A stretch of 64,000 bases of DNA, from NCBI GenBank assembly GCA_026168455.1, contig CM047428.1, forward strand, positions 35,205,255 to 35,269,254, in the 5' to 3' direction. Both the position numbers and the translations under genes were made by a program. Positions 1-64,000 of the stretch are shown here, in pieces. Source of the DNA: Theocolax elegans. Taxonomy: Eukaryota > Arthropoda > Insecta > Hymenoptera > Cerocephalidae. The notes beneath the pieces were generated by a model. The model was given only the letters and a program-made list of their open reading frames with translations, was not told the origin of the DNA and did not search any database. How positions within the stretch are numbered: position 1 is the first letter of the stretch; each line of letters begins with the position of its first letter.

Positions 1-1182
1 GGGGAGAGAATAGCACTCAGATCTGCAATCTCTCAATTAGAGAGGCTGAGAGGCCTTGTGCTGAGATGCGCCCTGGGAACGGCTAAGGCTTCGCCGACGG
101 CTGCCCTAGGGGCTCTTCTGGGCATAGAGCCCTTAGCCCTCACGATTGAAGCAGAGGCAGCCAAAGGACTCCTCAGAGTTGTAGGAGGGGCGGAGGAAAG
201 GGGGAAGACATTGGGAGCCAATTTCTATGGAGGCCTGCAAGACATGCCCATGGACAAGGCGACTACTGTCCACCTCTTTCACAAGAAATACAGGATCAGT
301 CTTCCTTCAAAAGAAGACTGGACATCTCAAAAGGCTCAACTTCCCGCATCTGGAGAGGTCTGGTATACAGACGGCTCAAAGAATGCGGGAGGCTCAGGAG
401 CCGGTGTCTACAGAAGGAGGGATGGAAAAGGACAGACCATACCGCTCGGAGCGTACACGACTGTGCACCAAGTGGAGCTGCTGGCCATCATCTACTGTAC
501 ACACTGGGCGGCCTCCTACAAATCCAGGGAGCATCTGTATATCTGCTCGGACAGTAGGAGTGCTTTAGAAGCCCTGGACGCACCTGTCAACAGATCCCAA
601 CTGGTGACGGAGTGCCACCATGCTCTGAATGAACTGGCTGGCTGCCGCTCTGTGACCCTACTATGGGTGCCAAGTCACATTGGCATCAGGGGAAACGAAG
701 TGGCAGACAGACTTGCCAAACAAGCAAGCAGGGAACGGTTCATTGGACCGGAGCCAATTGTTGGCATCTGCAACTCGGAATTAGTAAAGATAACCCGAGA
801 GTGGATAGCCAAGAAACACGAAGAGGCCTGGAAGAATGCGCCGGGCTGTCGTGTAGCAAAAAGCTTTATTAAACCCCAAATGCTAGGAGACTGGGCTTCC
901 CAAATCTCCAAGTTAAGCAAGAGGAACGCAAGATTAGTGGCAGCTGTGATAACTGGTCACGGCGCGTTACTTAAATACAGACATATGATAGGACTAAGCG
1001 AAAGTCCAACATGTAGATTCTGTAAATTAGAGGATGAGACAACACTGCATATCGTCTGCAAGTGTCCAGCCCTCATGGAGAGAAGGAAAACCCATCTTGG
1101 GGAATTCCTTCTGCATTGTATAGACTTTACGGCAGAGGACATTCCAAGAATAATTTCCTTCTGGAATAATATCTTTGAATGA
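1..1182 (+). CDS. LINE ORF2 C-terminus: RNase H and zinc motif (partial)
   Basis: The frame is open from base 1, so the protein starts upstream of the window. What remains is the C-terminal part of the ORF2 polyprotein of an I-type non-LTR retrotransposon. An RNase HI domain spans about 355-710. Its acidic residues are visible in WYTDGSKN, HQVELLAI, CSDSRSAL and GNEVADRLA. RNase H removes the RNA strand of the cDNA hybrid during target-primed reverse transcription. Near the C-terminus lies a C-x2-C-x8-H-x3-C motif (CRFCKLEDETTLHIVC), as is usual for the tail of these proteins. No stop or frameshift interrupts this part, so the copy looks young. The (TAA)n tail and terminal RNase H favour the I clade over jockey; the clade is inferred. 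Confidence 0.85.
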   Translation, partial: GERIALRSAISQLERLRGLVLRCALGTAKASPTAALGALLGIEPLALTIEAEAAKGLLRVVGGAEERGKTLGANFYGGLQDMPMDKATTVHLFHKKYRISLPSKEDWTSQKAQLPASGEVWYTDGSKNAGGSGAGVYRRRDGKGQTIPLGAYTTVHQVELLAIIYCTHWAASYKSREHLYICSDSRSALEALDAPVNRSQLVTECHHALNELAGCRSVTLLWVPSHIGIRGNEVADRLAKQASRERFIGPEPIVGICNSELVKITREWIAKKHEEAWKNAPGCRVAKSFIKPQMLGDWASQISKLSKRNARLVAAVITGHGALLKYRHMIGLSESPTCRFCKLEDETTLHIVCKCPALMERRKTHLGEFLLHCIDFTAEDIPRIISFWNNIFE

Positions 1183-1272
1183 GCCCACTGCATCAGAGGG
1201 ACGCCAAGGGACTACCCATGCGCCCGGAGGCCTTATAGGCCCGACTCAATCAATAATAATAATAATAATAAT
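1..1272 (+). mobile_element. I-type non-LTR retrotransposon, 3' part
   Basis: The element consists of the RNase H ORF, a 3' UTR of about 70 bp and a TAA-repeat tail at 1252-1272. The 3' UTR is recognisable because its reverse complement recurs at 8511-8653, including the GCGCCCGGAGGCCT stretch and the TAA tail. A TAA-repeat 3' end instead of poly(A) is typical of I elements. The 5' part lies outside the window. Confidence 0.8.
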
Positions 1273-1274
1273 AC

Positions 1275-2240
1275 GTGTATAAAGATTATTTTAAGAAAAG
1301 TGGAGAAGACAATTTATTAAATTTTAAAGACTGTAAAGTTATGACAGAAATAGTAGATTGTAACCAAGATCAGAATATAACAACTAAAGAAATAGAAAAT
1401 ACAGAAGAAGTAATAATTAATAGAAAAAGGGGAAGACCCCGTAAAAATGAAATCAAGATTATTGAGGAAAAGACTGATGAAGTTGAATTCAAAAAGAAAA
1501 GGGGAAGACCCCGTAAAGTTGAAATCAAGACAAATAAACTGATTATTGAAATCGTAACAATCAAAAAGATGAGGGGAAGACCCCCGAAAAATGAGACAGA
1601 AATTAAGAATCAAACTGTTTCTAAATAAAGATGATGATGATCTAAAGTATCAAGCATTACTAGCCAAAATTCAAGGAGATCCTCAAACTTATAATGAAAC
1701 TGTAAGTTGCATGGATAGAGAGAAATGGCTTAAAGCCATAGAACTAGAATTGAATGCATTAAAAGAAAGAAAAGTATTTGAGACAGTCAAGAAAGACAGT
1801 TTATTGAAGAGTGATGCAAAATTAAATATTCTTGACTCGAGATGGGTATTTAAAAGAAAAATTGATGAAGACGGAAATGTTAAACATAAAGCGAGATTAG
1901 TTGTGAGAGGTTTTAAAGATAAGAACGATTACGATCTGAGTGAAATATATGCACCAGTATCTAGGTTAACATTGGTACGATCATTCTTAGCAATAGCTAA
2001 TAAATTTAAGATGCATCTAAAGCAACTGGATGTGGAAACTGCATTCTTGTATGGTGAATTGAATAAAGTCATTTACATGAAAGTACCAGAGGGTGCAACA
2101 ATAAATAATAAAAATGAAGACAATTATGTATGGAAATTAGTGAAATCACTTTATGGTTTGAAGATTAGTCCTAAAAGATGGAACGATAGATTTACACAAG
2201 TAATGAAAGAATTAAAATTTATATCTGAATATAAATACGT
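1275..2240 (+). pseudogene. Ty1/copia pol fragment: AT-hook-rich linker and N-terminal reverse transcriptase
   Basis: Two overlapping frames (1275-1628 and 1591-2298) together form a copia-type fragment, so there is a frameshift near 1600-1630. The first frame is lysine-rich and has three spaced RGRP-type motifs (KRGRPRKNE, KRGRPRKVE, MRGRPPKNE), resembling AT-hooks. The second shows the start of the copia reverse transcriptase family (RVT_2): DREKWLKAIELEL, WVFKRKIDEDGN, KARLVVRGF, YAPVSRL, QLDVETAFLYGEL and SLYGLKISPKRW. The homology stops near 2235, before the catalytic YVDD, and runs into AATATT-rich DNA. It therefore cannot encode an active polymerase. Confidence 0.8.
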
Positions 2241-2244
2241 TTCG

Positions 2245-2685
2245 TTTCAAAATTATATTACACAAGGAAAAATTATAATATTCCTCAAACATTGTTGAAA
2301 TATTTCACGTAATATTACACTGTAATGTTTCGACAATGTTACATGAAATATTGTGATGAAAGTCTGTGCAATATTTTAGTAATATTCCAAATGATTATTT
2401 TTGTTTTAACATGTATTGATATTATAACAATAGTTCATGAAATATTGTATACAATATTTATAGAATATTACACGAAATATTACATGAAATATTTCAGTAA
2501 TATTGTTGTAATATGTTGTGAAATATTCAACTTTCCATTAGTGAAAATTTTACACCAAATATTTCATTAATATTTAAAAAATATTACTATGAATTATTTC
2601 AGAAGAATATTTTGTAATATTATTGATATATTTTCTAAACATTTCCGCAATATTTTTTTGTAATATTACATGCTGTGTGGGTCTA
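2245..2685. repeat. AATATT-rich degenerate short tandem repeat
   Basis: About 430 bp are built from irregular copies of a 10-20 bp theme around GAAATATT and GTAATATT. The stretch begins where copia homology is lost and ends near a TGCTGTGTGGG motif. A similar stretch lies at 15525-15860. It may be the inside of a MITE with subterminal repeats that truncated the copia element. No coding sequence is credible here. Confidence 0.5.
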
Positions 2686-2689
2686 CTTG

Positions 2690-3665
2690 GAAGTGATTAC
2701 TTTTTACCAAAACAACTATCACACTGCAGCAGTCCATTTTCTAAAAATAAAAAAGAAGTAAATTAGTAATTATTTAAGTTAAAATAGTATTAAATTATGA
2801 AGAATACTTATCTATATTTGAATTTCCCGCGTAGTCAGTTTTTAATTATCCCGCGTGTCATAGGGATGTACTGCTGCCAACTGTATCACCATGTCGCCAA
2901 CCTTCGATGTTGATATCCCTATGTCCACGTGTTGAGATAACCTATAAATAAATAAATAATAAATATACGTTTTAAATAACATTTACAACTACGTATTGTT
3001 AAAATTGTTTATGTAATTTCATTTTTTATATTTTTTATGTATAATATATTGTTGATGTTTATTGCAAAGTGAACAATAAACAAATAATTATATATTACTA
3101 CATTTTAAATTGTTTAATTATATAATAATTATATTTCTATTTATACTAAGATTATTGTAAAAGTTTATATTTTTGAATTTTATTTTATTATATCCAGTCA
3201 AATTATTTATAAATTGTTTATATTTTTAATTTAATACATACGTACCTTCTTCGTATTGGTGTGTCAAATTGGCGGGATACTTACATGTATATAAAGGGCC
3301 TAAGTCCAATGTTTTGTATTCAGTTCCTTTCCTGGAAACGATCAATAAGGTAAGGACCGGCTTATCCATACGGAGAAGTAGGTCCAAGTCGGGAAGCATC
3401 CTCGTGGTGTAACCGGTGTTCCTACCTTTTCCTGGTATGTTTTGACAGGCATATCATTTAAGAGAACTTGTCAAAACATTCTATCCTTTTTCACTAACAC
3501 GCGCGCCATCGTCACGATATTTTTTAACTACATTATAAAGTGCATTGATTATTTGAATTTTATTTGTATATTTTGATTAATTTGAATAAATAAATAATAT
3601 AATTTAAAATTAAAATCTTTTTATTTTTTACACCATCCTTCCTAATTGTCTTATAAAAAGAACGT
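2690..3665. other. AT-rich stretch without a recognisable gene
   Basis: There is no convincing ORF. A short inverted repeat pairs CATAGGGAT (about 2859) with ATCCCTATG (about 2915). A core-promoter-like arrangement lies at 3288-3324. Downstream is a moderately GC-rich patch (3325-3520), then AT-rich DNA with AATAAA-type motifs near 3585. The combination could be an unrecognised LTR remnant, but no paired repeat is visible in the window. Confidence 0.4.
3288..3325 (+). promoter_or_regulatory. TATA box plus initiator-like site
   Basis: TATATAAA at 3288-3295 is followed 34 bases later by TTCAGTT, which fits the arthropod initiator TCAGT. This spacing is close to that of a Pol II core promoter. 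No ORF follows directly. The site may belong to a decayed retroelement LTR. Confidence 0.4.
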
Positions 3666-4070
3666 TGTAACACATTTCTTTCGTAGCAAGTTTATCACTA
3701 CCTTTTACTGGAAGAACACAGTAATTTTTTTTTCTCTTTTTTCGCGTATTAAAAAATATGCATTTAAATTATGAACATTTACAATTATTGTACTTAAATT
3801 GCGTCGCGCAATAATTGCACGCGCTAACTAATCATTTAGCATAATAATTATTAAATTAATAAGTGTTACTAATCATTAGGTTTAAGACTCGTAGTATAGT
3901 AAGATAGCTTCGCGAATAACCCACGTCGTAAAACGCGAGTTCAACGCCCGCGATATAAATAGCCAAGGGGCATTGACCGCTCCCCCACTACTGCGCCTAC
4001 TGGCCAGTTCATTGACCTCGTTCGGAGTGGGGCAACCATGTTCTGCGCATGCGCGCTCTCGCAGATTGGG

Positions 4071-4105
4071 TATATAAGCCGCGCCGAGAACCGCTGTAAT
4101 CAGTC
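4071..4105 (+). promoter_or_regulatory. LTR core promoter: TATA box and TCAGT initiator
   Basis: TATATAAG begins at 4071 and TCAGTC at 4100, which puts the initiator A 31 bases from the TATA start. That is the canonical arthropod spacing. The site lies inside the LTR upstream of the tandem array, so the array would be transcribed as leader RNA. Confidence 0.65.
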
Positions 4106-4224
4106 TGGATCAGGGAGCCGGAGGAAGCTGGTCGTGAGCATACGGCCAGACTAAATCTTAACCCTGGTGCGGCGCCCGTAGATGCGAACGTCCGTAAACC
4201 AAACCTACCGTAACGTAACCGCTT

Positions 4225-4566
4225 CCCGACCGTATCCTCGTGAGCACACGTGGGTTATCCCGACCGTATGTTCGTGAGCACACGTAGATTATCCCAACCG
4301 TATCTTCGTGAGCACATGTAGATTATCCCGACCATATTCTCGTGAGCATACGTGGATTATCTCGACCGTATCTTCGTAAACACACGTAGATTATCCCGAC
4401 CGTATCTTCGTGAGCACACGTAGATTATCCCGACCATATCATCGTGAGCACACGTGGATTATCCCGACCGTATCTACGTGAACACACGTAAATTATCCCG
4501 ACCGTATCCTCGCGAGCACACGTGGATTATCCCAAACCGTATTTCCGTGTGAACACACACGATAAC
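4225..4566 (+). repeat. 34-bp tandem repeat array in 5' LTR
   Basis: There are nine full 34-bp units plus one diverged terminal unit. Each has the pattern CCCGACCGTATCNTCGTGAG followed by CACACGTGGATTAT. Each unit holds a small inverted repeat, CGTG-AGCA-CACG, and several contain the E-box CACGTG. Units differ from one another by one to four bases. The second LTR carries its own version with different unit variants. Confidence 0.9.
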
Positions 4567-4750
4567 CGTTAGTTGCATCCGTTTAGGAAACTAGTTATAA
4601 GGTAGCATTGTAAAATATGTAAGTCGCGTAGTAATCAGTATTGCTTTTTTATTTGATTCTAGATTAAATAAGTTCGCATTCCAGTCAGCAGGGGAAACGG
4701 CGATTCCATTTATTTTCTATTGTACACAACTTAGCTTTACAAATATATAT

Positions 4751-6405
4751 GGGTGGTTCTCTGTGACATCGAAGATGAAAAAAATAAATATTGCTATAAC
4801 TGTGGGAATATGTTTTAGAGGTATCCAGTAGTTCTCCTGAATTTTTTCAGATTTTTTCTGGGCCATTATTTTAAGTTACAGAGAGTCAAAGTTGACATTT
4901 TAGCACTTTTTTGCATTATATGCCCATTTTCATGAATTTTTAGCTCCCAGGGGATGCATTTTTCACTAAAAACATAAGTATGACTTTTTTTGTAAAATTT
5001 TCCGAACCTTTCATTAAAAATACTTTTAAAGACATAAATGTATGCTGTCACACTCTTGTAAGCCATTTAAACCTTAAATAGTGAAAATCAGCAATTCTGC
5101 TCCGGACTCTGGTAACCTAATACTGTCTAAAAGATGTCTTTTTATAGTCAGAAACTGCCTAAAAATTTCCAGAGTGGGTCTAAATCATTAAGATCACTTA
5201 TGGTCAAAATATCCGGGAAAAGTGCCCGAAATATTAATAGAAATGTCTATTTGTTGCCTTATAACGATGAATCCAGTAGCATGATCATTGCAAAAAAATT
5301 TATGCACGTACCTTGGAATAGTAGAAAAGTATCTCCACTTGTTTCGGTATCCATCTAATCCCCTGTCAGCTGCTAAAAATACAAATATTATTATAAAATT
5401 ATAAAAAATTATTTTTTAAACATTTATAATGCTGAATTTTTAGTTTCACATCCCTTACAAGAATTATAATACTAATCTGAAGGATTACTATAAATATATA
5501 AACATCATTATTACAATAACTGAATATACGTATTTAATACAAAAGATATATAAATAAATCGGATATATAATTATAATGAATAATATGATAACGTGACAGT
5601 GACAAGTTTGTGAAATCTAAACAATGTATTGCTGAATAATAATAATAATAATGTTGATACTTTGATAGTAATCCTTCAGATTAGTATTATAATTCTTGTA
5701 AGGGATGTAAAACTAAAAATTCAGCATTATAAATGTTTAAAAAATAATTTTTTATAATTTTATAATAATATTTGTATTTTTAGCAGCTTACAGGAGATTA
5801 GATGGATACCGAAACAAGTGGAGATACTTTTCTACTATTCCAAGGTACGTGCATAAATTTTTTTTCAATGATCATGCTACTGGATTCATCGTTATAAGGC
5901 AACAAATAGACATTTCTATTAATATTTCGGGCACTTTTCCCGGATATTTTGACCATAAGTGATCTTAATGATTTAGACCCACTCTGGAAATTTTTAGGCA
6001 GTTTCTGACTATAAAAAGACATCTTTTAGACAGTATTAGGTTACCAGAGTCCGGAGCAGAATTGCTGATTTTCACTATTTAAGGTTTAAATGGCTTACAA
6101 GAGTGTGACAGCATACATTTATGTCTTTAAAAGTATTTTTAATGAAAGGTTCGGAAAATTTTACAAAAAAAGTCATACTTATGTTTTTAGTGAAAAATGC
6201 ATCCCCTGGGAGCTAAAAATTCATGAAAATGGGCATATAATGCAAAAAAGTGCTAAAATGTCAACTTTGACTCTCTGTAACTTAAAATAATGGCCCAGAA
6301 AAAATCTGAAAAAATTCAGGAGAACTACTGGATACCTCTAAAACATATTCCCACAGTTATAGCAATATTTATTTTTTTCATCTTCGATGTCACAGAGAAC
6401 CACCC
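4751..6405. mobile_element. Foldback element with 740-bp inverted arms
   Basis: The left arm (4751-5490) and right arm (5666-6405) are inverted copies of equal length that differ at only a few positions by eye. They surround a 175-bp loop (5491-5665). The ends are GGGTGGTTCTCTGTGAC and its complement. It sits in a (TA)n tract of the LTR, which hides the target duplication. Each arm holds short open frames of 66 and 74 codons. These are mirrored between the arms and show no known domain, so I treat them as incidental. A further partial copy lies at 62019-62828. Confidence 0.9.
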
Positions 6406-6522
6406 ATATATATATATATAGTTAGTCTTTTGCAATTAAGGTACGGTATAGTTATTTCAATTTCCTTCCTGACCGAATCCTGGAATCTGAACAAGACCCC
6501 GGCGAAGATTCACTCCGTTACA

Positions 6523-6540
6523 TGGCGCTCGGACAGCTAA
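6523..6540 (+). other. Primer-binding site of the gag-protease element
   Basis: TGGCGCTCGGACAGC follows the LTR end GTTACA directly. TGGCGC starts are common to retroelements primed by host tRNA 3' ends; the exact tRNA cannot be assigned from the sequence alone. Confidence 0.65.
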
Positions 6541-6689
6541 TTGTAAAAGGAATTTGAAAGTCTTTTAGTTTTAAATTTTTTTTTTTGGCGGACTTACAAA
6601 CTAGTTAATATTATAAATCACACTAGGATGCCGCGATAACACTAACACTATTACACTTATAAATTCCGACAACTAAACAAATTGTAAAA

Positions 6690-7780
6690 TGGCCCCCGTG
6701 TCGGATTTACAAATTACGCCGAGAAGATCTAATTGAAGAACTAAAAAAGCATAATATTGACACTGATGGTATCGTTACATAACTAAAACAACGATTTGTG
6801 CAGTTTGTAAGACTAAATGAAGCATTATTCTCCGACAAAACTCCAGGTCCTGAAGGTTACAAAGAAGACTTAGACATAACTAAAGACCTAGCAGCCGACC
6901 ACGGTAACCTCTCATTACTTGGACCGTCCGGTAGCAACAATCAAGAACAACAAAATATGATCCCGCAAATAACTTCAACACCAATGGTACCAGTACCACC
7001 ACCAGTACCGTCAAGAAGAGAAGTCATGGATCAGATGAGGAAATGGAATTGTCACTTCAAAGGAAAAGACGTTTATTCTTTTCTGGAAAGAGTCGATGAG
7101 TTAAGGCAAGCATACGAATTCACCGAAGAACAAATACTGCAGGGATTACCTGAACTCTTGAAAGGCAACGCACTACAATGGTACCGTAACCAGGCAAGAA
7201 ATTTAAATTCATGAAAAGAAGTGGAAGAGTATTACGAGGATTTTACTTATCTCCACAAGAAAGAAGGAATTTGGGTCGACAAATTGCAGCGAGAACCCAG
7301 ATGACGAACGAGAACATTCGAGACTTTACCACAGCATTATTAACCCTAATGCGTCGAAGAGGGGACTACGATCCAGAAGAACAGCTGGATAATTTGTATT
7401 ATAATATGAAAGCTGAACTTCGAATTCACATCCGCCGATCCGAAATAAGAAACATAAGTCAATTAATTCAAAGAGTGAAAGAACATGGAGCTAATGTGCT
7501 AGAGATCAACCGAACATACAAACAACAAAAAAAGACAATGACCATCACCAAAATCAACACAGCTTACAAACGAAATGAATGTTGCTGGCGCTGTAAACAA
7601 CGTGGGCACAACCGTAGTCAATGCCGAAATCCGTGGAAACCATTTTGCTCGGTTTGTGGAAAGGACGGTGTCTACACGAAAGACTATCATGGAACAAGTC
7701 AGGGAAACGGGCAAAGGACCGAGTCAACCAGGCCAATGACTCGGTCCACGAACGAGATAACCGGTTCTTCGTCACCGTAA
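6690..7780 (+). pseudogene. Gag polyprotein, gypsy-like, with stops and a frameshift
   Basis: An N-terminal SAP-like segment (LRREDLIEELKKHNIDTDG, near 6715-6775) is cut by an in-frame stop at 6780-6782. The frame continues at 6783-7214 with a proline-rich stretch and the start of a capsid-like helical domain. A frameshift near 7215-7235 moves it to a second frame, which runs to 7780 and finishes that domain. It then has a zinc knuckle CWRCKQRGHNRSQC (C-x2-C-x4-H-x4-C) followed by a degenerate second knuckle. Such proteins assemble the particle that packages the element RNA. Two lesions make this copy non-functional. Confidence 0.75.
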
Positions 7781-7991
7781 ATATAAGAGGCCGACGTTTT
7801 AAGGCACTTATTGATTCCGGTGCCGTTAGGTCCTCCGCCAACAGAGCCGCGACCAACTGGTGTTTGGCCAAAGGATGGGAAAAAGTGACTAAAGAGAACC
7901 GAGCCGTATTAGCCGATGGTAGTGTAATACCACTCGAAGACAACATAGCCGGTCCATGTTGGATAAGGGGCAACAAGGTACTTGGCAATTT
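7735..7991 (+). pseudogene. Retroviral-type aspartic protease, truncated
   Basis: A frame shifted by -1 from gag contains FVTVNIRGRRFKALIDSGA. LIDSGA is the active-site triad region of a pepsin-like retroelement protease (normally D-S/T-G), and a short beta-rich stretch follows. Homology ends at about 7991, where LTR repeat units begin. The -1 offset to gag may be the natural gag-pol frameshift of gypsy elements, but no slippery site was verified. Confidence 0.65.
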
Positions 7992-8510
7992 TCCTCGTGA
8001 GCACACGTGGATTATCCCGACCGTATCTTCGTGAACACACGCAGATTATCCCGACCGTATCCTCGTGAGCACATGTGGATTATCCCGACCGTATCATCGT
8101 GAGCACACATAGATTATCCCGACCGTATCCTCGTGAGCACACGTGGTTTATCCCGACCGTATCTTCGTGAGCACACATAGATTATCCCGACCGTATTCTC
8201 GTGAGTACACGTGGTTTATCCCGACCGTATTTTCATGAGCACACGTAGATTATCCGGACCGTATCCTCGCGAGCACACGTGGATTATCCCGAACCGTATT
8301 TCCGTGTGAATACACACGATAACCGTTAGTTGCGTCCGTTTAGGAAACTATTTATAAGGTAGCATTGTAAAGTTTGTAAGTCGCGTAGTACTAAGTATTG
8401 CTTATTTATTTGATTCTAGATTAACTAAGAACGCATCCCAGTCAGCAGGGCAACGGCGATTCCATTTATTTTCTATTGTACACAACTTAGCTTTACAAAT
8501 ATATATATAG

Positions 8511-8651
8511 TTATTATTATTATTATTATTGATTGAGACGGGCCTATGAGGCCTCCGGGCGCATGGGTAGTCCCTTGGCGTCCCTCTGATACGGTGGGCT
8601 CATTCAAAGATATTATTCCAGAAGGAAATTATTCTTGGAATGTTCTCTGCC

Positions 8652-8653
<2 letters not shown>
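8511..8653 (-). mobile_element. 5'-truncated I-type LINE 3' end
   Basis: This is the reverse complement of about 1130-1272: the last codons of ORF2, the 3' UTR and the TAA tail (here TTATTATT at the left). Strong 5' truncation is normal for target-primed reverse transcription. It lies in the (TA)n tract of the LTR, at the position where the foldback sits in the other LTR. Confidence 0.9.

Positions 8654-8698
<45 letters not shown>
8654..8698. repeat. (TA)n microsatellite
   Basis: About 45 bp of uninterrupted TA dinucleotides separate the LINE fragment from the rest of the LTR. The corresponding tract beside the foldback at 6405 is shorter. Confidence 0.9.
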
Positions 8699-8704
<6 letters not shown>

Positions 8705-8975
8705 CTTTTACAATTAAATTACGGTATAATTATTTCAATTTCCTTCCTGACCAAATCCTGGAATCTGAACAAGACCCCGGCGAAGATTCACTCCGTTACA
8801 AAATAATTTTTAAGACTTTCAGTAGTAGTTATTAGTAGCTTTTTTAAATGACGCGTATTTCTCTTTTAATAAAAAACCTACTCTCTATATGAAGTTTGAA
8901 GAGTAAAAAATAACTTTTGAGGTGGTTTATGACGTATATATAAACGACTGTTTTTCGTAACTTAGATATAACGGC

Positions 8976-8980
<5 letters not shown>

Positions 8981-9013
<33 letters not shown>
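8981..9013. repeat. (CT)n microsatellite
   Basis: A run of CT dinucleotides lies immediately upstream of the inferred BEL LTR start. Confidence 0.9.
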
Positions 9014-9017
<4 letters not shown>

Positions 9018-9018
9018 T

Positions 9019-9842
9019 TGTCATTCTTTCCCTTAATTACCTGCGTCGCCAAGCGGGTTGTACCTTTCCACTACACCTTTCCTACTCGTTGCTCGTTCGG
9101 ACGTGCTCGAAACTTGCACACGGACATATGCACTCGCAACTCGTCTCATATGCAGGTTTATTAGCCGGAAAAACCCAAGCGTTGAGGATCCCATGGAAGA
9201 CATCCTTGCAGTTGATGGGTATTCCCCTCCTCCCCACTCTCTGTCATAGAAAATCGTACGAATACTGTGACGAAACGAGAGCAGAGCATTCATTCGAACC
9301 TTGATCCTACCTTATATTGGATTTTCCGACTTGCGAATCGTTGCGTTTTGAGAAATCGTCGAAGTGCGAGTTACACCGTCTTCTCAGTGTGTGTGTGTGT
9401 TTGTATACGTGCGATTTCATAAACAGTGGTGAACAGAGGTGATCTCTGATTCCTCGTTCAAGGACGAGCTTCTTCAAAGAGTACAACTTGGAGTGAGCGC
9501 AGACTCGTCGTTCGAGAACGACTCTACTTCGCTGTAAACGCACAACCGCGTACACAGCCTTTACTTCTGGACGCAGATACATTCCTCGGGCGGCATCCGC
9601 CACGTATTGAAGATATCCTGTAAGTTTCCGCGACTATTATTAGTATCTATTGTATGACATTGTATTCAACTCCGATAAGGACATTGCACGGCTTTTTCTC
9701 CCCTTTCCGAGGGGAGTTTTTTCTGCCAGTCCCAAATAAATGTGCCTATTGTTATACAGCGAAAGAGTTTATTTTATTTATCTGATATCCCTCATTAAAT
9801 CCTCACCAAACCTCGCGATTAAAGTTTAATTAATATAAAACA
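9019..9842 (+). repeat. 5' LTR of the BEL/Pao element
   Basis: The end is fixed by the primer-binding site two bases downstream; the LTR ends AAAACA at 9842. The start at 9019 (TGTCATTC) is a guess from the usual TG start, since no second LTR is available for comparison. An AATAAA signal sits near 9736. A short ORF in the region (about 9307-9603, minus strand) is not credible. Confidence 0.5.
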
Positions 9843-9844
9843 TT

Positions 9845-9861
9845 TGGTGCCCCGGGTGAGG
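9845..9861 (+). other. Primer-binding site of the BEL/Pao element
   Basis: TGGTGCCCCGGGTGAGG lies directly downstream of the LTR. TGGTGCC-type sites are common in insect BEL elements. The 396 bp from here to the gag start at 10258 is an AT-rich leader with no ORF. Confidence 0.75.
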
Positions 9862-10257
9862 AATTTGGAATTATAATTACTCAAATTTAAAGAACTTTCG
9901 CTTGTTACAAAAGGTATTATTTATTAGTAATCATATTTAATAGTTATATTATTTGTAAACTATACATTCTGCTGTTTTATTATTCTACACATTTGTTGCC
10001 GCGCTGTTTTTACTTAATCGCTCGCGTATTTGTTTGATCTTTAACTTTCTGTATTTTCTTGCTCTTCAAATCGCTGATAATTTTACCTTGTTATCATATA
10101 TAGATTTAATGCAATAGCACTGTCACGATTAAAATAACGGTATTTACAATTTATATTTATATTATAATTATATACAACAAGTTATATCGTCAATTTAAAT
10201 AGAAAAAAAGTAGGGCTTACACTATTTTCTTTGATTAATTATTATTATACATATAAA

Positions 10258-11757
10258 ATGGCGCCGTCAATATTGAAAAAGTTAATACCTTTACAACGTG
10301 AACGTATGCTAGAAATAAATTAAATTCGAACCCGTTTAACTGAAAGGCCCCGCGACACACTAACTGGGAGCATTATTCAAGCTAGAATCGATGCGATCGA
10401 CCGAATATGGCTCGAAACGCGAAAGAGTCACGGGGAAATTATTAACGACGCGAAGAATGATTCGTACGTAACCGATCGGGCATTTGACAATATGCAAGTT
10501 TTATACGAAGGAGCGCGAGACGAATTTTTAGGTATGCTTGTCGAATTTCAAGCACAACTTAATGATCGCGACAGCATAGTTAGAAATCGAAACGACGATA
10601 GTACAGACTCCCGACCGCGGCCCGCGAAACTTCCAAAGCTCGATCTTCCCACCTTTTCAGGTCGGTTTGAGGATTGGGATAATTTTTATGATTTGTTTAC
10701 GTCATTAGTACACGATACGCCGAACATTTCCGATGCAACAAAGCTACAATATCTTAAATCGTGCCTTACTGATTCTGCCGCCGATTTAATAAAAAAAGTC
10801 ACAATAACTAATGCTAACTATATGTCGACATGGCAAACATTGAAAAATCGGTTTTATAAACCTCGTATCACAGTTAATAATCATTTACACGCTCTTATAA
10901 ATTTGCCGCAGTTAAAGCGAGGTACTGCTCGGGAATTGAGATCGTTCACTGACGAAGCCCAATTGATTAAACGCGCGCTCGAAAACTTGAAAATGCCCGT
11001 ACAACATTGTAATTTCATGCTCGTTTTCTTAATCGCTAACAAACTTGATCCTGAATCTCGCATGTTATGGGAGTCTGAATTAAGTGCTATAGATCAAAAA
11101 ATAATTGACGAAAATCAAACTGACAATATTAATTATGATCCACTCTCACGCTTCCCTAAATTCACCGATCTTGCTAAATTCCTTGAGCAACGAGCTCGGG
11201 CGCTCAATGTCATTGCCGCGGAACCTAGAAAAGAACCCAGGACTTTACCGGAGGCAAGAACATCGACAAAGGTGAAAAGAGTTTTTCATACTCTACCTAG
11301 GCGTCATTTAGAATCCTGGGGCGTTAAAAAATGTACACTTTGCCGAGCGTCGCATTCAGTTTACAATTGTCTTGAATTTATAAAGTTGTCGATTACGGAA
11401 CGGCAAAAAACAGTTCGTCGTTTAAAATTATGTTTTAATTGTCTCGGTAATCACCAAATTAACGGATGTTCTTCGAATGGCAGATGTTTAAAGTGCCGCG
11501 GTAAACACCACACTCTTTTACATCAACCACAACAAACAGCAACCGCTGCTAACGTCACGGGAAATGGATCGAATTATAAGAAAAATAACGGTAATTCGGC
11601 AGAATCAATCACTGTACTAACAGCGAATATCGCTTGTCCGAAGTATTGTACGGTACTTGCGACCGCGCAAATAATTCTTATTAATTCTCAGGGTGTACGG
11701 ACCCGCGCACGAGCACTGCTCGATCAGGGTTCCCTACCGGGACTACTCGCGGTATAA
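10258..11757 (+). pseudogene. BEL/Pao gag and start of protease
   Basis: The start ATG at 10258 is in frame with the main frame, but a TAA at 10321-10323 stops translation after 21 codons. The frame reopens and holds the BEL-type gag domain (DUF1759-like; LPKLDLPTFSGRFEDWDNF near 10630-10685). Three C-x2-C-x3-H-type zinc knuckles follow (CTLCRASHSVYNC, CFNCLGNHQINGC, CLKCRGKHH), about 11332-11510. It then reaches the protease active site ALLDQGS (normally DSGS) near 11710. There the homology breaks: a deletion with a frame change gives a short aberrant tail ending at 11757. Gag would form the particle shell and bind element RNA. Confidence 0.8.
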
Positions 11758-12607
11758 CTCAGCTAACAATCCAGTAACACAGCCTGACTTTCAATTGACA
11801 CTTGAAGCATTTATTTTGCCAAAACTAACCTCAAGGCTGCCTTTTCAACCGGTCACGCAAATCGATATAAATTCTTTCAACGAGCTCGCGCTCGCTGATC
11901 CACATTTTGACGCTCCTGATAGGATAGATCTTATTTTAGGTGCTAACGCGTACGGTCAATTGATACGATCTGGATTAAAGCGATTTCGTTCGAACAATTT
12001 AGTAGCTCAAAATACCGCCCTCGGTTGGATAATTTCAGGTACGGTTAATGGCGACGCGTCACGGCGGGCGGCATCAGATCTCAATACTCCAATTAATGCG
12101 TTACACTGTATTTCCACCGACGAATTGCAAAAACAATTACAGACGTTTTGGGAACTAGAGGAATCGGTTGGAAGTATAAGAAAATCCCATCCAGACGAGG
12201 AAAAATGCGAAAATCAATTTCGTGAAACACATAAGCGAGAACCCAGCGGTCGATATACGGTACGATTGCCTTTTAAATCAGAACCACCGAAAGTTGCTTA
12301 CGAAACCCGACGTCTCTCACTTCGTTCACTTGCGAGTATGCACCGCCGGTTTTCTAAAGACACTCGATTAGCTACTGAATATCGTGAATTTATGTCTACG
12401 TATGAACAATTAGGTCATATGTCGCGAGTTCCTACGTCGGACTTAAACAATCCTCAAGCATGGTATTTACCGCATCATGCGGTAATACAAAACTCAATGA
12501 ATCTTTGGTAACTTCGAGTAGTATTCGATGCATCACGACGCACGCGATCCCAACACTCTCTCAACCAATTTTTACTTTCCGGACCGGCTTTACAAAAGGA
12601 TCTTTCG
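11758..12607 (+). pseudogene. BEL/Pao protease remainder and pol N-terminus
   Basis: This frame (open from about 11693, with true homology from about 11760) carries the rest of the BEL protease (DUF1758-like; DLILGANAYGQLI, ALGWIISGTVNG). The linker to reverse transcriptase follows, up to WYLPHHAVIQNS. A TAA at 12509-12511 interrupts an otherwise continuous frame: RVVFDASRRTRS follows it in the same frame and matches the start of the Pao reverse transcriptase. A single base change explains the stop. The middle of the protease is missing upstream. Confidence 0.75.
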
Positions 12608-14911
12608 TTGATTCTATTAAACTGGCGTAGATATCGGTACGTCTTTACAGCGGATATTGTAAAAATGTTTCGCCAAATATTAGTACATCCTTACGATCGT
12701 GATTACCAGCGCGTGTTATGGGCGCCGCGCCCCGAGGACCCCCCGATCGAATTTCGCCTTGCAACCGTAACGTACGAGACTGCATGCGCTCCTTATCTAG
12801 CAATCCGCACCATTACGCAATTAGCTGAGGACGAAAATGAACGTTTTCCGTTAGGTTCCCGTTGTTCAATTGAGAATACTTACGTGGACGACGTCTTGTG
12901 CGGTGCAGATGAGTTAACCGAAACTATTCAGAAACGCGATGAACTAATTAATTTACTAGCTTCCGGACGTATTGAGTTGGACAAATGGGCCGCGAATCAT
13001 CCCTCCTTACTACCAAAAAATTCAAAGACAATTAATGAAATAAAAGAAATCAGCATCGATGACTCTGTTAAAACGTTAGGGGTGCGGTGGAATCCAAATA
13101 GCGATGAATTTAGTTTCCAAGTAGTTGATATTGAGGCTGCTTGTAAAGCATTAACTAAACGCGCAATACTATCCAGCATAGCCCGTCTTTTTGATCCTCT
13201 AGGCTGGCTCTCCTCAATTACGGTTGTCGCAAAAATCCTCATGCAGGACTTGTGGATACTAAAGTGCGATTGGGATACGCAACTGCCTGATAACATTTGC
13301 GCACGATGGCAAGAATATTGCTTTTCATTAAAAAACCTATCACGTTTATCAATCGGGCGTTGGTTAGGTTCGTTGAACAATCGGTCGTATCAAATACATG
13401 GATTTTCTGATGCTTCATCACGAGCATATGCAGCGGCTGTCTACCTCCGATGCGGAGATGACACGGGTAAAGTTCGAATTTCGTTAATCGCGGCTAAAAC
13501 CCGAGTAGCACCGGTAAAAACTGTTAGCATACCGAACTTGGAACTTTGCGGTGCTGATTTATTAGTCAAGCTAATTTTAAATTTGAGAAAATTAAAATTC
13601 GTTAAAAATCTTGCCGTGTACTCTTGGACTGATAGTCAAATTGTATTAACTTGGTTATCTAAACATCCGTGTCATTGGAAAACATTTGTTGCGAATCGCG
13701 TATCCTTCATACAAACTGAGTTACCGACAGCGATATGGAGTCATGTACCTACTAAAGATAACCCTGCGGATTTTGGTACGCGTGGCATGAGCGTATGTGA
13801 CCTTATCAAATGCGATCTTTGGTGGCACGGACCCACCTGGCTGACTCGCCCCGCGCAGGAATGGCCTCAACCCCCAATCATAACACAAAATTTTCACGTT
13901 CAGGTCGAACAACCAGAGTTAGAAATGTTGAATCGCTATTCAACACTAAGCCGACTTATTCGCGTTGTCGCATTTTGCCGTCGGCCATTAAGAAACCAAC
14001 GTCTACGTAAATTAAATCAGTCTGATTATACCGCGTTTTTAACTTTAGAAGAATTATCCGAAGCACGAGATATGGTTATTCGATTAGCACAGTCAAGCGC
14101 ATTTAAAAATGAACTAAAATTGCTACAAGGCGGACAAATGTTGAGCAAGAACAATCCCTTAAATAAACTAAATCCTATTATTAACGGAGGAATAATACGC
14201 GTCGGCGGACGTTTAGTTAATTCGCACTTAACTCAAACACAAAAACACCCACCTATCCTACCCTACCGGTCACATCTAAGCCGTCTCTTCGTAAAGTATG
14301 CTCACTTATCGGTACTTCATGGCGGTCCCACGCTAACTTTAAGTTTTCTACAGCAGAATGTATGGGTGTTAGGTCGCAATCGATTGATTAAAACTGTTAT
14401 AAGAAATTGTACACAATGCCAACGCGTCAAACCCCACTTTGCTCATCAAATGATGGGAAATCTCCCGGCAACTCGAGTTACTGCAGCTCGCCCATTCTCA
14501 TCAGCTGGCCTAGACTACGCCGGCCCACTCGCTATTCGTGCTTCTAAAGGTCGAGGACATCGGTCCTATAAAGGATATATAGCATTATTCATTTGCTTTA
14601 CTACAAGAGCCATACATCTCGAACTCGTCAGCGACCTGACCACCAACAGCTTTATATCAGCATACCGTCGGTTTGTTGGACGACGTGGTATTTGCCAGCG
14701 GTTGTATAGCGACAACGCCACTACATTCCATGCAGCGGATAAGGAATTGCAGAGCATGTTTGAAGCTGCATCCTCCTTTTATAAGGAAACAGCTGCTAAA
14801 CTCGCTAGCGATGGTACTGAATGGAGGTTTATACCACCAAACGCGCCTCATTATGGTGGACTATGGGAAGCAGGAGTCAAATCCACCAAACATCACCTTT
14901 CAAAAGTTTAA
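12608..14911 (+). CDS. BEL/Pao reverse transcriptase, RNase H and integrase (C-truncated)
   Basis: This long intact frame continues the pol above after its stop. The reverse transcriptase shows FTADIVKMFRQI and the catalytic YVDD at 12881-12892. A Pao-type RNase H follows (GFSDASSRAYAA, SWTDSQIVLTWL). Integrase has its zinc-binding HLSVLHGG and CTQC pairs near 14300-14420. All three acidic catalytic residues are visible, in GLDYAGP, YSDNATTF and LWEAGVKS. Homology stops just after the glutamate motif and the frame ends in AT-rich DNA, so the integrase C-terminal domain is lost. The low density of lesions here suggests a fairly recent insertion followed by truncation. Confidence 0.85.
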   Translation: MILLNWRRYRYVFTADIVKMFRQILVHPYDRDYQRVLWAPRPEDPPIEFRLATVTYETACAPYLAIRTITQLAEDENERFPLGSRCSIENTYVDDVLCGADELTETIQKRDELINLLASGRIELDKWAANHPSLLPKNSKTINEIKEISIDDSVKTLGVRWNPNSDEFSFQVVDIEAACKALTKRAILSSIARLFDPLGWLSSITVVAKILMQDLWILKCDWDTQLPDNICARWQEYCFSLKNLSRLSIGRWLGSLNNRSYQIHGFSDASSRAYAAAVYLRCGDDTGKVRISLIAAKTRVAPVKTVSIPNLELCGADLLVKLILNLRKLKFVKNLAVYSWTDSQIVLTWLSKHPCHWKTFVANRVSFIQTELPTAIWSHVPTKDNPADFGTRGMSVCDLIKCDLWWHGPTWLTRPAQEWPQPPIITQNFHVQVEQPELEMLNRYSTLSRLIRVVAFCRRPLRNQRLRKLNQSDYTAFLTLEELSEARDMVIRLAQSSAFKNELKLLQGGQMLSKNNPLNKLNPIINGGIIRVGGRLVNSHLTQTQKHPPILPYRSHLSRLFVKYAHLSVLHGGPTLTLSFLQQNVWVLGRNRLIKTVIRNCTQCQRVKPHFAHQMMGNLPATRVTAARPFSSAGLDYAGPLAIRASKGRGHRSYKGYIALFICFTTRAIHLELVSDLTTNSFISAYRRFVGRRGICQRLYSDNATTFHAADKELQSMFEAASSFYKETAAKLASDGTEWRFIPPNAPHYGGLWEAGVKSTKHHLSKV

Positions 14912-15240
14912 AAAGGAATAATAATTTTTTTTTTTCGCTTTTGTATGAAAAATTCATGACAATTTACCTGAATCTTCTTTGTTCTTAACCAAATCAAACT
15001 ACATTTCCTTCCGTAATTAATTGCATGTGTGCCTAAAAATTTCGAATAACAAATTTTGTTAAAACGTAAAACAAAAAAAGTTAAAATGTTAAAACTATTG
15101 TCATGTCTGCTTTATGAGTGATTATATAGTTACGCAGGTTTTGAAATTAATTAAGGAAAAAAATGAGCTCATATATGTACTAATGAGTTATAAAAAAGTA
15201 ATAAAAAATAATAAGTTTTGATAAAAAAATTATAAAGGCC
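14912..15240. other. AT-rich stretch, no gene seen
   Basis: It starts with a run of T at the BEL truncation point. I find no ORF, repeat pair or RNA-like element in it. Confidence 0.6.
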
Positions 15241-15245
15241 AGATT

Positions 15246-15525
15246 AAATATGTGCCAAAATGTGCCAAAATGTATCAAAATGTATCAAAGTGTGCCAAAA
15301 CGTATCAAAATGTATTAAAGTGTATCAAAAAATGTATCAAAACATATCAAACTGTGTGACAAGTAAATGGAAATGTAAATGAAAGATTAACATTTTCAGA
15401 AATGTATCTAAATGTATCAAAGTGTATCAAAGTGTGCCACTACTCGAGCGAAAAACTACATCTATATACACTTTGGTACACTTTGGCACATTTTGGCACA
15501 TTTTGATACATTTTGGCACATTTAA
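15246..15525. repeat. Inverted array of about 10-bp tandem repeats
   Basis: From 15246 to about 15440, units such as TGTGCCAAAA and TGTATCAAAG repeat every 9-11 bases. From about 15468 to 15525 the same theme appears in the opposite orientation (CACTTTGG, CACATTTTGG, GATACATTTTGG). A short spacer with CTCGAGCGAAAAAC lies between. The whole can fold back on itself. Open frames through it are products of the periodicity. Confidence 0.8.
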
Positions 15526-15860
15526 ATTTTCCACTGGGGCAGCATGGAATATTTCTAGAATATTCCTGGAATATTTGAAAAGTAAGTTTGGAATCTCCAG
15601 CAAATATTTCAATAGAATACTTATAAAATATTCATATGTTTATGGATCCTATTCCTTAAAAATATTTTATGTAATATTAATGAAAGATTTTGTAAGACCT
15701 ACATGTCAAGTTACCTGAAAAATTATCGAAATATTTTCGAAATATTTCAAACACATCGAAAATTCTTTATAAATCTTCTATTGGAATATTACTAAAACAT
15801 TTATAGAATATTTCAAAACTTTTAAATCGATATTTAAACCTTCCACTGGAATATTACAAA
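15525..15860. repeat. AATATT-rich degenerate repeat, second copy
   Basis: This resembles 2245-2685 in having irregular GAATATT and AATATTTC units. It begins beside a CCACTGGGGCAGCATGG motif that resembles the reverse complement of the boundary motif of the first copy. Shared ancestry is likely but cannot be aligned rigorously by eye. Confidence 0.45.
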
Positions 15861-16068
15861 AATGACAAATTATTTTAGGTGTTCCATTGAATAGTTCAGT
15901 CAAATTAGACCTTTTTTATGAAAAAATTATATTGTCGACAAAAAAATACATTTATATAGTATGAAATAACACGAATTAGCCCAACTATTTTCCAATGAAA
16001 ATTTATGTACGCTTCCCATTAAAAAAAATCAAATAGTTCCAAAAAACCGATTATTGCTTATTTTATGA

Positions 16069-16292
16069 TGTGACAAGGTGGATTTAATCCACTTGTCATA
16101 TAAGATGCCAACATTACCGACACCGCGAGAAGGCGCCGTATCGGTAGCATATAAGAACAATAAGCAGGCGCTACGACCAGTGCGGGCGTAGCGCAGTGGT
16201 TAGCGTGAACGCCTTCGGATCCGAAGGGGCTCGGGTTCAAGACCCGACGCCCGCTTCATTTTTTATTCAGCACTTAAAAGTCTCATGCCACA
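16069..16292 (+). repeat. TRIM 5' LTR
   Basis: It starts TGTGACAAGG and ends GCCACA. Its first 30 bases fold into a hairpin (TGACAAG/TTGTCA outer stem, GTGGAT/ATCCAC inner stem). The tRNA-like unit occupies 16182-16254 and is followed by a T6 run. Two short minus-strand frames across the LTRs are incidental. Confidence 0.92.
16182..16264 (+). ncRNA. tRNA-like Pol III unit inside TRIM 5' LTR
   Basis: Seventy-three bases fold partly as a tRNA. The acceptor strands GCGGGCG and CGCCCGC pair perfectly. The D-arm (GCGC-loop-GCGT) contains A-box-like TAGCGCAGTGGTTAGCG. The T-arm is TCGGG-TTCAAGA-CCCGA with B-box GGTTCAAGACC. The loop-like CTTCGGA resembles the anticodon loop of tRNA-Arg(TCG). The 5' anticodon stem does not pair properly, so it is tRNA-derived and probably not a working tRNA. 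A TTTTTT Pol III terminator follows at 16259-16264. Confidence 0.75.
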
Positions 16293-16293
16293 A

Positions 16294-16307
16294 TGGCGCC
16301 CAACGTG
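16294..16307 (+). other. TRIM primer-binding site
   Basis: TGGCGCCCAACGTG begins one base after the LTR. The same 14-base motif follows the LTR at 62829-63577. This suggests the same primer tRNA, and perhaps that the larger element family mobilises the TRIM. Confidence 0.85.
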
Positions 16308-16490
16308 AAAAACCCACCTGCAGAAAACCTGTGAATATTGTAAATAGTCCCTAATCCCTTCCTAAGCAGCCTTCCCCAGCAGCAGCGCTCCTAGAATAAT
16401 TAGAGGGAATTGTTCTAGTGAGCAAAGAGCAAAAGCAATGCCTCTTCCCCAGCCTATAATACGTCTCGATGTCTTACAGACACTCGACGG

Positions 16491-16505
16491 TTTGGTGGGG
16501 GGGAT
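16491..16505 (+). other. TRIM polypurine tract
   Basis: TTTGGTGGGGGGGAT lies directly before the second LTR. Its G-run matches the expected plus-strand primer position. Confidence 0.75.
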
Positions 16506-16729
16506 TGTGACAAGGTGGATTTAATCCACTTGTCATATAAGATGCCAGCATTACCGACACCGCGAGGCGGCGCCCTATCGGTAGCATATAAGAACAATAA
16601 GCAGGCGCTACGACCAGTGCGGGCGTAGCGTAGTGGTTAGCGTGAACGCCTTCGGAACCGAAGGGGCTCGGGTTCAAGACCCGACGCCCGCTTCATTTTT
16701 TATTCAGCGCTTAAAAGTCTCATGCCACA
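16506..16729 (+). repeat. TRIM 3' LTR
   Basis: This is the same length as the 5' LTR, with about seven substitutions. One of them changes the tRNA-like loop region from GGATCC to GGAACC, and one lies in the A-box (GCGC to GCGT). Confidence 0.92.
16619..16701 (+). ncRNA. tRNA-like Pol III unit inside TRIM 3' LTR
   Basis: This is the second copy of the 73-base tRNA-like sequence (16619-16691). Its acceptor and T-arm pairing are intact, and a T6 run follows at 16696-16701. The A-box base change restores no extra pairing. Confidence 0.72.
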
Positions 16730-16733
16730 ATGA

Positions 16734-18012
16734 AAACTATTAATAATACAGAAAAAAGTTATAAATATTTTTTGTAGGCCTTGAAAATAGCTAGCGAATA
16801 AAATAAAGTTTGTTAAGATCGCGTGATTAGTTAATTAACAAATTAAGTTTAAAGCACAAAAATCGACGTTTTTCGACCTTTCTATAGTATTAAATCTAAG
16901 ATATAGGAACCCCTCTAAATAACAATGTTAATACATTACATTTGGCATAGATAAAAAGTACACAAAATTTCAAATCGATATTTTTTTTAGTTTTTTAATA
17001 AAATCAATTTTTTGAAAAAAAGGTGCCTAACTCACACGTAAAAAATAAGACTTTGGAACATTCGATCTGGAGAAGTCAGCCAATAACAGTTTATGTATCA
17101 AAATCCATATTTTACTGTGTAATAGTTATCTACACTTTAATTTAATTTTTACTGGTTTAAAAAGCAGTTTTTTACAAATAGAACGATTTTTCTATCAGTT
17201 TTTGTTAATAATTTTGTATTATATTTAATATGAAGATGATCTAATGTACATATTGTTAGCGCTCTCCTCTTCTTTATAAATTTCAGTTTTTATTTAATAT
17301 TGGGTTGAAGTAAAATCAATGATTAATCACTTTTACTTTATAAAAATTAAATGTAATTGGATAATAAATATAATTTATATTTATCATACAAAATTAGTAA
17401 TTGGGCGTTGAACTTAAATTTGGGTAAGTGTATCTTAATAATAATATTAATAATAAAATAAAAGTTAATAATCTAGAGTAAATCGCTCCGCAGGACCTAA
17501 TAACAAAATACTGCGCAAGCGCACTAAATAACTCAACTCTTCCAGTGTTCTCAGGCGAAGTTCACTCTGTCGCGTCGACTCGCGTTCTGTACTATCGCTC
17601 TAAGTTCCACTCGCACTGCAGCACTATACCACTTGAGTCAAATGTGCCTCGCGAAATGAATTTATTTTTATTAACATTCGTGTATGTTTGGTCTATCCTA
17701 GTGTACGCTAGGTCTCCAAACATTATATTACATTATATGTATCTTTTAAAACAACCTTTGAGTATGATCGTATAAACCAAATTATAATTTAAAAGGATAT
17801 GTACATAGAGAAAAAAAATATAACGAATAATTGTTGTAAAATATAATCATTAAATCTGTTGGGTAATCTTCAAACATTTTAGAATTTTTTGTTTTCGATG
17901 TAATTAGCTGATTGTCTGACATTACTTCAGTTTGTCTTGTTTCATTTTCCACCTGTCCTTTTTTACATTCTTTACATTCATAATCAGTCTTACCGCCCCT
18001 TTCTGACTTACT
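16734..18012. other. AT-rich stretch, no gene recognised
   Basis: There is no supported coding sequence. A GC-richer patch at about 17490-17655 contains several CTCGCGTTCT-like words, and a 76-codon frame starts within it. Nothing in it resembles a known family. It could be an LTR remnant. Confidence 0.5.
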
Positions 18013-18014
18013 TA

Positions 18015-19257
18015 CACGGAGAGAAATGTATAATTAAAAATTGCTATACTTTTCAGTAATCGGAACACAAACTCGATTTATGAAGGAAATTTAATATACT
18101 TCTATAGAATTATGCTATATATCAGAATAAAATTCTACTGTGCGGTATAGTAAAAATTCTAAATAATATACATTTGCATACATTTTCATACATAGTATAG
18201 TAAAATTTAGAAAAATTACTGTCAAATATATCTAGATAAGTGAGCAAAAATTATGAGGAAAACGTAAAGACTATGCGACTAGTTAAGACCGCTAATTACC
18301 CTGTTTCAACGATAACAATAGTAAGTATTAATTATTTTTGTAATAATGCTTATTACTACAAACTTAATATATAAAGTAAGCAAAATGCGTCAACAACAAA
18401 AAGCTCAAATGATAGGTTAAGTTTCTTAATTGAAAAGAAACCGTTGCCACATACAATACATTTAAAAATGTACAACAAATACATTCTTTTTTGTTGGAAA
18501 CATCAAAGAGATGGAATCAGAGATAAGAGATGCGGCCAGAGTATGAATGCGTTAAAGTTCTTGTGTATATATGTCTCTATTCCTCTCTTTCCTTAAGCCT
18601 AAAATAATAAATGAAGTATAGTGACCGACACGGTGGCGGAGCGGTGGAAACGATCGCGAAAGTTAAGCAGCACTGAGCGCGGTTGGTACTTGGATGGGAG
18701 ACCATTCTCGTGCGGCTTTCGTGATCGGTTAGGTGTTTTTTCACATTCCACAACGCGAGCGGGAGATGTGGAACGTTCTGTTTCGGTGTCATGGCCTACG
18801 CAATGTGACTTTGACACCCAAACAAAATATTTCGAAGACACCGAGCCATCTCGGGTGGTTGGGGATTAAAAAAGGTGGGGAAAAAGCACCCACACAGAGG
18901 TGGTGGGTAAACGCTGTTGAAGTCCTCCAGGCGGCGACAAACGGCAGGAAGTGCCAGAAAAATGGCACAAAAACTAGTAAATAAAAAAAATATAAATAAA
19001 TATTAAATGAAGTAGTGTGAGTTGTGCTCTTTATATCGAGTTATATTTTAATATCAATAAACTTATTAATTTTATAAAATTTAATATACAATATACATAA
19101 TATTTAATTTACGGTATAGTAAAATTTGATGATTCAAAAATTTCCGATACCATATACTAGAATTTAGTATAAATTGAGTTTGTGTCTCCATTAAAATACA
19201 GTATAGCAATTTTTACTGAAGGTTATAGGAATATTTAATAATACATTTCTCTCCGTG
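18015..19257 (+). mobile_element. Inverted-repeat DNA element carrying a 5S-derived SINE, copy 1
   Basis: The termini CACGGAGAGAAATGTAT and ATACATTTCTCTCCGTG are inverted repeats flanked by TA on both sides. A 5S-rRNA-derived SINE occupies about 18621-18990. The sub-terminal parts match copies at 21591-22712 and 33818-35094 but are inverted relative to them. There is no transposase, so the element is non-autonomous. TA flanks would suit a Tc1/mariner-type transposase; this is inference. Confidence 0.85.
18621..18990 (+). repeat. 5S-rRNA-derived SINE within composite copy 1
   Basis: About 18652-18712 matches the 3' half of animal 5S rRNA, including AAGTTAAGCAGC and TACTTGGATGGGAGACC, which span the internal Pol III control regions. 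The body that follows contains GTGGGTAAACGCTG and ends in an A-rich tail near 18990. This matches the SINE3 type of organisation. It is not a functional 5S gene because the first part diverges. Confidence 0.85.
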
Positions 19258-19470
19258 TACACTCTCATAAATCTTATCATCCTTTTCATTCACTTCGTTA
19301 CCTTTTCAAATTTTTAATTTACTTACGTGTATAGTAGTTAATTGACATTATAATAAGTTTTTTCCTATACAGATAGAGTAAAATCGTTTAAAATAAATGC
19401 GTAATACATACAAATAAAAAAACATATTATATAGAATATTGGTTTATTAAATATGTAATATTCCATATTT

Positions 19471-19876
19471 ACCGACACGGTGACGGAGTGGCGGGGACGC
19501 ACCTCGGCCGATCACGAAAGTTAAGCAGCACTGAGTGCGGTTGGCACTTGGATGGGTGACACCATTCTAGTGCGGCTTTCGGGATCGGTTAGGTATTTTT
19601 CCACACTCCACACCGTGAGCGGAAGGTGTGGAACAGTCGGTTTCGGAGTTTGGGCCTAAACAGAATGTTTCAATGCACCGGCCGTTCCGGGGAAGGTTTT
19701 CCTACAAGGTTTTCCCTTCCTCACGGGCATAACCCCGGGCGCATGCGAGATGGTGGGGACCGGGATGGGAAAAATTGGAATGTTGTCACGCCCACACATA
19801 GGTCGTAGGGGTGTCCCTGTAAAAACCCGTTTAATGGGTATACGAGGTAATGAGCAAAGAGAATAAAAAAAAAAGA
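19471..19876 (+). mobile_element. Free-standing 5S-derived SINE
   Basis: It begins ACCGACACGGTG and has the 5S core AAGTTAAGCAGCACTG and CACTTGGATGGGTGAC (about 19517-19560). Its body diverges from the composite copies after about 200 bp, and it ends in a run of A at 19864-19874. The sequence ATATTT flanks both sides (19465-19470 and 19877-19882) as a probable target duplication. This shows that the SINE moves independently of the DNA element. Confidence 0.85.
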
Positions 19877-19974
19877 ATATTTCATTATTTTAAAATTATG
19901 AATATTCATCTTCCTATAGATAGGGGAGGAAAGTATCTTTCAACAGCTCTATGTAGCTGTAAAATTTATTATTT

Positions 19975-20310
19975 ATGTTTGAAGTACGTTTATCGTCGAA
20001 ATCGAAACCTGACTACAGCGCCTCTTTAGCAATCTCCAGGAATTCAAGGAGATATAATCTCTCGATGGACGATATAATTAAAGATCTCTTATCCGTACTT
20101 GATGATGAAGTATGGGATTGGTTTAAGAGAGAAAGGAGCAGCTGGATGAATTTTATTTACTTTGTCGACGCAGTGCGACTGCAGTATGATACGGAGTAAA
20201 TTCGTAGTAATTTACGGCAAATAATAGAGAATCACACGCAAGGTCCAAATGAAGATATCCCTCGCATCTTTCAAAATTATGAGGCATATTAGACCAATTT
20301 AAACCTCTAC
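19975..20310 (+). pseudogene. Fragment of a retroelement gag
   Basis: A 74-codon frame ends at a TGA-independent TAA at 20197-20199, and similar protein sequence continues in the same frame beyond it (QIIENHTQG, IPRIFQNYEAY). The pattern DDEVWDWFKRERSSW followed by a helical segment resembles the capsid-like domain of gypsy gag proteins. No zinc knuckle or LTR is attached. The call is based on pattern only. Confidence 0.4.
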
Positions 20311-20739
20311 TTCTGCTCGCAGATCAATTGGACAGAGCACCCACATAACACAAACCCTGTTGAAAAAGTTCGTACGAATTCGGTACGGATTTTGTATGGA
20401 TTCTGCACCTACAATACGTCCGTAAATCGTATAAAATCCATTCAAAATCTATGCAAAATCAGGAACAAAATCTGTACGGATTCTGTTCAAAAACATCGTG
20501 TGAAATTCGTGCAGTATCCGTGTGAAATCTGCACGTAATTTGCATCAATTCAGTACGATATCACTACTAATGGTAGAGAAGTTTTGACAGCACAATTTTG
20601 AATGCGTACTGGCTGAATAAAATTCGTATAGAATCCGTACAATTTACTCACAGGTACGACATGAAATTTTTACGAAATTTGTAGGAAATCTGTGTAAAGT
20701 TAGCATAGAATCAGAACGAAATTATTATTAAAATTGAGC

Positions 20740-21500
20740 CCCTGTTAAAAAAATTCACGATGATATTAAACAGTCACGCGGGTCTAAACGTGGTGCACCA
20801 CTTACCGCGTATCTAAATATCTCGCCTCGGCGGGAAAAGACTGGGCAACGAAGAGATAGCTCGTCCTTCTGTTTATCTCTCTCTCACTCCAACGGTCGGG
20901 AAGACGGCCGACTCCTGGCTTACTTCTTTTAGCCTTTCTCTGGGCCGTGCTGCTCCGCACGCCGACGTGGAGGTTGGTGGGGAGAAAACCTCACACCCAC
21001 ACACGAAACGCACCAGTCCTTACGATCTTTTATCACGTAAAACGCGCCGCGCTGTATATCCTCTTTCGCGTTGCTTACCTGATTGGTAACTCGCTTACCG
21101 TTATAGTGTTTACCTAATTTTTTTTAGATAATTATGCTACATACCTTTCTCTTGGAAATTTACAACGAAATAATCACGTTATTTAACATGTAAAAAATCA
21201 TGTGATTAAACACGTGTTACGGTATGTGATAAATCACTTTTATTAATAACATATAAATTAACTTTTATTGTTTTATTACTCTGCGTGTAACTCTGATTCA
21301 TCGCAGATTCAGTAAACATGCAATACCGATTTTATACTGATAAAATCCTGATTTTGTACTGATTCTGTACCAATTCAATTTTGCGTTTTGGGAAAATGTT
21401 ACTGCTGATTCTGTACTGATTTAACTCTGATTCGGTGATGATTTCATATTGATTACAATATGAAATCAGTACTGAACCAGCGTCAATTTTTTTAACAGGG
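20740..21500. mobile_element. Inner MITE with CCCTGTTAAAAAAATT termini and captured LTR fragment
   Basis: The ends CCCTGTTAAAAAAATT and AATTTTTTTAACAGGG are inverted repeats. The right half has degenerate GATTCTGTACTGATT units. It also appears in reverse at 30294-30710. Between about 20776 and 21109 it holds an LTR piece that matches, on the opposite strand, the first 430 bp of the solo LTR at 25472. Confidence 0.7.
20776..21109 (-). repeat. LTR fragment inside the MITE
   Basis: On the minus strand it starts ATAACGGTAAGCGAGTTACC and ends in GACCCGCGT. It corresponds to about 25474-25905, with the middle shortened. Shared blocks include CCGACGTGGAGGTTGGTGGG. Confidence 0.8.
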
Positions 21501-21590
21501 TATAAAATTCGTACAAATTTTGTACAAATTATGTGCTAATTTTGTACTAATTTTGTACGAATTCTGTATATTATTTGCATGAATTTTGTG

Positions 21591-22712
21591 CACGGAGAGA
21601 AATGTATGATTAAATATTCCTATAATCTTCAGTAAAAATTGCTATAGTGTATTTTAATGGAGACACAAACTCAATTTATACTAAATTCTAGTATATGGAA
21701 TCGGAAATTTTTGAATCATCAAATTTTACTATACCGTAAATTAAATATTATGTATATTGTATATTACATTTTATAAAATTAATAAAGTTATTGATATTAA
21801 AATATAACTCGACATAAAGAGCACAACTCACACTACTTCATTTAATATTTATTTATATTTTTTTTATTTACTAGTTTTTGTGCCATTTTTCTGGCACTTC
21901 CTGCCGTTTGTCGCCGCCTGGAGGACTTCAACAGCGTTTACCCACCACCTCTGTGCGGGTGCTTTTTCCCCACCTTTTTTAATCCCCAAAAAAACACCTA
22001 ACCGATCACGAAAGCCGCACGAGAATGGTCTCCCATCCAAGTACTAACCGCGCTCAGCGCTGCTTAACTTTCGCGATCAGTCAAGGTGCGTTTCCACCAC
22101 TCCGCCACCGAGTCGGTCACTATACTTCGTTTAATATTTTAGGCTTAAGGAAAGAGAGGAAGAGAGGCATATATACACAAAAACTTTAACGCATACTTAC
22201 TCTGGCCGCATATCTCTTACCTCTGATTCCATCTCTTTGATGTTTCTAACAAAAAGAATGTATTTGTTTTACCTTTTTAAATGTATTGTATGTGGCAACG
22301 GTTTCTTTTCAATTAACAAACTTAACCTATCATTTGAGCTTTTTGTTGTTGACGCATTTTGCTTACTTTATATATTAAGTTTGTAATAATGTTAATTAAT
22401 ACTTACTATTGTTATTGTTGAAACAGGGTAATTAACGGTCTTAACTAGTCGCATTGTCTTTACGCTTTCTTCATAATTTTTGCTCACTTATCTGGATGTA
22501 TTTGACAGTGATTTTTCTAAATTTTACTATACTATGTATGAAAATATATGCAAATGTATATTATTTAGAATTTTTACTATATCGTATATTAAAATTTTAT
22601 TCTGATATATAGCATAATTTTATAGAAGTATATTAAATTTCCTTTATAAATCGGGTTTGTGTTCCGACTACTGAAAAGTATAGCAATTTTTAATTATACA
22701 TTTCTCTCCGTG
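21591..22712 (-). mobile_element. DNA element carrying a 5S-derived SINE, copy 2
   Basis: It has the same CACGGAGAGAAATGTAT termini, here flanked by TG on both sides (21589-21590 and 22713-22714). The 5S-derived SINE lies on the minus strand at about 21860-22125; TCTCCCATCCAAGTACTAACC and GCTGCTTAACTTTCGCGATC are visible. It sits inside the outer MITE and is therefore younger than that element. Confidence 0.85.
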
Positions 22713-22879
22713 TGCTTATTTAGAACTGTAAATTCTGACTTTTAGGGTACGAATTTTGTACAAATTTCGGACGAATTTCGTATCAATTTTGTACTGATTT
22801 TGCGCTAAATTTAGGGCTGAGTTTGTACTAAATGCGTACTAATTTTTTTAATAGGTCATATTAATGTTTCTCCGCAAAA

Positions 22880-23620
22880 TTATTTCAGACCAAAAACAAT
22901 TATCAAAAATATGAATATAACATTTTAAAAACATTTGCAGAAACATTTGCGTAAATGATTAATAAACGTTCCCAATAAATTATGTACAAAACGATTATGA
23001 GATGTTTTTAAGATGTTTTTGTAGAACTTAAAAATGGAGAAAAATAACTCTAGGTAAAAAGTTTTTAAAATATCCTATAAACATTGGCTAGAATATATCT
23101 TTGATTCTTCTAAAAATGTTTACGAAAATATTTTTCAATATGTTTCAATGACGTTTTAGTACCATTTCTTGTCATCACGTTTTTTCGACAGAAATAATCT
23201 CGCACAGAAACATTTATAATCCTTATAAATATATAACTATAATCCCTTACAAAAAAAGTATGCAAAATGTGTGCACAAAAATGTGCATCAATTTATAAAA
23301 TCATGCATAATTGTATGGATATATCTGTGCAAAAATTGTTCACTTTTTGTGTACAATATTATGCAGACATCAAAATTGTGCTTTAACTTATTAAACAAAA
23401 TTATAAATTATAATACACCTTAGTAGAAAAGTATAGGAAAATTCTTTTGAGCGATGATATTTTAAAAATTAATTATCTAAAGAAGAAATGCTTTTAAGGA
23501 TATGTAAACCCATTAAAATAGTAACACTATTTATTTTTTCTTAAGCAAACAGTGTATTCATCGAAAAAACGTTCGGTAACGGTATTGTATTTGCTTTTAA
23601 CAGTATCTGTGATTTTTTTC
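22880..23620. other. AT-rich stretch with repeated AAGATGTTTTT-like words
   Basis: There is no gene. Words such as AAACATTTGC and AGATGTTTTT recur, suggesting decayed MITE sequence. No matched termini were found. Confidence 0.4.
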
Positions 23621-23624
23621 AGAT

Positions 23625-24399
23625 CCCGCGTAAAAAGAAATCGTTCATTTTAAAGATATTTTTAAGATACGTCTCAAATAAGGCCCAATTTGAGACGATC
23701 GTAGGTTGGCTTTGGATTAATTTTGTATATTTTGAACTAACACATTAAGATCTTTAAAACATCTTTTATAAATCATCAACATATTAATATATCAAGATTT
23801 TTTTAAAGATCTTAATAAGATTATCACCCAATAAATAGTCATTTAATTTCTTGAGCAATATACAGATCTTTTTAAGATATTAAAATGGCGCACTTCTGAA
23901 GATGTTTTTAACATCTTAAAAAGATCTTAATATGTTTCAAATTTTTTTTATAAATGAAGTTAATTGTACAAATTTTAACTATTTTAATTCCCTTTATGTT
24001 GAAATACGTATATGTATATCAACATAAAGGGAATTAAAATAGTTAAAAATATATATATGTATTTCAACATAAAGGGAATTAAAATAGTTAAAATTTGAAA
24101 CATATTAAGATCATAAAACATCTTCACAAGTGCGCCATTTTAATATCTTAAAAAGATCTGTATATTACTCTAGAAATTAAATGACTATTTATTATGTGAT
24201 GATCTTATTAAGATCTTTAAAAAAATCTTGATATATTAATATGTTGATGATTTATAAGATGTTCTAAAGATCTTAATGCGACCTTATAGTTCAAAATATA
24301 CAAGTTATCCAAAGCCATCTTACGATCGTCTCAAGTTTGGCCTTATTTGAGACGTATCTTAAAAATATCTTAAAAATGTACGATTTCTTTTTACGTGGG
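23625..24399. mobile_element. Foldback MITE, near-palindromic over 775 bp
   Basis: CCCGCGTAAAAAGAAATCG at the left end is mirrored by CGATTTCTTTTTACGTGGG at the right. Arms of about 375 bp pair through AGACGTATCTTAAAAATATC, AAGATCTTTAAA and similar blocks. The centre holds one forward and two reverse copies of CCCTTTATGTTGA, so the axis itself has been duplicated. It is non-coding. Confidence 0.85.
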
Positions 24400-24493
24400 T
24401 TTTTAGTGCTAATAGTTTTTTTAATTTTTGGGATTTTTTAAGTAGGTCTCTGTAATTGGGGTATTACATACCCTTTATAGAACTGTACTTTCT

Positions 24494-25287
24494 CCCCAAT
24501 AGACAAAGTTGCACAGACAAAACTTCGTTAAAACTTGCTACACAATTTTTGAAAACAACTTGTGTTAAACTTGCTAACAAGACTTTACATAATAGTGACG
24601 TGTACCTAAATTTTATGTAAAATTGTTAAAAAAAGTTGCAACTAATAATTGCTATAAATTTGCTAACAAATAAGGACGCAGATTTAGATTAGTTTGTTAT
24701 TTAACTCTGCTACACGAGTTGATATAATTTTGGTATATATTTGCTAAGAAATATATCATAATCTGAGAAATTCTTTTTCAGCAAATTGGTAGCAAAATTA
24801 AATCAGTAAATGCTTACATAGTGCAGTATATTGCAACAAGATTTGATGATAATTTGTTGCTATTTTGTAATCATGAAAATAATAATTTCAACGTATATTT
24901 ATTCAAGAAAATCTGTGTTTTTGTGAAGTATTTCAAGTTTTGTTACTTTTTTTGCAATTTTAAGAGTCTAACACATTTACTAGTTGTGGCGGTGCGACGT
25001 GTGATCTAGTTGCACAAAAATAATATAAATATTCTATTATATTTACTTAAAATATTATTTCAACAAAATAAAAGCACATTTATAGCAATACTTGCTATTT
25101 AAAAAGTAATAATTTTATGCAACAATTGACTTTAATTTTATATAAATTTGCTGTCACTATTTTCATGTAAATGATTTGAAGCAAATTTATAATAAATAAG
25201 GACTTACATTGACGCAAATTTTGGATAAACAGGTACAAATTTTTTTTGCAAAGTTGCTGTCAATTTGCAATCATATGTCTATTGGGG
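24494..25287. mobile_element. MITE with CCCCAATAGACA termini
   Basis: CCCCAATAGACA (24494) and TGTCTATTGGGG (ending 25287) are perfect 12-bp inverted termini. The interior is AT-rich, with many TTTGCTA and TTGCAA words. A 62-codon frame inside is not credible. Confidence 0.75.
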
Positions 25288-25471
25288 CTGTTGCTTACAA
25301 TATAATATAATTTTTTTAATGTAATTAATCTTCAATAATTAAAAAATGTAGAAATGTAGAAAATGTAAAACTACTACCGAATTGACATGCATATCAATGA
25401 ATAAACAGCTTAACCTTATACAAAGAACATGTAATTTAATTGTTTGTTAATTTTTACTCAGTATTATGTGT

Positions 25472-26601
25472 TGTAACGGTAAGAGAGTTACCGATCAGGT
25501 GAGTAACCGAAAAGAGTATCGAGAGTGATGCGCGCGCAAGGAACACGGGCGAGTATCGTGCGCGAGGAGATTAACGAGAGGGAGTTCGCGCGCGCACGGC
25601 AACAACAACGTGTTGGTGACCGGTGTTGACTTTTTACGTGAATAAAAAGGTTGAAGGACTGGTACATTTAGTGTGTGTGGGTGTGAGGTTTTCTCCCCAC
25701 CAACCTCCACGTCGGCGTGCGGAGCGGCACGTCCCACAGGGAGTGAGAAAAGGAAGCAAGGAGTAGGCAGCCTTCCCGACACTTGGAGTGAGAGAGAGAG
25801 AGGCAGATTCACGAGTACAAGCTCTCTCTCCGTGGCCCAGCCTTTTCCCGCCTAGACGAAATATCTAGATTCGTGGTAAGTGGTGCACCACGTTTAGACC
25901 CGCGTGTCTAGTTAGTATTTTGTAACCCTATTTTCCTGGTACGGTCCAGGTGAGGAACCGTTCCTCTTTTCCCCCTCTCGTGACAAATCCCGCCCGGGTA
26001 GTCAGGTCGGTGGTTAACGGGAGCCACTTCACGAGAGAAGGCGCGCGTGACGTAGGAAGCTTCTACGTCAGAGCTCCCTACGTCAGATATACATACGTCA
26101 CACGGTGTAACGTATAGCTATCAGGTTAAGCAGCCGATCATTCCCGGATCGGTTGCTCGTAACTCGTCAGTTAAAAGGTTTTAACTATTTGTTTTCGCGC
26201 TGACCTCGGGGGTAGTCATCGGTACGACTCCCCTTAAATTGTTAACGTTGATTTATTGTTAGTTTATTAATATTTAATTATTTATTTAATAAATCGACTC
26301 GGCGAGACGATCTTTCTCGCCGATTAACGTAAAATATCGATTGTTGATAGTGTTTTACCAGTTATAGTCCTATCCCACGAATACCGCCCTCTCCGGTGTT
26401 TATCCTAGTTGGCAATTTTGGGCATAGGGCCCAACACACGGTATCTAAGTCAAACGAGGTGTTTGACGCTGTTAACGGCATTGCACGGGAATCAAAGTGA
26501 TTCCCGGCCGCATCGTGGGACTGCACACTTAAGGTTGGTAAGTTGGGACAAATTGGGCCTAACCGGGGGCCTTACATTTCCCCAGTACCCACCCCGTTAT
26601 A
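25472..26601 (+). repeat. Probable solo LTR, about 1.13 kb
   Basis: It starts TGTAACGGTAAGAG, with a small hairpin (CGGTAA-GAGAG-TTACCG), and ends CCCCGTTATA, an approximate inverse of the start. The flanks GTGT and TTGT could be a degraded 4-bp duplication. It is GC-rich compared with its surroundings and contains several CTACGTCA words (26050-26100). A second, inverted fragment lies at 20776-21109. There is no internal coding sequence. Confidence 0.6.
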
Positions 26602-26639
26602 TTGTACATTATAAAAAGAAAATAAACTAACCTAATTAG

Positions 26640-27050
26640 CGAACTTGAATAAAAAATGATTCATACCGTTTTGATAGGTTCACATACAATTACATACGGA
26701 GAAAAAAGTTCGAGTAAAAATTGTAATGTTGTTTGTTAATTAAAAGACAGAGTTGTCAAATGATAAAAATTACTATTTTTTATAGTAAAATTAACTACAT
26801 ATCTATTAATATATATTATAGTTCTGTTAAGCTTTTCTATAAAAATGGTAATTTTTATCATTTATCAAGTTTGTCAAACATTCAAACAATTGTAATATGT
26901 ATAGAGTTTATATAAACTTAAAATAATGTTCTAAGATGGTTTATGCACTAATCACTAGTCAAATAAGTTTTATTTTATATTGTTGTATATTATACTTTAT
27001 TAAATACTAATAATAATTTAGTAAATATATAAAATCCTATATTAAATTAA
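26640..27050. other. AT-rich stretch, no gene seen
   Basis: It contains no supported ORF, RNA or repeat pair. A 60-codon frame reflects the AT-rich composition. Confidence 0.6.
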
Positions 27051-27055
27051 GGAGG

Positions 27056-27392
27056 ATCCTGTTTTGGACGTTCACCGGTTCTCCGGTTTTGAGATGTGAC
27101 TATTATATTCTTAATTAGAAGATCAGCTTTATGAATCTAGAAAATTTTTTTTCACAAATAGACAAGATGGCAAGTAGATGTCCCAGTAGACGATGCGAAG
27201 ATGACCTCAAGGTCACCCTGATCACCTGGACATCGTCTCCAAGAAACGACACTCTTTTTCTCATATTCAGACATTTTAACATGCAGGCTTTCCAGTAGAT
27301 GATGTCCGGATGACCTAGATGATAGCTAGATTCTTACTTTTAGTTTTAATTTGATAATTAGCCAAATTGCTCTCTTCGCTCGCAGTTAAATA
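27056..27392. mobile_element. Short element with GGTTCTCC and CGCTCGC ends (candidate)
   Basis: The left end GTTTTGGACGTTCACCGG resembles GTTTTGGATGTTCTCTGG at 32080. The right end TAGCCAAATTGCTCTCTTCG resembles sequences at 32280-32313 (inverted) and 41105-41150. The interior is non-coding. It may be a member of a small repeat family. Confidence 0.4.
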
Positions 27393-27809
27393 TTATTGTT
27401 AACATAATATTTCTTTACCATCAAATTACAATATAATGTAATATTCAAAAAATTATTTTTTTAAAACTATTTATTAATATAATTTATAGTACTAGTAATT
27501 AAATAAATATTACAACTTTACAATTTGTTGAGATAAGTCCGTAATAACTAATAAAAGAATGATCATTTTTACCATTTATATCAATAACAATTTTTGTTAT
27601 TCTCAATAATTAATTCTAATCTTATTATTTACATTAATACCTGATAAAGTGCGTATAATTCAAAATAGATCGAGTCATATTAATAAATTATTAATTATAA
27701 CATTCTAATTAAAATTTAAAATACCATATGTACTAGGATGACAAATATTAGAAGTTCAAATAGAAATAACGATTTGTTTTTACAATTTTTGATATATTGT
27801 TTTGTATAT
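27393..27809. other. AT-rich stretch, no gene seen
   Basis: It is non-coding and very AT-rich. Nothing recognised. Confidence 0.6.
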
Positions 27810-27840
27810 TGTGACATGGCAGTTCTAACTGCATGTCACA
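27810..27840. promoter_or_regulatory. 31-bp hairpin starting TGTGACATG
   Basis: TGTGACATGGCAGTT pairs with AACTGCATGTCACA, giving a 14-bp stem with one bulged G and a 2-base loop. It resembles the hairpins that open several LTRs in this window, so an LTR may start here. No matching end or second copy was found. Confidence 0.6.
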
Positions 27841-29084
27841 TACTTAGTTTATATTTATATTATATATTAATTATTCCATAGCCTCGTAGCTTATAGGAAT
27901 TAATTGTAAAACTCACTCGGAATCCAGATAGTCTAGACCATGAGGGAGGAGTACGCACTCCAGTAAAACATACGCACAAGCACACAAGCACACAATCACT
28001 GTCCCTGTTAAGTTCCTGTATAATAAATTATCCAGTTGTTGAAGTCGAATCTTGGAGTAGCTGAGTGAGGTCCTGTGTCAAATCCTGTTCCTTATCTCCT
28101 GGAGAAGGTAATCGTAGAAGGTAGCAGTTGTGGTAGAACAAATAATATTGGACAGCATCGACAACAAGTAAGCATCCAGCCTCCTCCAAGAAGTAATGGT
28201 CCTTCGTTGGTACAAAACCTCCTTCGAGTACATGCAACAGTATTAATAAATAATACTGAATTGAAATTAGAGTTGAGGAAAGCTGTAGGTTGTCAAAACC
28301 TAGTTGCAGGTAAGGAGAAGGAGAGGTGAGTTGAGGTTAGGATATTACTTCCACAAGATATTAATTTTAAAGGAAGAAACAACGCTATTTATACCATTAC
28401 CTCGGACAATCCAGCTAGATGTTGACGTGAGAATAAAACAGACACCTCCGGAACCTGGTGAGGAAGAATTAGATGAGGAAATCTCCAGTGCAATGTTGAT
28501 GTCGTTCCCGCATGCTGCACCTGAAACATATAAACAAACTCGGACGAACTAACATTAATACAGGTTATTGTATGGAACTAGAGTATTTTACCGTTTGTTG
28601 ACGTTGTTCCTGTGGATGAGACTCCGGGTTGTTAGTATCCAGCAGCTGAGACGGTGCACGGGGAAGGAGGTGTTCACTGCACATAAACAATACGTACATT
28701 GGATCGGCCGAGTCAAGCGAACGAGAGCCAACTGTTGCGTGTGGCGCATGCGCGCGGTCTCGCTGATCGGTTCATCACGACGAACTTGAGGATTCCGAGT
28801 CGGGCCGTCGAACTAGGCGTTAATACGTAGTTATTACCGAGAGTGGTTACCTTTTTATTGAATTGTTTCTTTTCGAGCATTTGCAGGTGAGAATTCCTGC
28901 CTAAATTTCCTGTTTTCCAGCTTCCTGAATAAGCTGTGACTTGTGCGTGTGTGTGCGGTAATCGCGCGTAGTATACATATAAAATTTGCCGCGTGAACGT
29001 GGCTGGCGACCGTGACTAAATTTCCGTTTTATTATTGTATAAGTATTTTATTTTCATTAAAGTTCTAGCTACAAAGAGTTTTTT
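27841..29084. other. Unassigned region, possibly LTR-derived
   Basis: Several short frames (60-84 codons) overlap with no family resemblance. A TGGCGACCGTGAC motif at 29004-29016 matches primer-binding sites of the mdg1 type. However, the bases before it do not look like an LTR end. I annotate no gene. Confidence 0.4.
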
Positions 29085-29519
29085 TTTTGTTATTTACGTC
29101 GCTCTATTTATGCTGCCAGGGCTAATCAGCGACGGAGGTGAACGGTGTGTTTGTAAACAAAGCACATGTAGTTGAAACAGTGGTGCTTGTGTCCAGCGGA
29201 AGATATCATCGGTCACTGTAATTAGTCTAATAATTACAGTTTCCTGTCCTCCCGATGAAACCACCGCGATCCTCTTTACATCTTCGCGTTCCTAACGTTC
29301 CCTATAGTTCAGATGCCCGTGCCTCTCATGCACTGACAAGTACACGAAACGCACGCGCACCCGAACTGGCGTCACATTATAGTGACACGCCGAGCCACTG
29401 AGTCGCGGTGTTCGAAAAATGCACATGAAAAAATTTTCAGAGGTACACGTCTGGGATCGAACCCACGACCCTCGGTGTGAGAGTCGGGAGCTCTACCCAT
29501 GAGCCACCGCGGCTCGTCA
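29085..29519 (-). mobile_element. tRNA-derived SINE-like unit
   Basis: On the minus strand, 29519-29448 reads as a tRNA-like head. GTGGCTCATGGGTAGAGC serves as D-arm and A-box, and GTGGGTTCGATCCCA as T-arm and B-box. The acceptor 3' strand does not pair, so it is not a working tRNA gene. The downstream part (to about 29085) is unrelated to tRNA, as expected of a SINE body, but its end is not defined. Confidence 0.55.
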
Positions 29520-29730
29520 CAGACAAAGAGTGTTATTTATTTATTGTAAGGGAGCCATTCACCCTGATCCCCAGTGAACGTGTTTTAATATATATATCAC
29601 CATTAAAAAATCTCACTGAAGATCTCAGATCAAATCCCAGGTAAGATCTCATACCAAAAACTCACTTCAGCAATTTTTCGTTCATTACACGTTTGAAACC
29701 TTTTTCTGTCGATTGATAACTCGCACTCTA

Positions 29731-29865
29731 TCACTCTCTCCCTCATTCTCTCTCTGGCTCTCTACCTCTCTCTCGTTCTCCCTCTCTCTCTCTCTCTCTT
29801 TCTCTCTCATTCTCTATCTCAGTCTCTCTCACTCTCTCTGTAACTCATTCTCACTCACTCTCTCT
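29731..29865. repeat. (TC)n-rich low-complexity tract
   Basis: Interrupted CT/TC repeats. A 112-codon frame across it is a composition artefact. Confidence 0.85.
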
Positions 29866-30174
29866 TTATATTTTATATATAATTTTATATTTTATATTGT
29901 TATTGTTATGTTTACTTTACTGTTTTATATTTTTTTATTGTTATTATTTTTACTTATTTATTCAATTATCTATTTATATGTTTATCTGTGTATTTATGAT
30001 CTCATGTTACTTTGTTATCTGTTCTCTAGAGTGACGAGTGTTTTGTTTTGATTCCTTTTATATTTACGCTGTATTTTATTTCATTTTAGTTTATTTGTTA
30101 CTGCGCAGATTATATTCATAATATGTATACGAGGATTTTTCCCCAAAGTACCAAATAAAGATTCTATCTATCTC
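29866..30174 (+). other. AT-rich stretch ending in a LINE-like AATAAA tail
   Basis: The end ACCAAATAAAGATTCTATCT resembles the 3' termini of insect non-LTR elements. It runs straight into a TCTA/TC tract. No coding sequence is attached, so the element type is unproven. Confidence 0.3.
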
Positions 30175-30288
30175 ATTCTCTCTCTCTCTCTCTCTCTCAT
30201 TCTCTCTCTCATTCTCTCTCTCTCTCTCTCATTCAGTCTCTCTCTCTCATTCTCTCATTCTCTCTCTTTCTCTCTTATTTTCACTATC
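30175..30288. repeat. (TC)n microsatellite
   Basis: TCTCTCATTC-type interrupted dinucleotide repeats. Confidence 0.9.
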
Positions 30289-30293
30289 TGCCT

Positions 30294-30710
30294 CCCTGTT
30301 AAAAAAATTCACGCTGATTCAGTACTGATTTCATATTGAAATCAATATGAAATCATCATTGCATCAATATAACATCATCACCGAATCAGAGTAAAATCAG
30401 TACTGAATCAGCAGTAACTTTTTCCCAAAATGCAGAATGGAATTGGTACAGAATCAGTGCAAAATCAGGATTGAATCAGTACAAAATCGGTATTGAATGT
30501 TTACTGAATCTGCGATGAATTAGAGTTACACGCAGAGTAATAAAACAATAAAAGTTCATTTATATGTGATTAATAAAAGTGATTAATCACATACCGTAAC
30601 ACGTGTTTAATCACATGATTTTTTAGATGTTAAATAACGTGATTATTTCGTTGTAAATTTCCAAGAGAAAAGTATGTAGTATAATTCTCTAAAAAAAATT
30701 AGGTAAAAAC
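30294..30710. mobile_element. CCCTGTT MITE, second copy (one side only)
   Basis: It starts CCCTGTTAAAAAAATTCACG and is the reverse complement of about 21110-21500, including the GTGATTAATCACATACCGT block. The other terminus is missing, so the copy is truncated near 30710. Confidence 0.75.
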
Positions 30711-30780
30711 AAATAAAATTGTCAAAAAACATAAAATAGATAAAAAAAAGTATTACACATTTTTCTGTTTATGTTAGTTA

Positions 30781-30835
30781 TTCACCCATCCACTTATTAA
30801 CCGCGGTCAATGCTGCTTAACTTTCAGGATCAATC
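30781..30835 (-). repeat. 5S-rRNA-like fragment
   Basis: On the minus strand it reads TCCTGAAAGTTAAGCAGCAT, then CCGCGGTTAATAAGTGGATG. This is the internal control region of 5S rRNA with a few changes. It is an isolated relic of the SINE. Confidence 0.7.
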
Positions 30836-30860
30836 ATTTCTCAGTCTATTCTCAATGCTA

Positions 30861-31140
30861 CATTCACAAACAGTTACAAAGATAATAAAAACATATTTTA
30901 GTCATCTCAAAAAGCCCAATTAGAATTTATTTTAATGGTATTAATTTTAATGGAATAAACATATTTTTAAAAATGTGGACAATTTCATACAAGTTAAAAT
31001 TTTAATGCACACATCGGTACCATATTAGAAAAACAAGATATATTTAGTAAAATATTGAAGCAAATTCATATTAATTGTAACTAGGTTAATGAAACATCTA
31101 CAAATATGTTTTCATTATTTTCGTAACTGTTTGTGAATGT
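30861..31140. mobile_element. 280-bp MITE with about 40-bp inverted termini
   Basis: CATTCACAAACAGTTACAAA at the left is mirrored at the right by GTAACTGTTTGTGAATG. Pairing continues for about 40 bp. TA lies on both sides, as expected for mariner-type insertion. Confidence 0.8.
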
Positions 31141-31313
31141 AGCAGATAGAAGATAGTAAATCAAACAATAAAAATACTAAAATCAGTAAGTAATAACATA
31201 TGTTATTACTTCCATGCATACGACACTGCTCGTGCGCGAAAAGATGGCCGACAAATTTTACTTTAATTTAAATCGGTGAGGACGAAACCGAACGTCCTGT
31301 CACGGTCGCCATT

Positions 31314-31741
31314 TGTGACGTGGTATTCGCGTACCCGATTAAAATTAATTAATTTACGTAATTAAATTAACCGTTGGGCCGCGTTGCCCAATACCGCGCA
31401 CACAATTAATTATTTTGTTATCGCGAACTGCGGGCGGTCGCCAGGAACACGAGTTCGCTGGGACGATCGGTGTGGAGGATTCGGGCAATCCTCCTTGCCT
31501 CGACACGAAACGTCCATGTCACAAATGGCCTAATTTTCGAAAAAGGGATGAGAGTGGGAAACACACACACACTCTCACGCTCTCATCCCTACGTACTATT
31601 GCGCGCGTAATTGTACACTTGATTCTGTAAACAAATGTCGTCGGTTGGCCTTGACATACCAAAGGCTCCGACGACTTACATTTAACAGGATTTTAAATAT
31701 TCTATTCGTCGTGAATAGATTGTGTGACGATTTCCGTCACA
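31314..31741 (+). repeat. Probable solo LTR, 428 bp
   Basis: It starts TGTGACGTGG and ends CCGTCACA, giving inverse TGTGACG/CGTCACA termini. The flanks CATT and TATT could be a one-off-mismatch 4-bp duplication. The GC-rich interior includes a short ACACAC run and TCTCATCCCT direct and inverted words. No second copy is present. Confidence 0.6.
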
Positions 31742-31744
31742 TAT

Positions 31745-32900
31745 TATACTATCAGGCCTCCGATCTTTGACCCTTCGAAAAACGTTTTGTAAATAATCCT
31801 TCTTTAATATAATAATGTTAAAATGTGTTTTTTCATATGAGGGGTACTTGGGTTTTTGAAAAAAAATTTTCTAAAAAAAAGTTTTTAAAAAAAAAGTTTT
31901 AGAAAAATTTTGGTTTCAAAAACTTCTATAAAAAACGTCAAATAACTTTTTTTGAAAAAAATTATAATTTTTTTTGAAAATTCAAGCAAAAAAATATCTT
32001 ACAAATGTAGCATACATATATAACTATATAGGCATAACTAAAAGAAACTAACTAACTAATCCGAATCAAGAAGATTCCCGTTTTGGATGTTCTCTGGTTC
32101 TCCAGTTCTCCCATTTGGATTAACGACTACTTTATTAACACATACTATATAATAATAATAATAATTAAAAATAATACGCATTATATAATGAATATAAAAT
32201 TAAAAATTTAATAATCGAATAAACTAAATGCATCTATTTTAAATGTACTCATTTGAAATAAGTACAATCAAAATATACCCGAGTGAGCGTTAGCGAGCGA
32301 GGTATCTGTGGCTAGTAATTAATTATTTTAAGCAAACCTTTTAAACAAATATTTAGCAATCTTTTAAGATATATGTTATAAACAGCTTTAGATAAATACT
32401 TTTATATAATATTTTTAAATAAGTTTCTAAGAAGTAGGTAACCATAAACAAAACGTATTTAAAACAATCTAAAAACATTCTTTAAAATATTACAAAAAAC
32501 CTATGAAATAGGTTTTTTACGAATGTTTGTAGACATCCAAAAAGTGTGCGAATAAATATTTTCAAAAGGTTTATATTAATATTCATACGATATTTTTCGT
32601 CGCTAAGCAACAAAAGTCTTTTATTTTACATTAATTTTAACAATAATATTCATTAACTCATTCATGCTTCTGTTTAACCTTTATATAGCCGGGATTTGAG
32701 AAATTTTAAAAACCCTGTTTTTTGATGAAAAAATGAGTTTGGGCCTTGCAAAAAAGAGTAAACTGAGGCCAAGTCTTTGAATGTGCCAATAAATTGGCAG
32801 CGGTTTTTTTTAATTTAGTTTTCTAATTATTTTTTAATTTTCGGGAAATAATTATATGTTTATTCTATTTTCAGAAATAAAGTGATGATTCTAGTTCAAA
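31745..32900. other. AT-rich stretch with a candidate small repeat
   Basis: There is no gene. A possible member of the 27056 repeat family spans about 32067-32313, from GTTTTGGATGTTCTCTGG to GAGTGAGCGTTAGCGAGCGA. The rest is AT-rich without visible structure. Confidence 0.4.
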
Positions 32901-32901
32901 T

Positions 32902-33815
32902 ATGAGTATTGATACAGACTTTGAAGAAGACGTAGATGATTATACTAATTTAAAATTTAATGATATTACTGATTTATTTATGAATACCCGATTTTCAGAA
33001 CCACTAGTCAAGTCTATAAACAAGAGTACAGCAGAAATAATGTTAATTTTATTACAATTTTCAATTAAACATGATTTATCAAAAACAGCTATGGCTAATT
33101 TATTTTCTTTAATAAATGTTCTTTTTGGAAAAAAAATAATTCCAGACACACGTTATATGATTAATAACATTTTTAATAAAACAGATATTGCGGAATTTCA
33201 TGCTGTGTGCCTCATTTGTACAACGTATTTGGGTGATTGTAACAATATAGGAGCTACAGTTACATGCAATATTTGTATAAGAGTAACGTAAATCTTAGTA
33301 AACCATCTTGTATTAACAAATTTGTTATTATTGACCCATCTACTGCTATCTCAGAATTAATCAATTTAAATCAGAATTATTACGTAGATGTTGTAAATAA
33401 AACTAATACGTCAATTTAATGGACGTATTAGTGATATATACGATGGAAAAGCATATCGTGAATTTGTTTCGAACCTCTCGGAAGAAGATAAATTTAATTA
33501 CGTATATGCAATAATAAACTCTGATGGAGCTCCTCCATTCCAGTGTACGCACTATTCAATATGGCCTATTTATTTATTGTTGAATGAATTACCAGTTAAA
33601 GAGAGATTTAAACATTTGCTTACAATAAGATTATGGTTCGGTAAAAATAAACCAAATATGTCAGTTTTCTTGTATCCCGTCGTTAATCTTTTAAATCGTT
33701 TGTCGACAATAGGTATTCAATGTACAATTAATAATGAAACTAGAAAAATAAAATTATATACCCTGACTTGTTGCGTAGACAGCGTCCTCCTAGAGAATAT
33801 ATTGATACAATCAAG
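32902..33815 (+). pseudogene. CACTA (EnSpm-type) transposase, N-terminal and central part
   Basis: An ATG at 32902 opens an acidic N-terminus, and the frame reaches a cysteine pair (CLIC, CNIC) near 33210-33270 before a frameshift at about 33280. The tnp2-like catalytic region then runs at about 33418-33815: YAIINSDGAPPFQC, HYSIWPIYLLLNELP, LWFGKNKPNM. NSDG and the following tryptophan-proline pair are characteristic of CACTA transposases (Transposase_21 family). These enzymes cut at element ends and reinsert the DNA. The sequence is broken at 33816 by a 5S composite element, and other stops exist (for example near 33419). Confidence 0.75.
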
Positions 33816-33817
33816 TA

Positions 33818-35094
33818 CACGGAGAGAACTGTATGATTAAATATTCCTATATTCTTCAGTAAAAATTGCTATACTGTATTTTAATGGAGACACAAACTCA
33901 ATTTATACTAAATTTTAGTATAAATCGAATCATCAAATTTTACTATACTGTATATTAAATATTATGTATATTATATATTAAATAATATAAAATTAATAAT
34001 GTTATTGATATTGAAATATAACTCGATGTTAAGAGCACAACTTACACTACTTCATTTAATATTTATTTCTATTTTTTTTGTATTTACAATTTTTGTGCCA
34101 TTTATCTGGTACTTCCTGCCGTTTATCCCTGCATGGAGGACTTCAACAGCGTTTACCCACCACCTCTGTGTGGGTGCTTTTTGCCCACCTTTTTTAATCC
34201 CCAATCACCCGAGATGGCCCGGTGGCTTCGAAATATTCTGTTTGGATGTCAGTCACATTGTGTAGGCCATGACACCGAAACAAAACGTTGCACACCTCCC
34301 GCTCGCATTGTGGAATGTGAAAAAATATCTCACCGATCACGAAAGCCGCACGAGAATGGTCTCCCATCCAAGTACTAACCGCGCTCAGCGCTGCTTAATT
34401 TTCGCGATCGGCCGAGGTGTGTTTCCACCACTCCGCCACCGCGTCGGTCACTATACTTCATTTAATATTTTAGGCTTAAGGGAAGAGAGGAATAGAGGCA
34501 TATATACACAAAAACTTTAACACATTCATACTCTGGCCGCATCTCTTGCCTCTAATTCCATCTCTTTGATGTTTCCAACAAAAAAGAATGCATTTGTTGT
34601 ACATTTTTAAATGTATTGTATGTGGCAACGATTTCTTTTTAATTAACAAACTTAACCTATCATTTGAGCTTCTTGTTGTTGACGCATTTTGCTTACTTTA
34701 TATATTAAGTTTGTAGTAGTAAACATTATTACACAAATAATTAATACTTACTATTGTTATCGTTGAAACAGGGTAATTAGCGGTCTTAACCAGTCGCATT
34801 GTCTTTACGCTTTCTTCATAATTTTTGCTCACTTATCTGGATATATTTGACAGTAATTTTTCTAAATTTTACTATACTATGTATGAAAATGTAGGCAAAT
34901 GTATATTATTTAGAATTTTTACCGTATAGTAAAATTTTATTCGGATATATAGCATATTTTATACCGCATAGTAAAATTTTATTCTGATATATAGCATAAT
35001 TTTATAGAAGTATATAAAATTTCCTTCATAAATCGAGTTTGTGTTCCGATTACTAAAAAGTATAGCAATTTTTATTTATATATTTCTCTCCGTG
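33818..35094 (-). mobile_element. DNA element carrying a 5S-derived SINE, copy 3
   Basis: The termini CACGGAGAGAACTGTAT and ATATTTCTCTCCGTG are flanked by TA on both sides (33816-33817 and 35095-35096). The SINE lies on the minus strand at about 34070-34450, with the 5S core near 34360-34420. The insertion splits the CACTA transposase. Sequence near the right end is partly duplicated (TATAGTAAAATTTTATTC twice, about 34925-34985). Confidence 0.88.
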
Positions 35095-35104
35095 TATCCT
35101 ATAT

Positions 35105-35720
35105 TAAAAAAACATACCAGAAGAGAAAAATAAAAAGAGTACGGTGAACTACATGGAAGAGACAGGTGAAGAGAGCACCCCATATTTGGCGTAAAAGGTG
35201 CAAGTCCTTTAATTAATTTATATATAGATTCGATATCATAAATGGATTTGTGCCAGATTATATGCGCTGTATATTCGAAGGCGCAGGCAAACAAATAACA
35301 AATGAACTATTGAAATCTGAAAACAGTAAACTTTTTGAAGCAGTAATAAAAAAATTTAAAGCACCTCGTAAAATTGTCCGTTTGGCAGAAACATTAGAAA
35401 AACGAAATTCTTGGAAAGCAAGGCAATGGGAAAATTGGATATTGTACTACAGTCTTCCAGTATTTGCATTACGGTTACCGAAAAAGTTTGTTAAATATTG
35501 GAGTTTGCTTGTAGAAAGTTTATATATTTTGTTAACAAGTGACTTCACTTTTTCAGAATTGGATTGTGCTGATTCTTTACTACATGAATTTGTTGTCTAA
35601 CAAAAGAGAACTTTTCAAAGACAGCCATGACATACAATATCCACCAATTATTACACATTGCAAGAAGTGTCTTTAACTGGGGACCTTGTGGCAATGCAAA
35701 TAATGCATGTCATTAAGAGC
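35105..35720 (+). pseudogene. CACTA transposase, DUF4218-like part
   Basis: The protein match resumes after the inserted element: NGFVPDYMRCIFEGAGKQ, KIVRLAETLEKRNSWKARQW, NWILYYSLPVFALRL. A frameshift follows at 35600-35625 and the match goes on in another frame with MTYNIHQLLHIARSVFNWGP. This order is the region downstream of the catalytic domain in animal CACTA transposases. It ends near 35720, where unrelated DNA begins. Confidence 0.75.
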
Positions 35721-35724
35721 GACA

Positions 35725-36434
35725 ATAAACTAGACCTTACTTCCCTGTACGAGCACACACACACACACACATACAAGCCTAACCAAACCTATCCTTGCCT
35801 AATTACCCTAAGAGCCTATAAATAATAAACAATAATACCCTCCCAGTAACCGAGCTCCTTACCACATGATATAAAACCACCGAGCCCACAAACAAAAGTG
35901 CACAGGGGAGCAGGCTAGCGGGACACAGTAGGAGTTCACTGAAGCATAGATTACTCTTGAAGTAATCTAATAATGAGCCTGACGAAGAGCCAATGAAGCA
36001 GCATGCTGAGGTGTTGGATGACAGCGAGCTGCAAAGTCCTGAGTTTAATAGTAGCGTACCCAGCAAAGCCAAGGCAGACCGTGCCAGAAGAAGGAGCCAA
36101 TGCCAGGAAGTCCGTCAGCCAGCAATAATCCAGGAAACCTGGAAGCACCAGCTAATGTATTAAGGTTCATTATAAGGGAGCAGACAGGAGCACACATTTA
36201 CTTAAGCATGTGTGTACAGGAGAGGACTTGGGAAGAGGCTAAGTGAGCATTATAAGTACTCACACACACACACACACACACACACAATATTAATAATACT
36301 ACACGTCAAGCCGTCTTCCAAGTTGAGATTTACCTGATTATCGCCGTCTGTTCGTCCAAGCAGCTCGAGCCCGCCGTTGCACCTGTCACGCCGTGCGCCT
36401 CAAGGAGAGCGAGAGAGAAGGAGCAGAGCTTTTC
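35725..36434. mobile_element. Unidentified insertion in the CACTA gene
   Basis: About 700 bp separate two parts of the same transposase. It contains (CA)n tracts at about 35755-35771 and 36259-36287. GC-richer sequence near the right end includes GCGAGAGAGAAGGAGC. I see no termini or coding sequence. It may be an LTR. Confidence 0.4.
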
Positions 36435-36859
36435 CGATCGCCGTATGTACTAGTATTAAATATTTTGGTAAAGATCTTTATCTGTGCGAGGATAATGCAT
36501 TCAATACTTCTGGAAATGCAAAAATTTATTTTCGGATTGTTAAAGAAGATTGCATCTTTTCTTCAGCTTTAAAGAAAAATAAACGAAGTAAGAATTCAAT
36601 AGTTCATTTACGTGATGGTACCATTATTCAAATAAAAGCTTTTATAGTCGACGTAAATCGTCAAGAAGAGTGTACAGTGTGTACACGATTTGAAACTTCT
36701 GACAGTAATATTACTAATTTTGAGTCATTACAAAGATGTACTTTATTAGCAAATGAAATAATAAAAGTTCCAACGAAAGAAATTGACAAAATTTGTGTAT
36801 TTATGACCGTGAAAGGCAAAAGTTACGTATGCCCAGTTCCAAATATGTATTCTTACTAA
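36435..36859 (+). pseudogene. CACTA transposase, C-terminal part
   Basis: This frame continues the protein: KYFGKDLYLCEDNAF, IVHLRDGTIIQIKAF, CTVCTRFETSD, and a terminal MTVKGKSYVCPVPNMYSY before the stop. It corresponds to the C-terminal domain of animal CACTA transposases. The first 20 codons of the open frame (from 36377) belong to the insertion. Confidence 0.65.
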
Positions 36860-37160
36860 TTTTGTATACCGGCAAATGTATTTTTAAATAAACGAAAGTG
36901 ACGCATGTAATTTTGTACAAATAAATGTAATGAATAAATTTATATTCAAATTAAAGGGATAAATGTATTTTTAAATAAATAAATTGACAAATGTATTTTT
37001 ATACTTTTATAAAATAAAATGAATTTAATAGTAATATATTTTATTTAATTCTATAACGAGTAACAATAGTTATAATACTTATTTGCACTAAATATACAAT
37101 ATCTTTAATCTAAATATTTATTTTTCAAAAAATATATGATATGAGATCTCATTTAAAATT
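36860..37160. other. AT-rich stretch, no gene seen
   Basis: It follows the CACTA stop and contains three AATAAATG-type words that could hold the transcript end. No CACTA terminal repeat was recognised. Confidence 0.5.
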
Positions 37161-37164
37161 TTTA

Positions 37165-38545
37165 CGCAGGTAAAGAGCTCTAAAAGAAGCTTAGGAGATC
37201 CGACTGCAAAGCAGTAAGAGTAGCAGATGGTACAACAGTACCAATGCAAGGTATTATTGATGTCTCAATAAATATTGACGGCGACAATATATTAGTGCCT
37301 TTTCAAATAGCAGACGATGTACAATATGATTGCATACTGGCGATTAATTTTAAGCGGCAGATCAATATAAAGATAAATTTGGAAAAGTATACATGGTAGA
37401 CTATTAAGGACATTACGCACCATTTTTATCCTCATAGCGAAGATCCAAGCTACATACTAGCAAGCATCGGAAGACTCAAAAGAACTACCCCTTTACAAGA
37501 TAAAATTTTGCAGCAGCTTCTTGATGAAATGATCTCCGCAGACCCCGAGACGGTAGGCACCACAAACCTAACCGTTTACAAAATAGATAAGCAAGGAGCA
37601 GATCATTAGGCAAAGCAACCGCCGGTATTCGCCTAAGATGTTACAAGCAGGCTATGCGGAGGTCGATAGAATGCTATGTGAGGGCATCATCGAACCTTCA
37701 GGTAGTAAATGGTGTAGCTGTGCCGTTATTGTCCCTAAAGGGAACAGTGCATACCGCTTTTGTATTGATTATAGGCAGATTAACGCAGTCACCAAAAAGA
37801 TAGCTTATCCTATGCGAAACATGGACGATATATTAGATCAGCTACGAGAAAGCCGCTACGTAAGCAAGCTAGACCTGTTCCAAGCTTACCACCAAATCCC
37901 CCTACCCCCCGAAAGCCTAGAAATAACAAGTTTTGCTCTTCCAGAAAAGGGTCTAATTCACCCGTGTACTCTGCGGTCTAGCGAACGCACCAGCCATGTT
38001 CTAAAAGATAATTAACAACCTAATAAAGCCAGTGTGGAAACCGAATGTATTCTCTTACTTGGATGATACAATCATCACAGCCAAAACCTTTGAGGAACAC
38101 ATTCGGTGACTTAAAATAGTATTAACAGCCCTTAAAAGAGCCAATTTGCAGCTAAACTGCGAAAAATCTGAATTTTGTTGCGCGAAGCTTACATACCTAG
38201 GTTATAAAGTTAACCAGGATGGCCTAAAGACAAATAACGATAAAACAAAGCCAATATTAGAATATCCAGCCCCCACTAACCTGAAGCAGCTACGGAGATT
38301 TATCGGATTTATCAACAAATTAGCAGAGTACCAAGCACCCTTGAATTATCTTGCAAGGAAAGATGTCATATGATACTGGTACAAGGAGCAGCAGAAATCA
38401 TTTGAGAAGATAAAATTAGCCCTCATCCAAGCTCCCGTTTTAGCCCGACCCGATTTTCCCCTCGTATTTTCCCTCCAAACTGATACCAGCCACTATGCGA
38501 TAGCTGGAGTTCTCACACAAATGAAAACGGAGAAGAGCATCCGAT
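37165..38545 (+). pseudogene. Ty3/gypsy protease and reverse transcriptase, heavily mutated
   Basis: The protease C-terminal part (VRVADGTTVPMQG, about 37210-37250) is followed by a stop at 37397. The reverse transcriptase comes next, in pieces: YRFCIDYRQINAVT, SKLDLFQAYHQIPL, then a frameshift near 37945. After that come FSYLDDTIITAKTF (catalytic YLDD near 38057), and KQLRRFIGFINK with further stops near 38107 and 38371. Several different kinds of lesion make this an old copy. Confidence 0.85.
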
Positions 38546-39540
38546 TTACTATGTGAGCAGAACCCTAAGTAAAGCTGAGCGGAACTACACCGTCACGGAA
38601 AAGGAATGCTTGGCCGTGATATGGTATGTAGACCGACTCAAGGGTTACTTACAAGGAGAGGAGTTCACGGTAGTAACGAATCACCAAAGACTTCTATGGT
38701 TGTATAATATTAAGGAACCAACAGGGAGACTAACCAGTTGGAATACCATCTTGCAAAATTATAATATAAAATTTGTGCACCGCCACCGCAAAGGAGCGTT
38801 ACACAACGTACCAGATGCACTATCTCGAGAATACGAGAATACCATAGCAACAACAGCCATAGTAATAGACAGCAGCGATCCCTGCTATCAGACAAAATTA
38901 ATAGTCGTGGTCGAATTCCCTAGCAAGTACCCCGATCCTAGAATAAAGAGTAACCTGTTATACGCCCACCGACCCAATCCCCTGATAGATTCCCTCGTAT
39001 CCGACTTAGACGCGTTGCAGCCTATTTTACCCCAGAATGGCCGAGCAAAAGCCCTCTACGAAGCCCACTATACGCCGCAAGCAGGCTATCTAGGTATAGA
39101 TAAAACATACGCTAGATTGGCTACATATTATTACTGGCCAGGTATACACATAAACACATGGCAATATGTGAAAGCTTGCTAAGAGTGCCAAGCTCACAAA
39201 AGTAGGAAGTCAAGAACATTAGTGCACCCTGGACAGTAGTCGCAGCCGACGTTATGGGCCCGAAACCATGATCGAAACAAGGCTTTAAATACATCATTGT
39301 ATTTGAGAATCTATTTACAAAATATGTGGATACAAAGGTATTAAGGAGAGCTGATGCAAAAAGAATATTGCAAGCTTTCGACGAGCTCGTAATAAATAGA
39401 TGGGGATATACCAAATACTTGATCACCGATAACGGAACTGAATTCGTTAATCGGATGGTCACAGAGAAGCTAGCATATTACGGGATTACGCAATACACCA
39501 TTCTCCCCAAATTTTGCTCAACCCAACCCTGTGGAAAGGG
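38546..39540 (+). pseudogene. Ty3/gypsy RNase H and integrase N-terminal part
   Basis: After another frame change, RNase H motifs are clear: SRTLSKAERNYTVTEKEC, EFTVVTNHQRLLWLYN, HRKGALHNVPDALSR. The integrase zinc region (YEAHYTPQAGYLGIDKT, YWPGIHINTW) is cut by a stop at 39180. The catalytic core retains the second acidic motif, LITDNGTEF near 39425. Protein similarity is lost at about 39540, just before inserted DNA. Confidence 0.85.
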
Positions 39541-39570
39541 TAAATATTTATATTTCTATTATATTTATAT

Positions 39571-41095
39571 TGTGACGTTGTAAAATATACAACGCACAAG
39601 TACATGCACATGGCTTATATTTACAAGTCATGTGCATGCATACTTTTAACTTATGTTAGCTCGCGATCGCGTCGCAGTAGGTAGCGAATCCCTCGCTAAC
39701 GGACCGAAGTGCACCGATGCACTTTTAAATAAGAGAATATTGATACCCACGGTATGGGTATATTTTAGCGACGGAGCCGACGAACGACGCGACCGATATC
39801 CGACGGTAGTACACGGATCACGACCCAGACCACGGCCAAGAGGTATCGTGAGCCAAGGACCGAGCCCAGGTCGTCTCACGATACCTGGCGTATCCGCTGC
39901 TGATGTCAACAAGACGGGAGGTTAGGCGGCGTCCTAACCTCAACCGTCAGACGTGCTCAGCAGACGACGAAGGCTGAGATGGCGCATGGGTGCGCGCACG
40001 CCCGAACTACATACGACTAGTCGGGAGAGCCAGGGTGCTCCCCCACCTTACACCCGTATACCGGGGAACGCGGCACCGACGGCGACGATCGCACGGCACT
40101 AGGCGAGGTGCGCGGAAAGGGGAAATCACTCGAGCAGCGAGAGTGTTGCGCGCGCGAAGAGCTCGAGTGAGCGACCGTAGTGGGATTATGGGTGGGAGCG
40201 CGCGAGTAGAGTAGGAGTCGCGGTATACCTAATGTATGCATGCGAAGGTATACCGCGGCACAATAGAATATACATATATAGATATATACGGTGCGCACAC
40301 ACCTATGTATTGATATATACTATTGTATATAGCGCGCGAACGTATATAATATTAGATTGATTATTTTAGCTAGATAGCGTAGTTAATAATTTGGGAGGAT
40401 CAAGCCACGCCGCGAGCCGGATGAAGAAGCCGGTCTCGAGGATTCGCTACCCGATCGTCCGACAAGATAGTCGTGTTTTGTAGAGTAGTATTCTTGAGGC
40501 AGAGTAGCCATTTTGTCGAGGTTTTCTAGAGTAGAATAGAGCTGAGTAGAGTCGAGTTGTAGTCGAGGAGTAGGGTCGAAGGAAGTTGAATTGGAGCTGA
40601 GAAAGATTTATTAGGCGAGTAAAGTTACGGTTAGCCCGACGGGCGGCCGAATTATCATTATAAATATTCTATTTTTATTATTTGTCGGACGGATGAAGTG
40701 TGAGAGAGTGTGAGCACGTGTGAGAGTCGGTCGCGGATCGCGTTAATATTGTGTCGGTGCCGAAACTTATAATTTCTTTCCAATTTTTAAATAAATGAGT
40801 TGTGGTTAAAGATTGAATTCGAGAGTGTTAATTAATTTTCCTTTACTCTAAAAGCCGCCGGTTCCGAGGTGGTCAGCCGTCGGGATTCCCTCTGTGACGA
40901 GGAGTTGAGGTGAGGATTTGCCGGGTTGCCGAGTAGTTGTTAGGGTAATTATTCTTTTATTTTAAATATCGCCAGGCGCCCAACTAAATACAAATCGTCG
41001 ATATCATAACCATTTTTAACGTCGCTACGACGGAACCTCCGTCGGCTTATAATTTAATTTAAATATATTTCCTGCCGACGAAAAGTAGCGTCGCA
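39571..41095 (+). repeat. Solo LTR of 1525 bp inside the gypsy integrase
   Basis: It starts TGTGACGTTG and ends GTAGCGTCGCA, with a perfect ATAT duplication on both sides (39567-39570 and 41096-41099). The first 28 bases form a hairpin (TGTGACGTTGTA with TACAACGCACA). The interior is GC-rich with no long gene; overlapping frames of 74-93 codons are incidental. A GGCGCCCAAC motif at about 40975 recalls a primer-binding site. The repeat could therefore include a little internal sequence. Confidence 0.75.
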
Positions 41096-41099
41096 ATAT

Positions 41100-41300
41100 T
41101 AATATTTATACTAGCCAAAAACGCTCGCTTCGCTCACGATTTTCGAAATTTGTTTATGTAAGTTTTTAATATTATACATTATTATGATAAATAATTATAC
41201 CTATTTACATAAAAGAGTAGTGATAAAATAAAATATACAAACCTTTAGTATCTTATATTTATTATTTGAAATAAATTAAACAAAAATTATGACAAACATA
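41100..41300. other. Short insertion beside the solo LTR
   Basis: ACTAGCCAAAAACGCTCGCT starts a 200-bp AT-rich stretch that is foreign to the gypsy coding sequence. The start resembles termini near 27355 and 32315. Confidence 0.4.
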
Positions 41301-41890
41301 AGCTTTGATAAACTATGCTCTAGAAAAAAATTATGATAAAAAATATAATAATAGTTACTTAGCTGATGATCATAGAAATTGGGACACACATTTAGGCGAA
41401 TTTTGTTTTGTATTTAACACGGTTGTGCACTTCTCAACCAAATATTCACGAGCATTCCTGAATTTTGGTAGGAACCCTATGCCCATTGCCCTAATTAAGA
41501 AGCATAGTGAATCCCCTACCCAGATTCCCGCCCCAGCAGTGGATAGAGCGATTGCATAGAATATCATTAATCTACGATCTAATGAAGAGGATACCGATAT
41601 AGCCACATACAAGCAAGCACAGTTCTATAATGAAGGTCGTAGAAACATACAATACCAAATAGGAAACTTAGTTTATCACCGCAATCGTGTGCTATTGTCA
41701 GCCGACGATAACTTTGCAGCTAAGCACGCGCCCAAATATATAGGACCCGCAAAAATAGTCAAGGTATTCTCTCCTAGCATATACCTAGTGGAAGATGAGA
41801 GCAGCAAACGACAAACTAAAGTCCACATTAGTGATCTAAAACGGTATGTCCCTTCCCGATACATGACCCCCCCCCCCCAATCTCCTCATC
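41301..41890 (+). pseudogene. Ty3/gypsy integrase C-terminal part
   Basis: The interrupted integrase resumes: DDHRNWDTHLGEFCF, FLNFGRNPMP, then a stop at 41557. The same protein continues in another frame with YQIGNLVYHRNRVLLSADD and PAKIVKVFSPSIYLVEDE. The last block is the integrase C-terminal strand-rich domain. It ends at a run of C near 41870, and no 3' LTR follows. Confidence 0.8.
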
Positions 41891-41899
41891 GCAGCAGCA

Positions 41900-42379
41900 A
41901 GACATGCACCAACCTTATTATGTTTTTTTTCTTAAAATGCATCCGTTCTCTTTTTTTAACAATTTTGACTAAAAACACCATAACTTTGTCTAAAATGTTC
42001 TGTCGCACTCAAACTTTGCATCATTTTAAAGCTAATTAATCATCGATGAAGTAGATTTTTGATGGATAAAAAATTTTCGATTGTACAACCTATTTTTTGA
42101 CTATAAAGGTTTTTATTAATTTATAACTATGATCAATGTTTTAAACAAGTGTAAATGAAACATTTCAACAGATTCTTCTTGTAATTTATAAACTTTTTCA
42201 AATTTAATGTATATAAGAAAAATTATTTAGATTGTGAGTTATTACTACAGCTCTAGTATTAATTGAAATTCAGGTCTAAAAATTTAGCTATACTCCATTC
42301 AAGTAGTTTTTTTTACTGATTCCATACATTAAAACAATTTTCTATTTTTTATCTGGATCACTTCACATGGAATCTCTCT

Positions 42380-42382
<3 letters not shown>
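41900..42382. other. AT-rich stretch, no gene seen
   Basis: It contains no supported ORF or repeat pair. Confidence 0.6.

Positions 42383-42454
<72 letters not shown>
42383..42454. repeat. (CA)n(TA)n compound microsatellite
   Basis: About 18 bp of CA repeats pass directly into about 55 bp of TA repeats. Confidence 0.9.
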
Positions 42455-42460
<6 letters not shown>

Positions 42461-43528
42461 CTACGTTTTTTAATACTGGTCAAGATTCTCCTTAATACTG
42501 AAACAAGGCTGACTAATAAAATCACACAAAATCCCAACGACTGGTAGAATCAGAAGATAAATACTATGATCTCTGATCAATAGAATCAGAATGGCGAGGA
42601 TCCGTTTTCAAAACCACAGCACACTTCTTCCATTTTCTATCTCCCTCAAATTTTCAACCCTTCCGTAGTCGTCACAGGTGTAATAAAGTTATCCGCATTT
42701 ACCTCACTATAGATAAAAATTACATCTAGTTGGCATAAGTTATCATTGTCCCAACTAGTATTTCGACTTTCCGTATTTGAGGTAATTACTGTCATATAAC
42801 ATAATATGCATGTATAATTACCTATACGAAAGTCTTGTCTCTAATAAAGTCATCTGCACGGAAAAAAAAATCTAAGCTCTGTAGTACGAGGCTTCATACT
42901 CGCACAACATAGACATTCTGTTAGTTTCATAGTACATCAATTGAAACCGTGCGCGTATTAATGTCGTACGTTAGAAGTATTATATGCACTTTACTTCCAA
43001 CGTAAAGTAGTATTTAAACCTTTAACGTATAAAAACGATACCGCTAACGAAGAAACGCCGTACGCCCAAAGTAAATATTAGCGCTACTTTCAATTGTAAA
43101 AGACCTATACTCTGAAGGTATGCGGAGTATACAATTAAAATAGACGTAGTTAGATTATGTTTCGCTAGCGCTTAATGTGAATGCATATGGGCTATGTCAC
43201 GTCAAGTAGTACGATGATAATTTTAAATCGCACCAAAATTTGAGAACAGGCTGGAAATATCTTCCAGAAGATAGAAAAAAAATTTTAGGTGTTAAAAATA
43301 ATTTGTCTAAAAGTTATTCCATCATGAAAAATGGAAAATTTTCAATTTTTTAGAAAAATTGCTATTTTTAAAGCCATTTATCTCAAATACTATTGATTTT
43401 TTTGAAAAAACCTTACAAACAACTTTTATTCAAAATAATCTTTAGAACTTATCTACCTAGGTTACAATTCTTAATTTTAAAATCTCGAAAAGATAGAACA
43501 CCTGAAAATATTTAATATAAAAAAGACG
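42455..43528. other. Non-coding stretch
   Basis: Nothing coding is seen. Sequence at 42860-43200 has more CG dinucleotides (CGTACG, CGCTAGCG) than its surroundings, but no family was recognised. Confidence 0.5.
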
Positions 43529-43789
43529 ACCACGCCGCAATCGATTTTGATCTAACACCGCTCAAAAGATCACATTTTTCGAGGGCTTTCGAGTGGTTTA
43601 GATTAGATTATTGGCCAGGACCGTAGGTGTAAGTTATGCTCTAAAATACATGAAAATTAGTGATTTTATGAGGTTTATGAGGCATAACTTACACATACGG
43701 TCTTGGCCAATAATCTAACCCAAGCCATTCGAAAGCCCTCGAAAAATGTGATCTTTTGAGCGGTGTTAGATCAAAATCGATTGTGGCGT
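43529..43789. mobile_element. Palindromic (foldback) element, about 260 bp
   Basis: The arms pair through ACGCCGCAATCGATTTTGAT and ATCAAAATCGATTGTGGCGT, CGAGGGCTTTCGA, TTGGCCA and GTAAGTTATGC. The axis lies near 43660. The right arm ends exactly where the LTR at 43790 starts. Confidence 0.85.
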
Positions 43790-44850
43790 TGTTACGACCC
43801 GACTTCGTGAAGTCGGTGTCTTCGTGGGAGTTCCGCTAAAAAATAATTATTTGTTTAACGCGGTAGACTCGCTGTCAGCTCGAGAACCTCTCTGTTTCAT
43901 TACCTGTGCGTTATGTGAATGTGGCGTTACGTTACGTTTAAAGACTTATGAATAACGTGACTGCTGGTGAGCGTTATGTCACGTGTAACTATCCTATGAA
44001 TAACGTGACTGCTGGTGAGCGTTATGTCACGTTTATAAACGTTTATGTAGGATTTACTTGTTAGGATAGTGTTATTATGAAATAATTATTCATTTATATT
44101 ATTTTATTTAAAGTATCGATATATGATTTGATTATTATACTTTATCAAATACACTATTTATAATAAGCCATAATTCCCAAAATAAATTTCCGAATAATCA
44201 GACTTTACATGTGTTTTATTATTCTTAAGTTACACGATATTAATTCGTGGCAATGAATTAAAGTTTTTAATATAATGATGTAGAGTCTTACTGCGAATGC
44301 TTGATTTGCTGGATTCGCGTTCAGCGGGCCCTTATCCTTCTGATACCGTCGAATTTCGTTAGCGACTGCTCGAAGGTCGGATCCTTTTCGTCGGATGCAC
44401 GATATTAATCGGTTTTAATCAATTAATATCTCTGTGAGATGTATTTAATTCACTAACGCCGGCGATCCTACGGCGGAGACACTATTCTATCAACTCACTT
44501 CCTGGGACACGTTAACCAAGTTGCGTACGTTGGACTCGCGGGTTCTCTAAGTCCGGAGGCAAACGGCTCGGAGGAAAGAATTAGTCTGACGTATTGTTCG
44601 AATTTACAATTTGAAGAGCCGTTTACGTCCTTGATTTGAACCAATAAGCGATCGACGCGCATAAAGCTTAGGTTCTTAACTTTATTGCAAAAATGCTGCG
44701 TCGATGCTTTAGCGGTCAGCGACCGATGCCGTTTCGCAAAGTAAGCTTAATTTTCATTTCTACGCGTGTTCTTTATAATTCGATTTTTTCAACTTATAAA
44801 AATATATATTATTATAACTAAATATATTTAGACGTCTATGGGATGTCACA
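43790..44850 (-). repeat. Minus-strand LTR, about 1.06 kb
   Basis: Read on the minus strand it starts TGTGACATCCC at 44850 and ends GGGTCGTAACA at 43790. A G-rich polypurine tract (44851-44863) precedes it on that strand, which identifies it as a 3' LTR. It contains a direct duplication of about 48 bp (TGAATAACGTGACTGCTGG at about 43949 and 43997) and a hairpin CCGACTTC/GAAGTCGG near its end. The element body to the right is not recognisable. Confidence 0.6.
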
Positions 44851-44869
44851 TCCCCCCCCCCCCTTTACG

Positions 44870-45862
44870 TTGATTGCCGTCCCCGACAATCAGAATGAGT
44901 TTTAAACTAGGTGAAAAAACGAATCACGTGTAACGGCGGCGGTTGCTAATGCTTGGTTTTGTGTCAGAAGTGCATTACAATCGTTATAAGTTTTGGTTTT
45001 AGTCATTATCGGTTCTGACTTTACATAATATTATCATTTTTGCTTAGGTTAATTCGTATTTTCATTACATTTTAGTTATACAATCGCAGTATTTTATTAA
45101 TGTAATACATGATTTGGTTTTTAACTCGTATCGGAATCGTACATTTGTTTGTAATTGTATGTTATTAAATTGATTCAAAATGTTTTTATAAATAATTTCT
45201 TTACGTTAAAAGTAACATATTTGGTAATTCTCATTGTTTGTTGGTTATTTTTACGAGTATACTTCGCATTTTTGATATTTCGTAACTTTGAAATTGATAA
45301 TTAACAAATTAATTGTTGTTAACTAATTAACTTTATTGCATTATTTCCTATATTAATATTAATTTTGACCTTAGTTGTAAAATTTGGTGGGTTTATTTTA
45401 TTAGAATTTTTAATAGTTTTGATTTTATAGCTTAATAAACAATTAATTTGTTAACTTTCGCCTTCTTGATAGTTATGTGCATTTATTTATCGCTTTGATG
45501 GATACAATGATTGATATGGTTTTATCTATTATTTGTGATTTTAAATTAACAATTCACTGTTAATAACAATATAATGTGGTTTTGCTTTTGCCTGCAAAAA
45601 TATTATCTTTAGTCATAATTGTAAAATTAAGGCTATGTGGAATTCGTGTAAATGCATAATTCATCGATTTAATCGCTTTTAAACAATTTAATTATTTATT
45701 TCTAATTTTTATAATATAACAGTTATTTTGTATATGTTATAGTGGTAGTTAATCAATTTTTATTTTTGATATAGCTTGAATTTTCGATATAAATAAATTA
45801 AATTGTTTATAACATTATTGACAAATTTTAATAAACAAATTTTAATTTTACTAGAAATATTT
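44870..45862. other. Very AT-rich stretch, no gene seen
   Basis: There is no ORF above background and no matched repeat. Confidence 0.6.
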
Positions 45863-45865
45863 TTA

Positions 45866-46510
45866 TCTAGCTTTGAATTAACCTAAACTCTTTATTTGAT
45901 CAATATGTACAATAAATGAACCTTAATTGGTAAATTATGGACGTTTTTAAAAAAATTGAATCTTCTAATGGTATAATCGTCCCGCAAATACGTATACATG
46001 GATTTTTTAGATCATTGTTCATAAATTTGAGGCTAGATTTTAAAAATTCGACATGACGGATCCAACATGGCGGAACGAATATAGTACATAATGCTTTAAA
46101 ATTACGAGAAAATGTGTGTAGGGGATTTTTGGGGTCCTTGATCATGCATTTAAGCTTAGATTTTCTTAATTCAAAATAGCGGATCTTTTACTACCGACCA
46201 CATTTCATGAAATGACTGAATTTCATGCGATACTGTTTATTACATGGGAAGTTTATGCAAGAAAAATTTTTCCACTATTTCATAAAATGTAGTCGGTAGT
46301 AATAGATCCGCTATCTTGAATTAGGAAAATCTAATCTTAAATGCATGATCAGTGACCTCAAAAACTCATGTATATGTATTTTTGCGACGGTTGTACCAGA
46401 GAAGTGAATGTTCTTAAAAACGTCCATAATTTACCAAATAATGTTCACTTTTTGTAGATATTAATAAAATAAAGAGATTAGGTTAATTCAAAGCAAGATA
46501 AAAAAAATTC
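45866..46510. mobile_element. Foldback element, about 645 bp
   Basis: Outer blocks CTTTGAATTAACCTAA and TTAGGTTAATTCAAAG, then TAAATTATGGACGTTTTTAA and TTAAAAACGTCCATAATTTA, then GATCATGCATTTAAG and CTTAAATGCATGATC pair around an axis near 46235. An 81-codon minus-strand frame over one arm is not credible. Confidence 0.8.
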
Positions 46511-46639
46511 ATCAAGTTTATTAATGTGAAGAAAATTGACAAAAAATAAAATGCAAATAATTTTTCAATTTTTTTAATTAAAATGCGCCATATTGTTTTT
46601 TGGAGTTCCTACTATACAATTCTGACAGCACCAATCGAA

Positions 46640-48425
46640 AGAGCGACCTCAGAAATAGTAGAAAATATATGCTTGGAATTTTTTAATTCATTTTGTTACT
46701 GCAGAAGATAAGCCTCAAATATCATATGAAAATGTTGCTCTTCCTAGACTTAATGGGGTAATTAGTCAAGTGTATAATCTCAAATTGCACCAAATTATAA
46801 AAAAAAATGATGAGAAGCACGTAACCCCAAATGATTTGGAATATTATGATATGTATCACAAATATTATGTTACATGGAATAAAACTTATCTAAAAAACTG
46901 TTGTGATATGTTCAAACGATATGGAGCTTTCATTACATCCGGCACTTAAATGTATTCGGAACCGGGCCGGATGATCAATCCGGCTAGCCGTATTTAATTT
47001 CTACTCGGGTTGCTTAGGTGGTAGGTACGTCCATAATAATTATTTTAAAAATACGTACTGAATATACTGCATGAATATCATACGTATAATACAGTTTTTT
47101 AACAAAAAACTCTTTATTTTATAACATTATTTTATGTTTATCCGTTAGAATCAGAACAAGATGCTATAAAGAAAGCGACATCATAACTAAAGAGATTGAT
47201 TATTTCTAAGCAATTGACTTCAAGCGAATCAACTGAAGATGACAACTATGACACTACTGAGGAATATAACAAACCAGTAAGTTTTTTGTATCAAATTTAT
47301 TTAATAATTGTAACGGGTACATATTTTAATGTTTATTTTACTTTTTCAGCCAAAATTAAATGTATGCAAGAAAATAATTCAAACTGAAAGCAGAGAAAGA
47401 ACTTTAGAAATCTACAAATAACAAATTTTGTTGAATAATATTATATAATTAAAATGTGTACCCGTTACAATTATTGAATAAATTTGATACAAAAAACTTA
47501 CTGGCTACTATAACTACTCGTTGATAATGTAGAAGAGAAACAAGCATCTGATTTATTAAGAGTTAATTTAATTGGTGTCGTTAAATATGGGTCGCAAAGC
47601 AAAGCTGGTGAGTAATGTTAACTATTTCTATTATGATATATTACGATATGATATAATTACGATTATATTGATCATCTTGGTTACATTTAGATACCTGCAA
47701 GATATAAATATTTTATTATATAAAAGTATGGATTAACTTTTTTTAACCTTCTTTTTATTAGCTTTTTATTAAATTTGATTTAAAATTTAATTATTTGACT
47801 TATTAATACATTATTTAATAATTTATATCAATTTTGTTACAGTAAAGAAGCAGAAAGCAAGAAAAAGTTTTGTGAACCCTCCAAATAAATTACAACGTTT
47901 GTTCTCGTTTAATAGGACCTTGTCAATTACAGAGCAACGTATCTTTGCTGACACCTGACACTCAACAAAGGCGCTTCTGCTCAGGTCTTCCTTCGGATGG
48001 TTGTTCACAATCCCCGTTAGTAAAACATCGTTTGTTTTATATACATTATAATTATAATACAATTTAAACAATTTAAATTTATATTTCATAATTTTATTTT
48101 ACCTATCTCAGAAATGAAGGATTGATTGACCATACATTACCTCACATTTTAACAACTCCAACTTGTAGTAGATCAACTTCCAGTACACCAGAATTTGCGG
48201 TTTCGCGCAAATCAAGCTTGCCAGAAATTTCACGTGAATCAACGAAAATCGCAAACAGAAGATCTATAGTAAGAAAGCTAGATTTTGAAAGCTAGAAATG
48301 AAGAAAGGGATATAGAAGACCAACCTCAAGAAGATGTAGAACCTGATTAACCAAATATAGAAAATAATAACGCAGAAAATGCACATGACAATAATGGTAA
48401 CTCATTTATAACAATTTTTCTAATT
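46640..48425 (+). pseudogene. Degraded multi-exon gene of unknown family, 5' part
   Basis: Several short coding-like segments are separated by AT-rich DNA with good splice motifs. A segment at about 46690-46948 (ENVALPRLNGVISQVYN, YYDMYHKYYVTW) ends at a stop. 47150-47277 (acidic, SSESTEDDNYDTTEEYN) ends at a GTAAGT donor, with a TTTTTCAG acceptor at about 47349. 47540-47610 ends at GTGAGT. 47842 follows TTGTTACAG (KKQKARKSFVNPPNKLQRL). 48113 follows TATCTCAG (TLPHILTTPTCSRSTSS). I do not recognise the protein. Stops within several segments argue that it is a pseudogene or intron-bearing transposon relic. Confidence 0.4.
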
Positions 48426-49453
48426 TTTAGTAAAAAAGTAACTTTATTGATCATCACGAACAGTTGTTAACAGAATTTTTTTGCCGACGTTTCGGACGTT
48501 TTATCGCCGTCCCTTTTCAAGGCTAAAAAGTATATATTACAGTTTAAAAAAATATAAATAAATACAAGCAACGAAACATTTAACTCGATGTCACAAGACA
48601 ACTTCACACACTCACCAAATTAAAAAAAACAACATATCACTCGTGTGGTTACATCTCGGCAAAAGAAACCCTCTCAAGCATATTACATATCGATCTATAA
48701 AAATTTAACAAATCAAATTTAATTCTTGCATTGAGTCGGTATTAGCGTACTAAATGTGGTGAGGAGGTTGGACGACTCGCATATAAAGTATCGGAGCTCT
48801 CCGGGGAATCCCGGTTGTATTAAGGCTGACGCTGCGTGCCACTTCTCCGCGGCGCATGTTCGCCTGATACGCGAGAGCACACGACTCGACTTAGCATCGC
48901 AATACAGAGTGTTCCCCTCTCTTTTTGGATGGATTTAATGATGTACGGGACGAATATATATATTGTGAATGTATTGGTAAGAGGTTAGGCACGAGTCTGT
49001 TGGCATTATGAATATTAATTGTGACTTGGGACTCCCTTTGGGGAGGTCCTATGTATATTTTTTAAACGAGTGTTCTGATAGCGATAACGTAGGTAGTTAA
49101 AAGATATTTATTAAATTGTTTTATTAAAAAAATTATTGTTTCAATGCAAGAATTAAATTTGATTTGTTAAATTTTTATAGATTGATATGTAATATGCTTG
49201 AGAGGGTTTCTTTTGCCGAGATGTAACCACACGAGTGATATGTTGTTTTTTTTAATTTGGTGAGTGTGTGAAGTTGTCTTGTGACATCGAGTTAAATGTT
49301 TCGTTGCTTGTATTTATTTATATTTTTTTAAACTGTAATTTATATACTTTTTAGCCTTGAAAAGAGACGGCGATAAAACGTCCGAAACGTCGGCAAAAAA
49401 ATTCTGTTAACAACTGTGTTCGTGATGATCAATAAAGCTACTTTTTTACTAAA
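48426..49453. mobile_element. Foldback element of about 1 kb, in an intron of the degraded gene
   Basis: The left arm (48426 to about 48735) and right arm (about 49145-49453) pair over about 300 bp, for example TTGCCGACGTTTCGGACG with CGTCCGAAACGTCGGCAA. The loop of about 400 bp is GC-richer and non-coding. The element falls between a donor-like site near 48398 and an acceptor-like site near 49538. Confidence 0.88.
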
Positions 49454-49534
49454 GATTACTTGGACGAACGATAAATTCATTTAAACAATATAATTTATCT
49501 AATTATTTAAAAAATAATCAATACAAATATTTTT

Positions 49535-50400
49535 ACAGACTTAGAAGAACCTATTTACAAATTGGTTTAGAATTTCTGTACACATATAAACCAAAGCTTT
49601 ACAAAATGTACAATAAAGAAAAATTCGATTTGACTCCAAGTTAATATTTTTAGAATATATATTACATGCAATTCATTTTAGTATATATTAGAACAATTTT
49701 ACAAAAATTATATTTTTATAGGATTTGAGGAACCTTATTCTAGGTATGAAGAGTTTGACAATAAGGTAACATAGATTGTTAAGATATACACAATATAGTT
49801 AAATAATTATTTGGTTAAATGTTTAAAATAATTATCAAGTAACTTTTTATTTGACACGTCAAAAATATTTAAAATAAATAAAATATAGTTTTTGTTAGTC
49901 TAAGAAAAACTTATGTTAATAATAATTACTTTATTACATAGTGAATGATAACATATTAAGATTTGTCTAGTTAATTCTGATTTTGATACATATCTTTAAT
50001 TAATATGATGCAATACTCTAAGTAATTAATAAATTCTTATTATCTATATTGCAGATTTACTTAGGTTGCAATGTGAAGGTTGGAAAATAATCTTGGAGTA
50101 TAGCGAAATCGAAAAAACATACTACTTTGGCAAAGAAAGCTCTTAGCAGAACGTTGCCTTGATTTAAAGAAATGTAAAAAAAGAATTCCTAAACAAAATT
50201 CTTTACAACTCTGTTCTCCACGTAAAGTAGAATTATACTTAACTAGGTATTATAATATTAGTGATATAATAATAAATTATGTTCTAAATTTGTATTATTT
50301 TATTATAAAAATATTTCATTTTGGTTTATACAGTGATTACTTGCAAGAGCATAACAAATATAAAGAGTTACCGGATCATGAAACAGATGTCATGATTCAA
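49535..50400 (+). pseudogene. Degraded multi-exon gene, 3' part
   Basis: Further coding-like segments follow acceptor-like TTTTTACAG (49538), TATTGCAG (about 50053) and TTTATACAG (about 50334). One segment ends at a TAGGTATT donor near 50245. The text includes CSPRKVELYLTRY and later EHNKYKELPDHETDVMIQMD. The splice order matches the segments upstream, so both parts probably belong to one gene. The family is unknown. Confidence 0.4.
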
Positions 50401-50948
50401 ATGGATATTGCATTAAGTATTTATGTATTCTATAATACATTAACAATATTTTCATATTCAATTTAATAATTATTTTACATTAAAAGTTCCTTACTTTGAA
50501 TTCATTCTTTATGTACGTATATATGCAGTAGCGTGCAAAAGTTTTAGATCAAGCTATTCTCTGTCAATGATTATTTACACAGTTTAAATTAAAAAATAAA
50601 TTTACACAGTTGTAATAATTTCTGTGCTAATATATCTTATTCCGGAAATTAATTACAGATTTTATACTGTTTTTATACCTTCATTTACATAAATAATATT
50701 AGTAAAAATTGATTAATCCGAAATTTTTACACGCCACAGAATATATAAAACTGTATGCCTAAAATGGTTACATGAGTTTTACCTGAAAATCAGCTGATAA
50801 TCAGCTGCGATTTTGACACGATTTTCACCTGAAAATTAGTTGATTTTCAGCTGATCAGAGTGACCAGTTGGCGATTTTTTTTCCTTTTCTCTCTTACGTA
50901 TATTGATGTTTATTAAGCAAGAGCAACAAGGAGAAAAAATCGCCATCT
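50400..50948. other. AT-rich stretch with TCAGCTGA words
   Basis: It contains a cluster of CAGCTGAT and ATCAGCTG words at about 50790-50860. The phrase CGATTTTTTTTCC with CAAGAGCAACAAGG suggests a small insertion at 50860-50965, between that cluster and the gypsy relic. There is no gene. Confidence 0.4.
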
Positions 50949-50964
50949 GGCAACCCTGCAGCTG

Positions 50965-51835
50965 ATTATCATCTGAGTTTTCGCAGCAGGGTTTCGTCTC
51001 GTTAATTGTTAACGTTTCACGATATTCGATTCTAGAAAGAGCATCCGCAACCGTGTTATCACTTCCGGCAATATAGCAAATTTCTGTTCCAAATTGAGAT
51101 AAATATTCAAGTTGTCTTTCGCGTCGTTTTGGCGATTTATCTATATTATTACTAAATGCATAAATAAGTGGTTTGTGATCCGTAAAAATTTTAAAGTTTC
51201 TACCTTCGACAAAATAATAAAAGTATTTGACCGCTTCAAAAATAGCTGTTAACTCGCGATCATATGTAGAGTATTTTAATTGCGCGTCGGAGAATTTACG
51301 TGAAAAAAATTTTAAAAGTCTCCAAATTCCCCTGACTCGTTGCTCAAGAACAGCACCCATCAGATGCGAGACTATTCTAACTGCACAATCTGGATCTTCC
51401 ATTGGAAGTGACAAATAGGATGCATTGACTAAATTTTGCTTCGTATTTTCGAAAGTAATTGATTCCTCCGGAGTTCAGTCGTTAAAATTTTTATCTTTCT
51501 TTTTAACCCCACCTAAATATTTTAGCAAATGTTTTTGAAAGTGTGACGCACGTGGTAAACTTTTCCGGTAAAAATTCACCATACCTAGAAATCGTCTCAG
51601 TTTTTCTACCGTGTGCAGTTTAGGAAAATTTTGGATTACTTTAATCGTTTAATAAGTCGGTTAAAAATCCTGAGCATTAATTTATACCCTAAAATATCCA
51701 ATTCACTAACTCCAAATAAACATTTATCTAAGTTTAGTTTCAGATTAGCTTTATTTAGTCTGTCAAATATCGTTCAAAAATACGAAAGTATAATCCAAAT
51801 CAATTTTGAGATTTTTTCACCCTCCATTGTGTATT
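50965..51835 (-). pseudogene. Gypsy RNase H and reverse transcriptase remnant, minus strand
   Basis: On the minus strand the reverse transcriptase C-terminal part (LNKANLKLNLDKCLFG; SELDILGYKL) is followed by FQKHLLKYLGGVKKK, a stop near 51478, and RNase H motifs (FFSRKFSDAQLKYSTYDREL, FKIFTDHKPLIYAFSN, IAGSDNTVADALSR). The usual TDAS motif before GAVLEQ is replaced by unrelated residues. Integrase is absent. Confidence 0.8.
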
Positions 51836-52216
51836 TTAAATAATTGTTGGGATGATGAGGGTCACACAGTAAAAAACACAAATTTTTACTTTTTTGTACA
51901 ACGTTTCATCTGCTTATTTGTAGACCTCTTCAGGTACTGAAATATTTATTGAACACAACTATATAAATTATAATAATACTTAACAGACTTAGCTCCTTGA
52001 GCAGTATTAATTGTTTTCGTTCGTTCAGTGTCATAGGTATATAACGGTTTTCTATAATTGTCTATATTGATGTATTGTTATAATTTATTTAGTTGTGTTC
52101 AATAAATATTTCAGTACCTGAAGAGGTCTGCAAATAAGCAGATGAAACGTTGTACAAAAAAGTAAAAATTTGTGTTTTTTACTGTGTGACCCTCATCATC
52201 GCAACAATTATTTAAA
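51833..52216. mobile_element. Foldback element, about 384 bp, inside the gypsy relic
   Basis: TTTTAAATAATTGTTG at the left and CAACAATTATTTAAAA at the right begin arms of about 130 bp. These also pair through ATGATGAGGGTCACACAGTA and TACTGTGTGACCCTCATCAT. It splits the reverse transcriptase near the catalytic region. Confidence 0.88.
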
Positions 52217-52304
52217 ATATAATCCAAATTACCTAATATATGCCTTTGAAAAGTCTGACTCGCATTTCTAAAACCGAAACCCATAGCGACATACTCAAAA
52301 ATAG
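52217..52304 (-). pseudogene. Gypsy reverse transcriptase piece beyond the foldback
   Basis: On the minus strand it reads VAMGFGFRNASQTFQRHILG, the conserved block before the catalytic YxDD. It joins the relic at 50965-51835 once the foldback is set aside. It ends at 52304, where the next element starts. Confidence 0.75.
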
Positions 52305-52339
52305 ATAGCGGCCGCTACCAGAGATCATGATGATAGGGC

Positions 52340-53026
52340 TGGAGGAGAAGACCCTCCGAGTGAAAAAGAAACTCGTTGGTGGGTCCAAGTGGGCATTGCC
52401 GGCTACCGCGTACGCGCCTTGTTCGATACGGGAGCATCGCGCACGGTAATGGGTTCGATTGGTCTACAATTGGCCACGGCCTGCGGCTGTCCACTCATCC
52501 CGAGCAACGGAAGGAAAGTGAAAGTGCCAGGAAACCAGACGGTGGCGATCGCTGGTTACGTAGACCTGCCTTTCGAGGTTGCCGGGATAAAGCGAGATAT
52601 TCGCGTAGCCGTACTTCCGGACGATCTAATCGACTGTTACGTCGGAACGGACTTCATCCGTGGTTTTGGCGCAGTTTTGGATCCAAACGAGAATAAACTT
52701 TGGATCAAAGCGGCCAACAAGTCCGTAGATCTGTAAATAGCGAGCATATCGCGAATCGATGCGTTCGAGGTAGCATCGATCGGACTAGCAGACTTATTGC
52801 CAGAGGAGCAAGAAAGACTGCATACACTGGCTGACCGATACCTGGGTACAACGGGGAGGCCGTTGGGATGTACATCTCTGATTGAGCACGCGATCGACGT
52901 GGGTGCGACGCGGCCAATCAAACAGAAATATTATCCCGTCTCTAAGCGAATAGAGGAAGAGATGCACGCCCAGGTTAAGGAGATGCTCGACGCGGGTCAA
53001 CCAGTGGATGGTCGAGCCCCGTAGTA
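52340..53026 (+). pseudogene. Gypsy protease and linker
   Basis: The aspartic protease motif LFDTGASRTVMG (about 52420-52450) and the domain end YVGTDFIRGFGAVLD are clear. A TAA at 52734-52736 breaks the frame, which then continues unchanged (RIDAFEVASIGLADLLPEEQ) into the reverse transcriptase N-terminal region KQKYYPVSKRIEEEMHAQV. A frameshift near 52998-53005 moves it to the frame of the next entry. Confidence 0.8.
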
Positions 53027-54871
53027 ATGGTCCGTAAACCTAACGGGAAGTATCGGTTCTGTATTGACTATCGGAAGGTCAATGCAGTGTCGAAAACCGA
53101 TGCTTACCCGCTGCCTAACATGGACGGCATACTACGGAAGCTCAAGAACGCGAGGAACATCAGCACGCTAGACTTGAGTAGCGCGTACCACCAGATACCG
53201 CTAAGACCGGAGTCAGCGGCTATAACCGCGTTCACAGTACCTGGGCTAGGCTTATTCCAATTTAAAAGGATGCCTTATGGCCTATCCCCGGCGGGAGCCA
53301 CGTTCCAGAGGTTAGTGGACAAAATCATAGGGCCTGAGCTCGAGCCCTATGCATTTTCGTACCTCGATGATATAATCATCGCCACAGAGATCTTCGAGGA
53401 ACACGAAAAGTGGCTAAAGTATGTCCTGAAGAGAATCAACGAGGCTAGTCTCACAGTGAATCGGGATAAGAGTGTATTTGGACGTACTGAGGTAAAATAT
53501 CTCGGAGTATTGGTTAATCGCGATGGAATCAGGCCAGACCCCGAGAAAATCGAGCTGATCATCAATTATCCGGCGCCCAAGAATCTAAAACAACTTAGAA
53601 GATTCCTTGGTATGGGTTCGTGGTACCGGAAATTCTTACGAGACTTTGCTACCTTGGCCGAGCCGCTGACAAGGCTTACCAAGAAGGACCGTAAGTTTGA
53701 ATGGCTCGAGGAGCAGCAACAGGCATTCGATCAGATTAAGGCGCTGATCGCAACTGCTCCCGTCCTAGCGAGGCCAGAGTTCAATGTGCAGTTTGTCATA
53801 CAAACGGACGCGAGCGACACTGGCATTGGCGCAGTACTTCTCCAGGTGATTAATGGGGAAGAGAGAGTACTAGAGTTCGCCAGTAGGACGTTAAACCAGG
53901 CCGAACGCAATTATAGCGTTACGGAACGAGAGTGCCTGGCGGTTATATGGGAGATTGGTAAATATAGACCTTATATAGAAGGCTATCACTTTCGCGTTAT
54001 AACCGACCATAGTAGCTTACGTTGGCTGCGTAGCTTACACAGTCCAACGGGTAGATTGGCGCGATGGGCACTAGAGTTGCAGGGACACAGCTTTGATGTG
54101 GAGCATCGAAAAGGCGCCCTGAACTACGTACCCGACGCGCTATCGCGGATGAGCGAGGAGGAGGCCCTCGCCATCGACGCAATATCTTGGGTAGAGGAGT
54201 CCCAAGACGAGTGGTTTCAGAATTGGCTGAAACGAGTAAAATCTAGTCCAAGGGATTTTCCTCGTTGGAAGTGTGTCGGAGGACGACTATACTTTCACAA
54301 GCCAAACGAGTTAATCGACGAAACATTTGGAGACGAGGACGCGTGGAAGTTAGTTATTCCGAAGGAACACCGAAAAGCGGTCCTCGAGGAAAGCCACGAC
54401 TCTCCTACGTCTGGCCATGCTGGACGTGAGAAGACGTTTGCCAGTCTGGCTAAGTATTACTACTGGCCAGGTTATTACGCCGACGTGAAGGACTACGTGC
54501 GCCGCTGTCTCGTCTGTCAACAATGCAAGGTGGATCAGCGATTACCTGCAGGACTGATGGAAAAACGCACGGTCGGACCCTTTGTACGGAGCAAGGGCGG
54601 ATACGAATACATCCTCGTATTCTTGGATTTATTCACCCGGTGGGCGGAGTGTATACCAATTCGCAAAGTCAACGCGAAAACCATTCTCAAGGAGTTTAAA
54701 GAGAGGATAGTTTTGCGATATGGTACTCCCGAGGTATTCCTTTCGGATAACGGTACTGAATTTAAAAATAAGGCCGTCGACGAATACCTACAAGAGGTGG
54801 GGATACATCATACCACCACTCCGCCCTATTTCCCCAAGCGAATCCGGTTGAACGCGTCAACCGAACGCTGA
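53027..54871 (+). CDS. Gypsy reverse transcriptase, RNase H and integrase core (one internal deletion)
   Basis: A 614-codon frame. Its first methionine is not the real start; pol continues from upstream. The reverse transcriptase shows FCIDYRKVNAVSKTDAYPL, TLDLSSAYHQIPL and catalytic YLDD at 53360-53371. RNase H shows QTDASDTGIGAVLLQ, VTERECLAVIWE and HRKGALNYVPDALSR. The integrase zinc region has H-H and CLVCQQC. In the catalytic core, the segment that should hold the first aspartate is missing between EKRTVGP and FVRSKGG, while the second is present in FLSDNGTEF. The frame ends at a single-base deletion near 54835. Confidence 0.88.
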   Translation: MVRKPNGKYRFCIDYRKVNAVSKTDAYPLPNMDGILRKLKNARNISTLDLSSAYHQIPLRPESAAITAFTVPGLGLFQFKRMPYGLSPAGATFQRLVDKIIGPELEPYAFSYLDDIIIATEIFEEHEKWLKYVLKRINEASLTVNRDKSVFGRTEVKYLGVLVNRDGIRPDPEKIELIINYPAPKNLKQLRRFLGMGSWYRKFLRDFATLAEPLTRLTKKDRKFEWLEEQQQAFDQIKALIATAPVLARPEFNVQFVIQTDASDTGIGAVLLQVINGEERVLEFASRTLNQAERNYSVTERECLAVIWEIGKYRPYIEGYHFRVITDHSSLRWLRSLHSPTGRLARWALELQGHSFDVEHRKGALNYVPDALSRMSEEEALAIDAISWVEESQDEWFQNWLKRVKSSPRDFPRWKCVGGRLYFHKPNELIDETFGDEDAWKLVIPKEHRKAVLEESHDSPTSGHAGREKTFASLAKYYYWPGYYADVKDYVRRCLVCQQCKVDQRLPAGLMEKRTVGPFVRSKGGYEYILVFLDLFTRWAECIPIRKVNAKTILKEFKERIVLRYGTPEVFLSDNGTEFKNKAVDEYLQEVGIHHTTTPPYFPKRIRLNASTER

Positions 54872-55762
54872 AAACCAGGATTGTGGCTTTCATCGAAGAA
54901 AACCACAATACCTGGGACGAGAAGTTGCCGGAGCTTGTATTCTCGCTAAACAACACCGTCCACGAGTCGACGGGTACAACTCCGGCAATGCTGAATTACG
55001 GACGAGAGCCTATGCCTCCTGGTACCATCAAGAGGAACCAAGAACAGGCTGGCATAGAAAAGGAGCAGCACCATAAGATAGAATCGTGGCAAGAGCGACT
55101 TCGAAAGCTCAGGGAAGTACATGAGTCTGCAGCTGCTCGCTCAGATCAACAGCATGAGCGGCAAGCGAGCTATTATAATGCTAAAAGGAGGGACACACCT
55201 TTCGCCGTAGGAGATCTGGTGTGGAAGAAGAACAGTCCTGTCCTCAGCAGCTCAGGGTATTTCAGCTAAGCTGGCTCCGAAGGCGACAGGTCCGTATATC
55301 ATAATAGGCCAACCAGGATTCAATACATACACGTTGTTGGATAAAGAAGGTAAAGTGACCGACCTGGCACACGCCGAACGCCTCAAACACTGCGTTTCAC
55401 CGAACCTCGACGTAGACGAAAGAGAACATCCGCCGAGGGACATCGTGGGAGAAGGGGCGACGCGCGACCCGCCTCATGCGAGCGTACAGTCACCAAATTG
55501 CATGCGGACTCCTGCGCGAGTCATAGCGGGTGACACCAGCGTGCAAGAACAGGCTCCTGCGAGAGTCAAAACGCCGGATGTACGAAAACGCGGCCGTCCG
55601 CGAAAATCCGCGAAAGCCGTCACGAGACCCCACGGTAGAAAGATAGTGTATCGCTGTGTGGTAACGAACGACGCAGAACACGTAGTCGGGGGAACCGGAC
55701 CATCGGTAATCGTTAGAAAAACGCGCGCGCAATCGAAGCGAGGAAAGGATAGCGATAATTAA
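54835..55762 (+). pseudogene. Gypsy integrase C-terminal part with AT-hook tail
   Basis: In the shifted frame the integrase continues (NPVERVNRTLK with the catalytic glutamate, TWDEKLPELVFSLNN, MLNYGREPMPPG) to 55269. There, a further shift near 55245-55260 interrupts the C-terminal domain (KLAPKATGPYIIIGQPGFN). The tail is basic and proline-rich. It carries an AT-hook-like KRGRPRKSAKA at about 55590 and ends KRGKDSDN at 55762. Confidence 0.8.
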
Positions 55763-55785
55763 ACTGCTTTTCCTCTGATTAATAG

Positions 55786-56186
55786 ATGGAAACCAAACCT
55801 GAGCCCGACTCGACGAACTCTCCGTCGACGTCCGGAAGACCTCCCCGTGCCATCAGCGGCACGACGGTGGGGATGGAGGAGTACTTCGCCTCGAGAATGC
55901 CGAAGAAGCCCGCCTGGAACTGCTCCGGCTCTCCAAGGCAGAGATAGAGGTCCAGCGGAAGCGGAGCAAAGCCCAGGCAAGGGCGCATGAGGCCGCACGT
56001 CAAACCGCGGAGACGGCGCTAGCCACCAAGTCGGGCAGCAGGCAGCAGCCCAGCAAACCACCAGGAACTTCGGCCCCACCGGGACAGGGCAAACCTCGCC
56101 GCTGCTTCGTATGTGATTGGCCTGGGGTACGAAATCCACGCACGTGCCTCAACCACCATAATCACCACAAGCACCGGCAACAATAA
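55786..56186 (+). pseudogene. Small third ORF of the gypsy element, cysteine/histidine-rich
   Basis: It starts at an ATG 24 bases after pol (ETKPEPDSTNSPSTSGR) and shifts frame once, near 55895-55905. It then runs through a charged helical segment (LELLRLSKAEIEVQRKRSK; likely coiled coil) and a proline-rich linker. It ends with CFVCDWPGVRNPRTC and a histidine-rich tail before the TAA at 56184. The position is that of env in errantiviruses, but there is no signal peptide, furin site or membrane segment. It may be a nucleic-acid-binding accessory protein. It is not recognised as a known family. Frames on the opposite strand here are shadows. Confidence 0.5.
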
Positions 56187-56424
56187 CCGGAGATCCCTGG
56201 TCATACGAAGGCCAGAGAAGACCGCCAGGAGGGATACTCCTGGCCACACCCGTGTACAAAAGTGTAACTAAAATTATATTTTTTTTTTAATTTGTTAATT
56301 TTTTTTGTACATAAAAAGGTTAGAGAAATATAATGTAGAGTTTTAATTTCCTGACCTAAACCTGGAACATATCCCTACGCGTCTAAGTGTATTCAGAGCA
56401 GGGTACATAGGAATATACCTTGCA

Positions 56425-56437
56425 TCTGGAAGGGGAG
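56425..56437 (+). other. Gypsy polypurine tract
   Basis: TCTGGAAGGGGAG lies directly before the LTR start TGTAACGG. Confidence 0.75.
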
Positions 56438-57461
56438 TGTAACGGCAAACGGTTCACGCGAGACGAAAATCGTACCGAACGCGTGAGTCTACCGTTGAAG
56501 ACGCGTAAGGCGCATGCGCGCGCGCGTCGGAGAGCCGGTGTGCACGATACACCGGCAGTATCGTCTCGCCTAGGAGAGAGACCAGAGGAATCGCGCGCGG
56601 AGACGAGTGAAAGTAAGGCTTCCCCCCGCGAGTGAGGCACGCAGCAGAGCGTGAGCACGAGAAAGGAAGAGAGAGAGAGAGAGACTGAGTACGAGACCGA
56701 AGGGCGTGAGACACGCGCCGTCCCCCAGGATCATCTCCAGAGAAACGTAAGTCCTGGCCAGGCAATATCGCATTTATTACCGCCGTGCCGCGAGCGAAAC
56801 CGGCGACGGGATACGCGCGGTATTCCGACGCATAAGTATACGAGAGGTTAGCCGCTTTCGTCGCGACACTCTCTCTCGCCCCATAAATTACGATTACGGC
56901 AAACCGGAGTGCCACACACTCCGGCGCGATCGCAACTCGGCGATAACTACTGTGAAGCCAAGTAACCGATACCTGGCGAACTTAATCTCCTCCCCGAGTA
57001 GATCGAGACCGCGAGTCTCGACGCGTACATTGCGGCGGGCGCACACACACACGTTACCGTATATTATATATTTTTTGAGGTTACGCGAATAACCTTATTT
57101 GCTTTGAGCCAAGGTTCGACCTTGCCTTGGCTCACAATATTGTAATATTTCCTTCACTTTATTTTCCCTTAATAAATTAATTGATTATCGTTAATTCCGA
57201 GTAATTATTAATTAACCGGCGATTACTCCCTGTCCCCGAAGGCGAATACCGCCATGACCCGCGGGTGTCGTGCATTGCTTCGCACGACACACATCTGAGG
57301 AGCCGAGTACGAGTATTGACGGAGGATAAGTGTGTACCAGGTAGGTACATACATTGTACACAGGGAAGACGTCGTCGTGCGGAGCTTGAGGGTAGCTCGC
57401 ACCACTTCAAGGACGGTTCTGCCGATCGGTTAGCTGTCTGGTAAAACAGCTAATCGTTACA
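56438..57461 (+). repeat. Gypsy 3' LTR, about 1.02 kb
   Basis: It begins TGTAACGG after the purine tract and ends AATCGTTACA. A second possible end, CCTGTTACA at 57540, would add 79 bp. A strong hairpin (TGAGCCAAGG/CCTTGGCTCA, 57106-57135) and a smaller one before it lie just upstream of an AATAAA at about 57171. The many short frames in both directions are incidental to the GC-rich repeat. Confidence 0.7.
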
Positions 57462-57540
57462 CCGAGAATATTTCCTGTGCATTGAGGATATGCACAGGAC
57501 AATTAAAACCCTCCCGACGAGTAAAATCAATCCTGTTACA

Positions 57541-57735
57541 ATATATATATATCTCTCTATAATATATAAATATTTCGCCGCCGCCGCCACCGCCGTGTCT
57601 AAGAATTCAGAATTCAACATATATATATATATATATGTTTTATATATATATATATCTATAATATATAAATATTTCGCCGCCGCCGCCGTGTCTAAGAATT
57701 CAGAATTCAATATATATATATATGTCATATATATA
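57541..57735. repeat. Tandem duplication of a (TA)n-CGCCGC unit
   Basis: Two copies of a unit of about 100 bp each contain TATAATATATAAATATTTCG, a run of CGC triplets and GTGTCTAAGAATTCAGAATT, bordered by (TA)n tracts. The first copy has more triplets than the second. It lies between the gypsy LTR and the 3' end of the R1-type LINE. Confidence 0.85.
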
Positions 57736-57862
57736 AGTGTGGGCTCTCCTACCGAAGGATGTCGATAGGCATACCCACTAAAACTCCACCTATTTTCTTA
57801 CCTTTATTCCCCCGTGGGAGCCGCCGCAAGGCATTACTTCGCGGGGGGAGGCAACGGCTACA

Positions 57863-58678
57863 CTAGCCCACTACCGCTGCCATCGCAACTCCTCTCTCCT
57901 CTTCTCTTTTGATGAGACCCAGCCTGTCCACTACGGACATACAGAGGGTCACTACCGCGTTCCATCCCTCCTGGGAGTGAAGCAGGCACGCCCCGATGCC
58001 CTCAGGGGTGAGGGGACCGCTCCAAGTGACTTGAAACTGGTCCCGTTCCTCCCTGAAACGAGGACACCATAGGAGGACGTGTTCCACGTCTTCGTCCGCC
58101 CCTGGACAAGCCGGGCACTCTGCGCTGCCGTAGACCCCTATACGAAATAGGTAGCTACGGAAGCATCCGTGCCCGGTCAACACCTGGGTAAGCTGGAAAC
58201 TGACAAAGCCGTGTTTCCTGCTCGCCCACTCCCGGATCCGCGGGATGATGCGGTAGGTCCAGCGGCCGTCCCTGGCTGAGTCCCATCTCCGCTGCCACTC
58301 CTCTACGGTCCGCAATGACCATCGGTTGTGACAGCGGTTCTCTTCTAGGCGTCGCCCACCCTCACGGTGTCTTTCAGCTCTCTCGGCTGCCAGGAGGTCG
58401 AAGGGGGCGGTCCCCGCGACCACCGAGAGCGCAATGTCAGATACGGTTCGGTACGCCCGGGCCACCCTTAGCGCGGCTATCCTGCAGGCTCTCTTGCACG
58501 GAGCACCAAAGCTCTTGTGCCTGTTCAGGGCATCAGCCCAGATAGGAGCTCCGTATAAAATTACGGAGTTCACCACCGAGGCAAGGAGAGACCTTCGCGG
58601 TTGCTGGGGTCCCCCGATGTTGGGCATGATGCCCGCCAGCGCACGGGCCATCTTTGCCGCCTTTGAGTCTGCGTTCAC
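57863..58678 (-). pseudogene. R1-type ORF2 C-terminal part
   Basis: It is separated from the reverse transcriptase frame by a single-base shift near 58680. It begins NADSKAAKMARALAGIMPN, part of the thumb and connection region. It ends with the zinc motif CPACPGADEDVEHVLLWC (C-x2-C-x7-H-x4-C), common to R1 and related elements, and a short tail to 57863. Confidence 0.85.
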
Positions 58679-59910
58679 GAGATGGTGTTTGAAGACAGCC
58701 GCGCGTCTAGTGTGACCCCTAAATACTTCAACGTTTTCACCGACCGTATCCGTTCTTTACCTACCGTGAAGGTGGCGGTCTTCTCCTTTTTTGTGCGAGA
58801 GATGAGCACCGCCTCCGTTTTTTCCGCCGCCAGACTAAGTCCGTGGTCTCTCAACCAAGTGGCGACCACTTCTATAGAGACGTCTCCGAGATATTCGATC
58901 TCTTCGACACCCTTTGCGACCACCACTAGCGTCACGTCGTCCGCAAAAGCCACCATCGAGACACCCTCCGGAAGTTGTTGCCTAACCAGGCCGTCATAGA
59001 CAGCGTTCCAGAGTAGGGGCCCAATGACCGAACCCTGTGGCACGCCTCCCGTGATGTTGTGGGAGTGCACACCGTCGTCGGTGTCGTAGAGCAGAGTACG
59101 GTCAGTCAGGAAACTCGAGGTAACCTCCCTGAGATAGAGTGGCACTTGGAAGTGCTGCAGGGACAGCATGATGTCGTCCCATCTGGCAGAGTTGAAGGCA
59201 TTCCGGATGTCCAAGGTGATGATGGCACACATCCGCCTTGCACTCCGACCAGCATTGATGGCGTTTGTGGCTATACCAACAACTCTGCCTACAGCGTCCA
59301 TGGTCGATCGACCCTTTCGGAAGCCGAACTGGTTGTCGGAGAGGTCTCCGGCCCGACCGATGGCCGCTGCGAGCCTGGCGCAGATCACCCGCTCCAGAAG
59401 CTTCCCAACTATATCCAGTAGACAGAGCGGGCGGTAAGATGATGGCTCCTCCGGGGGTTTGTTTCCCTTCGGTAGGAGTACCAGCCTCTGCGTCTTCCAC
59501 TGGGCCGGGAAGCAACCTTCTCTCAGGCATGCGTTGAATGCGTCCAGGAACAAGCCCGGAGCACTCATCGCCGCTGTCTTGACGGTCAGGCCAGGTATTC
59601 CGTCCGGCCCAGAGGCTTTACGTACGGAAATACCTTTAGCGGCCCTCCTCAGATCGGCTTCACTAATGTCTGGCGACTCGGCTGCACCAATGGTGGTCAT
59701 CAGGCCCGTCTCTGTTGCCCTTTTCCGATGTTCTGGAAACAGGTGGCGGACTACACCGTCCAGAAAAACTGGGTCGGTGGGTGCAACAGCGCCCCCGGGG
59801 TTGATGTTATTCATAACCGTTTTATACGGTCTGCCCCAGGGGTCGTAGTCCACATCCTCACATAGCTCCCGCCAACACCTTCTCTTGGCAGCCTTGATGG
59901 CCCTTTGAGA
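58675..59910 (-). pseudogene. R1-type reverse transcriptase
   Basis: Reverse transcriptase blocks appear in order: RKASGPDGIPGLTVK, YRPLCLLDIVGKLLERVI, QFGFRKGRSTMDAV, TLDIRNAFNSARWD, GGVPQGSVIGPLLWN, and catalytic FADD at 58936-58947 (minus strand). It would copy the element RNA onto nicked chromosomal DNA. The open frame extends to 60000, but protein similarity joins the endonuclease frame by a shift near 59905. Confidence 0.88.
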
Positions 59911-60854
59911 TCCCTCCGCTTTTGTTCGTATTCTGCGGAACGATCTTGGAACCGCGGTGTTCCCCTCGCTCTTTGGTGCAACCTTCTGGCACGCAGGCAC
60001 TCACATCTCTTTTCTGCGATGTCCTCACTCCACCAGATTATTGGTGGGCGGCCGCGAGGGTTGAACTTCACGGCCATAGAGGCATCGCAAGCCGCTGTTA
60101 AGGCATTCGTGAGGCCTCGTGCTTTTTCTTCGGCGGTTCCCTCTACTTTAGCCCCCTCAAGGGAGCAGAGGAACGTCTCACGATCAAACGTGGCTGGTGC
60201 CCATCTCTCTCTTGCTCCTCTTCCTGCTCTCTTTGTCCTCCCGCTGGTCAGCTGGAGCTGGTACACGAGTGCTTGGTGGTCACTACCCGTGTAACGATCG
60301 CTAACTTTCCAGCCGAGTCTCCCTCCCCCCATCAATCTAGGATCGACGAAAGTGAGGTCGACTATGGACGACCTGCCGGCTTTGGTGAAAGTCGGGGTTG
60401 TCCCTGTGTTAGCGATCTCCAGCCCCAGTAGAGCGAACGCCTCGAGAAGTGCGCGACCACGCACGTTGGTCTTGGCGCTGCCCCAGTCCGTCGCCCAAGC
60501 ATTAAAGTTCCCACCGATTGCGACCGGTAGCCGTGAGGACCGAGCACAGGTGACGACTGCATCCAGAGATCTCGCAAAGTCCTCAGTGGAATCGCTGGGC
60601 GGGAAGTAGCAGCTGTACATGCGTACCCCCGCCACCTCCACCCAGGTGAAGCTGGAAAGGGGGACGACCATCTTTCTGGAGATGTGTATATTTACACAGT
60701 TCGACATCTCGAGATCCCGGAACTCCTCGCTGATGATCGCTACGTCCGCTCTCTCCTCTCTGACCAGCTGGGACAGCAGGTCCTGGGCCACAGCGCAGTG
60801 GTTGAGGTTTATTTGGAGCACCTTAATCATTTTTGATATGTGCTCCTTCCTCAT
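59905..60854 (-). pseudogene. R1-type apurinic-like endonuclease (ORF2 N-terminus)
   Basis: It starts MRKEHISKMIKVLQINLNHC. Its ATG overlaps the end of ORF1: the ORF1 stop lies within ATGATTAAG. The endonuclease motifs are LQINLNHC, IISEEF, and GSDHQAL near the end. The usual GDFNA motif reads GGNFNAW, with Asn in place of the catalytic Asp (codon at 60507-60509). This domain normally nicks the target site. Confidence 0.85.
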
Positions 60855-61830
60855 GCGAGGTCTTTGCTTTGGCCTCGCAGTCCACTGCTTTGTGGCCCTC
60901 TTGGCCGCACCGATAGCATTGCGCTGACCGGTCGACTGCGCTCTTGCACTCCCTCGCGATGTGTCCCGATTCGTGGCATCGGTAGCAGCGCGAGGATACC
61001 TCTCGCAGTCGAACTCTGCAATTGACCCATCCGATCCGGAGCTTTTTGTCTTGCAGCAGTTTTTTGGCAGCTACTGCCGGAAGCTGGATGGTCGCAGCTA
61101 GAGTGCCACTGTAGGACCCCCTGCTTTTAATATTATCCGGGGATACCACGTTTGGCCCGATCTTTGCTACAATAGCTGCGGCCACCTCCGTTGCTGTCGT
61201 GGACTCGTCCATGTCCCTGATGGTGATAGACACTTTGTGAGTTAGCAGCTGGACCTCTGCTGACCCACTCAGGGTGGACGAGACCACTGTCCTTAGCTCC
61301 GCCGTTTCCGTTCCGGGTCGCCCCAGTTCGAGGAGGAGCTCCTCAGCCCTGGTGCGCCTGACACGCGTGACCCGTTCTCCTAGTGTCTTTAATACCGGTG
61401 CAGCCTTGACCTTCCGGAGAATGTCAGCGTAGGAAGAGCCCCCGCTAGATGTCTTGATCTTGATGGCATCTGGGCGTGGGGGTCTTACTCCGGCCTTAGG
61501 CTCTGCCGTGCCTTTGGCCGGTTTGCTGGCACGTTTCTGCTGTTCTTGCTGCTTCGGCTGGCTGTCCTTCATCTTCTTCTTCTTTTTGCCCTTCTTCACT
61601 ACCGTGGCCCAGTCAGGGACCTTTGACTGGTTCCCACCGGTCTCAGGAACGGATGGCGAAGCATCTGCTGGCCCACCTTTATTAGTGGGCTGCTTTGACC
61701 ACTTCTTCCTTTTCTCCGGGGGTTACTGAGGTGGTGAGGGCTTTTCCCTTTCCACCGGCCTCCTTTGTCGCTCTTCAGCGCGGAAGATGGGCGACGTTTG
61801 GCACGTACCATCCTTACGCGCATCCGCCAT
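60823..61830 (-). pseudogene. R1-type ORF1 (gag-like nucleic-acid-binding protein)
   Basis: The ATG at 61830 opens MADARKDGTCQTSPIFRAEE; a TAA at 61725-61723 interrupts it, and the same frame continues to 60823. A lysine-rich stretch (KKGKKKKKMKD) precedes the central domain. Two zinc knuckles follow: CYRCHESGHIAREC and CYRCGQEGHKAVDC (C-x2-C-x4-H-x4-C). ORF1 proteins bind element RNA and direct its localisation. Confidence 0.85.
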
Positions 61831-62018
61831 TTTAGTTTTTAGCGCTGTCGAACACACAGCACTGTTCACCCGCGCGTATTCATTGAGAGCTCTGCTGTTG
61901 CTCTCGCCAGACTCTTCAGCTCTTTGTGGATGTTGTTCTTATTAAGAACAAACTCCACCAGGGTATCTACCTTCTCACGCAGACGGAGAAAAGCTCTGTC
62001 ACCGTCACTCGAAATCCC

Positions 62019-62828
62019 AGTTATTTATATATTTTTTGTATTAAATACGTATATTCAGTTATTGTAATAATGATGTTTAAATATTTATAGTAATCCATCA
62101 GATTAGTATTATAATTCTTGTAAGGGATGTAAAACTAAAAATTCAGCATTATAAATGTTTAAAAATTAATTTTTTACATTTGTATAATAATATTTGTATT
62201 TTTAGCAGCTTACAGGGGATTAGATGGGTACTGAAACAAGTGGAGATACTTTTCTACCATTCCAAGGTAAGTGCATAAATTTTTTTGCAATGATCATGCT
62301 ACTAGATTCATTGTTATAAGGCAACAAATATACATTTCTATTAATATTTCGGGCACTTTTCCCGGATATTTTGACCATAAGTGATCTTAATGATTTAGAC
62401 CCACTCTGGAAATTTTTAGGCAGTTTCTGACTATAAAAAGACATCTTTTAGACAGTATTAAGTTACCAGAGTCCGGAGCAGAATTGCTGATTTTCACTAT
62501 TTAAGGTTTAAATGGCTTACAAGAGTGTGACAGCTTACATTTATGTCTTTAAAAGTATTTTTAATGTAAAGTTCGAAAAATTTTACAAAAAAAGTCATAC
62601 TTATGTTTTTAGTGAAAAATGCATCCCCTGGGAGCTAAAAATTCATGAAAATGGGCATATAATGCAAAAAAGTGCTAAAATGTCAACTTTGACTCTCTGT
62701 AACTTAAAATAATGGCCCAGAAAAAATCTGGAAAAATTCAGGGGAACTACTGGATACCTCTAAAATATATTCCCACAGTTATAGCAATATTTATTTTTTT
62801 TCATCTTCGATGTCACAGAGAACCACCC
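62019..62828. mobile_element. Large foldback element, partial copy
   Basis: This is the reverse complement of the left arm and part of the loop of the element at 4751-6405 (about 4751-5560), with more differences than the two arms of that copy. The R1-type LINE cuts it in the loop. Its terminus ACCACCC at 62828 touches the LTR that starts at 62829. The mirrored short frames (66 and 74 codons) are present but show no known domain. Confidence 0.85.
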
Positions 62829-63577
62829 TGTAACGAATCAATGTAATATTTGATTATATTACATTGCTCGTTACATTCTCTCTCTCTGTCTAGCCTATGT
62901 ACTAATCATTATACAGCTGTTACAGGTCGGCGTTCGACGATTTTCGGCGATTATCGCGGACCTTCGTTAAGGGAAAAGAGTAGGGAGAGAGAGAGAGAAT
63001 CGAGACTTGCGAGTACACGAATAATTAGACTTAGCTCGGCCGTGATTGATTTCGCCTCGTAGAGATTTTGAGAGTTGGTTGATTCTGGTGTTGTTTAAAG
63101 ACGAATTTTAGTGTGTTGTTCGAACTTTGCATTTTGTTAGCGTTTACGCAACCCAGTGTTCCCAGCAGAGAGGAGAGAAAAGCGACAACGCAGATTTCAT
63201 CCACTGGAGTCGATCTTCTATTGCGAACTACACACTGTAAGTGTCAGTTCTGTAGTCTCTCTCTCTCTTTCTCTCTTTATTTATTTAACGTATTTCCCGA
63301 CCTGCGTACTCGCGTGCAACGGCACGTGTTTATATAGCGAAGTAATTTAAGAATATATTTCTTTATTTATTTTATTCAAATTGTGATTCTTTGCTTATTT
63401 CAAATTACTCACCTTTCCTTTCGCGTTTCGCTAGATAAAAGAATACCGCCGCCTCCGCATATACGTTTGGTTTTGTATTATTACTGAGCGGCCGATCGCA
63501 TAGAGACTATTATTTTAACGGTAGTTAATTGTTATTATCTTTTTGTATTTATATTTAAAAATAGCAAAACCGTTACA
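62829..63577 (+). repeat. 5' LTR of an LTR retrotransposon
   Basis: It starts TGTAACGA and ends ACCGTTACA, immediately before a primer-binding site. The first 47 bases form a long hairpin (TGTAACGA...CAATGTAATAT against ATATTACATTG...TCGTTACA). CT-rich tracts lie at 62876-62887 and 63256-63277. Short frames inside it are incidental. Confidence 0.85.
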
Positions 63578-63591
63578 TGGCGCCCAACGTG
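63578..63591 (+). other. Primer-binding site
   Basis: TGGCGCCCAACGTG is identical over 14 bases to that of the TRIM at 16294-16307. Confidence 0.85.
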
Positions 63592-64000
63592 CATAGTAAT
63601 TAGCGATACGCATATTATTGACAATTAATAGTCTCAAAATTTAATTTCTAATATTTAAAAATTTTCAATTCAGTCAATAGGCGTGTTAAATTAAGAGATT
63701 TTATTTCGAGCATTTCGAGAGCGAGCGAGCGCATTGTTTACGTTTCGCGGTGATTCGCGGTGTTTACGCTGCGAATAATATTCGAATATTGTACTTTCTA
63801 TACATTTCGAAATTATTCTTTTGAATCTTATATTATTCGAATTGTAAATCGATTTTCCTTTTCGATTTAATTTTAGCGTATCGCGAATTAATTAATTATT
63901 TCGTGTTTTTTTTCATTGTTTATTTGTTTATTTAAAGAATTATTAGCGACACCGCGGAAAATAAAATTATTGTGTTTTTAATAATTTTTCGTAAGCTGTA
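63592..64000 (+). other. Retroelement leader running off the window
   Basis: Internal sequence downstream of the primer-binding site. It is AT-rich, with a CGAGCGAGCG patch near 63720, and no ORF is seen before the window ends. Gag is expected further right. Confidence 0.6.

Follow-up and report, generated by a model that had tools for sequence, protein, structure and literature searches.

Within a stretch of 64,000 nucleotides of the genome of the wasp Theocolax elegans (hereafter the window), we have found a complete miniature LTR element (TRIM) that carries a tRNA-like unit with an A box, a B box and a T6 run in each of its LTRs and that belongs to a repeated family with members recombined with Gypsy elements. 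The interpretation that we favor, and to which we assign a probability of roughly three in four, is that this is a TRIM that would be replicated by the LTR route, primed by tRNA-Lys, in Gypsy particles, from an RNA that would be started by Pol III in the 5′ LTR, with the tRNA-like unit serving as an internal promoter and not as a tRNA.

Anatomy of the Element

The TRIM occupies positions 16069–16729 of the window (661 bp, plus strand, as are all of its features given below) and is flanked on the left and on the right by the target-site duplication ATGA (16065–16068 and 16730–16733). Its 5′ LTR (16069–16292), which begins with TG and ends with CA, and its 3′ LTR (16506–16729) are each 224 bp long and are identical at 217 of 224 positions (96.9%). 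An inverted repeat, capable of forming a hairpin, lies at the outer edge of U3 (16071–16098). The LTRs enclose an internal region of 213 bp (16293–16505), which was inspected for ORFs of 120 or more amino acids and contains none. One base past the 5′ LTR is a primer-binding site (PBS), TGGCGCCCAACGTG (16294–16307), that matches 14 nucleotides of the 3′ end of a tRNA, which we take to be tRNA-Lys-CTT, and two bases ahead of the 3′ LTR is the polypurine tract GGTGGGGGGG (16494–16503). A first-pass annotation of this DNA had described a complete TRIM with paired LTRs, ATGA duplication, PBS and purine tract, and that description proved correct.

The tRNA-like unit lies at 16182–16255 in the 5′ LTR and at 16619–16692 in the 3′ LTR. 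The Rfam tRNA model (RF00005) recognized the two copies with scores of 40.8 and 39.8 bits, respectively (E values of 3.5e-5 and 6.4e-5 over the 64-kb window), as compared with a cut-off of 29 bits; the covariance score, which the annotation had named as a check, is thus above background. Rfam found a tRNA, and no 5S rRNA, in these LTRs. Pattern matching located the A box TAGCGCAGTGG at 16189–16199 and the B box GGTTCAAGACC at 16234–16244 of the 5′ LTR, and a predicted Pol III terminator of six T residues (T6) follows the unit at 16259–16264, with its counterpart in the 3′ LTR at 16696–16701. As had been claimed, both boxes and T6 are present in each LTR, all of them perfect, and both the acceptor stem and the T stem are fully paired in the 5′ LTR copy. 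Within the window, an A box and a B box spaced 20–60 bases apart occur solely in the two TRIM LTRs, and no such pair arose in any of 200 mononucleotide shuffles.

A Family of Copies in the Genome

A search of the 658-Mb genome with the 224-bp LTR listed at least 41 matches (40 of 1,148 first-look candidates were scored), and a search with the internal region listed at least 40 (40 of 122 candidates scored); these counts are lower bounds, and the sampling favors copies that resemble the query. Loci were fetched around the LTR matches, which fell on contigs of 66–111 Mb, seven of which were seen. The best LTR matches resolved into 37 element clusters, of which 16 had the structure LTR–internal–LTR (the second LTR being truncated in two), 20 consisted of an LTR only, and one had an extra LTR. 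The genome search for solo and full copies that the annotation had proposed therefore revealed a repeat family. A flanking duplication of at least 4 bp accompanied 14 of the 16 LTR–internal–LTR clusters and 13 of the 20 LTR-only clusters; three of these duplications sit in ATAT runs and match over 6 bp. Six of the seven LTR-only clusters that had no duplication are located in five composite loci, in which the LTR continues into the PBS and then into foreign or inverted sequence; the seventh is at locus L013.

Three loci had unusual arrangements. At L016 two solo LTRs lie 3.2 kb apart with identical 6-base flanks and an AACA duplication, probably reflecting a local duplication of host DNA. At L054 and L071 an LTR–internal–LTR copy is followed directly by another partial LTR, a hint of tandem or nested TRIM copies.

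A Second Family Shares the tRNA-Like Core

The tRNA-like unit is part of a 95-bp conserved core (16170–16264), composed of a 12-nucleotide leader, the unit itself and T6, that we propose to be the R region and that recurs in a second family of this genome. The second family was recognized from a 258-bp solo LTR with GAAT on both flanks (L058/L086). Its LTR and that of the window TRIM have 16170–16264 in common, with identity at 87 of 94 aligned bases, a score equaled by none of 300 shuffles. The two U3 regions had no similarity above that of shuffles (228 of 300 scored as well), and 109 of 300 shuffles scored as well as the comparison of the U5 regions. A fragment at L058 (LTR positions 102–196) was considered as a candidate for a Pol III transcript copied by a LINE, which was discarded when extension of the sequence exposed the solo LTR. 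A further match to the tRNA-like core alone (92.8%, LTR positions 102–197), at L074:7390–7485, is perhaps another second-family LTR.

When the second-family core was used as the query, at least 40 matches were listed (40 of 1,041 first-look candidates scored), some of them in pairs 424–429 bases apart. In one such pair, L087, there are two LTRs, of which the 3′ one is shortened, together with the PBS TGGCGCCCAAC and a purine tract; a BLAST comparison of L087 with the first family gave just two matches, the core (93.8%, 96 columns) and 18 bases at the PBS. The shared core extends from 19 bases upstream of the A box to the last T of T6. A tRNA-type Pol III transcription unit is expected to have this very span, from upstream of the A box to the terminator.

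Nature of the tRNA-Like Unit

We aligned 81 near-end-to-end LTR rows from loci L001–L076, with duplicates removed and both window LTRs included (11 partial LTR matches were left out, and 10 of the 40 internal-region matches had no locus of their own). If the tRNA-like part were a chance insertion of a SINE or a tRNA in the window copy alone, other copies would lack it, the outcome that the annotation had named as refuting its claim. That outcome did not occur among these rows, which by their sampling favor copies like the query: the unit was gap-free in 76 rows and at least 90% present in 79, and the other two, the diverged copies at L052 and L062, had deletions of 26 and 32 bases in the 5′ half of the unit, A box included, and kept the 3′ half. 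The strict A-box pattern was retained in 74 rows and the strict B-box pattern in 75, and 77 rows had a run of four or more T residues behind the unit. A tRNA-like unit is present in the second family too. The tRNA-like part is hence a constituent of the TRIM family, and although an origin from a SINE is plausible in the deep past (as proposed in PMC10886601), we give next to no credence to an insertion confined to the window copy. The mean pairwise difference per site was 0.0197 in the unit and 0.0326 and 0.0367 in two parts of U3, and the short stretch after the unit was less variable still (0.0139); within the family, then, the tRNA-like part is not alone in varying little.

Could the TRIM encode a working tRNA, Arg-TCG, and so spread tRNA genes? 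The Rfam score is over the threshold, and the pairs of the acceptor, D and T stems are largely intact across LTR copies. Set against this, the RF00005 alignment passes over the anticodon arm, ARAGORN (run with the bacterial code) called no tRNA for the units, and the isolated unit, whose predicted fold has four arms (z = −3.45), has an anticodon-arm hairpin with a loop of 4 bases instead of the 7 of an anticodon loop. Because of that 4-base loop the Arg(TCG)-like reading of the annotation is not supported, and we regard a working tRNA as very improbable. A scan of IMG/VR with part of the tRNA-like core gave no matches. Together with its 12-base leader the unit was no longer predicted to fold as a cloverleaf. 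Shuffled leaders, however, mostly had this effect as well: of 200, 69% for the first family and 85% for the second took the acceptor-stem probability below 0.1; we therefore dropped the idea that the leader specially blocks cloverleaf folding and conclude nothing from the loss of the cloverleaf in natural flanks.

A different possibility is that Pol II, starting from a promoter in U3, produces the genomic RNA and that the tRNA-like unit yields no more than a short Pol III RNA or is a relic. With a T6 run right behind the unit, most Pol III transcripts should terminate at about 95 nucleotides, as this proposal would have it, and U3 of the window TRIM holds two CATATAAG motifs. Yet it is the tRNA-like core that the two families have in common and not U3, and a pattern search of the window TRIM LTR found no TATA[AT]A, AATAAA or ATTAAA. 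We consider Pol II transcription from U3 unlikely and favor the tRNA-like unit as an internal Pol III promoter.

Recombination with Gypsy Elements

As judged from their sequences, recombinant copies indicate that the TRIM has been co-packaged with a Gypsy lineage. The hybrid at L077 (also L045) consists of a Gypsy LTR, then the TRIM interior and then a TRIM 3′ LTR, with a perfect 4-bp duplication, GCAC, on both flanks; it was the one Gypsy LTR/TRIM hybrid among 30 internal-region loci examined. This structure is the product expected if Gypsy plus-strand strong-stop DNA had annealed to the complement of the TRIM PBS, which would place both in one particle. Two chimeras are of another form. At L074 a TRIM LTR meets, tail to tail, a Gypsy LTR of 1.5 kb in inverted orientation; both flanks are ATAT, a duplication of little weight given how AT-rich the genome is. 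At L076 a TRIM LTR and 18 bases of PBS are joined to an inverted, truncated Gypsy element with gag-pol reading frames, and the flanks, ACCT and ACCA, agree at three of four positions. In addition, L036 has a TRIM LTR, the PBS and an inverted TRIM LTR between outer flanks of AGTT; L073 has a TRIM LTR joined to a truncated Gypsy LTR, with no outer duplication found there; and L075 is a composite with 15 PBS bases and without an established outer duplication. Among literature titles we found none on strong-stop recombinants of non-autonomous LTR elements, which is not proof that there are none.

The PBS itself bears on the origin of such copies. At L017, L036 and L040 the LTR is followed by an 18-base PBS, TGGCGCCCAACGTGGGGC, presumably the complement of the 3′ end of tRNA-Lys-CTT. 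The PBS was listed for 14 intact copies, namely L041 and 13 of the 16 full copies (the other three fell outside the pattern used); in each, 13–14 primer-matching bases are followed by A-rich sequence. Because the intact copies diverge at this point, the extra bases at L017, L036 and L040 are probably a copy of the tRNA primer. Since 18 primer bases are copied into plus-strand strong-stop DNA, the three loci look like inserted intermediates of reverse transcription.

Those Gypsy LTRs that could be resolved to their outer end (at L074, L076 and L077) start with TGTGACAA, one of them with TGTGACAAGGT, as the TRIM does. In two types of Gypsy LTR joined to TRIM copies the TGTGACAA start is followed by an inverted repeat, as at the U3 edge of the TRIM. 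The window also contains pieces that are 81–84% identical to the Gypsy copy of L076 (37170–39546, 41336–41661 and 20028–20339); they likely represent the mobilizing lineage in broken form.

Proposed Mode of Replication

The anatomy, the duplications and the hybrids give good support to replication by the LTR route, with a tRNA as primer and with the enzymes of Gypsy. In our model the TRIM would be reverse transcribed from a tRNA-Lys primer in particles of a Gypsy lineage having the TGTGACAA LTR start and an identical PBS. We infer, in addition, transcription by Pol III with the tRNA-like unit as R: in the 5′ LTR the polymerase would start some 12–19 bases ahead of the A box, and U3 would then correspond to 16069–16169, R to the leader, unit and T6 of the conserved core, and U5 to 16265–16292. 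Given T6 in both LTRs, most Pol III transcripts should end before the PBS; the model assumes that the first T6 would be read through in a minority of rounds and that transcription would stop at T6 of the 3′ LTR. The tRNA-like unit would be retained for its promoter.

Thirteen of the 16 full copies have exactly two T6 runs and no other run of four or more T residues, and three have a single T6. We entertained and rejected selection against such runs between the two terminators, since the same absence was seen in 52% of shuffles (P = 0.52), which is not beyond chance, and one TTTT lies between the terminators of the second family.

More tentatively, and at somewhat less than even odds, a broader picture may hold: the two families would share a Pol III cassette (as R), the PBS and the LTR edges, and little else; their RNA would be packaged together with Gypsy RNA made by Pol II; strong-stop DNA would jump between the two; and integrase would insert the resulting hybrids, including tail-to-tail molecules with two LTRs.

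Other Repeats in the Window

Downstream of a 749-bp LTR at 62829–63577, and reaching beyond the right end of the window, lie two more almost identical copies of it (100% and 99.9%). The LTR at 62829–63577 is followed by the PBS TGGCGCCCAACGTG at 63578 and a long gag-like frame, with no long pol frame in the next 10 kb; the cluster is young and rearranged. The window further contains a BEL/Pao-like element (10324–14911; Peptidase_A17, DUF1759 and integrase zinc domains), a probable non-LTR retrotransposon on the minus strand (57863–61722; RVT_1 and a CCHC-like first ORF), another Gypsy-like element at 52305–55762, whose long open frames encode RT, RNase H and integrase domains, and two tandem arrays of one 34-bp unit at 4224–4556 and 7992–8299, about 3.4 kb apart.

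Relationship to Known Elements

In 2024 Kojima gave the name Helenus to TRIMs whose LTRs contain a tRNA-like sequence, and also proposed the term TRIMp3 (PMC10886601). The first-pass annotation was right about the anatomy of a TRIM with a tRNA-like Pol III unit in each LTR; the novelty that it implied finds no support. The literature that we found on Helenus and TRIMp3 consists of that paper and a meeting report citing it. Helenus elements are 311–1263 bp long, have no coding capacity and have been described from fungi, one plant and animals, including chalcid and cynipid wasps; 40 families are reported from 14 wasp genomes, and the elements are common in chalcid wasps (PMC10886601). In the animal families duplications are of 4 bp, and dependence on Gypsy was argued from PBS similarity and duplication length; Helenus is known from sequence, and its Pol III transcription is presented without experimental validation (PMC10886601). 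The window TRIM agrees in its length and lack of an internal ORF, in the tRNA-like sequence, boxes A and B included, of both its LTRs, in the PBS and polypurine tract between them, in the duplications of its family and, on the genomic evidence of the hybrid and the chimeras at L074 and L076, in apparent mobilization by Gypsy. The likeness to the hymenopteran families extends to TRIM length, box-bearing LTRs, purine tract, 4-bp duplications and solo LTRs, and to a PBS matching a tRNA 3′ end, tRNA-Lys being among the wasp primers (PMC10886601). It differs in that Gypsy dependence is backed here by recombinant copies. The TRIM is a member of this known kind, probably in or near its known host range, and the family itself may already be listed among known Helenus. 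As to the host, 13 copies of CCCAATAA (TTATTGGG reversed) form an array near one end of a contig (C2, bases 652–762), with none in the other five contig ends fetched; because chalcid wasps are reported to have TTATTGGG as their telomere motif (PMC8977481), the array tentatively points to a chalcid wasp. For COX1, the genome yielded just three nuclear pieces, all broken.

Other elements resemble the TRIM in part. The plant TRIM Cassandra likewise has the Pol III promoter of a small-RNA gene within its LTRs, but that promoter derives from 5S rRNA. Its RNA starts and stops within the 5S sequences, those of the 5′ and the 3′ LTR, respectively (PMC10886601), a precedent for the start and stop that we propose. 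Ajax, a nemertean TRIM, also has a promoter of small-RNA origin in its LTRs but is 5S-derived and makes 5-bp duplications (PMC10886601). PbTRIM of the harvester ant is a hymenopteran TRIM with 4-bp duplications, whereas its PBS is complementary to tRNA-Leu and the available text of its report mentions no tRNA-like unit in the LTR (PMC3532108). The internal A/B-box promoter is shared with tRNA-derived SINEs (SINE2), which have no LTRs and are mobilized by LINEs; the LTRs, PBS, purine tract and 4-bp duplications of the window TRIM point to LTR replication, and we rejected its assignment to SINE2.

What is new here is the set of recombinant Gypsy/TRIM copies, which would show whose enzymes the TRIM borrows. 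The genome offers both a repeated family and an identifiable Gypsy lineage, and the hybrids would constitute a natural record of co-packaging and of primer use, while the conserved core predicts where R starts and ends. Together, the family, the hybrids and the core make it possible to test directly whether LTR retrotransposition can be fed by Pol III transcripts.
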